Part shown: in pieces, positions 1-64,000 of the stretch
How the letters are laid out: each line of letters opens with the position of its first letter
How positions within the stretch are numbered: position 1 is the first letter of the stretch
Assembly (NCBI RefSeq): GCF_002080415.1
Contig: NZ_CP020474.1
Location: forward strand, 806,001 to 870,000
DNA: 64,000 nt
Direction: 5' to 3'
From: Roseovarius mucosus
GTDB lineage: Bacteria; Pseudomonadota; Alphaproteobacteria; Rhodobacterales; Rhodobacteraceae
The notes under the pieces: model-generated
Databases searched by the model: none
What the model was told of the DNA's origin: nothing
The model's input: only the letters and a program-made list of their open reading frames with translations
Translations under genes and position numbers: made by a program

Positions 1-2319
<2,319 letters not shown>

Positions 2320-2343
2320 CAAACCCCGCGGCTTCATCAACAG

Positions 2344-2371
2344 GGCGGCCCCTCATCCGGGCCGCCTTTTT
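2344..2371 (+). terminator. Intrinsic terminator of acnA
   Basis: Perfect 8-bp stem (GGCGGCCC / GGGCCGCC) with a 7-base loop, followed directly by TTTTT. It lies 25 bases after the aconitase stop codon on the same strand. Confidence 0.85.
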
Positions 2372-2521
2372 CATATCTTGCGCAGGGTTCCGCCACCCTT
2401 GCCCAATTTCCGGCCATTCGCCGCCGATGCGCTGCTCCTGCTGTCATTCTGCGGTGATTCCCCTTTTTTCGTGATCGCCACGCCCCAATCTTGAGGTCAG
2501 AAGATTGAGAAAGGGCAAATC

Positions 2522-2659
2522 ATGCGCACCACCGCACTCATCCTCGCCCAGGCCGGGCTGATCAGCTTGCTCGCCGTTTACGGTGCCTATGGCGACAACC
2601 CAGCAAAGCCCACCTGCCCGCAGCACGCGACCACGCAGGATTGCGCAGCCCCGAAATGA
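2522..2659 (+). CDS. Small predicted membrane or secreted protein, 45 aa
   Basis: Unrecognised. An ATG preceded by an AGAAAGGG-like ribosome binding site opens a 45-codon frame. Residues 5-22 are hydrophobic (ALILAQAGLISLLAVYGA), consistent with a signal peptide or a single membrane segment. The tail is short and polar with two cysteines (PTCPQH and QDCAAPK). It sits alone between the acnA terminator and the convergent end of the ccm operon. The translation signals and membrane-like N-terminus support a real gene, but no homologue is recalled, so function is unknown. Confidence 0.5.
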   Translation: MRTTALILAQAGLISLLAVYGAYGDNPAKPTCPQHATTQDCAAPK

Positions 2660-2672
2660 CGCGCGCAGCCAG

Positions 2673-2713
2673 ACCTTACAAAATCAGCTTACAAACCTTA
2701 CAAAATGTAAGGT
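2673..2713. repeat. CTTACAAA direct repeats ending in a palindrome
   Basis: CTTACAAA occurs three times (2675, 2688, 2697). The last copy forms the perfect inverted repeat ACCTTACA-AAA-TGTAAGGT at 2695-2713. ACCTTACAAAA recurs exactly 22 bases apart (2673 and 2695). It lies between two convergent genes. It has no T-run typical of a terminator, so a protein-binding array is possible; a weak bidirectional terminator is the alternative. Confidence 0.6.
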
Positions 2714-2737
2714 CGCGCGCCCTAGGGCTAATAGCGG

Positions 2738-3271
2738 CTAGCGCGCGGCCTCGATCGCAGGAAGGATCGTGCTCTGCATCACCCGCTCGGTGATCGGCCC
2801 GGCAAAGCGCAGCACGATATTGCCTTTGCCATCAATCACATAGGTTTCAGGCACGCCGTAAACGCCCCAGTCAAGCGCCATCCGCCCCGTCGCATCCGCA
2901 CCCATCGCAGCATAGGGGTTTCCAAGTTCTTTCAGGAAATTCAAGGCGTTATCAGCCTTATCTTTGTAATTCACCCCATAGATCGTGATGCCATCCTTGG
3001 CCAGCTTCTCCAGATTGGGATGCTCCACGCGACAGGGCGCACACCAGCTCGCCCAATAATTTACAAGCGTCACAGTTCCATCGCGCAAGTCACTGTCATC
3101 AAATGTTTTTCCATCGCCAAGCGGTGTCACTGCCACCACCGGCGCCGGCTTACCAGCCAGTGCCGAAGGCAGCTCATTGGGGTTATCCCGTTGCAACCCA
3201 ACAAAGGCCAACCCGGCAAACCCGGCAAAGATCACCAGCGGCAAGACCATCATCGGAGAAAGCTTAGCCAT
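2738..3271 (-). CDS. ccmG: Thiol:disulfide interchange protein CcmG/DsbE
   Basis: Membrane-anchored periplasmic thioredoxin-like protein that reduces apocytochrome c cysteines before heme attachment. Residues 5-25 form an N-terminal membrane anchor. The thioredoxin fold carries the active site WCAPC (Cys77, Cys80), and the cis-proline loop GVPET follows later. The length of 177 aa is normal. It is the last gene of the ccmABCDG operon; its start overlaps the end of ccmD by 8 bases, which implies translational coupling. Confidence 0.95.
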   Translation of the reverse strand: MAKLSPMMVLPLVIFAGFAGLAFVGLQRDNPNELPSALAGKPAPVVAVTPLGDGKTFDDSDLRDGTVTLVNYWASWCAPCRVEHPNLEKLAKDGITIYGVNYKDKADNALNFLKELGNPYAAMGADATGRMALDWGVYGVPETYVIDGKGNIVLRFAGPITERVMQSTILPAIEAAR

Positions 3272-3419
3272 TGGATTTCACCTTAGTTTCAACTTCTTGT
3301 AGCTCTTTCTTCACGCGATTAGACCGCCGCACACTGAGCACGATCAAAACCGCGATAAGCGCAATCGTCACCGCGTAAGACGATAAAACCGCCTCCGCAT
3401 ATTTCCCCAGATCCGGCAT
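3264..3419 (-). CDS. ccmD: Heme exporter protein CcmD
   Basis: A 51-residue single-pass membrane protein that, in the known pathway, assists release of holo-CcmE from the CcmABC heme-handling complex. The sequence has a short N-terminus, one hydrophobic helix around residues 13-30 and a strongly charged cytoplasmic tail (VRRSNRVKKELQEVE), the usual CcmD architecture. Its ATG shares one base with the ccmC stop, and its end overlaps the ccmG start. Identity rests on size, topology and exact position between ccmC and ccmG. Confidence 0.88.
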   Translation of the reverse strand: MPDLGKYAEAVLSSYAVTIALIAVLIVLSVRRSNRVKKELQEVETKVKSNG

Positions 3420-4159
3420 CATGCCCCCATCCTCTCGCGCGCCAAAAGCGCCCGCATCCGCCGCGCGCGGATCTCGGTGCGCGTGCGCATCAAAACCAAA
3501 GCTATGAAAAGAAACACAAATCCCGCCATGCAGACCAGCAGCGGATACCAGAATACATCCGCCACATTCTCTTCCTTATCGAGGCTGAGCGAGGCACCCT
3601 GATGCAAGCCTTGGTTCCAGAAATTCACCGCATAGCGGCTGAGCAACGCGAAGACCGATCCGACAAGGCATAAAATGCTGGTCAGATCCGCTGCCGTATC
3701 GTCATTCTCGATGGCTTCCCACAGGGCAATGTATCCGAGATAAAACAGAAAAAGGATAAGAAAGCTGGTCAAACGCGGGTCCCAGGCCCACCAGGTGCCC
3801 CACATCGGTTGTCCCCAGATGGCCCCCGTCACCAGTGCGATCACGGTCATCACCATCCCCACAGGCGCCGCTGCCCGTGCCGCCAGCGCGCTCACATGAT
3901 GCCGCCGCACGATCCAAATAAGCGATGTGATCAGCATCATCAGCCAGGCATTGATCGCCATCAGCGCGCTAGGCACATGTAAATAAATGATTTTCACCGT
4001 CGATCCTTGGCGGAAGTCCTCGGGCGTAAAGAAAAAGCCCCAGATCAGCCCCCCCACCAACGTCACCGCCGCCAGCCCCGCGAACCACGGCAAAAACCGG
4101 TCGGTGGTCTGGATGAATTTCTTGGGATTGGCATATTCCCAGAGTGCGTTCAGGTTCAT
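3419..4159 (-). CDS. ccmC: Heme exporter membrane protein CcmC
   Basis: Integral membrane protein that presents heme to the chaperone CcmE during cytochrome c maturation. The 246-residue sequence has about six hydrophobic helices. It contains the tryptophan-rich heme-handling motif WGTWWAWDP at residues 120-128, with a conserved His at residue 61 in the preceding loop (YLHVPSA). It lies 16 bases downstream of ccmB and abuts ccmD in the same operon. Length and motif are typical of the family. Confidence 0.96.
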   Translation of the reverse strand: MNLNALWEYANPKKFIQTTDRFLPWFAGLAAVTLVGGLIWGFFFTPEDFRQGSTVKIIYLHVPSALMAINAWLMMLITSLIWIVRRHHVSALAARAAAPVGMVMTVIALVTGAIWGQPMWGTWWAWDPRLTSFLILFLFYLGYIALWEAIENDDTAADLTSILCLVGSVFALLSRYAVNFWNQGLHQGASLSLDKEENVADVFWYPLLVCMAGFVFLFIALVLMRTRTEIRARRMRALLARERMGA

Positions 4160-4175
4160 CGCATGTCCTGTGTCA

Positions 4176-4832
4176 TCAACGTAGGTTCACCCTCAATACC
4201 GCAGCCGAGGCGAAAGGCAAAAGCGCGATGGTGCCGCAGGTAATCCCCGCCAACATCAACAGCGGCGTGGTCACGTCAAACCCCTCTGCGCCACGTCGCG
4301 CCACCTCTGCGCCGAAAATCAATGTAGGTACATAAAGCGGCAGCACAAGCAGGCTCAGCAATAGCCCCCCACGCTTAAGCCCGACCGTCAGCGCCGCCCC
4401 AAAAGTGCCAATGACGCTAAGCGCAGGTGTTCCCACTAAAAGTGATACTATCAACCACTTATAGCCCGATTCTGAGAGATTGAGCAGCAGCCCCAGCACC
4501 GGTGCCGCCGCCACCAAAGGCAGGCCCGTGGTTAGCCAATGCGCCAACGCCTTGACGCTCACAATCCCCTCCATCGGCAAGGGCGAGGTGGCCAGAAGGT
4601 CAAGACTGCCATCCTCCCAATCCAGCGCCAGAATGCGATCCAGCGACAGTAAACACGCCAGCAACGCACCCAGCCACAGGATACCGGGGGCAATCACCGT
4701 AAGGAGCGCGCTTTGCGGCCCCACCCCAAAGGGCACCAGAACCACGACAATCAGGAAAAATGACAACCCCAGACCAAAGCCACCACCGGCACGCATCGCC
4801 AGCCGAATATCACGAAACAGGAGGGCGATCAC
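4176..4832 (-). CDS. ccmB: Heme exporter membrane protein CcmB
   Basis: Membrane permease partner of the ATPase CcmA in the heme-handling ABC complex of cytochrome c maturation system I. It is 218 residues with six hydrophobic segments, beginning [18 protein letters not shown] and containing the conserved [15 protein letters not shown] loop. The ATG overlaps the ccmA stop by 4 bases, so the two subunits are translationally coupled. Size and order match other alphaproteobacterial ccm operons. Confidence 0.95.
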
Positions 4833-5446
4833 AGAAATGCCCCATCAAAATCATTGTCCATCAACGGCTTGGCTTTGTATTTTCCGACATCAAGCACTTG
4901 CGCCTCACTCAACCCAATGTCGATATGCGTCGCCATAAGCGCCATGCCCCCCGTCGCCAGATGCCCGCGCACGGCATGGGCAAACATCGCCACCGCCTCA
5001 GTATCCAATGACACCGTCGGCTCATCCAGCACCCAGATCGCCCGCCCTGTTACCAAAAGCCGCGCCAACCCCAAGCGCCGCTTCTGGCCAGCCGATAGCG
5101 CCCCCGCCAGCCGGGCCGAGAGCGCGGTCAGCCTGAAGGCCTCAATAGCCTGGGAATAGTCTTTGCGACCAAAGGCTTCCGCCCAAAACTTCAGGTTCTC
5201 TGCAACCGTCAGAGTGGCCTTGATCCCATCGGCATGCCCGGCATAAACGAGGCTTTCGGGGGGCACGTCGATCCGGCCTGAAACCGGCGGCTGCAAGCCC
5301 GCGATCGTCCGCAAGAGCGTGGTCTTGCCGATGCCATTCGGCCCGCGCACCACAAGCGCCTGACCGGGGGATAGCGTGAAACGCACCCCTTCCAGCACGG
5401 GTATCCCGCCACGCGCGATGGTCAGATCAGAGACTTGCAGCATCAT
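4829..5446 (-). CDS. ccmA: Heme exporter ATP-binding protein CcmA
   Basis: Cytoplasmic ABC ATPase of the CcmAB complex that releases heme-loaded CcmE. It shows Walker [10 protein letters not shown] (residues 35-43), the signature [14 protein letters not shown] (117-130) and Walker [12 protein letters not shown] (138-148). It is 205 residues, as usual for CcmA. It begins with two consecutive ATG codons (5446 or 5443) and no clear ribosome binding site separates them, so the start is uncertain by one residue. It is the first gene of the ccmABCDG operon. Confidence 0.95.
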
Positions 5447-5502
5447 GCGCTGTGCTTAACCCAATGCGAGACCTTGGAAAAGCACCATCAGCGCGCGGAT
5501 CG

Positions 5503-5856
5503 TCACACCGGTTGCAACGCAACGGCCACCCGGCGCCCTTCGGACAAAAGCACGTTATAGGTCCGGCAAGCAGCGGGCGAATTCATGGTCTCAACACCCA
5601 ACCCCACCGCCTCAAGATCATCTCTCAACCCTTTGGGAATATGCGATATTTCTGCGCCAGTGCCGATAAAGACCACATCGACCTCCGTCGCAAGTGCCAT
5701 CAGTGCCGCGGTGTCTTCATAACCGCCCCAGGTGCGCGCCCCAGTCGGTGTGACAAGGATCGCGCCCTCCATAACCTGTCCGGCAACCCGAAAGAATCCC
5801 GGCCCATAGCCATCAATCGGCGTCGCCCCGCTAAAACTGATTTCCGTCATGCGCAT
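5503..5856 (-). CDS. Mth938-like domain protein (DUF498)
   Basis: A 117-residue single-domain protein of the Mth938/DUF498 family, which also includes the mitochondrial complex I assembly factor NDUFAF3. Family features visible are the early IDGYGPGFFRV segment, DVVFIGTGAEI in the middle and the MNSPAACRTYNVLLSEGRRVA end. The molecular role in bacteria is not established. It follows the TauE gene by 3 bases on the same strand and is probably co-transcribed with secDF-tauE; association with Sec genes is common in this lineage. Confidence 0.85.
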   Translation of the reverse strand: MRMTEISFSGATPIDGYGPGFFRVAGQVMEGAILVTPTGARTWGGYEDTAALMALATEVDVVFIGTGAEISHIPKGLRDDLEAVGLGVETMNSPAACRTYNVLLSEGRRVAVALQPV

Positions 5857-5859
5857 GGC

Positions 5860-6621
5860 TTACCCCTCCTTGCCCCAGATCGGCAGCCCGCTCACCACCG
5901 CAAGACCGATCACTGCATAAGCCGCCCAACGATAAAGCCGCTCGTGACGCGGGTCAAAGAGCGATTGCCCAATCAATGAGGTAATGAAATACGGCACCGC
6001 AAGTAGCAGCGCCAAAAGGAAAATCTGCCCATTGATCGCCCCGCGTAAAAGGAGGTTGGCCACGATCACCACATCCAGCGCAGCCAGAAACAGGATCGTA
6101 TTCGCGCGCACTGATTGCGCCGCCGACTGCCCCGCGAGGTAGAACAGGATCACCACCGGGCCGGTCAACCCTGTCAGCCCTCCAATCACGCCGGCCAGAG
6201 CCCCAATCGCGACCAGCATGGGGCGGCCCACCTGTCCCGAGAACCGCCACCCGGTGATCAGCGCCGCCAATGTGATTGCGCCCACAGCGGCCACCACCCA
6301 TCGGATGCTGACCGGGTCAAGCCGCCCCATCAGCCACAGACCAATCGGCACGGTCACAAGCGCCGCAAGCGCCAAGATACCCACTTCGCGCCGGTCCGCC
6401 TGCGACCACGCGCGCGGCAACAGTGCCGAAGTGCTGGCAATTCCCGTCAGCGTGATCACCCCGACGATGATCTCTGGCCGCAGAAAAATCCCCGCCACGG
6501 GCACGAAAATCAACGCCGTTCCAAAGCCGGTAAAGCCCCGCACGATCCCTGCCAGCCCAATCGCCAGCAATAGCCAGACCAGGCCGGGCGTCGCCCAGAC
6601 CGCGCTGAATGCCTCAGGCAT
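5860..6621 (-). CDS. TauE/SafE family anion exporter
   Basis: A 253-residue integral membrane protein of the TauE/SafE (DUF81) family, putative exporters of sulfite or sulfonate-derived anions. About eight hydrophobic helices are present in two repeat halves; each half carries a glycine-rich motif (GIVRGFTGFGTALIFVP near the N-terminus and IGGLTGLTGPVVILFYL after the midpoint). The start overlaps the end of secDF by 8 bases, so the genes are coupled although no functional link is obvious. The substrate cannot be assigned from sequence. Confidence 0.85.
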   Translation of the reverse strand: MPEAFSAVWATPGLVWLLLAIGLAGIVRGFTGFGTALIFVPVAGIFLRPEIIVGVITLTGIASTSALLPRAWSQADRREVGILALAALVTVPIGLWLMGRLDPVSIRWVVAAVGAITLAALITGWRFSGQVGRPMLVAIGALAGVIGGLTGLTGPVVILFYLAGQSAAQSVRANTILFLAALDVVIVANLLLRGAINGQIFLLALLLAVPYFITSLIGQSLFDPRHERLYRWAAYAVIGLAVVSGLPIWGKEG

Positions 6622-9250
6622 CTATATTGGCGAATTGCGTGCCCGCATTGGCATCCGGCTTAGACCAGTCGCGTTTGATACCCAGCCACATCAGCACCGT
6701 ACTGGCCACAAAGATCGACGAATAGGTGCCGACAATCACGCCCCAGATCATGGCAAAGACAAAGCCCCGGATCACGTCACCCCCCAAGACATACAAGGCC
6801 AAAAGCGCCAGCAACGTGGTCAGTGACGTTACCATCGTGCGGCTCAGCGTCTCGTTGATTGACAGGTTCAGCACCTCTCGCAGCGGCCTTTGCTTGTATT
6901 TGCGCAGGTTCTCGCGGACCCGGTCAAACACCACCACCGTATCGTTAAGCGAATAGCCGACAAGCGTCAGAAGGGCCGCAATGATCGCGAGATCGAATTG
7001 GATTTGCAGTTCCGAAAACACACCGATGGTTAGCGCCACGTCATGCACCAGCGCAATCACCGCCCCGACCGCGAATTGCCACTCGAACCGCATCCAGATG
7101 TAAACCAGCACCGCCCCGATGGCGAGTGCGACGGCAAGCACCGCCGTCTTGATCAACTCGCCCGATACTTTGGGGCCAACGCTCTCCACGGATGTGAACT
7201 GTATATCCGGCACAGCCTGCTGCAAGGCCGCTTCGACCGCCGCGATCGTTTCGGGGGTGACACTCTCGGTCTCGTCCTGCGCCTGAATCCGGAGCATTGC
7301 CACGTTCTCTTCCGGGCCAAAGGTTGGATCGAACACCTCTGTGATGCTGACATCGCCCAGCCCCATATCATTAGTCGCGGCGCGATAGGCCCCGATATCA
7401 ACAGGTTCTGCGCTCAGCGTCCGGATCGTGGTGCCACCCTTGAAATCAATCCCGAAATTCAGCCCTTGCACGGCAAAAGAGCCAAACGCCACAAGGATCA
7501 TCACCCCGGAAATGCCCAACCACAGCTTCCACCGGCTAAAGAAATCCCAAGAGGTGATTTCCGGCACGAGCCGGAAACCGCGCCCGGCCAGCACTGTTTT
7601 TGGCCGCTTGCGCTCAAACCACATCACTGTGATCAATCGCGTCACAAACAGAGCGGTAAAGACCGAAGTCACAATCCCCAGCCCCAGCGTTATGGCAAAG
7701 CCACGCACCGGACCAGACCCCATGACATAGAGGATCAGCGCCGTCATGAAGGTGGTGATGTTGGCGTCGACAATCGCGCTCATCGCCTTCTCATAGCCCA
7801 ATTCAATGGCCCGCGCCGCGCCCTTGGCCGATTTCATCTCTTCTCGGATACGCTCAAACACCAGCACATTGGCGTCCACCGCCATCCCGATGGTCAGCAC
7901 GATCCCGGCGATCCCCGGCAAGGTCAGCGTAGACCCGATTAGGCTGAGCAAGCCGAAAATCAGACCAACGTTCACAATCAGCGCAATATTCGCAAAGATG
8001 CCGAAAATGCCGTAACTCACGATCATGTAAACGAGCACAAGCGCAAAGGCCACGAGACAGGCCAGCTTGCCCGCCTCGATACTATCGGCCCCAAGCTCCG
8101 GCCCGACCGTCCGCTCTTCCAGAAACTCAAGCCCCGCCGGAAGCGCACCCGCACGCAACAGCACGGCCAGTTGCGTGCTGTCCTCAACATTAAAGTTGCC
8201 GGTGATGATGCCCGACCCGCCGGCAATATGGCTTTGGATCACCGGCGCGCTGATCACCTCGCCATCAAGCACGATGGCAAAGGGATTGCCGATATTCTCA
8301 GCCGTGTAATCGCCGAATTTGCGGGCACCCGTGGGATTGAACCGGAACGACACCGCCGGGCGACCGTTCTGGTCGAAATCTGGCTGTGCATCGACCAATT
8401 CCTCGCCCGTCACAACGGGCGCGCGCTCCAGAATGTAGTAAACGCCCGCCTCGTCCAGTGACGGCAGCACCTCGTTACCTGCGCCCGCGGGCGCATCAGC
8501 GCTCGCGGCACGGCTGATCACAGGCTGGAAGGTCAGTTGGGCCGTGGTCCCGATCAGCGCCTTCAACTCGGCTGCGCTGCCAATCCCCGGCACCTGAATC
8601 AGGATGCGGTCAGCGCCCTGGCGCTGGATGGTCGGCTCGCGCGTGCCCACCTCGTCGATCCGACGGCGAATGATTTCCAGCGATTGCCGCACGGTGCGAT
8701 CATCGGTCGCGCGCTGCTCGGCCTCGCTCAGCCGGATGATGATATCCGCACCGTCCGTTGTCACCTCGATATCGCTACCACCCACGCCAGTCAGCACATC
8801 GGTGACAGGCCGCGCCAGCCCACGCACCAGCGCCGCGGCCTCTGTGGCCATTTCGGGCCGCTCGACAAGGCGCACCCGCAACTCGGGCGCATCGGTCTGC
8901 TGCAGCCGGATGGGCCCCACGCTGTCACGCTCTTCACGCAACAGATCGCGCACCTCGGGCCACATCCCCTCAACCCGCGCCTGATAGACATCTTCGACCT
9001 TGACCTCGGCCAATAGATGCGCGCCCCCGCGCAGATCAAGCCCCAGATTGACAAGGCTTGAGGGCATCCAATCGGGCCAAAGCGCCAGATCATCGGCCAC
9101 CGAGGCCGGATCAGCCCCCGCCTCAACGGCGACGACGGCGTCATTATGCCGCTCGACCTTTCCGTAAAACCCATTGGGCAGGGCGAGCATCAGACCAAGG
9201 GCCACCGTCCCCCAGATACAGAGGCGTTTCCACAGGTCGATTTGCAGCAT
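6614..9250 (-). CDS. secDF: Fused protein translocase subunit SecDF
   Basis: Proton-driven membrane component that pulls exported proteins out of the SecYEG channel. SecD and SecF are joined in one 878-residue polypeptide. The SecD half (about residues 1-555) has an N-terminal helix, a large periplasmic domain with LNLGLDLRGGAHLL-type and DEVGTREPTIQRQG motifs and six helices. A linker near residue 560 leads to the SecF half with LNFGIDFKGGTTIR and VGYSLNDTVVVFDRVREN. There is no internal stop or frameshift. yajC lies 41 bases upstream on the same strand. Separate secD and secF genes are the commoner arrangement. Confidence 0.96.
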   Translation of the reverse strand: MLQIDLWKRLCIWGTVALGLMLALPNGFYGKVERHNDAVVAVEAGADPASVADDLALWPDWMPSSLVNLGLDLRGGAHLLAEVKVEDVYQARVEGMWPEVRDLLREERDSVGPIRLQQTDAPELRVRLVERPEMATEAAALVRGLARPVTDVLTGVGGSDIEVTTDGADIIIRLSEAEQRATDDRTVRQSLEIIRRRIDEVGTREPTIQRQGADRILIQVPGIGSAAELKALIGTTAQLTFQPVISRAASADAPAGAGNEVLPSLDEAGVYYILERAPVVTGEELVDAQPDFDQNGRPAVSFRFNPTGARKFGDYTAENIGNPFAIVLDGEVISAPVIQSHIAGGSGIITGNFNVEDSTQLAVLLRAGALPAGLEFLEERTVGPELGADSIEAGKLACLVAFALVLVYMIVSYGIFGIFANIALIVNVGLIFGLLSLIGSTLTLPGIAGIVLTIGMAVDANVLVFERIREEMKSAKGAARAIELGYEKAMSAIVDANITTFMTALILYVMGSGPVRGFAITLGLGIVTSVFTALFVTRLITVMWFERKRPKTVLAGRGFRLVPEITSWDFFSRWKLWLGISGVMILVAFGSFAVQGLNFGIDFKGGTTIRTLSAEPVDIGAYRAATNDMGLGDVSITEVFDPTFGPEENVAMLRIQAQDETESVTPETIAAVEAALQQAVPDIQFTSVESVGPKVSGELIKTAVLAVALAIGAVLVYIWMRFEWQFAVGAVIALVHDVALTIGVFSELQIQFDLAIIAALLTLVGYSLNDTVVVFDRVRENLRKYKQRPLREVLNLSINETLSRTMVTSLTTLLALLALYVLGGDVIRGFVFAMIWGVIVGTYSSIFVASTVLMWLGIKRDWSKPDANAGTQFANIDA

Positions 9251-9291
9251 GTTCCTGCCCTTTCAGAGGTTTTTCGCAGGGGAGCGGGGGC

Positions 9292-9573
9292 TTAGCCCTC
9301 GGCAGGCTCAGTCTTGGACAGAACCTGTGCGATGGTGGCGCGCACCACGCGCACCTTGATGCCCTCAGCAAGTTCCACCTCGATCTCGCTGTCATCCTTG
9401 ACCTTGGAAACCTTGCCGATCAGGCCGCCTTGCGTCACCACCTGATCGCCCCGCCGCAGCGCACCAATCATGGCCTTATGCTCTTTGAGCTTCTTCTGTT
9501 GCGGGCGGATCAACAGGAAATACATGATCGCAAAGATCAGAATGAGCGGGATGAACTGGCTAAAGGCTTCCAT
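9292..9573 (-). CDS. yajC: Preprotein translocase subunit YajC
   Basis: Small accessory membrane protein of the SecDF complex, 93 residues. One hydrophobic helix near the N-terminus (about residues 7-22) is followed by the diagnostic LLIRPQQKKLKEHK motif and a small beta domain (LRRGDQVVTQGGLIGKVSKV). The start at 9573 is chosen because it is preceded by AAGAGGAT and matches family length; the frame is open further upstream but that part has no family resemblance. It is the first gene of the yajC-secDF-tauE-Mth938 unit and divergent from serS. Confidence 0.95.
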   Translation of the reverse strand: MEAFSQFIPLILIFAIMYFLLIRPQQKKLKEHKAMIGALRRGDQVVTQGGLIGKVSKVKDDSEIEVELAEGIKVRVVRATIAQVLSKTEPAEG

Positions 9574-9733
9574 CGGGTATCCTCTTTTTGTGACGCGGAC
9601 AGCGGGCCGCGAATTGCCGGGGAACCTAGGCGCGGGGCCGGGTATTTGCAAGGCGCGAAAGCATGGCGCAGGCCCGGTTTCTGGTGCATAACGCCGCCCA
9701 AGCGATTCACCGACAGCTTTGAGGACCAGCGCC

Positions 9734-11026
9734 ATGCACGATATCCGCGCCATCCGCGAGACCCCCGATGCCTTTGACGCCGCCCTCGCACGGCGGGGTC
9801 TGGCTCCGGTCTCGCCCCAGATTCTGGCCCTCGACGAGGCGCGTCGCACCCGCATCCACGCGGCCGAGAGCGCACAGGCCGACCAGAACCGCGCAAGCAA
9901 AGAGGCAGGCGCCGCCAAAGGGCGCGGTGACGAGGCAGAATTCGAACGCCTGCGCACTCTGGTCTCGGCCAAAAAGGAAGAAATGGCCGCCATGCAGGCC
10001 GAGGCCAAGGCGTTAGATACCCAGCTCACCGACCTCCTGATGGCCCTGCCCAACCTGCCCTTTGACGACGTGCCCGATGGCACGGACGAGAGCGGCAATG
10101 TCGAGCTGCGCCGTTGGGGGACGCCCGCAAGTTTCGATTTCACCCCGAAAGAGCATTACGACATCACCGGTGTGCAACCGGGCATGGATTTTGAGACAGC
10201 TGCGAAACTCTCTGGCGCGCGCTTTGTCGTCCTGTCGGGCAGCATCGCCCGCCTGCACCGCGCCTTGGCCCAATTCATGCTCGACACCCATATCGAGGAA
10301 AATGGCCTCCAAGAAACCTGGACGCCCGTTCTGGTGCGCCCCGAAATGATGCTGGGCACCGGGCAATTGCCGAAATTCGGCGAAGACAGCTATGAGACCA
10401 CCAATGGCTGGTGGCTCGTTCCTACCGCCGAGGTGACGCTGACCAATATCGTGCATGGCGAGACGGTCGATGCCGCCACCCTTCCGCGCCGCTACGTGGC
10501 CCACACCCAATGCTTCCGCTCCGAAGCAGGCTCTGCGGGGCGCGACACCGCCGGCATGCTGCGCCAGCACCAGTTCGAAAAGGTCGAGATGGTCTCGATC
10601 ACCCATCCCGACGAAAGCCGCGCCGAGTTGGACCGCATGACCGCCTGCGCTCAAAGTATTCTTGAGCGGCTTGGCCTGCCGTATCGCACCATCGTGCTCT
10701 GCACCGGCGACATGGGCTTTGGCGCGCGCCGCACCCATGACATCGAGGTTTGGCTACCGGGTCAAAACACCTACCGCGAAATCTCGTCCGTCTCGGTCTG
10801 CGGCGACTTTCAAGCGCGCCGCATGAACGCCCGCTTCAAACCGCAGGGCGGCGGCAAGCCCGAATTCCTGCACACGCTCAACGGCTCGGGCCTCGCCGTG
10901 GGCCGCTGCCTGATCGCGGTGCTGGAAAACGGCCAGCAGGCCGACGGCTCCGTCCGCATCCCCGACGCCCTCCACCCCTACCTGCGCGGCAAGACGATCC
11001 TCAACGCGGATGGGAGTCTTGGGTAA
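9734..11026 (+). CDS. serS: Seryl-tRNA synthetase
   Basis: Charges tRNA-Ser and tRNA-Sec with serine in the cytoplasm. It is a 430-residue class II synthetase. An N-terminal long coiled-coil arm (about residues 30-100, rich in Ala/Glu/Lys) precedes the catalytic core, which has motif 2 ([20 protein letters not shown]) and motif 3 ([18 protein letters not shown]). The start at 9734 (MHDIRAIRE) is preferred to an ATG 15 bases upstream because GAGGA lies just before it and MHDIR is the usual family beginning. It is divergent from yajC, with a 160-base shared upstream region. Confidence 0.97.
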
Positions 11027-11443
11027 AGCAGATTACCTCTGATCGCGTTCACATCGCCCCGGGCCTGCCCCGGGGAATCCCCCTCCCGCTTCGGCGAGGT
11101 CCCGGATCAAGTCCGGGACGGGTGTGGTTTCAATCGGGCGCAACCTGCCCTACGCAGGGCTTCCCGCTCACCTTTGACACCTCGCGGGGGCAAACGTCGA
11201 GCGGTCAGTCACTCTTGAGCCAAAGGCCAAGCCCGTCCAACCAAGGCCCGACCTTCGAGCCCGAGCGCACGAAAGTCTACAGAGCGGACAAAGAGAGCTT
11301 TCGCTGCCGCTTCGCTGATGACTGCTTCAGGAGCATACCAAGCAGCCATCGTTCTTGACACGTCTGGCAAAGGTGGCGACGAAACCACCCAACTTGGCCT
11401 CTAACGACTATCTCGAAGCAGCGGTCTCCATACCGGATCAGAA
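11027..11443. other. Gene-free spacer between serS and the GST operon
   Basis: About 417 bases with no convincing gene on either strand. The serS-proximal part contains two GC-rich hairpins (CCCCGG...CCGGGG near 11057-11075 and the one at 11099-11119). The rest, from about 11200, is less GC-rich by eye and looks like degenerate sequence; short frames here lack ribosome binding sites and coding character. Confidence 0.6.
11099..11119. repeat. REP-like palindrome (GTCCCGGA-TCAAG-TCCGGGAC)
   Basis: Perfect 8-bp arms around a 5-base loop. The motif type (CCCGGnnnAAGTCCGGG) is a widespread intergenic palindrome in alphaproteobacteria, and a related copy with the same loop style occurs at 43033-43065. 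It has no T-run, so it is a repeat rather than a clear terminator. Confidence 0.6.
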
Positions 11444-12160
11444 TCAGCCCACCAGAGCAGCATTCCACCCAACATCATCAAGTGACCAATCGAAACCATG
11501 ATCCGGAAGACCATGAGCAACCGCTAGAAAACCCTTTGGGTAAGGGGGGCAAATGGCACTTGGTCTTTGCCGGAAGAACTCGTACCAAGCGCGCAGTTTT
11601 TCGAGCCTCTCGGGCAAGTGAACACCGTAGACGTCCGCTGCAAATTGCAGGGTCGCCATCGCGATACAGTCTGCAATGGTGTTCTCAGAGCCAGTTAGGA
11701 AGGGTCCTTGATTTTCAGTCAGTACGAGATCGAGGCGTTCCAGCTGCTTCAGATAGGCCGCCGCTGCAAAACGCGCTGTAGCTGGATGCTGCTCCTCCAT
11801 GCCGGCGAAGACCGGACTGCCCTTATGGGCCCATACCCCAAGCTGAAGCGCTGCCTCATCTGCGATGCTCATTGTTTCCCGCGTTCGGGCCTGCGCGGCG
11901 GGTGACCACCCGATCATGTTCGGCTGCGGATACCGATCCTCCAGATATTCCAAGATTGCGATCGAAGATCGGATCTTGTGACCATCTTCGGTTTGCAACA
12001 CTGGCACTGTTCCGAACGAACTCACTGCCCTCAGGCGGCCGAGACTTTCCGGGTCCATCGCATCAAAGGCAATCCGGTCTATATCGGTGATCCCTTTTTC
12101 GGAGAGGTAGATTCCGATGCGACGTGGGAAGAGCGCCCAGTTCAGTTCGTAAAGCTTCAT
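11444..12160 (-). CDS. Glutathione S-transferase family protein
   Basis: A 238-residue cytosolic GST-fold protein that probably conjugates or transfers glutathione; the substrate is unknown. The N-terminal thioredoxin-like domain begins MKLYELNWALFPRRIGIYL and has the glutathione-binding segment TVPVLQTEDGHKIRSSIAILEYLEDRY; an all-helical C-terminal domain follows with the N-capping-type motif NTIADCIAMATLQF. The start at 12160 has GGAAGGAAACTCC before it; upstream frame extension is not GST-like. It lies 25 bases after the flavoprotein gene and is the last gene of an Rrf2-flavoprotein-GST operon, suggesting a role in electrophile or thiol stress. Confidence 0.88.
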   Translation of the reverse strand: MKLYELNWALFPRRIGIYLSEKGITDIDRIAFDAMDPESLGRLRAVSSFGTVPVLQTEDGHKIRSSIAILEYLEDRYPQPNMIGWSPAAQARTRETMSIADEAALQLGVWAHKGSPVFAGMEEQHPATARFAAAAYLKQLERLDLVLTENQGPFLTGSENTIADCIAMATLQFAADVYGVHLPERLEKLRAWYEFFRQRPSAICPPYPKGFLAVAHGLPDHGFDWSLDDVGWNAALVG

Positions 12161-12185
12161 GGAGTTTCCTTCCAATAGTTTGATC

Positions 12186-13079
12186 TCAGCGCGAGGGCCA
12201 AACAAGTGATCTGTGAATTTGTGCGCCGGCAGTTGCGCCATCGGCCACGGCAAGCGACACCGAGTGCGGGGCGCGTGCGACATCACCGCACGCAAATACG
12301 CCACAGATAGATGTCTCTTTCTCATCGGACGTCCGCAGCTGAGACCCCATGGGCGTTTCTATCAAGGCGCAGCCCATGGTTTCGGCCACCGCACTGGCCG
12401 GCGAACAGATGGGCGCCGTGAACAAACCGGCAAAGTCCACGCGGCGACCGTCGGTCAGAAAAACTTCGGCCTTGCCCTCGATCCGATCGATTGGCGTTTC
12501 CTCCATGGTAGCACCGCGGCGATGAAGATCGGTACGGGTTTCATCGTCGAGTGGCATCAGGGCGTTGGTCAGGAATGTGACCTTGCCCCACTCTGTCAGC
12601 AACTGCGCCTGATGCACGGACATGGGCCCGGTTGCAATCACGCCGATATGGCCCTGAGCCAGCTCGTAGCCATGGCAATAGGGGCAGTGAAAAACCGAAC
12701 GCCCCCACCGCTCTGCCAGTCCAGGCACCGAGGGCAGTCCATCCGTCACACCGGTGGCGAACAGCAGGCGACGCGTTTCGAAGCGCTCGCCAGTGGTGAG
12801 GGTCACTTGGAACGCGTCGTTCTCTCCAGCAGCGCTGGCAACCTCGCCCTCTTTCCAGGTCAGGGTCGGATACGCCTCGAGCTGGGTTCGGGCAATGCCG
12901 GCCAGTTCGGCCGGATCGACACCATCCTGTCCCAGAAAGCCATAGGAGTGGCTGGCTGACCGGTTGCGTCGCATCCCGGCGTCGATGATCAGCACTGACC
13001 TGCGCGCACGCAGAAGCTGCAGGGCGGCTGCCATTCCTGCATAGCCACCCCCGACTAAGATAACATCCTGCATTTTCAT
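12186..13079 (-). CDS. Thioredoxin reductase-like FAD oxidoreductase with CPYC motif
   Basis: A 297-residue flavoprotein of the low-molecular-weight thioredoxin reductase fold. The FAD site GGGYAGMAA is at residues 10-18, the redox motif CPYC lies at 132-135 within HCPYCHGYEL, and the second FAD motif FACGDVARAPHS is at 262-273. CPYCHGYE-type motifs are known from dithiol oxidases such as GliT of gliotoxin biosynthesis. The region that normally binds NADPH reads GVIATGPMS and lacks the usual GGGxSA and HRRxxxR signatures, so the electron acceptor may be oxygen rather than NADPH donating (inference). It overlaps the Rrf2 gene by 4 bases and precedes a GST gene. Confidence 0.85.
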   Translation of the reverse strand: MKMQDVILVGGGYAGMAAALQLLRARRSVLIIDAGMRRNRSASHSYGFLGQDGVDPAELAGIARTQLEAYPTLTWKEGEVASAAGENDAFQVTLTTGERFETRRLLFATGVTDGLPSVPGLAERWGRSVFHCPYCHGYELAQGHIGVIATGPMSVHQAQLLTEWGKVTFLTNALMPLDDETRTDLHRRGATMEETPIDRIEGKAEVFLTDGRRVDFAGLFTAPICSPASAVAETMGCALIETPMGSQLRTSDEKETSICGVFACGDVARAPHSVSLAVADGATAGAQIHRSLVWPSR

Positions 13080-13519
13080 TCTTTCTGTTTAAGCGTTTCC
13101 GCGTGGCGACGTTTGAAGTCGGCAGCCAGATCGGCAAGTGTGACATGAGCGAAACGCTCAAGCAGCAACGCTTCGGCTTCTTCAAACGTGTGTTCCAGTG
13201 CGGCGTTGACCGACTGCTCCACCAGGCAGAAGGGGTTCTCTGTCCGATTGCCAATCGCGAAAATGGCTGGTTCTCCAAGTGCCTTGTGCAACTGGTGCAA
13301 GGTCACGACCTCAAGATCGGCGGTGATGCGCCATCCCCCAGCGTGGCCCCGAGCGGACGAAACGATCCCTGCTTCACGCAGAAATGCCATGGTGCGCCGC
13401 ACGACAACAGGATTGGTGCCCATGCACTGCGAGATGGCTTCCGAAGTCATGGGCCCTTCGTGCTCTGCCATGTGCAGAAGCGCGTGAAGGACGGAGGAAA
13501 GGCGGCTATCTCTTTTCAT
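13076..13519 (-). CDS. Rrf2 family transcriptional regulator
   Basis: A 147-residue winged-helix regulator, probably the autoregulator of the downstream flavoprotein and GST genes. The HTH occupies residues 1-65 (SEAISQCMGTNPVVVRRTMAFLREAGIV, wing ARGHAGGW). It has only two cysteines: Cys32 in the HTH and Cys98 in the effector region (NPFCLVEQ). The three-cysteine iron-sulfur set of IscR or NsrR is absent, so a thiol-based sensor like HypR or YwnA is more likely. The start at 13519 gives the normal Rrf2 beginning; an in-frame ATG 36 bases upstream would translate through the promoter. No Shine-Dalgarno precedes 13519. Confidence 0.9.
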   Translation of the reverse strand: MKRDSRLSSVLHALLHMAEHEGPMTSEAISQCMGTNPVVVRRTMAFLREAGIVSSARGHAGGWRITADLEVVTLHQLHKALGEPAIFAIGNRTENPFCLVEQSVNAALEHTFEEAEALLLERFAHVTLADLAADFKRRHAETLKQKE

Positions 13520-13555
13520 GTAACAATATATGTTACGATTCGTGCAGTGTGTCAA
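13520..13555 (-). promoter_or_regulatory. Rrf2 promoter with operator palindrome abutting the start codon
   Basis: On the minus strand a consensus -35 TTGACA (13550-13555) is followed after 17 bases by CATATA (13527-13532); TATATT at 13525-13530 is an alternative -10. The perfect inverted repeat GTAACA-ATATA-TGTTAC (13520-13536) covers the -10 and ends one base before the ATG. Transcription should begin at or within a few bases of the start codon, implying a leaderless mRNA and repression by occlusion of RNA polymerase. The regulator and start-site claims are inferences. Confidence 0.7.
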
Positions 13556-13814
13556 GTTATAGGGCGATCATTCCAAGAATGCCTCTTTTCACCAATGAAC
13601 CAGCGACCGCTTCCAAAGCCGTCCCCCTAATCCCTTTCAGACCCGCCAGTTACCGAACCTTTCGGAAGGGCTGCCGAGAGCCGCCATTCGCTGCTCAACA
13701 GAATATCGACACGACGGGCTCTTTCCAAACCTTCGCCCACACACAGCAAGAATGTCCGATTACGGTTTTAGCCCAACGGTATAACGTGAAAGTCAAACAA
13801 CCTGCCAACTCCCC

Positions 13815-14828
13815 CTACTCCGCCGCCACCATGCGCGTCGTCTCAGCCTTCGGAAACGGCACCAACCGCCCCGCGTCCTCATCCCAGAGCTTCAACCGGA
13901 AACTGCGGATCGCCTCGGGCCAGCGGATCACGTCATGGGCGCGCAACGGCTCCGGCAACGCCCTCTGACAGCGCCGCAGGTTATAGGACGGAATACCGGG
14001 GTTGTAGTGATGCAGGTCGTGATAGGCGATATTGCCCGTCCCCAGATCCCACAGCCACCCCAGATCAAGCGAGCTTGACCCCACAAGCGTCGCCTTGCGG
14101 AAATCGAGCGATGGCTTGCGATCCCAATAGGTCTCTTCGAAATTGTGCTGGAGATAGACCAGAAACACCCCGATCACCCCCGCCAGCAGCGCGCTCAGCG
14201 CCCAGACCACCAAGCCCGCCACGCCCAACCCGGCCCAGATAAGCATCAAATAGCCCGCCAGCATCAGGTTATGCGCAATCACCCCCCATACCCCCACCAC
14301 TCGCGTATTGCGCGGCCAGCGATAGGCGATGAAATAAGCGTAAATGCCTCCCAGTGACAGCATCACCACCGGATTGCGATAGAGCCGATACCACAGCCGT
14401 CTGTGCCATGGTGCCGCCTGCCATTCTGCCAGCGTCATCGTATAAACCTCGGTCGTCTCGCGGTGATCGAGATTGCCCAGATAGGCGTGATGCTGGTTGT
14501 GATTGTATTGCATGACCCGGTATGGCGTCAGCGAAAACACCGATAGGGCATAGCCCACCACGTCATTCAGCCCTTTGCGCCGAAAAAGCGCGGCATGCCC
14601 GCAATCGTGTTGCAACACGTAAAGCCGCACCGAAGCAAAGGCGAGCACGCCAACCATCGCCACCGCGCCAGCCCACTGCCCCGCCTCTGCCAAAGCCACA
14701 CCCAGGATCAGCGCGCCGCCATAGACCACAAGAGTGCCAGCAAACGACAGCGCGCCGCGACCATCGCTCTTGGTGGTATAGGGTCTGAGAAAGGCGCGCA
14801 GCGCCGCCTGATCGGGGGTCTCGGTCAT
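13815..14828 (-). CDS. Fatty acid desaturase
   Basis: A 337-residue membrane-bound di-iron desaturase that introduces a double bond into fatty acyl chains of membrane lipids or a related hydrocarbon. The three histidine boxes are visible: HDCGHA, HNQHH and DLHHYN (plus the distal LQHNFEE). Hydrophobic pairs lie around residues 30-70 and 185-235. The start at 14828 is chosen because GGAGG sits 5 bases upstream; longer in-frame starts add residues without family resemblance. It is monocistronic on the minus strand, after a 109-base gap from der. Regiospecificity cannot be read from sequence. Confidence 0.9.
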   Translation of the reverse strand: MTETPDQAALRAFLRPYTTKSDGRGALSFAGTLVVYGGALILGVALAEAGQWAGAVAMVGVLAFASVRLYVLQHDCGHAALFRRKGLNDVVGYALSVFSLTPYRVMQYNHNQHHAYLGNLDHRETTEVYTMTLAEWQAAPWHRRLWYRLYRNPVVMLSLGGIYAYFIAYRWPRNTRVVGVWGVIAHNLMLAGYLMLIWAGLGVAGLVVWALSALLAGVIGVFLVYLQHNFEETYWDRKPSLDFRKATLVGSSSLDLGWLWDLGTGNIAYHDLHHYNPGIPSYNLRRCQRALPEPLRAHDVIRWPEAIRSFRLKLWDEDAGRLVPFPKAETTRMVAAE

Positions 14829-14937
14829 GTCAGCCTCCATGCCACAGAGGGGTAACACTCTTTGGCCTCAGAGATTTGACCTCGCCCCGCACGAATGCAA
14901 GAGGGGCTGCACAGGAATTTGCACGCCCCTGCCCGGA

Positions 14938-16404
14938 TCAGTCGCTTGATCGCCCCGTCAAATGCTTGCGCAGGCTCGACGGCCCGGCCTTTTTCTTGCT
15001 CTTGTAGGGGTTGCGATCCGCCTGACTGCGGAAATAAAGGCGGATTGGCGTGCCCGGCATGTCAAAATCTGCCCGCAACCCATTCACCAGATAGCGCGAA
15101 TAGCTCTCGGGCAATTTGTCGGGATGGCTGCACATCACCACGAATCCCGGTGGCCGCGTCTTGGCCTGCGTCATGTAGCGCAGTTTGACCCGACGGCCGC
15201 CCGGCGCGGGCGGCGGGTGCTGCTCCAACATGCCGATCAGCCAACGGTTCAGTTGCGCCGTGGTCACGCGCCGGTTCCAGACCTCATGCGCCTTGGCCAC
15301 CGCATCGCGCAGGCGGTCCAGCCCCTTGCCAGTCTTGGCCGAGACGGTGACCAGAGGCGCGCCGCGCAATTGCGGCAAAAGCCGCTCGAATGCCTCGCGC
15401 AGCTCTCTGATCTTGTCGCTCTTGTCGGGCTCCATGTCCCATTTGTTGATCGCCACCACCACCGCGCGCCCCTCGCGCTCGGCCAGATCGGCGATCCGCA
15501 AATCCTGTTGTTCAAAGGGAATCGCGGCATCAAGCAGAACCACCACCACTTCGGCAAATTTCACCGCCCGCAGCCCGTCGGACACCGACAGCTTTTCCAG
15601 CTTGTCCTGCACCTTGGCCTTCTTGCGCATGCCTGCCGTGTCGAAAATCCGCACCGGCATCCCGTCCCAGTCGATCCGCAGCGAGATCGCATCGCGCGTG
15701 ATCCCCGCCTCAGGCCCGGTCAAGAGCCGCTCTTCCCCAAGGATCTTGTTGATTAGCGTCGATTTTCCGGCATTGGGCCGCCCCACCACCGCCACCTGCA
15801 TCGGACGGGCCTCGGTCGGCTTGCGATAGCTGACATCCTCGTCGTCCTCGATATCCTCGTCGAGCGACACATCCACCTCTGGTGCTTCCGCCGCCGCGCG
15901 CGCCTCAAAGGCATCAGCCAGAGGCATCAGCTGGGAATAGAGGTCGTTCAACCCCTCGCCATGCTCTGCCGACATGCGAATAGGCTCGCCCAGACCCAGC
16001 CCCCAGGCCTCGATCACGCCCGCATCCGCCGCCGATCCTTCGGCCTTGTTGGCGGCAAGGATCACATGCGCCGAACGCTTGCGGAGAATCTCGGCAAGGC
16101 TTTCGTCGGTGGGCGTGACCCCGGTGCGCGCGTCGATCACAAAGAGGCAAATATCCGCCATGTCGACTGCGCGCTCTGTCAGCTTGCGCATCCGGCCCTG
16201 AAGGCTCTCGTCGGTGGCATCTTCCAGACCTGCCGTGTCAATCACCGTAAAGCGCAGATCGCCCAATCGCGCGGCCCCTTCGCGCAGGTCTCGGGTAACG
16301 CCGGGCTGGTTGTCAACCAAGGCAAGGCGCTTGCCCACCAGACGGTTGAAGAGCGTCGATTTGCCAACATTGGGACGGCCCACGATGGCTACGGAAAAGG
16401 TCAT
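14938..16404 (-). CDS. der: Ribosome biogenesis GTPase Der
   Basis: Double GTPase needed for assembly of the 50S ribosomal subunit. It is 488 residues with two G domains: the first starts [17 protein letters not shown], the second [18 protein letters not shown], each followed by DxxG ([16 protein letters not shown]) and NKxD/NKAE motifs. A C-terminal KH-like domain follows. An acidic linker ([13 protein letters not shown]) separates the G domains. It lies downstream of bamB on the same strand, as in the widely conserved yfgM-bamB-der arrangement. Confidence 0.97.
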
Positions 16405-16453
16405 GTCTCAGGCTCCGATACGGATCAAGTCGCCCTGATACAGGATCGCACGA

Positions 16454-17782
16454 TCAACGGAAAGCCAGCAATTGACCCTTTTTCGACACGACATAAAGCG
16501 TATTGCCCGCAACCACCGGGTTGGACGTGGCACCACCGGGCAAATCCCGCGCGCCCGTCATCTGCCCCGAGGCCGGATCAAAGAACCGCAATTGCCCGTC
16601 GCCCGAGGCCAGGATCAGCTGTCCACCGGCCAGAATGGGGCCAAAATGGCCCACGATTTCGGCCTGTCGCTTGGGCTTGCGATCCGCAAAGAGCGGCAAT
16701 TCATGCCCCCAGATGCGCGTCCCGTCCTCGGTGGCAAGCCGCACCAATTCGTTGCGATCCGTGACCATGAACAGCGAGTCCCCGGCCGGCCAAACCGGGT
16801 TAAGCGGGCCTTCTTCGGCAGTCCAGAGGCGGTTGCCGCTGCCAAGGCTTAGCGCCACAGTGCGCCCCGAGTGGCTACCGGTATAGAGGCGGTCGCCCAC
16901 GACCACCGGATCGCCGGTGATGTCATCCACCCGCGCACTCGCTACGCCCAAACGCTCGCCCGCAACCTGCGCATCCCAGAGGCGCAGACCACCCCGGCGG
17001 AATGCGCCCTGCAATTCCCCTGCACCAAAGGCAAAGACCACGTATTTGTCGGTGATGGCCGGGGCAGGTCCGCCCAAGACGTTGTGAATATCCGGCGTGC
17101 CGCTCAACTGCCAGGCAATCCGCCCGGTGTCCGTCTCGATGGCCCACGCCACATCATCGCCCGCAACCACATAGACCAGCCCGTCAAAGACCGCCGGTGT
17201 GCCGGTGCCGGGCGATCCCAACGCCTGTTGCCAGATCACGCCGCCTGTCGCAGGGTCAACCGCCGTGAGCAGGCCAAACCCGGACGAGACAAAGAGCTTG
17301 CCATCGCCATAGGCCAAGCCGCCACCGCTGGCATTGTCAGACCTGTCATTGGCCGGCGTAAGGTCGCGCGTCCAGAGCAATTGCCCCGTGGTCGAGACAG
17401 CCGCCACCGTCGCCTCGGCATCCAGTGTAAAGATACGCCCTTCGGCCACTACCGGGTCAGCGGTGATCCGCACCCGCCGCCCGTCACCTGCGCCGATATT
17501 GACCGACCACGCCAGTTGCGGTGCACGCGACAGCGCGGGATGGGCCGTGCGCGTTGCAGGCGTTCCGATGCGCTGGCGCCAGTCCGCATTGACTGTCGCC
17601 GCTGGCAGCGAAACGGGCAGAACTTGGTTTGTTGGTGTCACACTTGCCTGAGCGCGCGCAGTCTCGCTCTGGAGAACCTCGCGAATTCCCTCGCGCTCAC
17701 CGCTCAGAATCTGTGTCTTCTTGGTGCAGGCCGTCAGCGCAAGGACTGCAATCAGCCCAAGGATCAATCCGTTCGGTTTCAC
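16454..17782 (-). CDS. bamB: PQQ-like beta-propeller lipoprotein, BamB-type
   Basis: Probable outer-membrane lipoprotein of the BAM complex, helping insert beta-barrel proteins. Starting from GTG at 17782 gives a 442-residue product with a lipoprotein signal peptide and lipobox LTAC (Cys19). The upstream in-frame ATG would add an unlikely basic leader. The mature part shows repeated PQQ-propeller blades with recurring G-x-x-Y/F-V, AVDPATGGVIWQQ and AIETDTGRIAWQL motifs. Position between a YfgM-like gene and der supports BamB over a generic PQQ protein. Confidence 0.88.
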   Translation of the reverse strand: MKPNGLILGLIAVLALTACTKKTQILSGEREGIREVLQSETARAQASVTPTNQVLPVSLPAATVNADWRQRIGTPATRTAHPALSRAPQLAWSVNIGAGDGRRVRITADPVVAEGRIFTLDAEATVAAVSTTGQLLWTRDLTPANDRSDNASGGGLAYGDGKLFVSSGFGLLTAVDPATGGVIWQQALGSPGTGTPAVFDGLVYVVAGDDVAWAIETDTGRIAWQLSGTPDIHNVLGGPAPAITDKYVVFAFGAGELQGAFRRGGLRLWDAQVAGERLGVASARVDDITGDPVVVGDRLYTGSHSGRTVALSLGSGNRLWTAEEGPLNPVWPAGDSLFMVTDRNELVRLATEDGTRIWGHELPLFADRKPKRQAEIVGHFGPILAGGQLILASGDGQLRFFDPASGQMTGARDLPGGATSNPVVAGNTLYVVSKKGQLLAFR

Positions 17783-17855
17783 TGCTCTTGCCCTCACTCT
17801 TCGCCTTTTGCCGTCCTGCCGGCCCGCATGAGCCTGTCGCCCGACGCGGCCCCTG

Positions 17856-18545
17856 TCATTCACCTAGCGACTCGGCCCCTGTGACAGGCTCCGGCAGGTC
17901 GGGCATATCTTCGCCCAAGGCCACAATCACTTGTGTCACGCGCCTACGCAAGCCCATCGTCGCCTCCGCGTCGCTGGCAATCGCGCCAAGACGCTCCAAA
18001 GCCGCATCCCGGTTGCCCGTTTCCAGATCAATCAACGCCAATTGTTCCTCGGCCAAGAGGCGTAAAACCCCGCCGCTCAACGCCAATCCGTTCAAGCGCC
18101 CGCGCCGTGCCTCGGCATCCAGCCCCGAACCCGGAAGCATCACCGCCTTGAGCGTTGCAATATTGCGATAGACGGCATCCACATCCGACCGGTCTGCCAG
18201 CGCCAGCAACCGCGTCGCCGCTGCCTCGGGGGTGTCCGCCGCTTCTTCCGCCGCCGCGAGCAAGGCAATCACCGATCCCGCTTGGGCCCCCGGCGCCTCG
18301 ATTGCATCCAGTGCTGCGGCGCGGGCGCTCCGGTCTTCGGTGGCCAAGGCCGCCAGCACCGCATCGCCCAACGCTTGGGCGGCGGCCTGATCCTGCGCCT
18401 TGCGCCATTCGTTCCACGCGGCACCGCCCACCAACATCAGGATCGCCAGAACCGCGATCCAGCCATATCGGCGCATCAACGCGAACAGCCTGTCGCGGCG
18501 CACCTCTTCAGTGACTTCATCGATGAAAGTGTCGGTGTTGCTCAC
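17856..18545 (-). CDS. YfgM-like membrane-anchored ancillary protein
   Basis: A 229-residue protein with a short cytoplasmic N-terminus, one membrane helix at about residues 29-44 and an alanine-rich helical periplasmic domain with TPR-like character. It resembles YfgM (the UPF0070/DUF2133-type family), a Sec-associated periplasmic chaperone. GTG at 18545 is taken as start because GGGG precedes it and SNTDTFIDEV is the typical family opening; the upstream ATG would add an arginine/glycine-rich leader. It is upstream of bamB and der, with which it probably forms one transcript. Confidence 0.82.
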   Translation of the reverse strand: MSNTDTFIDEVTEEVRRDRLFALMRRYGWIAVLAILMLVGGAAWNEWRKAQDQAAAQALGDAVLAALATEDRSARAAALDAIEAPGAQAGSVIALLAAAEEAADTPEAAATRLLALADRSDVDAVYRNIATLKAVMLPGSGLDAEARRGRLNGLALSGGVLRLLAEEQLALIDLETGNRDAALERLGAIASDAEATMGLRRRVTQVIVALGEDMPDLPEPVTGAESLGE

Positions 18546-18658
18546 GCCGCGCCCCCCTTGAATTTCGCCCCTCTTACCCCGAAGCCCTGCCCCTGCCAAG
18601 GGGCACCGCGCCCGCGACGCAAGGGCGTGCTTGCAGCAGGCATTGGAAAAGATTAATC

Positions 18659-18674
18659 TGAACCGGTTGGTTTA
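18659..18674. promoter_or_regulatory. Possible operator of the efflux operon
   Basis: Semi-palindrome TGAACC-GGTT-GGTTTA, arms matching at 5 of 6 positions, in the upstream region of the RND adaptor gene. Sequences of this style are typical TetR-family operators of RND pumps, but no tetR gene lies next to it in this window and no clear -35/-10 pair was recognised. Tentative. Confidence 0.3.
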
Positions 18675-18766
18675 GCGTAAGCCAATGATGTTGCGTCAAG
18701 GGCATGTCCCGCAAGGCAGGCCCAAGCCCGGCCCAACGCCACGCCTCATGGCCCGAAGGTAGATAA

Positions 18767-19984
18767 ATGCGGTTGCTTCCTGTTCTCATCGCCCTCGTGG
18801 TCTCTGTCCTTGTCTATGTTCTTGTCTTTGAGCATGACAGATTTCTTCCAGCCCCCGCCACTCAGCCGCAAACCGAAACCACATCACCAGAAACCGCCCC
18901 CCAAACGACGCAGATCATGCGCGTCGTGGCCCTGCGTTCACAAGCGCGTGAGGTCGACAGCGCCGTCGTGGTGCGCGGCAGATCCGAGGCTGACCGCATC
19001 GTCGAATTGCGCGCCGAAACCTCGGGCCTTGTCATCAACGACCCGCTGCGCAAAGGGCATATGGTGACCCAAGGCGATATCCTTTGCCGCCTTGACCCCG
19101 CCGCGCGCAACGCCGCTCTGGCCGAGGCCCAAGCCCGGCTGAGCGAATCCCAAACCCGCATCCCCGAGGCCGAGGCCCGCGCCAACGAGGCCCGCGCCCA
19201 ACTCGAAGAGGCTGAAATCAATGCCAACGCCGCCGAAAACCTTGTCGAAAGCGGCTTTGCCTCACAAACCCGCGTCGCTGCAACACGTGCCGCGGTCAGC
19301 TCGGCGCAAGCAGCGGTGCAGTCGGCCACCTCTGGCCTAGAGGCCGCGCGCGCCGGGATCGAATCCGCCCGCGCCGCCGTCGCCGCCGCCGAAACCGAGA
19401 TCGCCCGCCTCGCCATCGTCGCGCCCTTCGACGGCGTGCTCGACACCGACACCGCCGAAATCGGCAGCCTTTTGCAACCCGGCGCGCTCTGCGCCACGGT
19501 GCTGCAACTCGACCCGATCACCATGGTCGGCTTCGTTTCGGAATTGCAGGTGGCCCGCGTGGAAATGAATGCCCCTGCGACAATTCGCATGGCCTCAGGC
19601 CGCAGGGTCGAGGGGCGCGTGACCTTCGTTGCCCGCTCCGCCGATGACGTCACCCGCACCTTTCGCGTTGAAGTGACTGTGCCCAACCCGGACCTCTCGC
19701 TGCGCGACGGGGAAACCGCCGAAATCCTGATCGGTGCCGCAGGCAAACGCGCGCATCTCCTGCCGCAATCCGCGCTCACTCTTGATGACGAGGGGGCCTT
19801 GGGCCTGCGCATCGTCAACCCCGAAAGCCTTGCCCAATTCGTCCCGGTCGAGCTCTTGCGCGATACACCCTCCGGTGTCTGGCTCACCGGACTGCCAGAT
19901 AGCGCCGATGTGATCGTGATCGGACAGGATTTCGTGACCGATGGCGTGCCCGTTGACCCGGTGTTTCAGGAGTTGGGCCAATGA
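18767..19984 (+). CDS. RND efflux periplasmic adaptor (HlyD/MFP family)
   Basis: A 405-residue membrane fusion protein that links an inner-membrane RND pump to an outer-membrane channel. Residues 1-22 form an N-terminal membrane anchor or signal. A split lipoyl domain (LVINDPLRKGHMVTQGDILCRLD and IVAPFDGVLDTDTAEIGSLL) flanks a long alanine/glutamate-rich coiled-coil hairpin (about residues 105-210). A beta-barrel and a membrane-proximal domain follow. AAGGTAGATAA precedes the ATG. The stop overlaps the pump start by 4 bases (ATGA). The outer-membrane channel gene is not in the window; substrate unknown. Confidence 0.93.
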   Translation: MRLLPVLIALVVSVLVYVLVFEHDRFLPAPATQPQTETTSPETAPQTTQIMRVVALRSQAREVDSAVVVRGRSEADRIVELRAETSGLVINDPLRKGHMVTQGDILCRLDPAARNAALAEAQARLSESQTRIPEAEARANEARAQLEEAEINANAAENLVESGFASQTRVAATRAAVSSAQAAVQSATSGLEAARAGIESARAAVAAAETEIARLAIVAPFDGVLDTDTAEIGSLLQPGALCATVLQLDPITMVGFVSELQVARVEMNAPATIRMASGRRVEGRVTFVARSADDVTRTFRVEVTVPNPDLSLRDGETAEILIGAAGKRAHLLPQSALTLDDEGALGLRIVNPESLAQFVPVELLRDTPSGVWLTGLPDSADVIVIGQDFVTDGVPVDPVFQELGQ

Positions 19985-22900
19985 CCGGAATCGTCGATTG
20001 GGCCGCCACCCGCGCCCGGATGGTTTTGGCCTTCATCGTGCTCTCGGTCTTGGCAGGCACGCTGGCCTATGTCGGCCTGCCCAAAGAGGGCGAGCCTGAC
20101 ATCGAGGTGCCCGCCCTCTTCATCTCGGTCCCCTTCCCCGGCATCTCCGCCGAGGATAGCGAAAAACTGCTCGTCAAAGTGATGGAGACCGAGCTGAGCG
20201 ATCTGGACGGTCTGAAGAAAATGACCGGCACCGCTGCTGAAAACTATGGCGGCGTGGCGCTCGAATTCGAATTCGGCTGGGACAAGACCAAGACCCTCGC
20301 CGATGTGCGCGACGCAATGGACACCGCCGAGGCCGATTTCCCCGACGGCGCTGAAAAATACACCCTCAACGAAGTAAATTTCAGCGAATTCCCGATCATC
20401 ATCGTCAACCTCTCCGGCCCGGTGCCGGAACGCACCATGTCGCGCCTCGCCAATGACCTGCAAGACACGCTCGAAGGGCTGGAACCCGTGCTCGAGGCTG
20501 GGATCGCGGGCAATCGCGAAGAGATGCTCGAGGTTATCATCGACCCGCTCCGCCTTGAGGCATATAACGTCACGGCGCTGGATCTGATCAACGTGGTGCA
20601 GAACAACAACCAATTGATCGCAGCCGGTGAAGTCGACACAAGCCAAGGCACTTTCGCGGTCAAAATCCCCTCGTCCTTCGAAGATACCAGCGATTTCTAC
20701 AACCTTCCGGTCAAGACCAATGGCGACCGCATCGTGCGGCTTGGCGATCTGGCCACCATAAACCTCACCTTCGAGGATCGGCTAGGCACCGCGCGGTTCA
20801 ATGGCGAGACCACCGTCGCGCTCCAAGTGGTCAAGCGCAAAGGTTTCAACATCATCGAGACCGCAGACCTCGTGCGCGCCGCCGTCGCCGAGGCGGAAAA
20901 GACATGGCCCGAGGATTTACAGGTCGCAGTCAGCGTTGGCACCTCCAACGATCAATCCAGCACGGTCGCCTCGATGGTCAGCCAGCTTGAGGGCTCGGTT
21001 CTGACCGCCATTGCCTTGGTTATGATCGTCACGCTGGCGGCCTTGGGCATCCGTCCTGCACTGCTGGTGGGCTTTGCGATACCAACCTCCTTTCTGCTCT
21101 GCTTTGCCCTTCTCGCCGTCATGGGTGTCGCGGTCTCGAATATCGTGATGTTCGGTCTCATCCTCGCGGTTGGCATGCTTGTGGATGGTGCCATCGTCGT
21201 GGTGGAATATGCAGACAAGCGGATTGCCGATGGCGAAGGCCCGATGCACGCCTATGTGGGTGCCGCCAAGCGGATGTTCTGGCCCGTGGTCAGTTCAACC
21301 GCGACCACGCTCTGTGCTTTTCTGCCGATGCTCTTCTGGCCCGGTATTCCGGGGCAATTCATGGGCATGCTGCCCGTTACACTGATTTTCGTGCTCTCTG
21401 CATCGCTCTTGGTGGCGCTCGTCTATTTGCCCGTGCTGGGCGGCGTGACCGGGCGGCTGGAACGCTGGTTCAACGCCCGCACCGATCAGATTGCGGGCGG
21501 TTTCTGGCTCTGGCATGTGCTGCTTCTGCCGCTGGCAATCGGTGCGGCGCTTCTGGCCGGCCAATTGGCCCCCACCCTGCTGAACGAAGTGCGCGCGCAA
21601 TTTTCAGCCATGGACGGCACGCAAATCCTTGGCTCAGTCATACCGGTGTTGACCACGGTCTTTGGCCTCTTGCTTGGCGTGTCACTTCTTGTGGCGGTAG
21701 GGCTGTCGGGGGTGGTCGCCACGCTTCTGGCGCTTTTGGCCATCCCGCGCCGTTTTGGCAATCTCCTGCACGTCGCGCGGCAACGCTGGCTGCCCCCGCG
21801 CCGCGAACGGGTCCGGGGCGGCTATCACCGCTCGGCCTTTGGCTGGGTGATCCACGCCATCGCGGGCAATCCGGTGATGCCGCTGGTGGCCTTTGGCGCG
21901 ATTTTTGTGCTCGTGGGCTCTGTGCTCATGTTCTACATCAACAACAACAATGGCACCGAATTCTTTGTCGATAGCGAACCCGAGCAAGGCATCGTCTATG
22001 TGCGCGGGCGCGGCAATCTCTCGATTGATCAAAAGGATCAGTTGGTCCAGCAGGTCGAGGATATCATCCGCGCCCATCCGGGCATCCAGACCGCCTTTGC
22101 TTTTGCTGGGGATGGCGGACTTGATACCAACACCGGTGGCGCACAGCCCCCACGCGACACGATCGGTCAGATACAATTCGAAACCATCGCCTGGGAGGAT
22201 CGCCCCCAGACGCACGAGACATGGTTCACCATTCCCCTGATCAACCTTGCCGTATCGCGCGACGTGGTGGCGGCAGACTTTGACGGCGATGCGGTGATTG
22301 CGGAACTGAGCGCCGAACTGGAGCAAATTCCCGGCATCAAGTTTGAGGTTCTTGCCCAATCCCGTGGCCCCGCTTCGGCCAAGCCGGTGCACCTGCGCCT
22401 CAAAAGTGACAATTGGGACGATCTCATCGCCTTTACCGAAGTGGCGCGACAGAAATTTGACGAAACCGAAGGCCTGCGCCAGATCGAAGATACCTTGCCG
22501 CTGCCCGGCATTGATTGGCAGATCGACGTTGATGTCGAAAAGGCCGGGCGTTTTGGCGCCGACGTGGCAACCGTTGGGGCGATGGTGCAGCTTGTGACAC
22601 GCGGTATCCTGCTCGACACGATGCGCGTGGACAGCAGCGACGAAGAAATCGAGATCCGCGTCCGCCTGCCCGACCAAGACCGCGTGCTCTCAACCCTCGA
22701 CAGCCTCAAGGTGCGCACCGATGACGGACTGGTTCCACTTTCGAATTTCGTCAGCCGCAAACCGGTCAAACAGCTGGCCCAGATCGACCGTGTCGATCAG
22801 ACCCGCTTTTTCGACATCAAGGCGGCAGTTGAGGACGGGTTATTTCGTAAGGAATCGGCCACAGATGTTACAGATCGTAAGGTGCCCATCACCGCAAACG

Positions 22901-23754
22901 AGCGCATCGCGCTCCTGACTGAGTGGCTCGATTCCGGCGTTCTGCCCCCCGGTATCAGCTATGAATGGACCGGCGATGCCGAGGATGAGGCCGAATCCGG
23001 CGCGTTCCTGCAAAAGGCCTTCGCCGGGGCGCTTGGCCTGATGTTCATCATCCTCTTGGCGCAATTCAACAGTGTTTACAACGCAGTGCTAGTGCTTTTG
23101 GCGGTCGTGCTCTCAACAACCGGCGTGCTGATCGGGATGCTGGTGATGGATCAGCCGTTTTCGATCATCATGACGGGCACCGGCATCGTGGCCCTCGCGG
23201 GGATCGTGGTGAACAACAACATTGTTTTGATTGATACTTATCAGGAATACGCCCGCTACATGCCCCAGATCGAGGCCATCACCCGCACCGCGCAGGATCG
23301 CATCCGGCCCGTTCTTTTGACTACGATCACCACCATGGCGGGCCTCGCACCGATGATGTTCGGGCTAAGCCTTGACTTTGTGAATGGTGGCTATGCCTTT
23401 GATAGTCCAACAGCTTTGTGGTGGAAGCAGCTTGCCACCGCCGTGGTTTTCGGCCTCGGAATCGCAACCGTACTAACGCTGGTCTTTACCCCCGCGATGT
23501 TGGCGTTGCGGGTGTGGCTGGGCACCTACGCGCTCTGGGGCGCGCGCCTCTTGGCCAAGCTTTCGATGGGTCGCTCCAGCCGCGCCGCTCAGGATTGGGC
23601 CCTCGCCCACACCGCAAACCGCCTCGCACACGCTGAAATTGTCTGGCCCGACGAAAATCAAACCGTGCCAGCAAACCCAACCCAACCTGCTGAAAAAAGT
23701 ACAAAAACACCGGATTCCATAGGCCAAGATTCGCCTCTCCGCGCGGCGGAGTGA
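19981..23754 (+). CDS. RND family efflux permease with enlarged central region
   Basis: Inner-membrane proton-driven pump, 1257 residues against roughly 1020-1060 for ordinary RND permeases. TM1, the large periplasmic loop, and the TM4 motif GMLVDGAIVVVEYADKR (residues 398-414, one relay Asp at 402 followed by Gly) are clear. TM7 begins near 631. The excess sits between TM6 and TM7 (about 495-625) and contains additional hydrophobic stretches at about 508-530 and 549-588. The second half has TMs around 1030-1200 with GIVVNNNIVLIDTYQEY. It is co-translated with the adaptor. Drug versus other substrate cannot be decided. Confidence 0.93.
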   Translation: MTGIVDWAATRARMVLAFIVLSVLAGTLAYVGLPKEGEPDIEVPALFISVPFPGISAEDSEKLLVKVMETELSDLDGLKKMTGTAAENYGGVALEFEFGWDKTKTLADVRDAMDTAEADFPDGAEKYTLNEVNFSEFPIIIVNLSGPVPERTMSRLANDLQDTLEGLEPVLEAGIAGNREEMLEVIIDPLRLEAYNVTALDLINVVQNNNQLIAAGEVDTSQGTFAVKIPSSFEDTSDFYNLPVKTNGDRIVRLGDLATINLTFEDRLGTARFNGETTVALQVVKRKGFNIIETADLVRAAVAEAEKTWPEDLQVAVSVGTSNDQSSTVASMVSQLEGSVLTAIALVMIVTLAALGIRPALLVGFAIPTSFLLCFALLAVMGVAVSNIVMFGLILAVGMLVDGAIVVVEYADKRIADGEGPMHAYVGAAKRMFWPVVSSTATTLCAFLPMLFWPGIPGQFMGMLPVTLIFVLSASLLVALVYLPVLGGVTGRLERWFNARTDQIAGGFWLWHVLLLPLAIGAALLAGQLAPTLLNEVRAQFSAMDGTQILGSVIPVLTTVFGLLLGVSLLVAVGLSGVVATLLALLAIPRRFGNLLHVARQRWLPPRRERVRGGYHRSAFGWVIHAIAGNPVMPLVAFGAIFVLVGSVLMFYINNNNGTEFFVDSEPEQGIVYVRGRGNLSIDQKDQLVQQVEDIIRAHPGIQTAFAFAGDGGLDTNTGGAQPPRDTIGQIQFETIAWEDRPQTHETWFTIPLINLAVSRDVVAADFDGDAVIAELSAELEQIPGIKFEVLAQSRGPASAKPVHLRLKSDNWDDLIAFTEVARQKFDETEGLRQIEDTLPLPGIDWQIDVDVEKAGRFGADVATVGAMVQLVTRGILLDTMRVDSSDEEIEIRVRLPDQDRVLSTLDSLKVRTDDGLVPLSNFVSRKPVKQLAQIDRVDQTRFFDIKAAVEDGLFRKESATDVTDRKVPITANERIALLTEWLDSGVLPPGISYEWTGDAEDEAESGAFLQKAFAGALGLMFIILLAQFNSVYNAVLVLLAVVLSTTGVLIGMLVMDQPFSIIMTGTGIVALAGIVVNNNIVLIDTYQEYARYMPQIEAITRTAQDRIRPVLLTTITTMAGLAPMMFGLSLDFVNGGYAFDSPTALWWKQLATAVVFGLGIATVLTLVFTPAMLALRVWLGTYALWGARLLAKLSMGRSSRAAQDWALAHTANRLAHAEIVWPDENQTVPANPTQPAEKSTKTPDSIGQDSPLRAAE

Positions 23755-23962
23755 TTCTGTTGAAGATGTGAGTTCGCCCCTGTAGCCCGCAGGAAGATTG
23801 CCCGATGTTTCAGCATCTTGGCCTCTAATCCGGAAACAAAGCGCCCTGTAGACCCGGTTCGTTTCCAAATATATGACTCGACCGGCACGAAGCTTGAAAT
23901 GTGTCCGAAATCTGGCATATCTAAGGTCAGAATTTGAACACATGGTAATACGGAGACGACTG

Positions 23963-24136
23963 ATGTTTGATTGGTTCTGGAGTGGCTGGTATGGTGGAAC
24001 CACGTCGAGCGGTGGCTCGACATCGACGTCCTCCGTGCCGGAAATGGACGCTGCAAGTGGCACATTGGCCATCGCAGTCGTTCTCGCGGCCCTTGTCCTT
24101 GCTTGGGAAATCAAACGGCGTCGCGCGCGGAACTGA
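23963..24136 (+). CDS. VPEID-CTERM-type sorting domain mini-protein, 57 aa
   Basis: Predicted substrate of the adjacent exosortase E. The start at 23963 has GGAGA 6 bases upstream. The protein has three parts: an aromatic and glycine N-terminus (MFDWFWSGWYGG), a Ser/Thr/Gly stretch ending at residue 24, and the tripartite sorting signal from residue 25, namely motif VPEMD, a hydrophobic helix (about 32-46) and a basic tail ending KRRRARN. VPEMD is a one-residue variant of the family motif VPEID. There is no N-terminal signal peptide, so positive-inside topology places the N-terminus outside. It is convergent with xrtE, whose stop lies 9 bases away. Assignment is strong from motif plus neighbour. 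Confidence 0.85.
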   Translation: MFDWFWSGWYGGTTSSGGSTSTSSVPEMDAASGTLAIAVVLAALVLAWEIKRRRARN

Positions 24137-24145
24137 CCTCTACCG

Positions 24146-25750
24146 TCAGATCAGCGCCCAATCCCCCCTCCAAAGGGCGACGGCTGCGATAACAGCATTG
24201 GCAACAGCATGGGCGGCCATGGCATCAGCCAGCCGCCCATTGCGCATGTAAACCAGAGAAAAGACGACACCAGCCAGCCCCGCCTCGATCCATCGGCCAT
24301 GGACAAGCGCAAAAAGGCCGGCGGAAACACCAATCGCGATGATCTGGCTTGAAACAGTGCCCCGGTCCAGACGCGCTTGGACATAACCCCGAAAAAATAG
24401 CTCTTCGATCACCGGCACAAGCGCCACAGTGCCAAGGATGCGCACGCTGGCCCAAAGGGCAAAAGCGCCGGCCCCAAGCGACATGAGCGCGTCAGAGGGT
24501 GGCTCTGACGCGGGCGCGGTTGCGATCCAAACCACCCCAACCGCGATGCCTGCGGCCACCGAGAGCATCGAGGGCCAAGCTAAATGCTGCCACAAAGTGG
24601 CGCGCACCCACCAAAGCGCAGCCAGCATCATGCCGGCCTGCACCGGATAAGCGAGGGCAGGTTCGCTCCAAAAGGCCTGTGCGATCAATCCCGACAAGGC
24701 AAAGACGATAAAGGGCAGGATGCGGCCAGCCACATCATCCTGAGCCAGCGGGGCCACGCTGCGCACCTGTGGCACCACCACCGCCTGAAGCGCATAGCCA
24801 CTGCGCCCGACAACAACCAAAACGCCGATCGACAGGGCTGTGAACATCAACCAACCGGCAAAGCTGTGAAACCCGTTGACCGCCAGTTCCGGCGAGACAT
24901 GCACACCGATCAGGATCAACCCCGTGATCCGCCCCGCGTTGAACAGCCAGCTTACCAACAGCGCAAGGGGCCAAATCACGAGGCCAAAGCGGCGCAAGCG
25001 CAGTTCGTCACGGAAAAGCACCCCGTAAAGGGCAAGAAAGGCAGTGATCAACACCAGCCCTTCGATCCCCGAACAACTGTCGGCCACCATAACCTGAAAC
25101 TCTGGCGTGCCGATCACATAGGTCGCGGGATCAACGACCACCTCCTCGACAAAGAGGCGCAACAAGAGAAAGACCGCAATGAATGTCACATCCGTGACAG
25201 CCTGCACGCTCCAGAGTGGCCCCGCCAAAACCACAGCCCCCGGAAGAGCGGCGGCAAAAACCACCATCGCCAAAAGGGACAGACTGCGCCCCTGTAACCA
25301 ACTCAACCATGCCGCGGGCCGCATCAGCCACAGCAGACCACCCAAGGCCGCCATCAGCGCGCCCAAGGCCGCCAGAGGGAAAACAGACTGAAATTCTGCG
25401 CTGAGCGCGTCAGGCGCGATCACGATCAGCGGCGTGAGCATGGCCAGAATGCCAAGGCCATGTATCAGGGCCCATCTTAACCCGCCCGGCGCACGGCTTG
25501 CCGCCATGCCGAAATCGGCGCGCGCGACGGGGCGCGCCCAGAGGTATATCCCAACCAACGACCCCGCACAAAGCAGCCAAAGCGCCACAAACCGCAATCC
25601 GCGACAGGCAGCTTCGATCCCGGTGGCGCGACATTCTAGGTCGCTCAACACCTGATACCCAAGCACAAGCACCACCATCTCGGCGACAAACAGTCCGCCA
25701 AGGGATAGAGCCCGCCCATGCGGGGTAAGTTTGCCAGTGTCCTCACTCAT
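24146..25750 (-). CDS. xrtE: Exosortase E fused to CPBP protease (VPEID-CTERM system)
   Basis: A 534-residue polytopic membrane protein joining two proteases. The N-terminal part (to about residue 315) is an exosortase with the Cys-Arg-His triad: Cys226 in VADSCSGIEG, Arg274 in NAGRITG and His295 in NGFHSFAGW. The C-terminal part (about 340-534) is a CPBP/CAAX-type intramembrane protease with EE-x3-R (Glu449, Glu450, Arg454 in EELFFRG), His484 in ALVHG and His514 in AAHAVAN. This fusion is known as exosortase E. It should cleave and transfer proteins bearing VPEID-like C-terminal signals; a candidate substrate gene lies immediately beside it. Confidence 0.93.
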   Translation of the reverse strand: MSEDTGKLTPHGRALSLGGLFVAEMVVLVLGYQVLSDLECRATGIEAACRGLRFVALWLLCAGSLVGIYLWARPVARADFGMAASRAPGGLRWALIHGLGILAMLTPLIVIAPDALSAEFQSVFPLAALGALMAALGGLLWLMRPAAWLSWLQGRSLSLLAMVVFAAALPGAVVLAGPLWSVQAVTDVTFIAVFLLLRLFVEEVVVDPATYVIGTPEFQVMVADSCSGIEGLVLITAFLALYGVLFRDELRLRRFGLVIWPLALLVSWLFNAGRITGLILIGVHVSPELAVNGFHSFAGWLMFTALSIGVLVVVGRSGYALQAVVVPQVRSVAPLAQDDVAGRILPFIVFALSGLIAQAFWSEPALAYPVQAGMMLAALWWVRATLWQHLAWPSMLSVAAGIAVGVVWIATAPASEPPSDALMSLGAGAFALWASVRILGTVALVPVIEELFFRGYVQARLDRGTVSSQIIAIGVSAGLFALVHGRWIEAGLAGVVFSLVYMRNGRLADAMAAHAVANAVIAAVALWRGDWALI

Positions 25751-25816
25751 CCGTCTTGCGCTAACTCAAGAGCGCCGCCGCAATATGGCAAGCCTGAGGC
25801 GATTTGTGGAAAACCG

Positions 25817-26482
25817 TCAGAGGCCAAGTTTGTCGCGCATAAAGGCCAGGGCCACTGACAGCCCGTCAGGGGCAATTCCGTGGCCTGTACCCTTCATGAT
25901 ATGGGCATAGACATCCTGCCAGCCTGCCCCCTGCAAGGCCTCCGCCGCCTGCGGCAGCGACTGTACCGTCACCACCTCATCGGCATCGCCATGCACCAGC
26001 AGAACGGGCGGGCGGCTCTGCGTCTCATCTTCCAACAAGTCCGGCGAAAGAAGCCGCCCGGAAAAGGCCACGACGCCAGCCAGTGCTTCTTCGCGCCGGG
26101 GTGCCACATGCAACGCCATCATTGACCCTTGGGAAAAGCCAAAGAGCACCACCTGTTCAGGCAAAAGATCCTCATCCACCATCAGCGCATCAAGAAAGGC
26201 ATTCAAATCCGCCGAGGCCGTCATCAAGCCCCGGTGCGCTTCTTCCTCGCTTGATCCGTCGATCCACGGGATAGGAAACCATTGCAGACCAAAGGGCATC
26301 CCCGGAATGCTCTCCGGCGCATCGGGCGCGACAAAGAGCGTATCTGGCAAGTGTTCCGCCAACGGGTCTGCCAGCCCCAGCAAATCCGCGCCATTGGCCC
26401 CGTATCCATGCAGAAAGACGACAGCCGAACGTGTCTCACCCGAAAGAGGCGCCTTGCGGCCTGCTTGCAATACCCGTGTCAT
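25817..26482 (-). CDS. Alpha/beta hydrolase, phospholipase/carboxylesterase family
   Basis: A 221-residue cytosolic serine hydrolase of the carboxylesterase/thioesterase family (Abhydrolase_2). The oxyanion-hole region is VVFLHGYGANG, the nucleophile elbow is LFGFSQGSMMA, the acid lies in VHGDADEVV and the histidine in KGTGHGIAPDG. The start at 26482 is preceded by GGGAAGGGATCAG and overlaps the glycosylase stop by 4 bases. It is the last gene of the cbiD-cobK-alkA-esterase operon. Substrate unknown; short-chain esters or lysophospholipids are typical of the family. Confidence 0.88.
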   Translation of the reverse strand: MTRVLQAGRKAPLSGETRSAVVFLHGYGANGADLLGLADPLAEHLPDTLFVAPDAPESIPGMPFGLQWFPIPWIDGSSEEEAHRGLMTASADLNAFLDALMVDEDLLPEQVVLFGFSQGSMMALHVAPRREEALAGVVAFSGRLLSPDLLEDETQSRPPVLLVHGDADEVVTVQSLPQAAEALQGAGWQDVYAHIMKGTGHGIAPDGLSVALAFMRDKLGL

Positions 26483-27108
26483 CTGATCCCTTCCCTGTCC
26501 TTGGCCACCCGGTAATAGGCCCACAAAAGTCGCGCCGCAACGGCGCGCCATGGCGACCAGTCCTCGGCCATTTGCCGCAGCGCCCGTTCCTTGGGCCTTT
26601 CCGGCAGGTCGTAGAGCAGGCGCACCGCCTCTTGCAAGGCCAGATCACCGGGCGCAAACACGTCTGCACGCCCCAAGCTAAACATCGCATAGATTTCCGC
26701 CGTCCAGACACCGATACCAGACACTTGCGTAAGCGTGGCAATCACCTCAGACGTCGGAGCGCTGCGCAAGGCGGCATAATCGATCCCCGCCTCGGCAAGC
26801 GCGCGGGCATAGCGCGCCTTTTGGCGGCTGAGGCCTACGGCACGCAGATCGTCATCCGTGACCGCGACGATGCGCTGAGGTTCGGTGAAGCCGGCCTGTT
26901 CCAGTCTTGACCAAATCGCATTGGCCGAAGCAACGCTGACCTGTTGGCTGACAATCGCACTGAGTAGCCGCGCAAATCCGTCCGGGTTCCGCCGCAACGG
27001 CAGCGGCCCCGTCAGCGCATAGGCATGATGCAGGCGGGGGCAGAGGGCGGCCAAATGCGCTGCCCCTTCTTGAACGTCCGCGTCGCACTCGATGATCCGG
27101 CCCGTCAT
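26479..27108 (-). CDS. alkA: DNA-3-methyladenine glycosylase II family protein
   Basis: A 209-residue HhH-GPD base-excision glycosylase that removes alkylated purines. The helix-hairpin-helix LTQVSGIGVWTAEIYAMF is followed by the catalytic aspartate region VFAPGDLALQEAV. The protein is short and lacks the N-terminal beta domain of E. coli AlkA, as many bacterial AlkA-like enzymes do. The start at 27108 overlaps the cobK stop by 4 bases; in-frame sequence further upstream lies inside cobK and is not glycosylase-like. Its place inside a cobalamin gene operon is odd. Confidence 0.88.
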   Translation of the reverse strand: MTGRIIECDADVQEGAAHLAALCPRLHHAYALTGPLPLRRNPDGFARLLSAIVSQQVSVASANAIWSRLEQAGFTEPQRIVAVTDDDLRAVGLSRQKARYARALAEAGIDYAALRSAPTSEVIATLTQVSGIGVWTAEIYAMFSLGRADVFAPGDLALQEAVRLLYDLPERPKERALRQMAEDWSPWRAVAARLLWAYYRVAKDREGIR

Positions 27109-27833
27109 ATGTTGCGCACCCACTCCATTGCCGCCGCCACCGTCGCCACGCGCGGGGCCTTTGGCTGTGGCGGTCGCGCGATCATCGCCACGGGCAGGTT
27201 CAGCGCCCGCGCAGCCGCCAGCTTGCTCTCGGACGCGGCCCCCCCCGCATTCTTGACCACCAGCCAGTCGATACCAAGCCGGGTGAAAAGCGCGATCTCC
27301 TCCGCCTCGGAAAACGGCGGGCGGCCAACAAGATAGGTGCCATTTGCCATCGGAAAGGGTGCCTCGGGTGGATCGACCACGCGGCAAATCAGCCGCCGCC
27401 CGTCGAGATTGGCAAAGCGTGTCACGCCCTGCCGCCCGGTGGCAAGGAAAACCGTCGCCCCCTCGGGAATATGCGTTGCCGCCTCTTCCTCTGCGGCGAT
27501 AATGGTCCAGCGGTCACCGGCCCCAGGCACCCATTCCGGCCGCAAAAGCTGGCAATATGGTACGGCTTTGTCAGCGCAGAGCCGTGCCGTGCGCTCGGAT
27601 ATCCGGCTGGCAAAAGGATGCGTTGCATCAAGAACTGCGGTGATCCCGGCCTCGGTGAGGTAGCGCAAAAAGCCGTCCTCGCCGCCAAACCCACCTATTC
27701 GCGTGGGCAGGCCCATGGCGCGCGGCGCGCGCGTGGCCCCGGCAAGCGAGGCAATGGCAGGACGCCCCTCGGCAACCAAAAGTCGTGCCACCTGCTGCGC
27801 CTCTCCCGTGCCCGCCAGCAGCAAGAGCGTCAT
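27105..27833 (-). CDS. cobK: Precorrin-6A / cobalt-precorrin-6A reductase
   Basis: NADPH-dependent reduction of the corrin macrocycle in adenosylcobalamin synthesis. It is 242 residues with an N-terminal nucleotide-binding segment (LLLLAGTGEAQQVARLL), DATHPFASRIS and a C-terminal LVVKNAGGAASESKLAAA motif typical of CobK/CbiJ. The ATG overlaps the cbiD stop by 4 bases, so it is coupled to the preceding methyltransferase. The rest of the cobalamin pathway is not adjacent, though another cobalamin locus begins at the right end of the window. Confidence 0.92.
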   Translation of the reverse strand: MTLLLLAGTGEAQQVARLLVAEGRPAIASLAGATRAPRAMGLPTRIGGFGGEDGFLRYLTEAGITAVLDATHPFASRISERTARLCADKAVPYCQLLRPEWVPGAGDRWTIIAAEEEAATHIPEGATVFLATGRQGVTRFANLDGRRLICRVVDPPEAPFPMANGTYLVGRPPFSEAEEIALFTRLGIDWLVVKNAGGAASESKLAAARALNLPVAMIARPPQPKAPRVATVAAAMEWVRNI

Positions 27834-28879
27834 GCCGCCCCCGCCCGTGCCAGCACCACACCGGCCCGGTCGATCACAACCGTATCAACCGCAACGCCTT
27901 CGGGCAGCATTGACAGCACCTTCAACCGGCTTTCCTGCGCCACCCATTCTGCCAAGACTTCCCCAGCAACGTCATAGGCTTGCAACGCCGTGTTCATGTA
28001 TTTCAGATCCGGTATGGCAAGCGCCTCGGCGAGGCCTGCGAAATCCACTTGGCTGCGGCCTGAATGCAAATCGCGCGCGCCCTGCGCCAGCTTGATCATC
28101 TTGCCGATACCGCCCCCCACCGTAAGGCGCGGCAGCGGATGCCGGGCGAGATATTTGAGCATCCCACCCGCAAAGTCCCCCATATCCAACATCGCGTGAT
28201 CCGGAAGGTCATAAAGGCTCTGCACCACCTGCTCGCTTGTGGCGCCGGTGCAGCCTGCCACATGATCCAGCCCCGCCTCGCGCGCCACGTCAATGCCGCG
28301 ATGGATCGAGGCGATCCAAGCGGCGCAGGAAAACGGGCGCACGATCCCTGTTGTGCCCAGAATCGACAACCCGCCTTTTATGCCCAGCCTCGAGTTCCAA
28401 GTCTTTTGCGCAAGCGCAGCCCCCCCAGGTACCGACACCGTGATTTCGATATCCGGGCTTTCAGACAGCCGCTCGGCCATGTCTTCCACGGTCTCTCGCA
28501 TCATCTGACGTGGCACGGGGTTGATTGCAGGCTCACCCGGCGGGATGGGCAGCCCCGGCATGGTGACACGCCCCACGCCCTCGCCTGCGCGAAACACCAC
28601 GCCCCCTTCTGAGCGGGCCACCCGCGCGATGATCATCGCCCCATGTGTGACATCCGGGTCATCGCCCGCGTCCTTGATCACCCCAGCCTCGGCCCACCCC
28701 TCGCCGCTGGCATGATGGGCAATGGCGAATTCGGGCGTCTCACCCCTTGGCAAGGTGATGCAGACACGCGGCACAGCCCCTTCGCCCCATAGCAGGCTGA
28801 GCGCCGCCCGTGTCGCGGCGGTTGCGCAAGCGCCCGTGGTCCAGCCACGGCGCAAGGGGGTATCGGGTTTGCGGGTCAT
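27830..28879 (-). CDS. cbiD: Cobalt-precorrin-5B (C1)-methyltransferase
   Basis: Methylates C1 of the corrin ring during cobalamin biosynthesis. It is 349 residues and begins with the typical LRRGWTTGACATAATRAAL. It also shows PLPRLTVGGGIGKMIKLAQG and the FSCAAWIASIHRGIDVA region. It is the first gene of the four-gene minus-strand operon. CbiD is usual in the anaerobic-type pathway but also occurs in mixed gene sets of Rhodobacteraceae. Confidence 0.93.
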   Translation of the reverse strand: MTRKPDTPLRRGWTTGACATAATRAALSLLWGEGAVPRVCITLPRGETPEFAIAHHASGEGWAEAGVIKDAGDDPDVTHGAMIIARVARSEGGVVFRAGEGVGRVTMPGLPIPPGEPAINPVPRQMMRETVEDMAERLSESPDIEITVSVPGGAALAQKTWNSRLGIKGGLSILGTTGIVRPFSCAAWIASIHRGIDVAREAGLDHVAGCTGATSEQVVQSLYDLPDHAMLDMGDFAGGMLKYLARHPLPRLTVGGGIGKMIKLAQGARDLHSGRSQVDFAGLAEALAIPDLKYMNTALQAYDVAGEVLAEWVAQESRLKVLSMLPEGVAVDTVVIDRAGVVLARAGAA

Positions 28880-28947
28880 ATCCAGTCAGGACTATAGGCG
28901 CGCCACAGCCAGAGGCCAAATGCCAAATCTAACGGTCGGACCCTGTG

Positions 28948-28974
28948 CGCGCCCCGCAAAACCTGCGGGGCGCG
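28948..28974 (-). terminator. GC-rich hairpin after the formate dehydrogenase gene
   Basis: Perfect 11-bp stem CGCGCCCCGCA / TGCGGGGCGCG with a 5-base loop, 10 bases past the stop. It has no U-run on the minus strand, so termination may be Rho-assisted or the hairpin may only stabilise the transcript end. Confidence 0.5.
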
Positions 28975-28983
28975 TGCGCGGCC

Positions 28984-31758
28984 TCACTCTGCCGCGATAT
29001 TCGCTGCCTCGACCTTGACTGCCGAGAATTTGAACTCTGGGATCTTGCCATAGGGATCGACCGCCGGATTGGTCAGGATGTTCGCCGCCGCTTCGACATA
29101 GGCAAAGGGCAGGAACACCATATCAGGGGCCACTGCGCGATCTGCCCGCGCCATGATCCGGATTGAACCACGCTTGGTGCTCAGCCGCACCATGCCGCCC
29201 GGCTCTACGCCCAGCTTGCGCAGGGTGGCAGGATGCATCGAACAATTGGCCTCCGGCTCTACCGCATCAAGCACGCTGGCGCGGCGGGTCATCGACCCTG
29301 TGTGCCAATGCTCAAGCTGCCGACCGGTTGTCAGGATCATCGGATACTCGGCATCGGGCACATCGTCGGGCGGAATGATTGCCGCCGGGGTGAATTTAGC
29401 GCGTCCCTCAGGCCGCGGGAAACCGTCGCCGAACACAACCGACTCACCCGGCTGATCAGGCCCTTTGCAAGGATAGGTCACGGCGCCTTCGCGCTCCAAC
29501 CGCTCCCAGGTGATATTGTCGAGCGACCGCATGTTGACCTTCATCTCGGCGAAGACATCCGCCGGGCTGTCATAAGACCAGTCAAGCCCGATCCGATTGG
29601 CCAGCTCAACCGTGATCGCCCAATCCTCGCGCGCCTCACCCGGTGGGGTAACGGCGGGTCGGCCCATCTGCACCTGACGGTTGGTATTGGTCACGGTCCC
29701 CGATTTCTCGTAGAACGCGCTCGCGGGCAGGATCACATCGGCATAATTGGCTGTTTCCGTGATGAAAATGTCCTGCACCACCAGATGCTCGAGCTTGGCC
29801 AAAGCATCGCGGGCGTGTTCGACATCAGGATCAGACATCGCCGGGTTTTCGCCCAGGATATACATGCCTTTGATCTTGTCGTCATGAACCGCGTCCATGA
29901 TCTCGGTCACGGTCAGGCCCTTCTGGTTCGAGAAGTCCCCCGATTGCCAGACTTCGGTAAAGGCACGGCGCACGCCGTCATCTGTCACCGTCTGATAGTC
30001 CGGAAGGAACATCGGCACGAGGCCCGCGTCAGACGCGCCTTGCACGTTGTTCTGGCCGCGCAGCGGATGCAACCCTGTGCCCGGACGGCCCACATGACCG
30101 CACATCAAGGCCAGAGAAATCAGGCAGCGCGAATTGTCAGTGCCGTGGATATGCTGGCTGACGCCCATCCCCCAAAAGATCATACCGGCCTTGGCCGTGG
30201 CGAAATCCCGCGCCACAGCGCGCAGGGTCTCGGCGGGAACACCGCAAATACCCTCCATCTTTTCGGGCGGGAATTGTGCCAGATGCTTTTTCTCGGCTTC
30301 CCAGTTCTCGGTGAACGCCGCGATATATTGCTGGTCGTAGAGCCCCTCTTCCACAATCACATGCATGATCGCATTCAGCATCGAGACATCTGCGCCGGGA
30401 CGGAATTGCAACATATGCGTGGCAAAACGCTTCATCCCCTGCCCGCGCGGGTCCATCACGATCAGCTTGCCACCACGCTTGGTGAACTGCTTGAAATAGG
30501 TCGCGGCAACGGGATGGTTTTCAAGCGGGTTGGCCCCGATGATAATCGCCACATCGGCGTTTTCAATCTGGTTGAAGGTCGCCGTCACGGCACCAGAGCC
30601 GACATTCTCGATCAGCGCCGCCACAGAAGACGCATGGCAGAGGCGCGTGCAGTGATCCACATTGTTGTGACCAAATCCCTGACGGATGAATTTCTGGAAG
30701 AGATAGGCTTCTTCATTGGTGCATTTCGCGCTGCCAAATCCTGCAACACTGGTGCCGCCATGGGTGTCCTTCAGCCCCTTGAGTGCGCCTGCTGCAAGAT
30801 CAAGCGCCTCGTCCCAAGACGCTTCACGGAACACTTCTTGCCAATTGCCGGGATCGACATTCAGCCCCTTTGCCGGCGCATCATCGCGGCGGATGAGCGG
30901 CTTGGTCAGGCGATGCGGATGGTGGATATAGTCAAAACCGAACCGCCCCTTTACGCACAGACGCCCCTCGTTGGCAGGCCCGTTGATGCCCTCAACATAT
31001 TTGACCTTGCCATTCTTGACCTTGAGCGAAACCTGACACCCCACACCACAGAACGGGCAGATGCTCTTGACCTCTTCATCGAAATCGGCGCTGTCGCCCT
31101 GCTGTACGTCATCAAGCACGGTTGCAGGCATCAGGGCCCCGGTCGGGCAGGCCTGCACGCATTCGCCGCAGGCCACACAGGTCGAATCGCCCATCGGATC
31201 CGCAAGATCGAACACCGGGTAGGCGTCATGCCCACGCCCGGCCATGCCGATCACGTCATTCACCTGAACCTCGCGGCACGCCCGCACGCAGAGACCACAT
31301 TGAATACAGGCGTCGAGATTGACGCGCATCGCGATGTGGCTGTCATCGAGCAGCGGAATGCGGTCGCGCTCCAGCTTGGGAAAGCGGCTATGGGTCACGC
31401 CATTGGCTTCGGCCATATCCCAGAGGTGGCTTGAGCGGTCATGCGACTGCGCCTGCTCGGGCTGATCGGCCAAGAGCATCTCAACAACCATTTTGCGCGC
31501 CGATTCTGCACGGGCGGAGTTGGTTGTCACAACCATGCCCGCCTTGGCCTCGCGGATGCACGAGGCGACAAGCGTCCGCTCGCCCTGAACCTCGACCATA
31601 CAGGCGCGGCAATTGCCATCGGGGCGATAGCCTGGGGCAGGCTTGTGGCAGAGGTGCGGAATTTTCAGACCACGACCATTGGCGACTTCCCAGATCGTCT
31701 GACCAGCCTCTACCTCGACCTCGCGGCCATCCAATACGAGTGTGATCTTGTCGGTCAT
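28984..31758 (-). CDS. fdhA: Formate dehydrogenase alpha subunit (Mo-bisMGD)
   Basis: A 924-residue molybdopterin oxidoreductase predicted to oxidise formate to CO2. The N-terminal 2Fe-2S domain uses Cys37, 50, 53 and 67. Two 4Fe-4S ferredoxin motifs follow (Cys151/154/157/161 and Cys194/197/200/204). The Mo domain has its own 4Fe-4S (Cys234/237/241/268) and Cys374 in CTRLCHASS, which aligns with the molybdenum-ligating selenocysteine of FdhH; no UGA is used. A C-terminal molydopterin-binding domain ends the protein. No beta/gamma FMN-NADH subunits or fdhD lie next to it, so its electron acceptor is encoded elsewhere or differs. A YdeP-like or other CO2-family oxidoreductase is less likely. 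Confidence 0.9.
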   Translation of the reverse strand: MTDKITLVLDGREVEVEAGQTIWEVANGRGLKIPHLCHKPAPGYRPDGNCRACMVEVQGERTLVASCIREAKAGMVVTTNSARAESARKMVVEMLLADQPEQAQSHDRSSHLWDMAEANGVTHSRFPKLERDRIPLLDDSHIAMRVNLDACIQCGLCVRACREVQVNDVIGMAGRGHDAYPVFDLADPMGDSTCVACGECVQACPTGALMPATVLDDVQQGDSADFDEEVKSICPFCGVGCQVSLKVKNGKVKYVEGINGPANEGRLCVKGRFGFDYIHHPHRLTKPLIRRDDAPAKGLNVDPGNWQEVFREASWDEALDLAAGALKGLKDTHGGTSVAGFGSAKCTNEEAYLFQKFIRQGFGHNNVDHCTRLCHASSVAALIENVGSGAVTATFNQIENADVAIIIGANPLENHPVAATYFKQFTKRGGKLIVMDPRGQGMKRFATHMLQFRPGADVSMLNAIMHVIVEEGLYDQQYIAAFTENWEAEKKHLAQFPPEKMEGICGVPAETLRAVARDFATAKAGMIFWGMGVSQHIHGTDNSRCLISLALMCGHVGRPGTGLHPLRGQNNVQGASDAGLVPMFLPDYQTVTDDGVRRAFTEVWQSGDFSNQKGLTVTEIMDAVHDDKIKGMYILGENPAMSDPDVEHARDALAKLEHLVVQDIFITETANYADVILPASAFYEKSGTVTNTNRQVQMGRPAVTPPGEAREDWAITVELANRIGLDWSYDSPADVFAEMKVNMRSLDNITWERLEREGAVTYPCKGPDQPGESVVFGDGFPRPEGRAKFTPAAIIPPDDVPDAEYPMILTTGRQLEHWHTGSMTRRASVLDAVEPEANCSMHPATLRKLGVEPGGMVRLSTKRGSIRIMARADRAVAPDMVFLPFAYVEAAANILTNPAVDPYGKIPEFKFSAVKVEAANIAAE

Positions 31759-31990
31759 CAGCGTGCCTCCCTGCTTTGGGACTTTTTAAAGCATGCAGCA
31801 GCATGCCAGAGGCCGTCAATCCCGACACCTCACCCCACATTTGCGCCACGAATGGCAAAGAGCCACGGCAGAGGTCTTAAATCGACAGCACCGTCACGCC
31901 TGTCAGCGATGGGATGGAATATTTCACGCGCTCCCTTTAACCCCGCCGCAACCGGCGCTAACGTCGCGCGGAATTCGGGGGAGGGAAACC

Positions 31991-32641
31991 TTGGCAGAGC
32001 TTATTCTGGTGCGGCACGGGCAGGCCAACAGCCATGCGACCGATGAGGCAGGCTATGACCGGCTATCGCCTCTGGGCGTGCAGCAGGCCGAATGGCTGGG
32101 CGCACATCTGGAGCGGACGAATCCGCATTTTGACCATGTGATCACCGGAACGCTCAACCGTCAGATCGGCACCGCCCGCGCCATGGGCTATCAGATCACC
32201 GAACAAGACCCGCGTCTTGACGAGTTAAGCTATTTCGCCCTCGCCCGCGCCATCGAGGCACAGCACGGCATTCCGGCCCCTGCGGACGCCACCGAATTCG
32301 CCCGCTACCTGCCTCAGGTGATCGAACACTGGGCGCGCGGCGATCTGGAGGATGTACCTGAAACCTTTGCTCATTTTACCAACCGGATCACCGGCTTGAT
32401 CGACGACATCTGCCAGCAGCATGGGCGTGTTCTGATCGTAACCTCAGGCGGCGTGATCGGTATGGTCATGCGGCATGTGCTCGGGCTGGATATTCCGGGC
32501 ATGGCCAAAGTCATGTTGCAAGTGAGGAACAGCTCGCTCCACCGGCTGGAGCATGTGCATGACATGCTGATGCTGGGCACGTTCAACGCAACGCCGCATC
32601 TCGACACTCCCGATCGGGCGCATGCCCGCACTTTTATCTGA
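31991..32641 (+). CDS. Histidine phosphatase family protein
   Basis: A 216-residue phosphoglycerate-mutase-like phosphatase. The catalytic LVRHGQANS begins at residue 6 and the second histidine appears in VTSGGVIGMVMRHV. A TTG start at 31991 is chosen because GGGGGAGGG lies just upstream and the RHG motif is always near the N-terminus; upstream in-frame ATG codons give a long arginine-rich leader. It is the first gene of a five-gene + strand run that leads into saccharopine dehydrogenases. Substrate unknown. Confidence 0.85.
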   Translation: MAELILVRHGQANSHATDEAGYDRLSPLGVQQAEWLGAHLERTNPHFDHVITGTLNRQIGTARAMGYQITEQDPRLDELSYFALARAIEAQHGIPAPADATEFARYLPQVIEHWARGDLEDVPETFAHFTNRITGLIDDICQQHGRVLIVTSGGVIGMVMRHVLGLDIPGMAKVMLQVRNSSLHRLEHVHDMLMLGTFNATPHLDTPDRAHARTFI

Positions 32642-32660
32642 CAGCAAGAGGAACCGCGCC

Positions 32661-33275
32661 ATGAAGTTATACTATGCCAAAGGCACCATCTCGATTGCGG
32701 TGGCCATCGCGCTGCACGAGGCGGGTCTGGATTTTGAACCGATGCGCCTTGATTTCCGGGCGGGGGAGCAAACCGGCGCCGCGTATCTTGCGATCAATCC
32801 CAAGGGGCGTGTCCCGACTCTCGTTACCGACACCAGTATCCTGACCGAAACCGGTGCAATCCTCGATTTCATTGCGGACACCACACCCCAAGCAGGTTTG
32901 CGCCCCACAGACCCCTTGAAGGCTGCCAAAATGCGCGAGGCCATGTATTACATCGCCTCCACCATGCATGTGAACCACGCGCACAAAATGCGCGGGCACC
33001 GGTGGGCCGATCAGCAAAGCTCTTTCGACGACATGAAGGCCAAATCGGTACAGACCATGACCGACAGCGCTGATTACGTCGAAAATCATATCCTGACCGG
33101 CCCCTTTGTGCTGGGAGAAACACTCTCTCTTGCCGATGCCTATCTCTTTGTCGCCTGCAACTGGCTGGAAGGCGACGGGGTGGATGTGGCCAAGTTCCCC
33201 AAAATCGCAGCCTTCGTGCAGGCAATGCGCGCGCGCCCATCTGTAGAACGGGTGATCGCGGATAACATGATCTGA
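32661..33275 (+). CDS. Glutathione S-transferase family protein
   Basis: A 204-residue GST with an N-terminal thioredoxin-like domain (MKLYYAKGTISIAVAIALHEAG, then GRVPTLVTDTSILTETGAIL with the cis-Pro/glutathione motif) and a helical C-terminal domain (GETLSLADAYLFVACNWL). The start at 32661 has AGAGGAA upstream, 19 bases after the phosphatase stop. It precedes the first saccharopine dehydrogenase by 9 bases, so it is probably co-transcribed with the lysine genes. A detoxification role is inferred from the family only. Confidence 0.88.
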   Translation: MKLYYAKGTISIAVAIALHEAGLDFEPMRLDFRAGEQTGAAYLAINPKGRVPTLVTDTSILTETGAILDFIADTTPQAGLRPTDPLKAAKMREAMYYIASTMHVNHAHKMRGHRWADQQSSFDDMKAKSVQTMTDSADYVENHILTGPFVLGETLSLADAYLFVACNWLEGDGVDVAKFPKIAAFVQAMRARPSVERVIADNMI

Positions 33276-33284
33276 GAGGCTGAG

Positions 33285-34340
33285 ATGACACATCTGTGGG
33301 TAAGGGCCGAACAGCGGCCCAATGAGGAACGCGTGGGGCTGACGCCCGAGGGCGCGGCGCAACTGATCGCCAAAGGCATCCACGTCACAGTGGAAGAAAG
33401 CCAAAACCGCGCCATCCCAATCGACGGCTACCGCGCCGCCGGCTGCGAAATCGCCCCGGAAAACGCATGGCCCTCGGCACCGCAGGACGCAATCATCTTT
33501 GGCCTCAAGGAGTTGCCCGAGGATGGCACCCCCCTGCCGCATCGCCACATCATGTTCGGCCATGCCTTCAAGGGGCAACATGCCGGACGGCGACTCTTGC
33601 AGCGGTTTCAGGCTGGGGGCGGCACGCTTTACGATCTGGAGTATCTGGTCGATGTGACCGGCCGCCGCGTTGCTGCCTTTGGCTATTGGGCAGGCTATGC
33701 GGGGGCAGCGGTATCGCTCATGGCATGGGCGGCACAACAGGGCGGCGGCCTCTGCCCGCCCGTCGATACCTATCCGGGGCGCGACGCACTTTTGGCCGAT
33801 CTTGGCGCGCGGCTTGAGGCTTCGGGTGCCACACGCCCCCGCGCCATTGTCATCGGGGCCTTGGGCCGCGTGGGCACAGGGGCGGCGGATCTCTGCGAAG
33901 CGATGGATGTGCCCGTCACCCGTTGGGACATGGCCGAGACCGCATCGGGTGGGCCGTTTCCCGAAATCCTAACGCATGACATCTTCCTCAACTGCATCTT
34001 TGCCCGCCCCGGCACGCCGGTTTTCGTGCATAAATCCGCCTTGGCCGCGCCGCGCCACCTGACCGTAATCGGCGATGTCGCCTGCGACCCTGACAGTGAC
34101 TATAACCCGGTGCCAGTCTATGATGCGGCAACCACTTGGGCCGCGCCCGTACTGCGCGTGCACGATGTTCCGCCGCTCGATGTCATGGCCATAGACAACC
34201 TGCCCTCGCTCTTGCCGGTGGAATCCTCTCAGGACTATGCGGGACAGTTGCTAACCTCCCTGCTGACGCTCGACACGCCAGATCAAGGCGTCTGGGGGCG
34301 CGCGGCAGAGACCTTTCACACCCATATGAAAGCGCTCTGA
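33285..34340 (+). CDS. Saccharopine dehydrogenase (NAD+, L-lysine-forming)
   Basis: A 351-residue Lys1-type enzyme interconverting saccharopine with lysine plus 2-oxoglutarate. The N-terminal alanine dehydrogenase/transhydrogenase-like domain begins LWVRAEQRPNEERVGLTPEG; the nucleotide-binding motif is VIGALGRVGTGAADL near residue 188. It is followed with zero spacing by a SemiSWEET gene and then by a second saccharopine dehydrogenase-like gene. In roseobacters such pairs are generally read as lysine degradation via saccharopine, since lysine is normally made by the diaminopimelate route. Confidence 0.9.
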   Translation: MTHLWVRAEQRPNEERVGLTPEGAAQLIAKGIHVTVEESQNRAIPIDGYRAAGCEIAPENAWPSAPQDAIIFGLKELPEDGTPLPHRHIMFGHAFKGQHAGRRLLQRFQAGGGTLYDLEYLVDVTGRRVAAFGYWAGYAGAAVSLMAWAAQQGGGLCPPVDTYPGRDALLADLGARLEASGATRPRAIVIGALGRVGTGAADLCEAMDVPVTRWDMAETASGGPFPEILTHDIFLNCIFARPGTPVFVHKSALAAPRHLTVIGDVACDPDSDYNPVPVYDAATTWAAPVLRVHDVPPLDVMAIDNLPSLLPVESSQDYAGQLLTSLLTLDTPDQGVWGRAAETFHTHMKAL

Positions 34341-34589
34341 ATGGCCCCCTATGTCGGATATCTGGCCGCCTTTCTGGGCACGATCTGCTGGATTCCACAG
34401 GCGGTCAAGGCTTGGGCCACGCGCGACACATCCGGCCTGTCGCTGCCCTCGAACCTGCTGTTTTTGACCACCGTTTCCCTCTGGCTGGTCTATGGGGTGA
34501 TGATCGGCGACTGGCCGCTCATCCTTGCGAATATCTGCGCCGTGGTCGCGATGCTCAGCATCGTCGCGGCAAAACTCCGCTTTAAATGA
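34341..34589 (+). CDS. SemiSWEET family transporter
   Basis: An 82-residue membrane protein with three hydrophobic helices and the PQ-loop of the family (GTICWIPQAVKAW, residues 13-25), followed by TSGLSLPSNLLFL and ANICAVVAM. Half-size SWEETs work as dimers and characterised members move sugars; other PQ-loop proteins carry amino acids. The ATG abuts the stop of the lysine-forming saccharopine dehydrogenase with no spacer, and a second saccharopine dehydrogenase-like gene follows after 13 bases. The operon position suggests a lysine-pathway metabolite as cargo (inference). Confidence 0.87.
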   Translation: MAPYVGYLAAFLGTICWIPQAVKAWATRDTSGLSLPSNLLFLTTVSLWLVYGVMIGDWPLILANICAVVAMLSIVAAKLRFK

Positions 34590-34602
34590 AGGAGAGAACG
34601 AC

Positions 34603-35745
34603 ATGACAATCCACTGGTGCGGCACCGGCCTATCGGCCATCCCCGGCCTACGGCGGCTGATTGAGGCAGGGCGTGATGTGACGGTGTGGAACCGCTCGAC
34701 CGACAAGGCGCGGGCAATGGTCGGCGATCTCACCGACACGATCCACGCATTTGACATGGACGCATTGGCCAAGGTGCTCAATCCCGGTGACGTTGTGGTG
34801 TCAATGCTGCCGGGCGACTGGCACGTGCCGCTGGCCGAACTTTGCCTTGAGAGGGGCGCGCATTTCGTTTCGTCCTCATACATCGCACCAGAGATGCGCG
34901 CCCTCGATCAGGCTGCGCGCGACAAGGGGCTGTGCTTTGTCAACGAAATCGGTCTCGACCCCGGCATCGACCACCTCATGGCGCATCATCTGGTGGCCGA
35001 CTATCGCGCCTCCAAGGCCTATGAGGCGGGCAATGATCTCAGCTTTACCTCCTATTGCGGCGGCGTGCCAAAACAGCCCAACCCGTTCCGCTACAAATTC
35101 AGTTGGTCGCCCTTGGGCGTGCTCAAGGCGCTGCGTTCGCCCTCGCGGTCGATCCGGAATTTCTCGGAACTTCGGGTGGCGCGGCCTTGGGATGCCATTT
35201 CCAGCTATGACGCCCCCTTGCCGACCCCAGAAACCTTTGAGGTTTACCCCAACCGGGACTCGATCCCCTTCATCGCGGATTACCGCTTTGATCCAGACTG
35301 GCGGATCAAGGATTTCGTGCGTGGCACGCTGCGGCTCAATGGCTGGTCAGAGGCATGGAAGCCTATTTTTGCGGAAATCGAGACCTTGGAAGGCACCGCA
35401 GGCGATAGCCGCCTCAAAGAGATGTCGGATCAGTTCTGGCAAGAGAACGCCTATGAGGAGGGCGAGCCGGATCGTGTCGTGCTCTGCGTGGATCTCAGGG
35501 CCGAGAACGCCGGGAAACCCGTCTGGCACAAGAGCTATGTGATGGATGCCTGGGGCGACGCGCGCGGCACGGCGATGGCGCGGCTGGTGTCAATCCCGGT
35601 TTCTCTGGCGGTCGACTCGGTGCTGACGCGCGAGATTGCGGCAGGCGTCAGCGCAGCCCCGCATGATCCGAAACTGGTTGCGCGCTACTTGGGCGAGGTC
35701 AACCAATTGGCGCAACATCTGACGGTCGTCGATCACCTCAGCTAG
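34603..35745 (+). CDS. Saccharopine dehydrogenase family protein (Lys9-like)
   Basis: A 380-residue protein of the saccharopine dehydrogenase/reductase family, likely the glutamate-forming step giving aminoadipate semialdehyde. The N-terminal nucleotide-binding region is IHWCGTGLSAIPGLRRLI; the substrate domain includes NEIGLDPGIDHLMAHHL and FTSYCGGVPKQPNPF, close to yeast Lys9. The start at 34603 is preceded by AAGGAGAGAACGAC; a frame extension upstream overlaps the SemiSWEET gene. It is the last gene of the operon before a long hairpin. Confidence 0.88.
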   Translation: MTIHWCGTGLSAIPGLRRLIEAGRDVTVWNRSTDKARAMVGDLTDTIHAFDMDALAKVLNPGDVVVSMLPGDWHVPLAELCLERGAHFVSSSYIAPEMRALDQAARDKGLCFVNEIGLDPGIDHLMAHHLVADYRASKAYEAGNDLSFTSYCGGVPKQPNPFRYKFSWSPLGVLKALRSPSRSIRNFSELRVARPWDAISSYDAPLPTPETFEVYPNRDSIPFIADYRFDPDWRIKDFVRGTLRLNGWSEAWKPIFAEIETLEGTAGDSRLKEMSDQFWQENAYEEGEPDRVVLCVDLRAENAGKPVWHKSYVMDAWGDARGTAMARLVSIPVSLAVDSVLTREIAAGVSAAPHDPKLVARYLGEVNQLAQHLTVVDHLS

Positions 35746-35771
35746 GCGTTTCGGCGCTAGGTCGTACAGGA

Positions 35772-35821
35772 GTATTTGCACCAAGAAGAAGCCAAGCCAG
35801 GTTTCTTCTTGGCAAAAATAC
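35772..35821. terminator. Long hairpin between convergent operons
   Basis: 19-base arms matching at 17 positions (GTATTTGCACCAAGAAGAA against TTCTTCTTGGCAAAAATAC) around a 12-base loop. It lies between the Lys9-like gene (+) and the helicase gene (-), suited to a bidirectional terminator. The CTTCTTCTTGGCAAAAATACTC type of sequence is a dispersed element seen in roseobacter genomes (recalled, not searched). Confidence 0.7.
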
Positions 35822-35844
35822 TCAAATACGCCGCGATCCTCCGG

Positions 35845-38184
35845 CTAGAACGGAACGTCATCCGCGCCCGTGATGAAACGGGCAACAACCTTTTTGGTGC
35901 CCGCCTTCTCGAACGCGATTTCGAGCTTGTCGCCCTCGATGGCGATGATTGCGCCATAGCCAAACTTTTGATGAAAGACGCGCTCGCCCACTGTGTGCGC
36001 GCTCATCGCCTGCAGGTCGATCACGCTGTGGCGCGCTTCACTGGGTTGGCTCAGGGGCCGCTCCGCGCCCCGCGCCTGAAGCCGTCGCCAACCGGGGCTA
36101 TTGTAAACATTGGCTTCGGCGGCGCGGCTCTCGATGCCTGAACTGGCCGCCGCCCCATAGCCCCCGCCATAAAGGCCCGGAGGGGTCAGCACATCAACAT
36201 GCGCCTCAGGCAATTCATCAATGAAGCGTGATGGCATCTGGCTCTGCCACTGGCCATAGACCCGGCGATTGCCCGCGAATGAAATCGTACAGACCTCTTC
36301 GGCACGGGTGATGCCGACATAGGCCAGCCGCCGCTCCTCTTCCAATCCCCGCACGCCGCTTTCGTCCATCGAGCGTTGCGAGGGGAAAAGCCCATCCTCC
36401 CATCCCGGCAGGAACACGGCCGGAAACTCGAGCCCTTTGGCCGCGTGCAACGTCATCAGCGTGACCTTCTCGCCCTCTTCACCCGCCTCATTATCCATGA
36501 TGAGGCTCACGTGTTCCAAAAACCCTTGCAGGTTCTCGAACCCTTCGAGGGCCTTGACCAGTTCCTTGAGGTTTTCAAGCCGCCCCGGTGCCTCGGGCGT
36601 CTTGTCGTTTTGCCACATGCCAGTATAGCCGCTCTCGTCGAGGATCATCTCCGCCAGTTCGACATGGCTGATATCGGCATCGCCTACCATCCGGCCCCAA
36701 CGGCCAAGCCCGTCGATCAAAAGGCGCAGCTCGCCCGCCGCCTTGCCGGTGATCCCCTTGTCGTCAAGCAAAAGGCGCGCGCCTTCGACCAACGGCACAC
36801 CATGCTGGCGCGCGGTCATCTGGATTTTCTGCTGCGCCTTGTCACCCAACCCGCGCTTGGGCGTGTTGACGATCCGCTCAAAGGCCAAATCATCCGCAGG
36901 CGAGACCACAAGGCGGAAATAGGCCATGGCATCGCGAATTTCCAAACGCTCGTAAAAGCGCGGGCCGCCGATCACGCGGTAGGGCAGACCGATGGTCAGA
37001 AACCGATCCTCGAAGGCGCGCATCTGGTGGCTGGCCCGCACGAGGATTGCCATTGCGTCAAGCGAATAGGGCCGCATGCCCCGCGTGCCGCGTTGCATCG
37101 CGTCGATTTCTTCGCCAATCCAGCGCGCCTCTTCCTCGCCATCCCAATGGCCGATCAGGCGGAGCTTTTCTCCCTCTTGAGCCTCGGTCCACAACTCTTT
37201 GCCAAGCCGGTCGCGATTTCCCGCGATCACACCAGAGGCGGCAGCGAGAATATGCGGCGTCGAGCGGTAATTCTGTTCAAGCCGGATCACCGCCGCGCCG
37301 GGAAAATCCTTTTCGAACCGCAGGATATTGCCCACTTCGGCCCCGCGCCAGCCATAGATCGACTGATCATCATCGCCCACGCAGCAGATGTTCTTGTGCC
37401 CCCCCGCCAAAAGCCGCAGCCAGAGATATTGCGCGACGTTGGTATCCTGATACTCGTCCACGAGGATATAGCGGAACCAGCGTTGGTATTGCCTGAGCAC
37501 GTCATCGTGGCGCTGGAATATTGTCACAACATGCAGCAGCAGATCGCCAAAATCGACCGCATTCAATTCCTTCAGTCGCGCTTGATACTGATGGTAGAGC
37601 GCCGGACCCTTGCCATCATAGGCGCTGCCCTCTGACGCGGGCAGATTGTCAGGCGTCCAAGCGCGGTTTTTCCACTGGTCGATGATTCCCGCCAGCATCC
37701 GCGCGGGCCAGCGTTTGTCGTCGATGCCAGACGCCTGCACCAGTTGTTTGAGTAGGCGCAGTTGATCGTCGGCATCAAGAATGGTGAAATTCGATTTCAG
37801 ATCAACCAGTTCGGCATGCCGACGCAAAAGCTTGACGCAGATCGAATGAAAGGTGCCCAGCCACGGCATCCCCTCTGCCGGCTGACCCAAAAGGCGGCCC
37901 ACACGCTCTTTCATCTCGCGCGCGGCCTTGTTGGTAAAGGTCACGGCCAAGATATCGCCGGGCCCCGCGCGCCCGGTGTTCATCAGATGCACGATGCGCG
38001 TGGTCAGCGCCTTGGTCTTGCCCGTGCCCGCGCCAGCCAGCATCAGCACCGGACCATCCAGCGTTTCCGCCGCGCGGCGCTGTTCGGGGTTGAGATCATC
38101 AAGATAGGGCGCGGGCCGCGCCGCCATGGCACGGGCCGAGAGGCTGGCCCCCTCAAAAGCGTCGGATTCGTCAAATCTGTTCAT
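35845..38184 (-). CDS. uvrD: ATP-dependent DNA helicase UvrD/PcrA
   Basis: Superfamily 1 3'-5' helicase for nucleotide excision and mismatch repair, 779 residues. Motif I is LAGAGTGKTKAL, motif II VDEYQDTN, motif III VGDDDQSIYGWRGAE, motif V LMTLHAAKGLEFPAVF and motif VI RRLAYVGITRAE. The start at 38184 (MNRFDESDAF) is chosen because the upstream in-frame extension overlaps the divergent promoter region and lacks family similarity. A C-terminal tail with FHQKFGYGAIIAIEGDKLEIAF is typical of PcrA. Monocistronic as far as visible. Confidence 0.96.
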   Translation of the reverse strand: MNRFDESDAFEGASLSARAMAARPAPYLDDLNPEQRRAAETLDGPVLMLAGAGTGKTKALTTRIVHLMNTGRAGPGDILAVTFTNKAAREMKERVGRLLGQPAEGMPWLGTFHSICVKLLRRHAELVDLKSNFTILDADDQLRLLKQLVQASGIDDKRWPARMLAGIIDQWKNRAWTPDNLPASEGSAYDGKGPALYHQYQARLKELNAVDFGDLLLHVVTIFQRHDDVLRQYQRWFRYILVDEYQDTNVAQYLWLRLLAGGHKNICCVGDDDQSIYGWRGAEVGNILRFEKDFPGAAVIRLEQNYRSTPHILAAASGVIAGNRDRLGKELWTEAQEGEKLRLIGHWDGEEEARWIGEEIDAMQRGTRGMRPYSLDAMAILVRASHQMRAFEDRFLTIGLPYRVIGGPRFYERLEIRDAMAYFRLVVSPADDLAFERIVNTPKRGLGDKAQQKIQMTARQHGVPLVEGARLLLDDKGITGKAAGELRLLIDGLGRWGRMVGDADISHVELAEMILDESGYTGMWQNDKTPEAPGRLENLKELVKALEGFENLQGFLEHVSLIMDNEAGEEGEKVTLMTLHAAKGLEFPAVFLPGWEDGLFPSQRSMDESGVRGLEEERRLAYVGITRAEEVCTISFAGNRRVYGQWQSQMPSRFIDELPEAHVDVLTPPGLYGGGYGAAASSGIESRAAEANVYNSPGWRRLQARGAERPLSQPSEARHSVIDLQAMSAHTVGERVFHQKFGYGAIIAIEGDKLEIAFEKAGTKKVVARFITGADDVPF

Positions 38185-38293
38185 GCCCCCGACAATAGCG
38201 CGGAGGCGGCCAGAGATAAAGAGATGTTCGGGGATTGTTCCGCCCCAATCTGGCCTCTGGACAAGCCCCTGAAAACCCGCGCAAATGCGCGCC

Positions 38294-39433
38294 ATGAACC
38301 TGCATGCAACCTATCCCGCCCTGTCTGATCTGCGCGCCCGAGCCGCGCGGCGCATTCCGCATTTCGTCTGGGAATACCTTGACAGTGCCACAGGGACCGA
38401 GGCGACCAAGGGGCGCAATCGCCTGATGCTCGATCAGGTGCGGCTCAGCCCGTCGATCCTGCATGGTGAGTTCACACCCGATATCTCGGCCACCCTCTTG
38501 GGACAGACCCACGCTTTGCCGGTGGGCATCGCGCCCGTGGGCATGTCGGGCCTCATCTGGCCCGATGCCGAGCGCCTCTTGGCGCGGGCGGCCACGCAGG
38601 TGGGCATTCCCTATGGCCTGTCGACTGTGGCCAGCCAAAAACCAGAGGACATCGGGCCACATCTGAACGGCAATGGCTGGTTCCAGATGTATCCGCCGCG
38701 CGATACCGGCATTCGCACCGACATGCTCAACCGCGCCCGCAATGCCGGGTTCACGGTGCTGGTGCTGACCGTCGATGTGCCCGTGGGCAGCCGCCGCGAG
38801 CGGCAAGTGCGCTCGGGCCTGACACAGCCGCCCAAGCTGACCCCACGCCTGATGGCGCAGGTTGCCCGCTGCCCGGCTTGGGCGCTTGGCACCGCGCGGC
38901 TCGGCATGCCGCGCATGCGTCTGATTGACGATTACGCAGGCCAGACCAAGGGCCTGCCCTCGAACAAACACGCTGGTTACTTGCTGCGCACCTCGCCCGA
39001 CTGGGATTATCTGCGATGGCTGCGCGACGCATGGGACGGTCCTTTGGTGATCAAAGGTGTGCTGCGCGGGGATGATGCAGCGATGCTTGAGAAAGAGGGC
39101 GCAGACGCAATCTGGATTTCGAACCACGCAGGCCGTCAGTTCGACGCCGCCCCCGCCACCATCGAGGCCCTGCCAGAGGTGCGTGCTGCAACCACCCTGC
39201 CGGTGATCATGGATGGTGGCATCGAGGGCGGGCTTGATGTGCTGCGTGCCATCGCCCTTGGCGCGGATTTCGTGATGATGGGGCGCGGCTGGCACTATGC
39301 GCTTGGCGCGCTTGGAGAGAGTGGCCCGGCGCATCTGGCGGATATTCTGGCCGAGGATTTGCGCGCCAATATGGGCCAGTTGGGCACACGCACGCTTTGG
39401 GACGTACGGTCGCGCCTGATCCCTAACGGGTAG
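38294..39433 (+). CDS. FMN-dependent alpha-hydroxy-acid oxidizing protein
   Basis: A 379-residue TIM-barrel flavoenzyme of the lactate oxidase/L-lactate dehydrogenase family. The FMN-binding APVGMSGL, catalytic His-Gly-Gly-Arg equivalent WISNHAGRQFDAAPA, and FVMMGRGWHYAL near the C-terminus are present. The canonical NHGGRQ reads NHAGRQ here. Two ATGs (38285 and 38294) are possible starts with no clear ribosome binding site; the second gives the usual MNLHATYPALSDLR. The substrate may be L-lactate, glycolate or another 2-hydroxyacid. Confidence 0.88.
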   Translation: MNLHATYPALSDLRARAARRIPHFVWEYLDSATGTEATKGRNRLMLDQVRLSPSILHGEFTPDISATLLGQTHALPVGIAPVGMSGLIWPDAERLLARAATQVGIPYGLSTVASQKPEDIGPHLNGNGWFQMYPPRDTGIRTDMLNRARNAGFTVLVLTVDVPVGSRRERQVRSGLTQPPKLTPRLMAQVARCPAWALGTARLGMPRMRLIDDYAGQTKGLPSNKHAGYLLRTSPDWDYLRWLRDAWDGPLVIKGVLRGDDAAMLEKEGADAIWISNHAGRQFDAAPATIEALPEVRAATTLPVIMDGGIEGGLDVLRAIALGADFVMMGRGWHYALGALGESGPAHLADILAEDLRANMGQLGTRTLWDVRSRLIPNG

Positions 39434-39585
39434 GGTGGACCACCCGTCGGGACAGGAAATTTCCCTTGCCGGGGAATACCCAGTTTGCCGGATTGCACAA
39501 ACCTTTCACAAATCTTACAAGGATGCAGCGCTGCAATGCGGCATGGAATGCCGCGCCGCCAGAACTGATAAACCGGGGGACAGGC

Positions 39586-42500
39586 ATGGCCGACTTCAAG
39601 AAAATTCTCATCGCCAACCGGGGCGAAATCGCCATCCGCATCATGCGGGCCGCCAATGAAATGGGCAAGAAAACCGTCGCTGTCTTTGCAGAAGAGGACA
39701 AGCTCGGGCTTCACCGGTTCAAGGCGGATGAGGCGTATCGCATCGGCGAGGGTATGGGGCCAGTTCAGGCCTATCTGTCCATCGAAGAGATCATCCGCGT
39801 GGCCAAGCTGTCGGGCGCGGATGCCATCCATCCCGGTTACGGCCTCTTGTCCGAAAACCCGGCCTTTGTTGATGCCTGCGACGCGGCGGGCATCACGTTT
39901 ATCGGTCCGCGCGCGGAGACCATGCGCGCCCTTGGCGACAAGGCAAGCGCGCGCCGTGTGGCCATGGAGGCAGGCGTTCCCGTGATCCCGGCAACCGAAG
40001 TGCTGGGCGACGACATCAAGGCCATCCGCAAAGAGGCCAAGGCAATTGGCTATCCCTTGATGCTCAAGGCGTCTTGGGGCGGCGGCGGGCGCGGCATGCG
40101 ACCAATCGAGGATGAAAGCGAGCTTGAGGATAAGGTTCGTGAAGGGCGGCGCGAGGCCGAGGCGGCCTTTGGCAATGGCGAGGGCTATCTCGAAAAGATG
40201 ATCCTGCGCGCGCGCCATGTCGAGGTGCAGATCCTGGGCGACAAGCACGGCAATATGTACCACTTGTTCGAGCGGGACTGTTCGGTGCAGCGCCGCAATC
40301 AAAAGGTGGTGGAACGCGCCCCCGCCCCCTACCTGTCCGAGACACAGCGCGAAGAAATCTGTCAGCTTGGCTACAAGATTTGCAAGCATGTGAATTACGA
40401 ATGCGCGGGCACTGTCGAATTCCTGATGGATATGGACACCGGCAAATTCTATTTCATCGAGGTCAATCCGCGCGTTCAGGTCGAACATACCGTGACCGAG
40501 GCCGTGACCGGCATCGACATCGTGCAGGCGCAGATCAAGATTGCCGAAGGCAAGAGCCTGATGGAGGCCACCGGCAAGGCCAGCCAGTATGACATCACCC
40601 TGCATGGCCACGCGCTCCAGACCCGGATCACCACCGAGGACCCGCTGAACAACTTTATCCCCGATTATGGCCGGATCACGGCCTATCGCTCAGCCACCGG
40701 CATGGGCATTCGTCTGGATGGTGGCACCGCCTATGCGGGCGGTGTGATCACGCGCTATTATGACAGCCTTCTGACCAAGGTCACGGCTTGGGCACCTACC
40801 CCCGAACAGGCGATTGCCCGGATGGACCGCGCCCTGCGCGAATTCCGTATTCGCGGTGTCAGCACGAACATTGCCTTTGTCGAGAACCTGCTCAAGCACC
40901 CGACCTTTCTCAACAATACCTACACAACCAAATTCATCGACACGACGCCAGAACTGTTCAAATTCGCCAAGCGGCGGGATCGTGGTACGCGCGTTCTAAG
41001 CTATATCGCCGACATCACGGTCAACGGGCATCCCGAGGTCGAGGGGCGCACCCGCCCCCCTGCAGATCTCAAACTGCCACGCGCGCCGCGCCCCGCCAAC
41101 TCCGAGATCAAGGATGGGCCAAAGCAGATCCTTGAACGCGAGGGCGCGCAGGCCGTGGCGGATTGGATGGCCGCGCAAAAGCAGCTGTTGATCACCGACA
41201 CCACGATGCGCGACAGCCATCAATCGCTTTTGGCTACGCGCATGCGGTCGATCGACATGATCGGCATTGCGCCCAATTACGCCCACGATCTCCCCGGCCT
41301 CTTCTCGGTCGAGTGCTGGGGCGGTGCGACCTTTGACGTGGCTTACCGGTTCCTTGACGAATGCCCATGGCAGCGCTTGCGCGACATTCGCGCAAGAATG
41401 CCCAACCTGCTCACGCAGATGCTGCTGCGCGGCTCGAACGGGGTAGGCTATACCAACTATCCCGACAATGTGGTCGCGGCCTTTGTCAAACAGGCGGCCG
41501 AAAGCGGCGTTGATATTTTCCGCGTGTTCGACCCGCTGAACTGGGCCGAGAATATGCGCGTCTCCATGGACGCCGTGCTCGACTCGGGCAAGGTGCTGGA
41601 GGCGGCGATCTGCTACACGGGCGATATGCTCGATCCGGCACGCTCCAAATATGACCTGAAATATTACCTCTCGATGGCCAAAGAGCTGAAAGAGGCGGGA
41701 ACGCATATCCTGTGCATCAAGGATATGGGCGGATTGATGAAACCGGCCACGGCGAGCGTGCTTTTCAAGGCGCTCAAAGAAGAGGTTGGGTTGCCGCTGC
41801 ATTTCCACACCCATGACACAGCAGGCATTGCCGGGGCCACCATTCTGGCGGCCTCAGAGGCGGGCGTCGATGCAGTGGATTGTGCGATGGATTCGCTCTC
41901 TGGCAATACCAGCCAAGCCACGATCGGCACCGTTGTCGAGGCGCTGCGCCACACGCCGCGCGACACCGGGCTCGACATTGGGGCGATCCGGCAAATCTCG
42001 AACTACTGGGAATCGGTGCGCAACCACTACGCTGCGTTTGAAAGCGGGATGCAATCGCCTACCTCTGAGGTCTATCTTCACGAAATGCCCGGCGGACAGT
42101 TCACCAACCTCAAGGCGCAGGCGCGCTCGATGGGGATGGAAGACCGCTGGCATGACATCGCGCGCACCTATGCCGATGTGAACCAAATGTTCGGCGATGT
42201 GATCAAGGTGACGCCGATTGCCAAGACAGTGGGCGATCTGGCGTTGATGATGGTGAGCCAAGGCCTGACCTGCGAAGACGTGCTCGACCCTGCGACCGAG
42301 GTCAGCTTTCCCGACTCGGTGATCACACTGATGAAGGGCTATGTGGGGCAGGCCCCCGGCGGCTTCCCCCCCGCCATCGTCAAAAAGGTGCTCAAGGGCG
42401 AAGAGCCGATCACCGTACGCCCCGGCACGCTCTTGCCGCCCGAAGATCTGGACGCGCGGTTTGCCGAACTGACAGAGCGTTTCGGCAAAAAGATCGACAA

Positions 42501-43026
42501 CGAGGATCTGATGGGCAGCCTGATGTATCCCAAGGTTTTCGCCGATTACATGGAACGTCACGCGCAATTCGGCCCCGTCCGTACCCTGCCTACGCGCACC
42601 TTCTTTTACGGGATGGAGACAGGCGAGGAAATCACCGCCGAAATCGACCCCGGCAAGACGCTGGAAATCCGGCTGGTCGCGGTAAGCGAAACGCAAGAGG
42701 ATGGCGAGGCGCGCGTGTTCTTTGAACTGAACGGCCAGCCGCGCACGGTGCGCGTGCCCGACCGGCGGATCAAGAGCACGGTCGCAGCCCGACCCAAGGC
42801 AGAACTGGGCAACGCCAACCACATCGGCGCGCCGATGCCGGGTGCTGTTGCGACCGTTGCGGTCAAGGCCGGGCAAAAGATCAAGGCGGGCGACCTTTTG
42901 TTGACCATTGAGGCGATGAAGATGGAAACCGGCCTGCATGCGGAACGCGATGCGACCGTCAAGGCGGTGCATGTCCAGCCCGGCAGCCAGATCGACGCCA
43001 AGGATCTGCTGGTCGAATTGGAGTGA
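39586..43026 (+). CDS. pyc: Pyruvate carboxylase
   Basis: Biotin enzyme carboxylating pyruvate to oxaloacetate to refill the TCA cycle. It is 1146 residues: biotin carboxylase domain (KILIANRGEIAIRIMRA at the start, KASWGGGGRGMR ATP-grasp), carboxyltransferase domain (about 530-800, TDTTMRDSHQSLLATRMR), allosteric linker and C-terminal biotinyl domain with the lysine in EAMKMETG. The start at 39586 follows GGGGGACAGG; upstream in-frame sequence is not PYC-like. Full length with all three activities on one chain. Confidence 0.97.
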   Translation: MADFKKILIANRGEIAIRIMRAANEMGKKTVAVFAEEDKLGLHRFKADEAYRIGEGMGPVQAYLSIEEIIRVAKLSGADAIHPGYGLLSENPAFVDACDAAGITFIGPRAETMRALGDKASARRVAMEAGVPVIPATEVLGDDIKAIRKEAKAIGYPLMLKASWGGGGRGMRPIEDESELEDKVREGRREAEAAFGNGEGYLEKMILRARHVEVQILGDKHGNMYHLFERDCSVQRRNQKVVERAPAPYLSETQREEICQLGYKICKHVNYECAGTVEFLMDMDTGKFYFIEVNPRVQVEHTVTEAVTGIDIVQAQIKIAEGKSLMEATGKASQYDITLHGHALQTRITTEDPLNNFIPDYGRITAYRSATGMGIRLDGGTAYAGGVITRYYDSLLTKVTAWAPTPEQAIARMDRALREFRIRGVSTNIAFVENLLKHPTFLNNTYTTKFIDTTPELFKFAKRRDRGTRVLSYIADITVNGHPEVEGRTRPPADLKLPRAPRPANSEIKDGPKQILEREGAQAVADWMAAQKQLLITDTTMRDSHQSLLATRMRSIDMIGIAPNYAHDLPGLFSVECWGGATFDVAYRFLDECPWQRLRDIRARMPNLLTQMLLRGSNGVGYTNYPDNVVAAFVKQAAESGVDIFRVFDPLNWAENMRVSMDAVLDSGKVLEAAICYTGDMLDPARSKYDLKYYLSMAKELKEAGTHILCIKDMGGLMKPATASVLFKALKEEVGLPLHFHTHDTAGIAGATILAASEAGVDAVDCAMDSLSGNTSQATIGTVVEALRHTPRDTGLDIGAIRQISNYWESVRNHYAAFESGMQSPTSEVYLHEMPGGQFTNLKAQARSMGMEDRWHDIARTYADVNQMFGDVIKVTPIAKTVGDLALMMVSQGLTCEDVLDPATEVSFPDSVITLMKGYVGQAPGGFPPAIVKKVLKGEEPITVRPGTLLPPEDLDARFAELTERFGKKIDNEDLMGSLMYPKVFADYMERHAQFGPVRTLPTRTFFYGMETGEEITAEIDPGKTLEIRLVAVSETQEDGEARVFFELNGQPRTVRVPDRRIKSTVAARPKAELGNANHIGAPMPGAVATVAVKAGQKIKAGDLLLTIEAMKMETGLHAERDATVKAVHVQPGSQIDAKDLLVELE

Positions 43027-43032
43027 CGCGCC

Positions 43033-43065
43033 CCGTCACCCTCGGGCTTGTCCCGAGGGTGACGG
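43033..43065. repeat. REP-like palindrome after pyc
   Basis: Perfect 14-bp arms CCGTCACCCTCGGG / CCCGAGGGTGACGG with loop CTTGT, 7 bases after the pyc stop. The loop and GC-rich arms are the same style as the repeat at 11099-11119. There is no T-run; it may reduce read-through or protect mRNA ends. Confidence 0.7.
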
Positions 43066-43146
43066 CTATACCCAAAACAGATAGCCCTTTTGCACCGCAA
43101 TCATTTCGGCCATGCTGCGCGGCATAGCCAAATGACAGGCCGCGCC

Positions 43147-43947
43147 ATGCACAAGATCCTCGTTTTCACCGATGTTCATATCGTCGCTCAGGGCCAGACG
43201 ATCATCGGCCTTGATCCCTTTGCGCGTTTCACCCAAGGGCTTGCGCATGCGTTGACGCGACACCCGGATGCCGCCCGCATCGTGCTATGCGGTGATCTGA
43301 CCCACCGCGCCGCGCCCGAGGAATACGCCCGCCTGCGCGAGGCATTGGCCGACTGCCCCCTGCCCGTCAGCCTGATGCTGGGCAATCACGACCGCCGCGC
43401 CGCTTTTCTAACCGCCTTTCCCGAGACAACGCAGATGGACAGCGGGCATATCCAGCACACCGCCGACATCGGTGCATATCGGCTGATCTGTCTCGACACG
43501 TTGGATGAAGCGGCGCCAGACCTGCACTCGGGCTGGCTCTGCCCCGCGCGGCTTGACTGGTTGGACCAGCGTTTAAACGAGGCGGGCCCGCGCCCGGTCA
43601 TCGTCTTCACCCATCACCCGCCCATCGACACGGGCTTTGCCGGGATGGATGCCATCGGCCTACGCAACCGCGACGAGTTGATTGCGCGCCTTTCGGCGGC
43701 GGACAACGTGGTACAAATCATGTCAGGCCACATTCACCGCACAGTGCAGGGGTCGGCAGGCGGCATCCCCACCGCCATCCTCAAGAGCCCCTGCCACCAG
43801 ATGCCCATGAGCCTTGACGCCCAAGATACGAGCCTCTCGATTGACGAGCCGGGCGCCTATGGCCTCTTGCTGCTGACCGAGACGGGCGTCATCGTGCACA
43901 CCGAGGATTTCACCCTGCCCGCCACCCTGTCCGCAACTTATTCCTGA
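43147..43947 (+). CDS. Metallophosphoesterase, cyclic nucleotide phosphodiesterase-like
   Basis: A 266-residue calcineurin-fold enzyme resembling CpdA/class III cAMP phosphodiesterases. Metal-binding motifs are complete: FTDVHI, CGDLTH, MLGNHDRR, FTHHPP and MSGHIH. The start at 43147 (MHKILVFTDVH) puts the first motif at the N-terminus as usual; an ATG 15 bases earlier is possible. It is 15 bases upstream of the MAPEG gene and may share its transcript. cAMP is the usual substrate of the group but this is not proven by sequence. Confidence 0.87.
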   Translation: MHKILVFTDVHIVAQGQTIIGLDPFARFTQGLAHALTRHPDAARIVLCGDLTHRAAPEEYARLREALADCPLPVSLMLGNHDRRAAFLTAFPETTQMDSGHIQHTADIGAYRLICLDTLDEAAPDLHSGWLCPARLDWLDQRLNEAGPRPVIVFTHHPPIDTGFAGMDAIGLRNRDELIARLSAADNVVQIMSGHIHRTVQGSAGGIPTAILKSPCHQMPMSLDAQDTSLSIDEPGAYGLLLLTETGVIVHTEDFTLPATLSATYS

Positions 43948-43962
43948 CCGAACGGTATCCGA

Positions 43963-44352
43963 ATGACCCTTACAATCACCTCTCTCTACGCGGGCCTTAT
44001 CGGCCTGCTTTTTGTGCTGCTCAGCGTGCTAGTGATCACCGCACGGTTCAAAACAAACGTTTCCATCGGCGATGGCGGCAAGGAATTGTTGGTCCGCCGT
44101 ATCCGGGTACAGGCAAATTGCGCGGAATACGCGCCGCTCGGCCTGATCCTTTTGGCCCTGACCGAGGTTCAGGGCGCGCCGGGATGGGTCGTGCATGTTC
44201 TGGGGCTGATGCTTCTCTTGGGGCGGCTTCTGCATGCTGCTGGCTTTGGCCGCACACCGGAAATCATGCCGATGCGCAGCGTCGGAATGGTACTGACCTT
44301 TGCCATGCTGATCCTGAGCGCGCTGGCCAACATCGGCCACGCGCTGCTCTGA
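43963..44352 (+). CDS. MAPEG family membrane protein
   Basis: A 129-residue integral membrane protein of the MAPEG family (membrane-associated proteins in eicosanoid and glutathione metabolism). Four hydrophobic helices are visible, with the family segment RRIRVQANCAEYAPLGLILLALTE (the N-x-x-E-Y-x-P motif) after the first loop and GRLLHAAGF before the last helices. Bacterial members are mostly uncharacterised; some are microsomal-GST-like. It follows the phosphodiesterase gene closely on the same strand. Confidence 0.88.
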   Translation: MTLTITSLYAGLIGLLFVLLSVLVITARFKTNVSIGDGGKELLVRRIRVQANCAEYAPLGLILLALTEVQGAPGWVVHVLGLMLLLGRLLHAAGFGRTPEIMPMRSVGMVLTFAMLILSALANIGHALL

Positions 44353-44491
44353 CACTATCCAGACGATCAGCTCTGCGGGCTGGGGCGGCGCAGAAGGCTT
44401 CCCCTGCTGGTAAAAATCGTCCATCATTCTAAAACGTACTGAGATCCGCGCCGCGAGCGTCCCTGCCGCGACCCGGATGAGGGAGGACCTG

Positions 44492-44788
44492 ATGATGTGC
44501 CGAATTTTTGCCGGACAAGACCCCGACCGTTATGCCCTGATAACGCGCCGCATGCGCCTGAATGGACAAAGCACAAGCATCCGCTTGGAAAAATCCTTCT
44601 GGGGCATCCTGGATGAAATCGCCGAAAGCGAAGGCCTGACGACGCCCGGATTTGTCTCGAAATTGCATGCCGAAGTGCTGGAACTGCACGGTGAGCCTGC
44701 GAATTTCACCTCGCTCCTACGCTGCACTTGCCTCGTCCACCGCGAGAACCCGCTGGAAGGCGAAGCGCGGCAGATGGCGGCTGAATAA
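44492..44788 (+). CDS. Ribbon-helix-helix domain protein
   Basis: A 98-residue protein with the RHH_4-type fold: MRLNGQSTSIRLEKSFWGILDEIA provides the DNA-contacting beta strand and first helix, and TTPGFVSKLHAEVLEL the second. It begins MMCRIFAGQDP; either ATG at 44492 or 44495 is possible, both behind GGAGG at 44482. It lies 89 bases upstream of the VOC gene, with a palindrome between, so it may regulate the VOC-GMC operon (inference). Targets of this family are not established. Confidence 0.82.
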   Translation: MMCRIFAGQDPDRYALITRRMRLNGQSTSIRLEKSFWGILDEIAESEGLTTPGFVSKLHAEVLELHGEPANFTSLLRCTCLVHRENPLEGEARQMAAE

Positions 44789-44801
44789 GACAAAATTCGG
44801 C

Positions 44802-44819
44802 GTAGTATCCCCATACTAC
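44802..44819. promoter_or_regulatory. Palindromic operator candidate upstream of the VOC-GMC operon
   Basis: Perfect inverted repeat GTAGTAT-CCCC-ATACTAC, 7-bp arms, starting 13 bases after the RHH gene and ending 58 bases before the VOC start. It is followed by a pyrimidine-rich stretch and a weak -35/-10 candidate (TTGGTA, TACAGT). It is not followed by a T-run, so an operator is more likely than a terminator. Confidence 0.55.
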
Positions 44820-44877
44820 CTACCCTCCCCCTGCTTTGGTAACTTTTCCAGACCAAATACAGTATTCGGAGGGCATG

Positions 44878-45273
44878 ATGGCCAAAGCCATTCACAGCAT
44901 GATTCGCGTTCTCGACGAGGCGCGGTCGGTCGATTTCTATTCCCGGGCCTTTGGCCTAATTGTTGCTGACCGGCTGGATTTCGAGAAATTCACCCTCGTC
45001 TACATGTCGAATAACGAAAGCCCATTCGAGGTGGAACTGACCATCAACAAGGGCCGGACAGAGCCCTATGACCGCGGCGATGGCTATGGCCATCTGGCTG
45101 TTCTGGTCGAGGACCTCGCCGCAGAGCATGCACGTTTCGAGGCCGAGGGGCTCAACCCCCGCAAGATGGTGGAATTCGCCCCCGACGGAAAACTTGTGGG
45201 CAAGTTCTTCTTTGTCGCCGATCCTGACGGCTATGAAATTGAAGTTTTGGAACGCGGCGGGCGTTTCAAATGA
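44878..45273 (+). CDS. VOC family protein, lactoylglutathione lyase-like
   Basis: A 131-residue vicinal-oxygen-chelate protein with two beta-alpha-beta-beta-beta modules. The glyoxalase-I-like start MIRVLDEARSVDFYSRAFGL, a central EVELTINKG, GYGHLAVLVEDL and the C-terminal metal ligand region DPDGYEIEVLER are visible. Start 44878 is preferred to 44875 because GGAGGG at 44868 would be too close to the first ATG. It is 57 bases ahead of the Tat-targeted subunit gene. Glyoxalase I activity is plausible; other VOC activities are not excluded. Confidence 0.88.
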   Translation: MAKAIHSMIRVLDEARSVDFYSRAFGLIVADRLDFEKFTLVYMSNNESPFEVELTINKGRTEPYDRGDGYGHLAVLVEDLAAEHARFEAEGLNPRKMVEFAPDGKLVGKFFFVADPDGYEIEVLERGGRFK

Positions 45274-45329
45274 CAACAAGCGCGCGTCCTCACGGGGGCG
45301 CGCGCATTCATCATATGGGAGGAGAACCA

Positions 45330-45854
45330 ATGACTGAGACCAAACCCCGCAAGGGGCTTAACCGGCGCGAATTGCTGTCGCGCTCGATCGCGGCGGGCGC
45401 AAGCTTTGTCGTGGGCGCTGGCTTTGTCGCCAGCACAGACGCGGCCTGGGCACTCGAAACACAGGCGCTCAAGCCCGAGACAATGGCAACCCTCATCCAG
45501 ATGGCACGCGACATCTACCCGCATGACCATCTCGCCGATGAATACTACGCCATCGCGGTCAAAGGCTATGACACGGCCGAGGCCGCCGACGCCATTGAGG
45601 CTGGCATCGCGGGCCTCAACGCGGTGGCACAGGGCAAAGGCCACGCCGATTACCTGAGCATCGGCTGGGAGCGCGACCGCGTCGACATTCTGCGCAGCGT
45701 TGAGGACAGCGCGTTCTTTCAACAGATCCGGGGAGGGCTGGTGACAGGCTTGTATAATCAAAAGGCGGTTTGGCCGCTCTTTGGCTATGAGGGCGAGTCC
45801 TTCAGCCAAGGCGGTTACATCAACCGCGGCTTTGACGACATCAACTGGCTTTAG
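45330..45854 (+). CDS. Gluconate 2-dehydrogenase subunit 3 family, Tat-targeted
   Basis: A 174-residue small subunit with a twin-arginine signal (LNRRELLSRSIAAGASFVVG, Arg-Arg near residues 12-13). The mature part resembles subunit 3 of membrane-bound gluconate or sorbitol dehydrogenases (DIYPHDHLADEYYAI, GLYNQKAVWPLFGYEGESF). GGGAGGAGA precedes the start. In characterised complexes this subunit carries the flavoprotein through the Tat system; the GMC flavoprotein is encoded 27 bases downstream. Subunit and GMC gene therefore form one periplasmic dehydrogenase. Confidence 0.9.
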   Translation: MTETKPRKGLNRRELLSRSIAAGASFVVGAGFVASTDAAWALETQALKPETMATLIQMARDIYPHDHLADEYYAIAVKGYDTAEAADAIEAGIAGLNAVAQGKGHADYLSIGWERDRVDILRSVEDSAFFQQIRGGLVTGLYNQKAVWPLFGYEGESFSQGGYINRGFDDINWL

Positions 45855-45881
45855 GCCATAGCCATCTAGGGAGGAAAGACT

Positions 45882-47453
45882 ATGGCTGCACCTTTTGATT
45901 TTAACGACGACTCTGTGATCGTCGTCATCGGCACTGGCGCGGGCGGCGGTGTGCTGTCGAACGAACTGGCGCAACGCGGCGTGTCCGTTGTGGCGCTTGA
46001 GGCGGGCGGGCGCTATCTGCCCGAGGATTACATCAACGACGAATGGGAAAGTTTCGGCCAACTGGCATGGCTTGACCCCCGCACGACGTCGGGCGACTGG
46101 CGCGTGGCCAAGGATTTTTCCGGCCTGCCCGCTTGGATCGTCAAGGCCGTTGGCGGCACCACGACCCATTGGGCCGGGGCTTCGATCCGCTTTCAGGACC
46201 ATGAATGGAAAGCCAAGACCAATTACGGACCGGTGCAAGGGGCAAACCTGCTCGACTGGCCCATCGACGGGGCCGAAATGGAACCCTGGTATGATCTGGC
46301 CGAAAAAAAGCTGGGCGTGACCCAAACCAACAATCTGGCCGGACTGCCCGGCAACAATAACTACAAAGTGTTCGAGGCAGGCGCCAAGGCGCTTGGCTAT
46401 AAGGAAGTGCACACCGGCCGCATGGCCATCAACTCTGAGGAATATGACGGGCGCATGGCCTGCCAGCAGACAGGGTTCTGCTTTCAGGGCTGCAAATGGG
46501 GTGCGAAATGGTCCGCAGCCTATACCGATATTCCGCGCGGCGAGGCCACTGGCAATCTCGAGGTGCGCTCGAAGGCGCATGTCGCACGCATCCTGCATGA
46601 TGACAGCGGCAAGGTGACGGGTGTCGAGTATTTCGACGAAGCGGGCAACCTTCAGATGCAAAAGGCGCGTGCCGTTTGCGTCGCGGGCAACTCGTTCGAA
46701 TCTCCGCGCCTGCTCTTGAATTCCGCCTCGTCGATGTTCCCCGATGGGCTGGCCAATTCCTCGGGTCAGGTGGGGCGCAACTACATGCGCCACATGACCG
46801 GATCGGTCTACGGCGTGTTCGACAAGCCGGTGAAGATGTGGCGCGGCACGACCATGGCAGGCATCATTCAGGACGAATCGCGCCACGATCCTTCGCGCGG
46901 CTTTGTCGGTGGCTACGAGCTGGAAACGCTGGCCCTAGGCTTGCCCTTCATGGCAGCGTTCCTCGATCCGGGATCTTGGGGCCGCGAATTCACCACCGCC
47001 CTCGACGCATACGAGAACATGGCGGGGATGTGGATCGTCGGCGAGGATATGCCGCAGGAAACCAACCGCGTCACGCTCAACCATGACGTCAAGGATCAAT
47101 GGGGCTTGCCGGTGGCCAATGTGCATTTCTCCGATCACCCCAATGATATCGCGATGCGCAACCACGCCTACAAACAAGGCGCGGCAGTCTACGAGGCGGT
47201 CGGTGCCACCCGCACCTTCCCGACGCCGCCCTACCCCTCGACCCATAATCTTGGGACCAACCGCATGTCGGAAAACCCACGCGACGGGGTGGTGAACAAA
47301 TGGGGTCAAACCCACGACATTCCCAACCTCTTCGTCTCGGATGGCTCGCAATTCACCACTGGCGCGGCGGAAAACCCGACGCTGACGATCGTGGCATTGG
47401 CCATCCGGCAGGCGGATCACATCGCAGGTGAGATGTCACGCGGCAACCTTTAA
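45882..47453 (+). CDS. GMC family oxidoreductase, large dehydrogenase subunit
   Basis: A 523-residue FAD enzyme of the glucose-methanol-choline family, of the gluconate 2-dehydrogenase flavoprotein type. The ADP-binding motif is IGTGAGGGVLSNELAQRG near the N-terminus; GGTTTHWAGASIRF, the cysteine-containing CQQTGFCFQGCKWGAKW and HNLGTNRM with TGAAENPTLTIVAL at the end are typical. It has no signal of its own and should be exported with the preceding Tat subunit. The cytochrome c subunit usual in such complexes is not encoded downstream; a hairpin and a convergent gene follow. Substrate unknown. Confidence 0.9.
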   Translation: MAAPFDFNDDSVIVVIGTGAGGGVLSNELAQRGVSVVALEAGGRYLPEDYINDEWESFGQLAWLDPRTTSGDWRVAKDFSGLPAWIVKAVGGTTTHWAGASIRFQDHEWKAKTNYGPVQGANLLDWPIDGAEMEPWYDLAEKKLGVTQTNNLAGLPGNNNYKVFEAGAKALGYKEVHTGRMAINSEEYDGRMACQQTGFCFQGCKWGAKWSAAYTDIPRGEATGNLEVRSKAHVARILHDDSGKVTGVEYFDEAGNLQMQKARAVCVAGNSFESPRLLLNSASSMFPDGLANSSGQVGRNYMRHMTGSVYGVFDKPVKMWRGTTMAGIIQDESRHDPSRGFVGGYELETLALGLPFMAAFLDPGSWGREFTTALDAYENMAGMWIVGEDMPQETNRVTLNHDVKDQWGLPVANVHFSDHPNDIAMRNHAYKQGAAVYEAVGATRTFPTPPYPSTHNLGTNRMSENPRDGVVNKWGQTHDIPNLFVSDGSQFTTGAAENPTLTIVALAIRQADHIAGEMSRGNL

Positions 47454-47469
47454 AGGACGCCCCGTCCCT

Positions 47470-47506
47470 CCCCCGGCACCTCAACTCTCCCCGAGTGTGC
47501 CGGGGG
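47470..47506. terminator. Hairpin after the GMC gene
   Basis: Perfect 10-bp arms CCCCCGGCAC / GTGCCGGGGG with a 17-base loop, 16 bases after the GMC stop and 19 bases before the convergent Dabb gene end. No T-run. It probably separates the two convergent units. Confidence 0.45.
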
Positions 47507-47525
47507 ATATGGGCCAGTTTGGCCG

Positions 47526-47816
47526 TTATTCTGACTTGAAATCCGCAGCAATGCGCAACTCGCGCAGGGGGCGGACAAGGGCGATGCACTCGGCATAGAT
47601 CGGATCGGCCTTATACGCGGCAAGGGCCGCCTCATCCGCGAATTCTGCATAGACCACCAGATCCACCTGAGCGCCCGCGATCACATCGCTTTGAAGATTG
47701 CGCCCCACTTCGAAATGCGACGAATGCGGTATCTGCGCCAGCATCATCAGGCCTGTGCGAATACGGTCGATATCGTCCGGGTTGGTGGCGGAAAAGAATA
47801 CAATATGGCGGATCAT
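47526..47816 (-). CDS. Dabb family stress-responsive A/B barrel protein
   Basis: A 96-residue dimeric alpha-beta barrel domain. It begins MIRHIVFFSATNPDDIDRIRTGL and continues with SHFEVGRNLQSDVIAG and DLVVYAEFADEAALAAYKADP, the family pattern. Function is not established. The gene directly follows hisE (3-base gap) on the same strand and is the last gene of the hisF-hisE-dabb unit, a linkage with no obvious biochemical reason. Confidence 0.88.
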   Translation of the reverse strand: MIRHIVFFSATNPDDIDRIRTGLMMLAQIPHSSHFEVGRNLQSDVIAGAQVDLVVYAEFADEAALAAYKADPIYAECIALVRPLRELRIAADFKSE

Positions 47817-47819
47817 TTC

Positions 47820-48134
47820 TCAGTCTTTCGAGCGGGAGGCTTTTTCTGCAAGGCCAGAGGTGCCCTGACGACGGGCAAGTTCAGCCATGACATCAGATAG
47901 GGCGACGTCGCGCGATTGCAGCATCACCAGCAAGTGAAAGAGCACATCCGCCGCTTCAGAGGTCAGGCGCGCGCGGTCGCCTTTGACCGCTTCAATGATC
48001 GCCTCAATGGCCTCTTCGCCGAATTTCTCGGCGCATTTTTCCGGGCCTTTGGCCAAGAGTTTGGCGGTCCAACTACTTTCGGGATCGGCGGCAGCGCGCG
48101 CGGCGATGATACGGGCAAGATCGTCGAGGGTCAT
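47820..48134 (-). CDS. hisE: Phosphoribosyl-ATP diphosphatase
   Basis: Hydrolyses phosphoribosyl-ATP in the second step of histidine synthesis. It is 104 residues, all-helical MazG-like fold; motifs [23 protein letters not shown] and [13 protein letters not shown] contain the metal-binding acids. It overlaps the hisF stop by 4 bases (ATGA), so the two are coupled. Length and sequence are typical of stand-alone HisE; hisI is not in this window. Confidence 0.95.
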
Positions 48135-48895
48135 GCCGCCAGCCTCATGGGAATGCCTGCGGCAGCCATATGTGCCTTGGCCTCGGCAATCGTGTAGGTG
48201 CCGAAGTGAAAGATCGAGGCGGCAAGCACCGCCGAGGCATGCCCCTCAGTGACGCCCTCTACCAGGTGATCAAGCGTGCCCACACCGCCACTTGCGATCA
48301 CGGGAATATCCACCGCATCGGCAATCGCCCGCGTGAGCGGCAGGTTGAACCCGGCGCGCGTGCCATCGCGGTCCATTGAGGTCAGCAAGATTTCCCCTGC
48401 CCCTTTGGCCGCGACAAGACGGGCAAATTCCACAGCGTCAATGCCTGTAGATTTGCGCCCGCCATGGGTGAAAATCTCCCATTTGCCGGGGCTTACGGTC
48501 TTGGCGTCGATGGCCACTACAATGCACTGGCTGCCAAACTGATCGGCGGCGCGCGCCACAACATCAGGATCGGCCACAGCGGCGGAATTGAAGCTGACCT
48601 TGTCCGCCCCCGCCAGCAAAAGCGCGCGCACATCCTGCGCGCTCCGCACCCCACCGCCGACGGTCAGCGGGATATAACAGGCCTCGGCGGTGCGACGCAC
48701 CACGTCGAACATGGTGCCGCGATTCTCATGCGTGGCGTGGATATCGAGGAAACACAGCTCATCCGCCCCCGCCGCATCATAGGCGCGCGCCGCATCGACC
48801 GGATCACCCGCATCCCGCAAATCGACAAAGTTCACGCCCTTGACCACACGGCCATCGGCGACATCGAGACAGGGGATGATACGGGTCTTGAGCAT
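48131..48895 (-). CDS. hisF: Imidazole glycerol phosphate synthase, cyclase subunit
   Basis: Cyclase half of the HisFH complex that forms IGP and AICAR in histidine synthesis. It is a 254-residue TIM barrel starting [20 protein letters not shown]; catalytic Asp residues lie in CLDVADG and DRDGTR, and phosphate loops include VGGGVRS and [11 protein letters not shown]. Partner hisH lies 3 kb away in the same cluster. It is divergent from a DUF302 gene, which separates it from hisA. Confidence 0.96.
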
Positions 48896-48997
48896 ATTAC
48901 CGCTGTTACAGGAATTTCACGCCGTTGTTTATGGGCAAATCAGTTAACATGCCAGAGGATAAGACCCATATTAGCGTTGCAATTGAAGGAGTTTACC

Positions 48998-49450
48998 ATG
49001 AAGCGTTTTCTTGTCGCCGCCGCGATGACCCTGACCGCCCTGCCCGCCCTTGCCAGTGACGATGATATCATCAAGGTGAAATCCACCAGCGATGTTGCCA
49101 CCACCATGGACCGGCTTGAGGCTGCTGTGACGGGGGCCGGGGCCACGGTCTTTGCCCGGGTCGATCACGCAGCGGGCGCGGCCTCTGTGGACCTCGCGCT
49201 TGATCCCTCTCAGCTCTTGATTTTCGGCAACCCGAAAATGGGCACGGCGGCGATGCAGGATGACCCGGTAGCGGGGCTTTTCCTGCCGCTGAAAGTGCTG
49301 GTTTATCAAAACGCCGCAGGCGAGACATGGCTCGCCTATCATGACCCCGAGGATATGTTCGATGACACGACCATCAACGATGACGCCGCGTATATCAAGA
49401 TGATGACCGGCGCGCTTGGCAAGCTGACGGCTGCGGCGGCAGGGCAGTAG
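48998..49450 (+). CDS. DUF302 domain secreted protein
   Basis: A 150-residue protein with a clear Sec signal peptide (MKRFLVAAAMTLTALPALAS) and one DUF302 domain (STMDRLEAAVTGAGATVFARVDHAAGA; LLIFGNPKMGTAAMQ; PLKVLVYQNAAGETWLAY). AAGGAG precedes the start. DUF302 proteins are small alpha-beta domains of unknown function. It sits alone on the + strand between hisF and hisA, interrupting the histidine cluster. Confidence 0.87.
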   Translation: MKRFLVAAAMTLTALPALASDDDIIKVKSTSDVATTMDRLEAAVTGAGATVFARVDHAAGAASVDLALDPSQLLIFGNPKMGTAAMQDDPVAGLFLPLKVLVYQNAAGETWLAYHDPEDMFDDTTINDDAAYIKMMTGALGKLTAAAAGQ

Positions 49451-49469
49451 GCAACCGCTCTGGCTGCGC

Positions 49470-50192
49470 TCAGCCCCTGAGCGTGGCCAAGGCCGCCCCA
49501 AGGTCGAGCGCCCCATCATAAAGCGCGCGGCCCGAAATCGCCCCATCAAGCGCCACGCCGCAATCGCGCAAGGCGATCAGATCATCCAGCGACGACACCC
49601 CCCCCGAAGCAATCACCGGAATATTGACCGCCCGGGCCAAGGCCGCTGTCGCCTCGATATTGGGCCCCTGCATGGCCCCGTCACGGTTGATGTCCGTGTA
49701 AATGAGTGCAGACACCCCGGCATCCTCAAAGGATTTCGCCAAATCTGTTGCGTCAACATCGGTCTCTGTGGCCCATCCCTTGGTTGCCACCCGGCCATTT
49801 CGCGCGTCGATGCCGACCGCCACATGCCCCGGAAAGGCGCGCGCTGCTTCGCGCACGAGGGTGGGGTTCTCTACCGCCACAGTTCCCAGAATGACCCGCG
49901 CCAACCCCTTGTCGAGCCAGGCTTCGATGGTGGCCATATCGCGAATTCCGCCGCCCAGTTGTGCAGGGACCTTGCACCGCGCAAGAATCGCCTCAACCGG
50001 GGCCGCATTGACCGGAACCCCGGCAAAAGCGCCGTTGAGGTCCACGAGATGCAGCCATTCGCAGCCCGCCGCGACAAATTCCAACGCCTGCGCCGCCGGA
50101 TCTTCGTTGAACACCGTGGCAGCGCCCATATCGCCCCGCAAAAGACGCACGGCCTTGCCGTCCTTGAGATCGATAGCAGGGTAGAGGATCAT
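49470..50192 (-). CDS. hisA: ProFAR isomerase
   Basis: Converts ProFAR to PRFAR, the fourth step of histidine synthesis. It is a 240-residue TIM barrel beginning [45 protein letters not shown] and [13 protein letters not shown] are family signatures with the catalytic aspartates. The start at 50192 is chosen because the upstream frame adds unrelated residues and GAT-rich spacing. It is divergent from a DUF2147 gene. Confidence 0.96.
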
Positions 50193-50328
50193 TGCGCCGG
50201 GCCTTTCATCTGTAATGTCCGTGCGATTTGGCATGCACAGGCGGGAAATGCAACGCGACCCGACGTCAGACTTGATTTGTGCCGCAGCCGTGGCACAGGG
50301 TTTTCGCGGATGTCAGGGAGGATCAGAC

Positions 50329-50718
50329 ATGCGTAAACTCGTGATGATGACAGCGGTATTCACGCTGGGTGCCGGAATGGCGATGGCAGAGCCGCTCTTG
50401 GGCACATGGCGCACAGCCAAGGATGACAACGGCCATTCTGGCCTGATCGAGGTCGCCCCTTGCGGCGCAAAACTCTGCGGCACGCTGGTCAAATCCTTCG
50501 ATGAAGCCGGCAAGGAAATGCAGAGCAAGAATATCGGCCGCAAGATCATTTCCGAAACGGCCCCCACCGGCGGCGGGGAATACAAGGGCAAGGTCTATTC
50601 GCCCGACCGTGACAAGACCTATAATTCCAAGCTGCAACTCTCGGGGGATACGCTCTCGGTCAGCGGCTGCGTTCTGGGTATCTGCCGCGATGGCGGCACC
50701 TGGCAAAAGGTCAAGTAA
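50329..50718 (+). CDS. DUF2147 domain secreted protein
   Basis: A 129-residue exported protein with signal peptide MRKLVMMTAVFTLGAGMAMA and a DUF2147 beta-rich domain (LLGTWRTAKDDNGHSGLIEVAPCGAKLCGTLVK, GKVYSPDRDKTYNSKLQL, SVSGCVLGICRDGGTWQKV). Four cysteines are present, likely as disulfides in the periplasm. GGGAGGATCAGAC precedes the start. Function unknown. It lies between hisA and glsA on the opposite strand. Confidence 0.88.
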   Translation: MRKLVMMTAVFTLGAGMAMAEPLLGTWRTAKDDNGHSGLIEVAPCGAKLCGTLVKSFDEAGKEMQSKNIGRKIISETAPTGGGEYKGKVYSPDRDKTYNSKLQLSGDTLSVSGCVLGICRDGGTWQKVK

Positions 50719-50764
50719 CGGCCACAAGGCCCGACTTGGGGCAGATGCGGCGCATCTGTCCCGA

Positions 50765-51697
50765 TCACGTCGGCCCGAATACCGACCATCCCGTGCGTGC
50801 GGCGAGCTGCTCCATCGCCTCGGTGCCCAGCTTGGAATTGCCATAGTGATTAAGGCCCGGCGACCAGACCGCAATCGCCGCGACACCCGGCACCACCGAC
50901 AGAATACCACCCCCCACCCCGCTCTTGCCCGGCAGCCCCACGCGGAAGGCGTAGTCGCCCGATCCGTCATAGTGGCCGCAGGTCATCATCAGCGCGTTGA
51001 TACGGCGGATGCGGGCCTGTGACACCAACCGTGGTGCCCCTGCCCCGCCCACCAGAAAAAGTCCGGCATTGGCCAGTTGCGCGCAGGTCATCTCGACCGC
51101 GCATTGATGGAAATACGTGCCAAGTGTCAACTCTGGCGGATTTTTAAGATTGCCATGCGACAGAAGGTAATGCGCGAGGGCAAAATTGCGGTGGCCCGTG
51201 GCGATTTCAGAACGTGCGACGCGCTCGTTGATGTGGATCGCCTCATCCCCCGCCGCCGCACGAATGAACCGCAAAAGCGCGCCAAGGGTCTCGCGCGGGG
51301 TTGCCCCTTGTAGCACCGCATCGGTGGTCACAATTGCCCCCGCATTGATGAACGGATTGCGCGGATAACCCTTTTCCAACTCCAAAAGCAGCATCGAGTC
51401 AAACGAATGCCCCGACGGCTCGCGCCCGACGCGCGACCAAAGCCGGTCACCCAGCTTGCCAAGCGCCAAGGCCAGCATGAATACCTTGGACACGGACTGA
51501 ATTGAAAATGGCACCTGCGCGTCGCCCGCCATCACCGTCGGCTGACCGGGGCGCGCAATGGCGATGCCGAACTGGTCTGGATCGACGCCCGCCAACTCCG
51601 GGATGTAATCCGCCACCTTGCCTCGGTTCTCAGAGGCGCGGGCAACTTCGGTGATCTCGTCCAGAAGCGGTTGCAGCGGGGGCAATGCCTGCGCCAT
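50765..51697 (-). CDS. glsA: Glutaminase
   Basis: Hydrolyses glutamine to glutamate and ammonia. It is 310 residues with a serine-dependent beta-lactamase-like fold; the catalytic S-x-x-K is in [13 protein letters not shown], with [23 protein letters not shown] and [15 protein letters not shown] as family motifs. Its ATG directly abuts the hisH stop (TGAATG), so it is translated from the hisBH transcript. Placement next to a glutamine amidotransferase gene is unusual. Confidence 0.94.
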
Positions 51698-52336
51698 TCA
51701 GGGTTTCCAGCGCAGGAAGTTCGCAATCATGCGCAGGCCGGTTTGCTGGCTTTTCTCGGGGTGAAACTGCGTGCCCACAATCGTATCGCGCCCGACCACG
51801 GCCGTGATGGCCCCGGCATAGTCGACATGCGCCAGCAAATGCGCGGCGTCCTCGACCCGGAACTGATAGGAATGCACGAAATAGGCATGATCGCCGGTGC
51901 TGATCCCGTCAAAGATCGGATGCGGGTTGTCGATGACCAGATCATTCCAGCCCATATGCGGCACCTTCAGCGCCGGGTCTGAGGGGGCGATTGCCTCAAC
52001 CGTTCCGCGGATCCAGTCGAAGCCGGCGGTTTCCTCATATTCAAGCCCGCGCGTGGCCAGCATCTGCATACCGATGCAAATCCCCATAAAGGGGCGCGCA
52101 TGGGTGATCACCGCCTCTTCAATGGCCTCGAACACGCCGCGATGGTCATAGAGGGCGCGCCGACAGGCCGGAAAGGCCCCATCCCCCGGCAGCACGATCC
52201 GCGTCGCCGCGCGGATCACATCGGGGTCAGAGGTCACGATCACGGCCCCGGCCCCTGTCTCTTGCGCCATACGCTCGAACGCCTTTTGCGCCGAGTGCAG
52301 ATTGCCGCTCTCGTAGTCAACAATGACGGTGGTCAT
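51698..52336 (-). CDS. hisH: Imidazole glycerol phosphate synthase, glutamine amidotransferase subunit
   Basis: Glutaminase half of the HisFH complex, supplying ammonia to HisF. It is a 212-residue class I amidotransferase: nucleophile Cys in GICIGMQML, and the His-Glu pair in GTQFHPEKSQ near the C-terminus. The first motif VDYESGNLHSAQKAF is typical. It lies 3 bases downstream of hisB and abuts glsA. Confidence 0.96.
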   Translation of the reverse strand: MTTVIVDYESGNLHSAQKAFERMAQETGAGAVIVTSDPDVIRAATRIVLPGDGAFPACRRALYDHRGVFEAIEEAVITHARPFMGICIGMQMLATRGLEYEETAGFDWIRGTVEAIAPSDPALKVPHMGWNDLVIDNPHPIFDGISTGDHAYFVHSYQFRVEDAAHLLAHVDYAGAITAVVGRDTIVGTQFHPEKSQQTGLRMIANFLRWKP

Positions 52337-52339
52337 GGG

Positions 52340-52927
52340 TTACAGGCTGCCCTTGGTCGAGGGAATCGCATCCGCCTTGCGTGGGTCGGTCTCGACCGCT
52401 TCGCGCAGGGCACGGGCCACCGCCTTGAACGCCGCCTCGGCCATATGGTGACTGTTGATCCCGTGTAGCGCATCGACATGCAGGGTAATCCCGCCATGGG
52501 TGCTGAGCGCCTGAAAGAATTCGCGCACCAATTCAGTGTCGAAGGTGCCGATTTTGGCCGTGGGCAGGTTCATGTTCCATACCAGATAGGGCCGCCCCGA
52601 CAAATCAAGCGCAGCCCGCACGAGCGCGTCATCCATCGGCAAGAGACAGGCCCCGTAGCGCCGGATGCCACGCTTGTCCCCAAGCGCTTGGCTCAGCGCC
52701 TGTCCAAGGGCGATGCCCACATCCTCGACCGTGTGGTGATCGTCGATATGCAGATCGCCTGCACATCGCACGGTCATGTCGATCAGCGAATGCCGCGCGA
52801 GTTGATCCAGCATGTGATCAAAGAACCCCACGCCGGTCTGATTGTCATAACGACCGCTGCCGTCGAGATTGATCTCGACGCTGATGTCGGTCTCGGCCGT
52901 TTTCCGGGTGAGTGTGGCGCTGCGCAT
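52340..52927 (-). CDS. hisB: Imidazoleglycerol-phosphate dehydratase
   Basis: Dehydrates IGP to imidazole acetol phosphate in histidine synthesis. It is a 195-residue monofunctional enzyme without the phosphatase domain of E. coli HisB. Manganese-binding histidine motifs are [18 protein letters not shown]-like and [29 protein letters not shown]. The start at 52927 ([10 protein letters not shown]) is preceded by GGAGG. It is the first gene of the hisB-hisH-glsA unit. Confidence 0.95.
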
Positions 52928-53019
52928 GGGGCCTCCGTCAAGCTTTGGTGGCTCTATACTGCGCCCCGTGGCGCAGGCCAAGCCTCAAGCGCGGATTGTC
53001 CCGATCCCCCCGGCGGATC

Positions 53020-53055
53020 GCTCCAAATTTCTTTAATTTTAAGGAAATTTGGAGC
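53020..53055. repeat. Palindrome overlapping the tRNA-Gly 3' end
   Basis: Perfect 12-bp arms GCTCCAAATTTC (53020-53031) and GAAATTTGGAGC (53044-53055) around a 12-base AT-rich loop. The right arm contains the complement of the tRNA 3' GCTCCA end, so the tRNA tail is mirrored just downstream. No T-run follows. It could act as a termination or processing hairpin. Confidence 0.65.
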
Positions 53056-53124
53056 GGGCGAGGCGATTCGAACGCCCGACCCTAACCTTGGCAAGGTTAT
53101 GCTCTACCCCTGAGCTACGCCCGC
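53050..53124 (-). tRNA. tRNA-Gly (anticodon GCC)
   Basis: A 75-base tRNA with CCA encoded. The 7-bp acceptor GCGGGCG/CGCCCGC, D arm GCTCAGGGGTAGAGC, anticodon stem TAACC with loop TTGCCAA and arm GGTTA, and T arm GGGCG-TTCGAAT-CGCCT all fold. The anticodon GCC reads GGC and GGU glycine codons. Confidence 0.96.
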
Positions 53125-53143
53125 ATCCTTGGGTGAGGCGTGA

Positions 53144-53171
53144 TCTATAAACTCTGGCGCGCGGCTGCAAG
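53144..53171 (-). promoter_or_regulatory. Likely promoter of tRNA-Gly
   Basis: On the minus strand CTTGCA (53166-53171) and TATAGA (53144-53149) are 16 bases apart, with the -10 ending 19 bases before the mature tRNA 5' end. Spacing and sequences are plausible for a housekeeping stable-RNA promoter; not otherwise supported. Confidence 0.45.
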
Positions 53172-53335
53172 AGGAAAATTCGCGGCACCCGGAAAAATTT
53201 TACAATGGCCTCCGCCCGGCGCGGCTGCGACCTAAGTAGGAGCGTCAAAACGCCCTGCCCCCGCGCCGGGCGTGTTAGGGTTTGCGGGCATTTGGGCCGT
53301 GGGCGATGGTGGCCCGTCACATCAGGAGAAAGCAC

Positions 53336-53662
53336 ATGCCAGCCTATCTTATCGCGCAGGTCAAAATCACCGATGACGCCTGGGTCCCTGACTACGCGGC
53401 GCTTACCCATGAAATCGCTGCCAAACATGGCGGGCGCTATCTGTCACGCAGTGCCAATATCGAGACGCTGGAAGGCGCGGCACCAGACACCACGCTGATC
53501 GCCCTTATCGCGTTCCCCTCGGCTGAGGCCGCTCGCGCCTTTGCGCATGATCCCGACTACGCACCACTGGCGAAGGCCCGGCAGGCGGGCAGCGAAGGGC
53601 ATTTCTGGGTGATCGACGATACCGATGCCGCAGGCTCGATTCCCTATCTGCCCAAGGGCTGA
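53336..53662 (+). CDS. DUF1330 domain protein
   Basis: A 108-residue ferredoxin-fold protein of the DUF1330 family (MPAYLIAQVKITDDAWVPDYAAL, HGGRYLSRSANIETLEG, IAFPSAEAARAFAHDPDYAPLAKAR). AGGAGAAAGCAC precedes the start at 53336; a longer in-frame start upstream lacks a binding site. The family is related to dimeric alpha-beta barrel proteins and has no settled function. Convergent with the tsaC gene. Confidence 0.88.
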   Translation: MPAYLIAQVKITDDAWVPDYAALTHEIAAKHGGRYLSRSANIETLEGAAPDTTLIALIAFPSAEAARAFAHDPDYAPLAKARQAGSEGHFWVIDDTDAAGSIPYLPKG

Positions 53663-53681
53663 TCTGACCTCACGTTAGAGA

Positions 53682-54629
53682 TCACGCGCCGCGCGGGGCC
53701 GCCGCACGGCGCAAACGGTCATTGATGGCGCGGCCCAGTCCCACCTCTGGAACCGGAGAGACCGCAATCGGCGCATCTCGGGCATCAAGCGCGTGAAGAT
53801 GCCCAAAAAGATTGGCCGCCGCCTCGATCAGATCACCCGATGGCGAGAGGTTCATGTCGGCGTCCACCGCACCAAACCCAAGTAAAAGCTCGCCAGCCCG
53901 CCGATCTTGGGCATTAAGGCGCACCGGTGCACCGGGCGCGTAATGCGATTGCAGCTGTCCCGGCGCGACCAGCGGATCACCTGCAACGTGACGCGCCAAG
54001 GGCATACCCAACGCGGCCTCGATCGCCTCGACCGGCACGCCACCGGGTCGCAACAGGCAGGGTTCGCCTGCAAGACCCACAATGGTCGATTCCACGCCAA
54101 CGGCACAGGCACCGCCCTCAATCACCGCTTCGATCCGCCCAGACAACCCCGCCAGCACATGCGCGGCCGTGGTCGGGCTGATCCGCCCCGAAGGATTGGC
54201 CGAGGGTGCCGCGACCGGACCGCCGAACGTGCTCAGCAGGCCACGCGCGACGGGATGCTCAGGCACGCGAATCGCCAATGTCGGCAGCTCTGCCGTCACA
54301 AGAGGCGAAAGGCCGGCATCGGCGCGCAGCGGCAATACAAGGGTCAACGGACCGGGCCAGAAGGCCGAAGCAAGGATTTCCGCCGCATCCGACCAAGTGA
54401 CATAGCGCCGGGCCGCATCGACAGTTTCGACATGCACGATCAGCGGATTGAACCGGGGGCGCCCCTTGGCCTCGAATATCCGCGCCACAGCCCTATCGTC
54501 GCGCGCATCGGCACCCAGCCCATAGACCGTCTCGGTCGGAAAGGCGACAAGCCCACCGGCAGACCAAATCGCAGAGGCCGTCGCAAATCCGGCGAGGTCC
54601 GCTTGCAATATTTCGGTTGCATTTGGCAT
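53682..54629 (-). CDS. L-threonylcarbamoyladenylate synthase (Sua5 type)
   Basis: Makes threonylcarbamoyl-AMP for the t6A37 modification of ANN-decoding tRNAs. It is 315 residues: an N-terminal YrdC domain (PTETVYGLGADARDD, KGRPRFNPLIVHV, PSANPSGRISPT) and a C-terminal Sua5 domain (APGQLQSHYAPGAPVRL). The two-domain layout makes it Sua5 rather than short TsaC. It is divergent from the acyl-CoA dehydrogenase gene. Confidence 0.93.
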   Translation of the reverse strand: MPNATEILQADLAGFATASAIWSAGGLVAFPTETVYGLGADARDDRAVARIFEAKGRPRFNPLIVHVETVDAARRYVTWSDAAEILASAFWPGPLTLVLPLRADAGLSPLVTAELPTLAIRVPEHPVARGLLSTFGGPVAAPSANPSGRISPTTAAHVLAGLSGRIEAVIEGGACAVGVESTIVGLAGEPCLLRPGGVPVEAIEAALGMPLARHVAGDPLVAPGQLQSHYAPGAPVRLNAQDRRAGELLLGFGAVDADMNLSPSGDLIEAAANLFGHLHALDARDAPIAVSPVPEVGLGRAINDRLRRAAAPRGA

Positions 54630-54766
54630 ATACGTCCCCTGACCTGACGCCGCGTTTTGGTTGCCGCCGCCGAACCTTCGGCTAATCTGACAATCAAGGC
54701 CGGATGACTACAGGCCTTCGTGACGGATGCCAAGCGACGCCGACGAGATGAAAAGGAAAACGGAAC

Positions 54767-56485
54767 ATGCCCTATCGCGCCCCGGTTGATGAGTATCGCT
54801 TTCTGTTCGATCACATTGTTGGTCTCTCCCATGTCGTCGACACCGACCGTTTCGCCGAAGCAACGCCCGACATGACCGCCGCGATTCTCTCTGAGGCTGC
54901 GCGCCTGTGCGAAGAAGTGCTCTATCCCCTGCAACGCAGTGGTGATCTGCATCCTGCCAAGCTGGAGAATGGGGTGGTGCGCACCTCGCCCGGCTACGCC
55001 GATGGCTACCGCGCGATTGCCGATGGCGGCTGGGTGTCGATCAGCGCGCATCCCGATCATGGCGGCATGGGCCTGCCGATGACGGTGACGACCGCCGTAA
55101 ACGAGATGATGTCTTCTGCCTGCCTCTCGCTGCAACTCAACCCGCTGATGACCCAAGGCCAGATCGAGGCGCTGGAACATCACGCCTCAGACCATCTCAA
55201 GGCAACCTACCTGCCCAAGCTGGTCAGCGGCGCGTGGGCGGGAACCATGAACCTGACCGAACCGCAGGCCGGATCGGATGTGGGCGCGCTCCGCTCCAAG
55301 GCCGAACCGATGGGCGACGGCACCTATGCCCTGACTGGGCAAAAGATTTACATCTCGTGGGGCGACAACGACTTTACCGAAAACGTCTGCCACCTCGTGC
55401 TTGCGCGTCTGCCCGATGGCGTGCCGGGAACCAAAGGCATCAGCCTTTTTCTGGTGCCCAAGTTCATTCCAGACGAAAACGGCGCTCCGGGCAAGCAAAA
55501 CAGCCTCAAGGTGGTCAGCCTTGAGCACAAGATGGGCCTGCACGGCAGCCCGACGGCGGTGATGCAATATGACGGCGCGATCGGATGGTTGGTGGGCGAA
55601 GCGCATGACGGCATGCGCGCCATGTTCACCATGATGAACAACGCCCGACTTGGGGTGGGTGGTCAGGGCATCGGCATTGCCGAAGGTGCCTATCAACACG
55701 CGCTCGCCTATGCGATGGATCGCAAACAGGGTCGTACGCCGGTTCAAGGTGGGCCGGGCAGCATTATCGAGCATGCCGATGTGCGCCGGATGCTGGCCAC
55801 AATGAAGGCCGACATCTTTGCCGCCCGTGCCATTGCCCTTGCCTGCGCGCAGGCCATCGACATGCAGACCGCCACAGACAAGCCCCATTGGGCGGCGCGC
55901 GCAGCGTTTCTTACCCCGATTGCCAAGGCATTTGGCACCGATACCGGCATTGCAGTTGCCGAAATGGGGGTGCAGGTGCATGGCGGCATGGGCTTCATCG
56001 AAGAAACCGGGGCCGCGCAATATTCCCGCGATGTGCGCGTTACCGCGATCTACGAGGGCACCAACGGTATTCAGGCGATGGACCTCGCGGCGCGCAAGCT
56101 GATGGATGGCGGCGAGGCCGCCTATGCCCTGCTCGACGAGATCGAGGCACAGGCCGAGGCCGCCCGCGCCAGCCTGCCCGAACTGGCAGAACCCGTCTGG
56201 CAGGCCGCAGAGAGCCTGCGCGAGGCAGTGGACTGGATGCTTGGTCACCAAGACCTGAACCAGCGATTTGCCGGGGCGGCCCCGTTCCTGCGCGGCTTTG
56301 CAAGGGTCTTGGGCGGGCATTTCCACCTCAAGGCCGCCTTGACCGAAGCGGGCGACGGCCCGCGCACGCGTCTGGCGCGTTTCTATATCACGCGGCTATT
56401 GCCGGAACACGCTGGTCTCTTGGCCCATGCCACCCAAGGAGCGACCGATCTTTACGCCCTCACGCCCGAGGATTTCGCAGCCTGA
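54767..56485 (+). CDS. Acyl-CoA dehydrogenase, DmdC-like
   Basis: A 572-residue flavoprotein of the long acyl-CoA dehydrogenase group that includes DmdC, the methylmercaptopropionyl-CoA dehydrogenase of DMSP demethylation. Its N-terminus YRAPVDEYRFLFDHIVGL, FAD/substrate segment MNLTEPQAGSDVGALRSKA, YEGTNGIQAMDLAARKL and an extra C-terminal domain fit the group. AAGGAAAACGGAAC precedes the start. dmdB and dmdD are not adjacent; many organisms have several DmdC-like paralogues, so the substrate may be an ordinary acyl-CoA. Confidence 0.88.
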   Translation: MPYRAPVDEYRFLFDHIVGLSHVVDTDRFAEATPDMTAAILSEAARLCEEVLYPLQRSGDLHPAKLENGVVRTSPGYADGYRAIADGGWVSISAHPDHGGMGLPMTVTTAVNEMMSSACLSLQLNPLMTQGQIEALEHHASDHLKATYLPKLVSGAWAGTMNLTEPQAGSDVGALRSKAEPMGDGTYALTGQKIYISWGDNDFTENVCHLVLARLPDGVPGTKGISLFLVPKFIPDENGAPGKQNSLKVVSLEHKMGLHGSPTAVMQYDGAIGWLVGEAHDGMRAMFTMMNNARLGVGGQGIGIAEGAYQHALAYAMDRKQGRTPVQGGPGSIIEHADVRRMLATMKADIFAARAIALACAQAIDMQTATDKPHWAARAAFLTPIAKAFGTDTGIAVAEMGVQVHGGMGFIEETGAAQYSRDVRVTAIYEGTNGIQAMDLAARKLMDGGEAAYALLDEIEAQAEAARASLPELAEPVWQAAESLREAVDWMLGHQDLNQRFAGAAPFLRGFARVLGGHFHLKAALTEAGDGPRTRLARFYITRLLPEHAGLLAHATQGATDLYALTPEDFAA

Positions 56486-57528
56486 TGGATGGGGGAACGG
56501 TCATAGCTACGCCCTGGGACACGCCCCCCCCAAGTGGGTCTGCGACCGAAGTGGCGCCCGGTGTCCTTTGGCTGCGCCTGCCGTTGCCGATGGTTTTGGA
56601 TCATGTCAATATCTACGCGCTGGATGAGGGCGATAGCTGGACCATCGTTGACACCGGCATTCATTCCAAGCGCAGCGCGGCCCTTTGGGAGGATATGCTC
56701 GCCGGTCCGCTCCAAGGCCGCCCGGTGCGCCGCGTGATCCTGACCCATCATCATCCCGACCATATCGGCATGGCGGGCTGGTTGATGGAGCGTTTCGGCG
56801 CAGAGCTTTGGGCCTCGCGCACGAGTTGGCTCATGGCGCGCATGCTGATCCTTGACGTCGAGGACAGCCCAACGCCGCAGGCCCTCGCCTTTTCACGGGC
56901 GGGCGGGATGGACCCTGACGTATACGAGGCCCGCAAGGCGGAGCGCCCCTATAATTTCTCAGACATCTGCGCCCCCATCCCGGTGGGCTATACCCGTATC
57001 CAAGAGGGGGATGTGATCCGCGCAGGCGGCTATGATTGGGATGTGCGGATGGGCGGGGGGCATGCCCCTGAACATGTCACGCTGTGGTCGCGGACCGGCA
57101 ATCTGGTTCTGGCCGGGGATCAAATTCTGCCCGGCATCAGCCCCAATATCGGCGTTTATCCGACCGAGCCAGAGGCCGATCCGCTGGCCGACTGGCTGGC
57201 AGCCTGCGACCGTCTGGCGGCCCATGCCCATGACGATCACCTCGTCTTGCCCGGACATAAGCTGCCCTTTACCGGCCTGCCGTTTCGCATGCGGCAATTG
57301 CGGGACAATCACCATGGCGCACTCGACCGGCTGCGCGATTTTCTCAGCACGCCGCACACCGCCGCCGAGTGTTTCCCCCTTCTCTTCAAGCGCCAGATTG
57401 ACCGGGGCACCTATGGTCTGGCGCTGGTCGAGGCCATTGCGCATCTCAACCACTTGCTGCACGCTGGTGAGGTAACCCGCTGGCGACGCGCCGACGAGGC
57501 GTGGCTATGGCAAATCAAGGATCTCTGA
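56485..57528 (+). CDS. MBL-fold metallo-hydrolase
   Basis: A 347-residue metallo-beta-lactamase fold protein with the metal motif LTHHHPDHIGMAG, later ligands in GGGHAPEHVTL and LAGDQIL, and GHKLPFTGLPFR with a C-terminal helical domain like LACTB2-type hydrolases. Its ATG shares one base with the stop of the acyl-CoA dehydrogenase (TGATG), so the two are co-translated. A thioester or lactone hydrolase acting with the dehydrogenase is possible (inference). Confidence 0.88.
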   Translation: MDGGTVIATPWDTPPPSGSATEVAPGVLWLRLPLPMVLDHVNIYALDEGDSWTIVDTGIHSKRSAALWEDMLAGPLQGRPVRRVILTHHHPDHIGMAGWLMERFGAELWASRTSWLMARMLILDVEDSPTPQALAFSRAGGMDPDVYEARKAERPYNFSDICAPIPVGYTRIQEGDVIRAGGYDWDVRMGGGHAPEHVTLWSRTGNLVLAGDQILPGISPNIGVYPTEPEADPLADWLAACDRLAAHAHDDHLVLPGHKLPFTGLPFRMRQLRDNHHGALDRLRDFLSTPHTAAECFPLLFKRQIDRGTYGLALVEAIAHLNHLLHAGEVTRWRRADEAWLWQIKDL

Positions 57529-57542
57529 CAAGGGGCCGCCCC

Positions 57543-57995
57543 ATGGAACAGACCATCCACACCACCGCCGACGCCGTTGAGGCCGATGCGATGCCGCGCG
57601 CGCATGAGGTGCATTCCGACCCGAACCAGCCCTGTATCGAAACAGCCGCTAACTCTCTGACCAATGGCGCAGGCCAGACCAAAAGTGCGGCGCAATGGGC
57701 CTATGAACGCCTGATTCTCTATATCCAGAACTTTGAGAAAACACTTGATGAGGCGCATGAGGTGGCCATGGGCTTTGCCGGGAGCGATAGCGGCGTGATC
57801 CGCATCGAAGGCATGGGCTATTTCGAGCCGGACATCCTGACGTTTTACGGACAGGATCAGATGGGCATGCGCACGCAACTGATCCAGCATGTCGGACAGC
57901 TTAGCGTGATGCTGCGCGCCCTTCCGAAACAGGTCGAGACAGCAGAGCCGAACCGGATCGGATTCCGCCTCGCCCAAGACCTTAACAAAGCCTGA
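57543..57995 (+). CDS. DUF6173 family protein
   Basis: A 150-residue soluble protein without a signal peptide. After a low-complexity N-terminal part (MEQTIHTTADAVEADAM) the domain runs QWAYERLILYIQNFEKTLDEAHEVAMGFAGSDSG, then GMGYFEPDILTFYGQ and a C-terminal helix ending LAQDLNKA. I match it to DUF6173 from memory; no function is known. It follows the MBL gene by 14 bases and precedes the oxidase subunit gene. Confidence 0.75.
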   Translation: MEQTIHTTADAVEADAMPRAHEVHSDPNQPCIETAANSLTNGAGQTKSAAQWAYERLILYIQNFEKTLDEAHEVAMGFAGSDSGVIRIEGMGYFEPDILTFYGQDQMGMRTQLIQHVGQLSVMLRALPKQVETAEPNRIGFRLAQDLNKA

Positions 57996-58085
57996 GACCG
58001 CGACAGCTTGGGTGGTGACAGGCCCCGTCAAATGGGCTATCCAACGGCGGAATTTGAACGGAAGTCAGCAAGGGACACGCAGAAC

Positions 58086-58220
58086 ATGGCCGAGCACAAG
58101 CATGGTGAAATGAATATCGACGTTCAGGAAAAGACCTTTGATGGGTTCATCAAGTGGGTGACATATGTCGCCATCGCCTGCATCGTCCTGTTGCTCTTTA
58201 TCGCTGCGGTCAACGGCTGA
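58086..58220 (+). CDS. aa3-type cytochrome c oxidase subunit IV
   Basis: A 44-residue single-pass membrane protein. A charged N-terminus (MAEHKHGEMNIDVQEKTFDGFIKW) is followed by one helix (VTYVAIACIVLLLFIAAVNG). This is the bacterial COX subunit IV family of Paracoccus/Rhodobacter aa3 oxidases, whose role is dispensable for activity in known cases. AAGGGA lies upstream of the start; an ATG further up gives a non-homologous leader. Confidence 0.9.
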   Translation: MAEHKHGEMNIDVQEKTFDGFIKWVTYVAIACIVLLLFIAAVNG

Positions 58221-58254
58221 TCTGGCGGTTCGGCTCCCGCGCTGAGGGTATGTA

Positions 58255-58869
58255 ATGCGGTCATTGGTTCTGGCGCTTGCCGCCTCTCTCACGCTGGCGG
58301 GATGTTCGGCGGAATCGGTCTGGGCACCGGATGAAGAGGTGGCGCGCGCCGCCTATCGCCATGATGGCCCGCCGCGCCTGACCCTTTATACGATGATCAA
58401 CAATGGTAACGGTTCTGGCGCGCATACCTCGCTGATGGTCAACGGATCGCAGCGGGTGATTTTTGATCCTGCGGGATCCTTCAACAAGGCCAAGCACCTA
58501 CCCGAGCGCAATGATGTTCTCTTTGGGATCAATCCTCAGGTCGAGGATGTCTATACCCGCTACCATGCACGCGAGACCTTTCGGGTGCAGATACAGCAAC
58601 TCGACGTCTCGCCGGAATTGGCCGAACGCGCGCTGCAACTGGTAAAGGCCAACGGACCGGTGCCGCAGGCACAATGCTCGTTCGCAACGTCGCGCATTCT
58701 GGCAGAGCTTTTTCCCGGCCAGATTCCCACCTCTTGGTATCCGCGCAAAACCGCCGAGGCCTTTGGCCAAATCCCCGGCGTGACCGAGCAGACGCTGTAC
58801 GAATACGACAGCGACGACAATTCCAATGTCCTCGCCGCTTGGGACCCGCAGCGCGCCAAGGCACAGTGA
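58255..58869 (+). CDS. Predicted lipoprotein with permuted papain-like features
   Basis: A 204-residue protein with a lipoprotein signal and lipobox LAGC (Cys17). Family not recognised. The mature part has His57 in GAHTSLMVNG followed by RVIFDPAGSF, and Cys141 in QAQCSFATSRIL. A His-before-Cys order in such settings is seen in permuted papain-fold (LRAT/YiiX-like) hydrolases, so a cysteine hydrolase of lipid or peptide amides is a hypothesis only. It is 34 bases after the oxidase subunit gene; a 272-base spacer follows. Confidence 0.72.
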   Translation: MRSLVLALAASLTLAGCSAESVWAPDEEVARAAYRHDGPPRLTLYTMINNGNGSGAHTSLMVNGSQRVIFDPAGSFNKAKHLPERNDVLFGINPQVEDVYTRYHARETFRVQIQQLDVSPELAERALQLVKANGPVPQAQCSFATSRILAELFPGQIPTSWYPRKTAEAFGQIPGVTEQTLYEYDSDDNSNVLAAWDPQRAKAQ

Positions 58870-59080
58870 TCCGCACAAAAGGCTTGGCCTGACTCGTCTT
58901 GCCCCATGCGATGCGTCCTGAAATGTGCTAGATGATCTTCGCACGAGTGGTCATAGGGCCAAATCCGTTTGCCTGAGATGTGGCGCTCTCGGCACCATCT
59001 CGTGGCAACGCCGCCCGTGGGGATTGGGGCAAAAGACAGCACTATCCCCCTGCCAGATGCAGAGCCGCCGCCCCCCCAAA

Positions 59081-59112
59081 CAGAAAACCCCGCCCGCACA
59101 GGGCGGACGGGG
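59081..59112 (-). terminator. Intrinsic terminator of the gpmI-envC-ctpA operon
   Basis: On the minus strand a 10-bp stem CCCCGTCCGC / GCGGGCGGGG (one G-T pair) with a 5-base loop is followed by TTTTCTG. It lies 29 bases after the ctpA stop. Confidence 0.8.
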
Positions 59113-59141
59113 CTTTGATTTCGTGGAATTGAGCGAGGGGG

Positions 59142-60482
59142 TTATTCCGGCTGGCCCCCAGCCATCACCGAGAGACCGCGCAGGATATCAATGGCATAGG
59201 CCAGTTGATAATCATCTTCGCGCAGCTTGGCCGCCAGTTCGGCCCGTGCCCGATCTTCTTCGATCTGCTTGATCTCATCCTCGGTCAGGCTGTCATTGTT
59301 CAGGCGTCCACGAAGATCGGCCTCAGAGCGGTCGGGACGATTCGTGGTCTCTTCCTCCTCGGTCTGGGGCGCGCGCGGCGGCTGCTCGACAAGAATGTCA
59401 GGGCTCACACCAAGTGCCTGAATAGAGCGGCCCGATGGCGTGTAATACCGCGACGTGGTCAAGCGCATTGCGCCGTTCCCCCTCAGCGGCATGACCGTCT
59501 GCACCGAGCCTTTGCCAAAGCTCTTGGTGCCCACAACGATAGCCCGGTGATGATCCTGCAACGCACCTGCCACGATTTCTGAAGCGCTCGCAGAACCGCC
59601 ATTGATCAAAACCACGATCGGCTTGCCATTGGCCAGGTCGCCGGGCGTGGCATTAAAGCGCTCGCCATCCTGCGGGTTGCGGCCTCTTGTGCTTACGATC
59701 TCGCCCTTGTCCAGAAACGCATCCGAAACTTTGATCGCCTGCGTAAGCAGGCCGCCCGGATTGTTGCGCAGATCAAGGATGATGCCGCTCACCTCATCTT
59801 CGCCGCCCAATTCCTCAATCTTTTCGGCAAGGCCACTTGCAAGATTGGCATAGGTTTGATCGTTGAATGTGGTCACGCGCAGAACAACCGCATCTTGTTC
59901 GGCACGCGCGCGCACTGCCGTCAGTTTGATCGTGTCACGGATGATCGAGACGTCAAACGGTTCCGGCGACCCCTCACGCACCACGGTGATAAGGATCTCG
60001 CTACCTACCGGCCCGCGCATCAAATCCACCGCCTCGTCAAGCGTCAGACCCAAAACGCTGGCCCCATCGACATGGGTGATAAAATCGCCCGCCTCGATAC
60101 CCGCCTGATCCGCCGGGGTGCCATCCATGGGCGAGACCACCTTGACGAAGCCATCCTCTTGCGTAACCTCGATCCCCAAACCGCCGAATTCGCCACGCGT
60201 CTGCACCTGCATGTTCTCGGCATCATCGGGCGAGAGATAGCTGGAATGCGGATCGAGCGAGGTCAACATGCCGTTGATCGCCGCCTCGATAAGCTCCTTG
60301 GTTTCAACCTCTTCGACATATTGCGCGCGTATGCGTTCAAAAATATCTCCAAACAGATCAAGCTGTTCGTAGACGTTATTGGTCGTCTCGGCCTCCTGCG
60401 CCAACAGCGGGGCGGCCACCTGTGTCGTTACCACGGCGCCGGTCAAAATGCCGGCAGAGGCAGCCATCAGGAATTTTTTCAT
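59142..60482 (-). CDS. ctpA: S41 family C-terminal processing protease
   Basis: Exported serine protease of the CtpA/Prc family that trims periplasmic proteins. It is 446 residues: signal peptide or anchor (MKKFLMAASAGILTGAVVTT), a PDZ domain (FGGLGIEV ... GIEAGDFITHVDG), and the S41 core with Ser in NGGSASASEIVAGAL and Lys in GTKSFGKGSVQ. A charged C-terminal helix follows. It lies 3 bases downstream of envC; in E. coli and related systems Ctp proteases and EnvC-like factors control peptidoglycan hydrolases. Confidence 0.94.
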   Translation of the reverse strand: MKKFLMAASAGILTGAVVTTQVAAPLLAQEAETTNNVYEQLDLFGDIFERIRAQYVEEVETKELIEAAINGMLTSLDPHSSYLSPDDAENMQVQTRGEFGGLGIEVTQEDGFVKVVSPMDGTPADQAGIEAGDFITHVDGASVLGLTLDEAVDLMRGPVGSEILITVVREGSPEPFDVSIIRDTIKLTAVRARAEQDAVVLRVTTFNDQTYANLASGLAEKIEELGGEDEVSGIILDLRNNPGGLLTQAIKVSDAFLDKGEIVSTRGRNPQDGERFNATPGDLANGKPIVVLINGGSASASEIVAGALQDHHRAIVVGTKSFGKGSVQTVMPLRGNGAMRLTTSRYYTPSGRSIQALGVSPDILVEQPPRAPQTEEEETTNRPDRSEADLRGRLNNDSLTEDEIKQIEEDRARAELAAKLREDDYQLAYAIDILRGLSVMAGGQPE

Positions 60483-60485
60483 GTC

Positions 60486-61625
60486 TCAACCATCCTTATC
60501 GGTCTTGAACCACGTGAGCGGGTCCACTGGAGAATTGTCTTGCCGCACCTCAATATAGAGCGTCTGCGTGCGTCTGGCACCCGTATCCTGCACATTGGCG
60601 GCAAGTAGCAGATCACCTTCGGTGCCCGCACCCCCCATAAGCCCCACTGGGCTACCGCCCGGCAGGACCTGCCCTGCCTGACCATAAACAACATCAAGGC
60701 CCGCAAACACCAGCAAAATCCCCGCCTGTGGTTCGAGAATGATCACATTTCCGTAGTCAAGCAAAGGACCGCGATAGCGCACGGTCGCGGCACTGGGCGA
60801 AGTGACAAGGGCGCGCGGGCGCGTGGCCAATAGAATGCCGGGGCGTGCAATCCCGGCGGCGTCTGCCTCGCCCGCGCGGCGCAGGATCACCCCTTCGGCA
60901 GGCAGCGGCAGCGCGCCTTTGCGCGCCGTGATATCAGGTAGGCTACCCGGTGCCTCATCTACCGCAATCTCGCTGAGACCACTGGCGAACCCCTCCAGCG
61001 TCTCGGTCGAGGCGATCAGCAACGCGGTCCTGACCGGGTCCTCGGTAAAGCGGCGCGGCAGGTCTGTGCGCTCGGCCATGGCGGTGCTGAGCGCGGTGCG
61101 CGCCTCTTGCACGCCTTCCAGCCCCTCTTGCAGCTTGTCTGCCGCACTTTGCTGAAGCACACGCAGCACGCTCAACTCCTGCACCTTGTCGCGCAGTTCG
61201 AGCGCGCGCGCATCCAGCGCCGGTGCAACCTCGGACAGGATCATACCCGCCCGCGCCGTGCCAACCGGCCCCGATGGATGCATCAGCAGCACCGGCACCG
61301 GCGCACTGCCCATGCCCGAGAGCACGCCCAGCAACTGCGCAATCTCGGCCTCGCGCGCCTGCAATTCCGCCCCAAGCGCCTGTTCGCGCAGTGATGCCCG
61401 GCGCAGCCCGTCGCGCATCGCCTCAAGCCCATCCTCATAGGCCGAAATCACTTGGGTCAGGGCCTTGACCCGGTTCTGTGCGCCCTCTGCCTCGGCCAGG
61501 GCCTCGGCGGCAAGGCTAAGCTGTTCACTGGCCGCCCGTGCTGCAGCCGCAGGGTCCTGCGCCAAAGCGGGCGAAAGCGTGCCACAGAGCAGAAATACAG
61601 CGCAACAGGTGGGCAAAAACCTCAT
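60486..61625 (-). CDS. envC: Murein hydrolase activator EnvC family
   Basis: A 379-residue periplasmic protein with a signal peptide (about residues 1-22), a long coiled coil (about 30-110 and 130-190) and a C-terminal LytM/M23-like domain. The LytM zinc ligands are degraded: the HxxxD and HxH positions read as SAATVRYRG and YIEVRQ. It is therefore expected to activate amidases rather than cut peptidoglycan, like E. coli EnvC. It overlaps the gpmI stop by 4 bases and precedes ctpA. Confidence 0.87.
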   Translation of the reverse strand: MRFLPTCCAVFLLCGTLSPALAQDPAAAARAASEQLSLAAEALAEAEGAQNRVKALTQVISAYEDGLEAMRDGLRRASLREQALGAELQAREAEIAQLLGVLSGMGSAPVPVLLMHPSGPVGTARAGMILSEVAPALDARALELRDKVQELSVLRVLQQSAADKLQEGLEGVQEARTALSTAMAERTDLPRRFTEDPVRTALLIASTETLEGFASGLSEIAVDEAPGSLPDITARKGALPLPAEGVILRRAGEADAAGIARPGILLATRPRALVTSPSAATVRYRGPLLDYGNVIILEPQAGILLVFAGLDVVYGQAGQVLPGGSPVGLMGGAGTEGDLLLAANVQDTGARRTQTLYIEVRQDNSPVDPLTWFKTDKDG

Positions 61626-63136
61626 GTCAGCAGGGTCTCCCCGGTCATTTCCACCGGTTGTTGCAGCCCCATCAGCTGCAACACCGTCGGTGCGAGATCC
61701 GCCAACCGCCCCCCCGCACGCAGGCCCGCCCCCTCTGGCCCACCCAACAAGATCACTGGAACGGGGTTGAGCGTGTGGGCGGTATGCGGCCCGCCGGTTT
61801 CAGGATCGACCATCACTTCGCAATTGCCGTGATCCGCCGTGACAATCATCGTGCCGCCCACCTCTGCGAGCGCCGCGACAACCTTGCCAAGCCCTCGGTC
61901 CACAGCCTCGCAGGCTGCCATAGCCGCCTTGAGATCGCCGGTATGGCCGACCATATCGGGATTGGCGTAATTCACCACGATCAGATCATAGCGCCCTCGG
62001 ATCGCCGCGACCAGCCGGGTCGTCACCTCGTCGGCGGACATCTCGGGCTTGAGATCATACGTCGCGACATTGGGCGAGGGGGCCATGTAACGATCCTCGC
62101 CCGGCTCCGGTTGCTCTTTGCCCCCGTTCAGGAAAAAGGTCACATGCGGATACTTCTCGGTCTCGGCCAGATGAAACTGGCAAAGCCCGTGTTGCGCCAC
62201 CCATTCAGCAAGAGTGTTGACGATGTCGCGCGAGGGAAAAACTGTATCGAACCACGCAGTATGCGCCTCGGAATATTCCACCATCCCAAGCAGCGCCGCC
62301 CACTGCGGACACTCTCCCCGCTCGAATGCGGCAAAGGCCGGATCGGCAACCGCTTGCAGGATCTCGCGGGAACGGTCAGCGCGAAAGTTGAGACAAAAGA
62401 GACCATCGCCATCTCGCGCGCCAGCGTAATCGCCAATCACCGTCGCGGTGATGAATTCGTCGGTCTCGGACCGCGCATAGGCATTGGTGATTGCCATCCG
62501 CGGATCGGGGCAGCGCAGGCCGCGCCCTGAAACAATCGCCTCATAGGCTTCTTGAACGCGCGACCAACGGTTGTCACGGTCCATGGCAAAGTAGCGCCCC
62601 GTGACGGTGGCGATACGCACCTCCGGCGGCATCAAGTCGCGCAAGGCCTCCAACTGCACCCGCGCCGATTTCGGGGCCACGTCCCGCCCGTCGGTCAGGG
62701 CATGAAGCAGAACCGGCACGCCCGCTTCGGTCAGGGCACGCGCCGCCGCCGCGATGTGATTGAGATGCCCATGCACCCCGCCATCTGACATCAGCCCCAG
62801 AAGATGCGCGCGCCCGCCACTCGCCTTCATCTTGGCAATAAAGCCCTGCAAGGCGATGTTTGAAAAGAAGGATCCATCGTCAATGGACAGGTCGATCTGG
62901 CCCAGATCCATCGCCACAACGCGCCCCGCGCCGATATTGGTGTGACCCACCTCGGAATTGCCCATCTGCCCGCGCGGCAGGCCCACATCCGGGCCATGGG
63001 TGATCAATGTGGCATGGGGGCACGTGGCCATCAACCGGTCGAAAACAGGCGTCTGCGCCAGATGCGGCGCATTGGCATGGGGGCTGTCGCTCAGCCCCCA
63101 ACCATCAAGGATGCACAGGACGACGGGTTTCGGCAT
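61622..63136 (-). CDS. gpmI: Phosphoglycerate mutase, 2,3-BPG-independent
   Basis: Interconverts 3- and 2-phosphoglycerate in glycolysis using two Mn ions. It is 504 residues; VVLCILDGWGLSDSPHANA at the start has the first metal Asp, the catalytic serine lies in MGNSEVGHTNIGAGRVV, and DHGNCEVMVDPETGGPHTAH holds later metal ligands. It is the first gene of the gpmI-envC-ctpA operon, an arrangement conserved in alphaproteobacteria. It ends in an ATGA overlap with envC. Confidence 0.96.
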   Translation of the reverse strand: MPKPVVLCILDGWGLSDSPHANAPHLAQTPVFDRLMATCPHATLITHGPDVGLPRGQMGNSEVGHTNIGAGRVVAMDLGQIDLSIDDGSFFSNIALQGFIAKMKASGGRAHLLGLMSDGGVHGHLNHIAAAARALTEAGVPVLLHALTDGRDVAPKSARVQLEALRDLMPPEVRIATVTGRYFAMDRDNRWSRVQEAYEAIVSGRGLRCPDPRMAITNAYARSETDEFITATVIGDYAGARDGDGLFCLNFRADRSREILQAVADPAFAAFERGECPQWAALLGMVEYSEAHTAWFDTVFPSRDIVNTLAEWVAQHGLCQFHLAETEKYPHVTFFLNGGKEQPEPGEDRYMAPSPNVATYDLKPEMSADEVTTRLVAAIRGRYDLIVVNYANPDMVGHTGDLKAAMAACEAVDRGLGKVVAALAEVGGTMIVTADHGNCEVMVDPETGGPHTAHTLNPVPVILLGGPEGAGLRAGGRLADLAPTVLQLMGLQQPVEMTGETLLT

Positions 63137-63370
63137 GCTTTCTCCTGACCTTCGTGTTGCCGCCTTCTAGCCTGTCGGGACCGCAGGGTGAAGGTGCTTT
63201 GCAATCGCGCCGCAATCCGGCGGAAACCTGTCGCGCCTCGCGCGGTTCGTCTTCGTGCCGCGCTCTATCAGAGCGCTACGGTCCAACGTCACGCAGGCGG
63301 CCCCCTCAGGATGCTTGCGAAGGCGGCGGAATTCCGCTTGAACGGGCCAGCGGACAAGGAAAGGCACAAA

Positions 63371-63751
63371 ATGACAACCTGGATCACCATCTGCGACACC
63401 TGCAAACGCGAGGATTGGGACGCCGCCACGCACAGCCGCCCGCATGGCGAAGATCTTGCCGCCCTCGTCGAGCGCGCGGCAGAAGGCCATCCCAACGTCC
63501 GCACGCGCCGGGTGGCCTGTCTCATGGGCTGCGGCAAGGGCTGTAACGTCGCCATTCAGAGCGCGGGCAAGCTGGCCTATACCTTGGGCGATTTCACCCC
63601 CGAGAGTGACGCCGCCGAAGCGATTGTCGCCTATGCCGCGCTGCATGCCGACAGCGCGACAGGGCAAGTGCCCTACAAACAATGGCCGCAGGGGGTAAAG
63701 GGGCATTTCGTAACCCGACACCCTCCTCTGCCCACCGAACCAGAGGTCTGA
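63371..63751 (+). CDS. DUF1636 predicted metal-binding protein
   Basis: A 126-residue protein of the DUF1636 family. A CxxC motif opens it (ICDTCKRED) and a second cysteine cluster follows (VACLMGCGKGCNVAIQSAGK), suggesting a thioredoxin-like 2Fe-2S or metal-binding fold. An AAGGAAAGGC stretch precedes the start. It is 5 bases upstream of the cobC-like gene, and this family often lies beside cobalamin genes, so a role in cobalt or corrin metabolism is plausible. Confidence 0.85.
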   Translation: MTTWITICDTCKREDWDAATHSRPHGEDLAALVERAAEGHPNVRTRRVACLMGCGKGCNVAIQSAGKLAYTLGDFTPESDAAEAIVAYAALHADSATGQVPYKQWPQGVKGHFVTRHPPLPTEPEV

Positions 63752-63756
63752 GGACC

Positions 63757-64000
63757 ATGCACCGGGATCATGGCGGCGGCCTTGACGCGGCGCGGGCAGA
63801 CTATGGCGGGGCGCGGGCCGATTGGCTTGACCTGTCGACAGGGATCAACCCCCTGCCCTACCCGGTCGAGATCACATCCCCCGAGGCTTGGACCGCCCTG
63901 CCCGACCGCGCCGCGCAAGAGGCACTGACCACGGCCGCACGGGTATTTTGGCAGGTGCCCGATGGGGCGGCGGTGCTGGCCGCGCCCGGTGCCTCTGCTG
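63757..64000 (+). CDS. cobC: Threonine-phosphate decarboxylase CobC/CobD, 3' end cut by window edge
   Basis: PLP-dependent aminotransferase-fold enzyme making aminopropanol phosphate for the lower loop of cobalamin. About 81 residues are visible: HRDHGGGLDAARADYGG, then DLSTGINPLPYPV, the glycine/substrate-binding start typical of CobC/CobD, and ARVFWQVPDGAAVLAAPGAS. The rest lies beyond the window. It is coupled to the DUF1636 gene. Confidence 0.85.
   Translation, partial: MHRDHGGGLDAARADYGGARADWLDLSTGINPLPYPVEITSPEAWTALPDRAAQEALTTAARVFWQVPDGAAVLAAPGASA

Follow-up and report, generated by a model that had tools for sequence, protein, structure and literature searches.

The VPEID-CTERM domain (TIGR04161) and exosortase E (XrtE, TIGR04162) are already known, and precursors of this type appear to consist of a signal peptide (where one is present), an often aromatic head, a flexible Gly/Ser/Thr linker, the motif VPE[IM]D, a helix and an Arg/Lys tail. 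PEP-CTERM proteins, the partners of the exosortase EpsH, carry a tripartite C-terminal signal (short motif, helix and basic tail) and are described as occurring several to a genome, with a median of eight; the same account states, with data not shown there, that 97% of them have a signal peptide after re-analysis of start sites (Haft, 2006; PMC1569441). Archaeosortase A, which acts on the PGF-CTERM proteins of archaea, is a studied relative in which lipid attachment has been demonstrated (PMC7157517). The myxosortase MrtX is described as a CPBP protease that cuts C-terminal sorting tags, its MYXO-CTERM substrates having a tripartite C-terminal signal, an invariant Cys and N-terminal signal peptides for export, and that description mentions no fusion to an exosortase (PMC11980579).

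In the current study, we describe a locus of Roseovarius mucosus, contained in a stretch of 64,000 nucleotides referred to here as the window, that shares features with these systems. It shares with VPEID-CTERM/XrtE pairs the sorting domain, the adjoining exosortase-CPBP fusion and an aromatic and Gly/Ser/Thr-rich mini-body, and it differs in that the signal-peptide codons of the mini-protein are gone, as they are in 27 of 113 substrates compared (one more is apparently frameshifted); substrates without a signal peptide are the variant reported here. The C-terminal signal and the exosortase partner recall PEP-CTERM/EpsH, although this genome offers one tiny substrate that lacks a signal peptide. 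By analogy with archaeosortase A, cleavage near the motif may be followed by attachment of a new C-terminal moiety, a lipid in the archaeal case; the likeness to MrtX lies in the CPBP-type C-terminal half of XrtE. A search of a collection of open-access papers found no work on VPEID-CTERM, or on exosortase E/XrtE with the meaning used here (three uses of the letters that were listed are unrelated). Among the matches listed for PEP-CTERM proteins lacking a signal peptide, of which PMC1569441 is one, none concerned exosortase E; signal-peptide-less exosortase substrates may have been noted elsewhere in the literature.

We consider it probable that the mini-gene encodes a dedicated XrtE substrate that has lost its signal-peptide codons, that its C-terminal signal inserts it into the membrane N-out, and that XrtE cuts off, and probably transfers, an aromatic peptide of about 27 residues. 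The VPEID-CTERM family offers a natural minimal substrate, in most cases a single one next to its enzyme in each genome, alongside matched relatives that bear a signal peptide, and makes it testable whether a C-terminal sorting signal alone can insert and orient a substrate. What is added to the processed C terminus also becomes testable, because a product this short could be read whole by mass spectrometry. There is a warning as well: correcting start sites until a signal peptide appears, as reported for PEP-CTERM proteins (PMC1569441), is unsafe for proteins such as these.

The Mini-Gene and Its Partner Enzyme

The mini-gene (Table 1) encodes MFDWFWSGWYGGTTSSGGSTSTSS-VPEMD-AASGTLAIAVVLAALVLAWEI-KRRRARN, 57 residues in all, of which 24 precede VPEMD. 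Residues 25–55 match the whole TIGR04161 profile (positions 1–31 of 31) with 56.9 bits (1.5e-15), above the curated cut-off of 33 bits, and a search of the mini-protein with PF07589 (PEP-CTERM) gave no match. The preliminary description of this DNA, made from its letters, had proposed a 57-codon gene with a ribosome binding site, some 24 residues ahead of VPEMD, an aromatic and Ser/Thr/Gly-rich N terminus, and a helix and KRRRARN tail behind the motif; all of this is borne out by the translation, the GGAGA element, the TIGR04161 match and a dN/dS of about 0.15. Of the 12 Roseovarius copies, 11 have GGAGA ahead of the start and the remaining one, L036, has GGGGGA; protein length in the window's clade is 54–61 residues. 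Across the 12 signal-peptide-less Roseovarius genes, dN/dS (Nei-Gojobori) is 0.147 for the whole gene, 0.23 for the N-tail, 0.34 for the linker and 0.044 from VPEMD to the end, ratios that are rough because synonymous sites are near saturation; Trp4 and Phe5 are invariant. A chance open reading frame or a relic is rejected in view of dN/dS, the conserved ribosome site and the pairing with XrtE, and the 57-codon mini-gene is thereby confirmed as real.

Table 1. Features of the mini-gene locus, in window coordinates.
Feature	Position	Strand	Basis
VPEID-CTERM mini-protein, 57 aa, without signal peptide, exosortase E substrate type	23963..24136	+	TIGR04161, 56.9 bits
N-tail of 24 residues, with the aromatic head MFDWFWSGWY followed by a Gly/Ser/Thr linker; zero Lys/Arg	23963..24034	+	dN/dS 0.23
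VPEMD motif, predicted XrtE recognition/cleavage site	24035..24049	+	Translation, TIGR04161
Hydrophobic helix AASGTLAIAVVLAALVLAWEI	24050..24112	+	Translation, hydropathy/charge comparison
KRRRARN basic C-tail, predicted cytoplasmic	24113..24133	+	Translation
GGAGA ribosome binding site	23952..23956	+	Sequence and Roseovarius copies
Promoter-like CTTGAA-17 nt-CATATC	23893..23921	+	Alignment; promoter read by eye
Dyad GGAAACAA-N20-CGTTTCC, upstream of mini-gene	23832..23866	+	Alignment of 12 Roseovarius copies
xrtE, exosortase E fused to CPBP (Rce1-like) intramembrane protease, 534 aa	24146..25750	-	TIGR04162, 545 bits; PF09721 and PF02517
RND adaptor and permease (1257 aa) pair, upstream of mini-gene	18767-23754		

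Upstream of the gene, the CTTGAA half of the promoter-like element is conserved in the alignment of the signal-peptide-less Roseovarius clade. The left half of the dyad is exact in 11 of 12 copies and the right half, CGTTTCC, in seven; its exact pattern occurs once in the whole genome, so no regulon is seen.

The partner gene, xrtE, lies tail-to-tail with the mini-gene across a gap of 9 bp. Its product matches TIGR04162 over its full length (profile 4–516 of 516), and C226, R274, H295, E449, E450, R454 and H484 are kept in 93 of 93 XrtE sequences, H514 in 92 of 93. We take Cys226, Arg274 and His295 to be residues of the exosortase catalytic type, and Glu449, Glu450, Arg454, His484 and His514 to form the EExxxR/H/H pattern of CPBP proteases; the full-length match together with both sets of residues places the enzyme in exosortase E. 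No PDB entry is related to XrtE by sequence at E up to 1. Apart from the mini-gene/xrtE pair, no neighboring gene cluster is found in more than 35 of 81 loci. The commonest neighbors are the RND permease (beside xrtE in 35 of the 81) and adaptor (33), whose recurrence is taken as shared ancestry of the site and not as a functional hint.

Pairing of Substrate and Enzyme

The R. mucosus genome (three contigs, 4.38 Mb) contains one VPEID-CTERM match and one exosortase, XrtE, and no PEP-CTERM match over the cut-off (two weaker matches both fall under it). Among 84 Roseovarius genomes, XrtE is over the cut-off in 24, and every one of these carries a single VPEID-CTERM match at E up to 0.001 (in G297 it scores under the family cut-off). 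A 25th VPEID genome (G356) has XrtE fragments at contig ends, and G365 has a partial XrtE under the cut-off and no VPEID match. In the Rhodobacteraceae-level sample, XrtE is over the cut-off in 34 of 295 genomes and VPEID-CTERM in 31 of 394 (41 at E up to 0.001). There the pairing is imperfect: 31 of the 34 XrtE genomes have a VPEID match at E up to 0.001, the exceptions being G007 and G017, which are listed with none, and G141, which is absent from the matches, and in G034 the two genes are far apart. In 73 of 80 named loci the two genes stand tail-to-tail no more than 300 nt apart, a set that leans towards the window because it comprises the best 80 of 163 relatives; of the rest, five are arranged otherwise or escaped the rule, and two have no substrate in the stretch. 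As is usual for VPEID-CTERM proteins, the mini-protein has exosortase E in the same genome and adjacent to it, and the proposal of an xrtE-linked VPEID-CTERM protein without a signal peptide stands, given the TIGR04161 match and an xrtE 9 bp away.

R. gaetbuli (L040/L117) and G315 (L178) have an interrupted xrtE (by a stop in G308, into several fragments in G315) next to an intact mini-gene; the enzyme may therefore be dispensable. Interruptions of this kind, together with L048/L125, in which an apparent frameshift leaves no in-frame signal peptide, are what would be expected if signal-peptide-less copies were decaying relics of a vanishing system. We regard that reading as very unlikely, given a dN/dS of 0.15 over 12 genes whose upstream elements, ribosome site and start are conserved, a single long XrtE frame in every one of the 23 signal-peptide-less rows in the tree described below, and persistence of such forms across several species (Roseovarius, the Marivita group and Natronohydrobacter).

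Substrates With and Without a Signal Peptide

A profile of VPEID tails run over six frames of the collected loci yielded the 113 distinct substrates, of which 85 have a signal peptide by hydropathy; the frameshifted one belongs to the L048 group. Signal peptides were called by a rule of our own (best 11-residue run without D/E/K/R/N/Q) applied to no more than 75 residues ahead of VPEID, which means that substrates with much longer bodies may have been overlooked or placed in the wrong group. The cut was shifted from 1.5 to 0.9 after the values had been seen, because they form two groups (up to 0.80, and 0.94 or more) and the nine substrates at 0.94–1.5 all have an x-AQ type site; the third L010/L051 paralogue is borderline at 0.80. 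The 85 include some without xrtE alongside in the examined stretch, and their signal-peptidase sites are rule-based guesses, visibly off in L059, L069 and L073. The signal-peptide-less forms comprise 14 from Roseovarius (the window, L032–L042, L045 and L178), five from Marivita and two metagenome-assembled genomes (MAGs) beside it (L079, L093, L097, L100 and L103), three neighboring paralogues of L010/L051, four from Natronohydrobacter (L074, L083, L084 and L098) and one from a Rhodobacter MAG (L076). Within the 25 Roseovarius genomes with a VPEID match, 14 substrates lack a signal peptide, 10 have one and one is frameshifted. By the hydropathy rule the mini-protein has no N-terminal signal peptide of the PEP-CTERM kind, an element that the TIGR04161 domain does not include.

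After subtraction of the signal peptide, the relatives that bear one are about as small. With the frameshifted L048/L125/L169 substrate left out of the counts, the tail before VPEID has a median of 24 residues (5–59) in the 85 predicted mature forms and of 23 (20–32) in the 27 without a signal peptide. When the latter are set against the 54 signal-peptide-bearing substrates with tails of at least 20 residues, the aromatic share is 0.32 versus 0.29 in the first 15 residues and 0.004 versus 0.04 beyond them, the Gly/Ser/Thr share beyond the first 15 is 0.70 versus 0.63, and Trp occurs within the first 15 in 26 of 27 versus 49 of 54; in the 31 shorter tails of the 85, the aromatic head is often missing. 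For example, L043 reads ...MASAQ|SYSWWDSWFNWGSGSS...VPEID with a signal peptide, and L036 reads MWNWFFGGYYGGGTSGG...TEMD without one. Only the signal peptide, and no large domain, has therefore been lost, and loss of a larger body is rejected, since the relatives have none. The preliminary description had suggested comparing the lengths and N termini of VPEID-CTERM proteins; that comparison upholds the missing signal peptide but not a substrate "reduced" from a sizeable surface domain.

Several loci depart from the usual layout. In L010/L051 (three places in L010, 3057-4040), three signal-peptide-less VPEID paralogues with differing N-tails, one of them with VPEIA, stand by one xrtE, and a fourth paralogue with a signal peptide lies elsewhere in that genome (L140). 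In L016/L111, an open frame of 242 residues next to xrtE contains the VPEID motif three times, resembling neighboring substrates that were fused or read through. The VPEID gene of L048/L125 has no signal peptide in frame with its sorting signal, although its neighbors on the tree carry one.

Search for a Hidden Upstream Signal Peptide

A signal peptide might still be present but hidden, through a start further upstream that has escaped annotation, a different reading frame or an event at the RNA level. The window's frame is indeed open for 37 codons upstream of the mini-gene start, and three close relatives (L032, L033 and L039) have a stretch well ahead of the start that reads as a hydrophobic run (LLIV...), which is in frame in L033 and L039 but falls in a different frame in L032. 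Nevertheless, those 37 codons contain no hydrophobic stretch in the window, and the run in L033 and L039 cannot be joined to the start by plain translation because in-frame stops fall 6 and 1 codons before it; nor do all 12 Roseovarius copies have a hydrophobic run at one shared place upstream. Four near relatives (L032, L034, L039 and L041) have an in-frame stop 0–1 codons ahead of the same start, and 16 of the 27 signal-peptide-less copies have one within 14 codons upstream; in all 27 the start is 20–32 codons before VPEID. The DNA between permease and VPEID is, moreover, about 100 nt shorter than in signal-peptide-bearing relatives. On the stops, the missing hydrophobic run and the shortened DNA, we reject this explanation as extremely unlikely. 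Neither result that the preliminary description named as fatal to its proposal, an upstream start with a signal peptide in clade relatives or a longer body since lost, was encountered.

Loss of the Signal-Peptide Codons

Where the RND permease is the neighbor, its stop codon served as a fixed anchor for distances. From that stop to the VPEID codon the median is 279 nt in signal-peptide-less genes (n = 17; L038 and two of three L051 copies left out) versus 385 nt in those with a signal peptide (n = 16), p 1.1e-6, and from start codon to VPEID it is 24 versus 51 codons. The leader between permease stop and start is about equal in Roseovarius, at 203–215 nt in 11 genes without and 206–233 nt in four with a signal peptide (exceptions: L045, 251 nt, and L038, 890 nt), and over all genera it differs somewhat, at 209 versus 227.5 nt (p 0.0013), with 144–147 nt in Marivita. 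Both p values count related genes as if they were independent, and a rule determined the choice of starts. In an alignment of 10 permease-anchored genes, a gap covers the signal-peptide codons between the start and the aromatic head. As far as sequence comparison can tell, about 27 codons that once separated the start codon from the head have been removed, and the start, head, linker and sorting signal have stayed in place.

On a tree of 93 XrtE sequences (IQ-TREE quick search), the signal-peptide-less state needs five changes, and starred branches force four of these. A FastTree built earlier from 142 rows, duplicates included, gave six. The 93 rows exclude L020, L024–L027, L029, L030 and L110 (seven with a signal peptide, one without a substrate in the stretch), as well as short loci from L131 on, second window copies, and L040 and others without one long XrtE frame. 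A single origin of all 23 signal-peptide-less rows is rejected (AU p 3.9e-5), as is a clade uniting Roseovarius, the Marivita group and L051 (AU p 1.7e-5). L045 could share one event with the main Roseovarius clade (AU p 0.549), as could L076 with Natronohydrobacter (AU p 0.35); because neither can be separated from its group, we claim at least three origins and not five. The tree is unrooted, and loss is the simpler direction because signal-peptide-bearing rows are the majority around each group. Thus, the signal peptide appears to have been lost at least three times (five on the best tree), separately in the Roseovarius clade, the Marivita group and Natronohydrobacter.

Proposed Topology and Membrane Insertion

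The charge difference across the helix (C-side minus N-side) is +3 to +8 in the signal-peptide-less substrates, the C-side being more positive in 27 of 27; it does not single them out, because substrates with a signal peptide show it too (+2 to +12). N-out insertion by the sole helix, as the preliminary description proposed, would fit this pattern. The N-tail is free of Lys/Arg in 17 of 27 signal-peptide-less forms (10 of 27 have some) versus 25 of 85 with a signal peptide, a depletion that is as expected for passage by YidC and that, with only four to five independent contrasts, has no significance and is inseparable from ancestry. Higher helix hydrophobicity in the signal-peptide-less forms, which lone insertion might predict, was not significant (p 0.13 and 0.40).

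Like the mini-protein, the Pf3 coat protein is a very small single-helix protein, and a review describes YidC as passing the short N-tails of such proteins without Sec, with Pf3 coat as an example (PMC9360617); unlike the mini-protein it is no sortase substrate, and homology is not claimed.

From these comparisons we infer a topology and an insertase for the mini-protein. Its C-terminal helix would act as a reverse signal-anchor whose basic tail is kept in the cytoplasm, and its short, Lys/Arg-poor N-tail would cross the membrane without a signal peptide, most simply via YidC as in Pf3 coat. The resulting N-out precursor would be the same as the one that signal peptidase leaves in signal-peptide-bearing relatives.

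The mini-protein might, instead, be a non-translocated membrane peptide that binds or regulates XrtE as a decoy, inhibitor or assembly factor. Such a role would agree with the missing signal peptide, and the pairing with XrtE would suit a regulator too. However, VPEMD, helix and basic tail are the most conserved part of the protein (dN/dS 0.04) and still score over the TIGR04161 cut-off, the positive-inside rule puts the KRRR tail inside and the N-tail outside, and the aromatic head and linker are kept as in mature relatives, as would be expected if the same outside product were needed. XrtE also keeps its catalytic-type residues in each of the 23 tree rows that lack a signal peptide. We think a regulator unlikely.

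Possible Processing and Fate of the Peptide

For a mini-protein that is a substrate, cleavage, transfer and function may be sketched from the relatives of its enzyme. Both halves of XrtE have relatives in sorting, in that archaeosortase A cuts and lipidates (PMC7157517) and a CPBP myxosortase cuts C-terminal tags (PMC11980579), as far as these sources describe them. XrtE (Cys226/Arg274/His295) would cut at VPEMD or close to it, probably with a contribution of the fused CPBP domain to processing. The resulting peptide of about 27 residues would consist of an aromatic head joined to a flexible linker, and its most likely fate is transfer to a lipid or glycan at the outer face of the membrane, as archaeosortase A does with a lipid. 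The preliminary description had considered a secreted peptide, a glycosylated cell-surface unit or a scaffold, any of which the product may be.

Release of the peptide after the XrtE cut, without transfer to lipid or glycan, would make it a secreted signal or a membrane-active peptide. The pairing of one enzyme with one tiny precursor and the fusion of a CPBP protease to the exosortase speak for release, as does the fact that no exopolysaccharide genes were recognized by eye among the conserved neighbors of the window's clade. Against it, exopolysaccharide genes flank XrtE in four of the seven plasmid loci examined (they are absent in one and less clear in two), and archaeosortase A is described as coupling cutting to lipid attachment (PMC7157517). 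Release thus seems rather improbable.

A broader and still tentative possibility is that XrtE and its partner constitute not a protein-sorting system but a one-enzyme, one-precursor peptide maker, whose aromatic, Gly/Ser/Thr-rich product of about 27 residues, whether free or linked to lipid or glycan, would act on the surface or between cells. Agr-type systems, which mature a peptide, provide the analogy. If this were so, the loss of the signal peptide at least three times would mean that the sorting signal alone suffices for export.

Beside some plasmid copies of xrtE and its tiny substrate, a larger protein is encoded upstream (L192, 3133-6102; L193, 4148-6169; L194, 3134-6031; L191, 5105-6541). 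These proteins, annotated as SdrD B-like or hypothetical, have similar C-terminal ends, running from QPF[IV]... up to DCL, and three of them end in DCLC.
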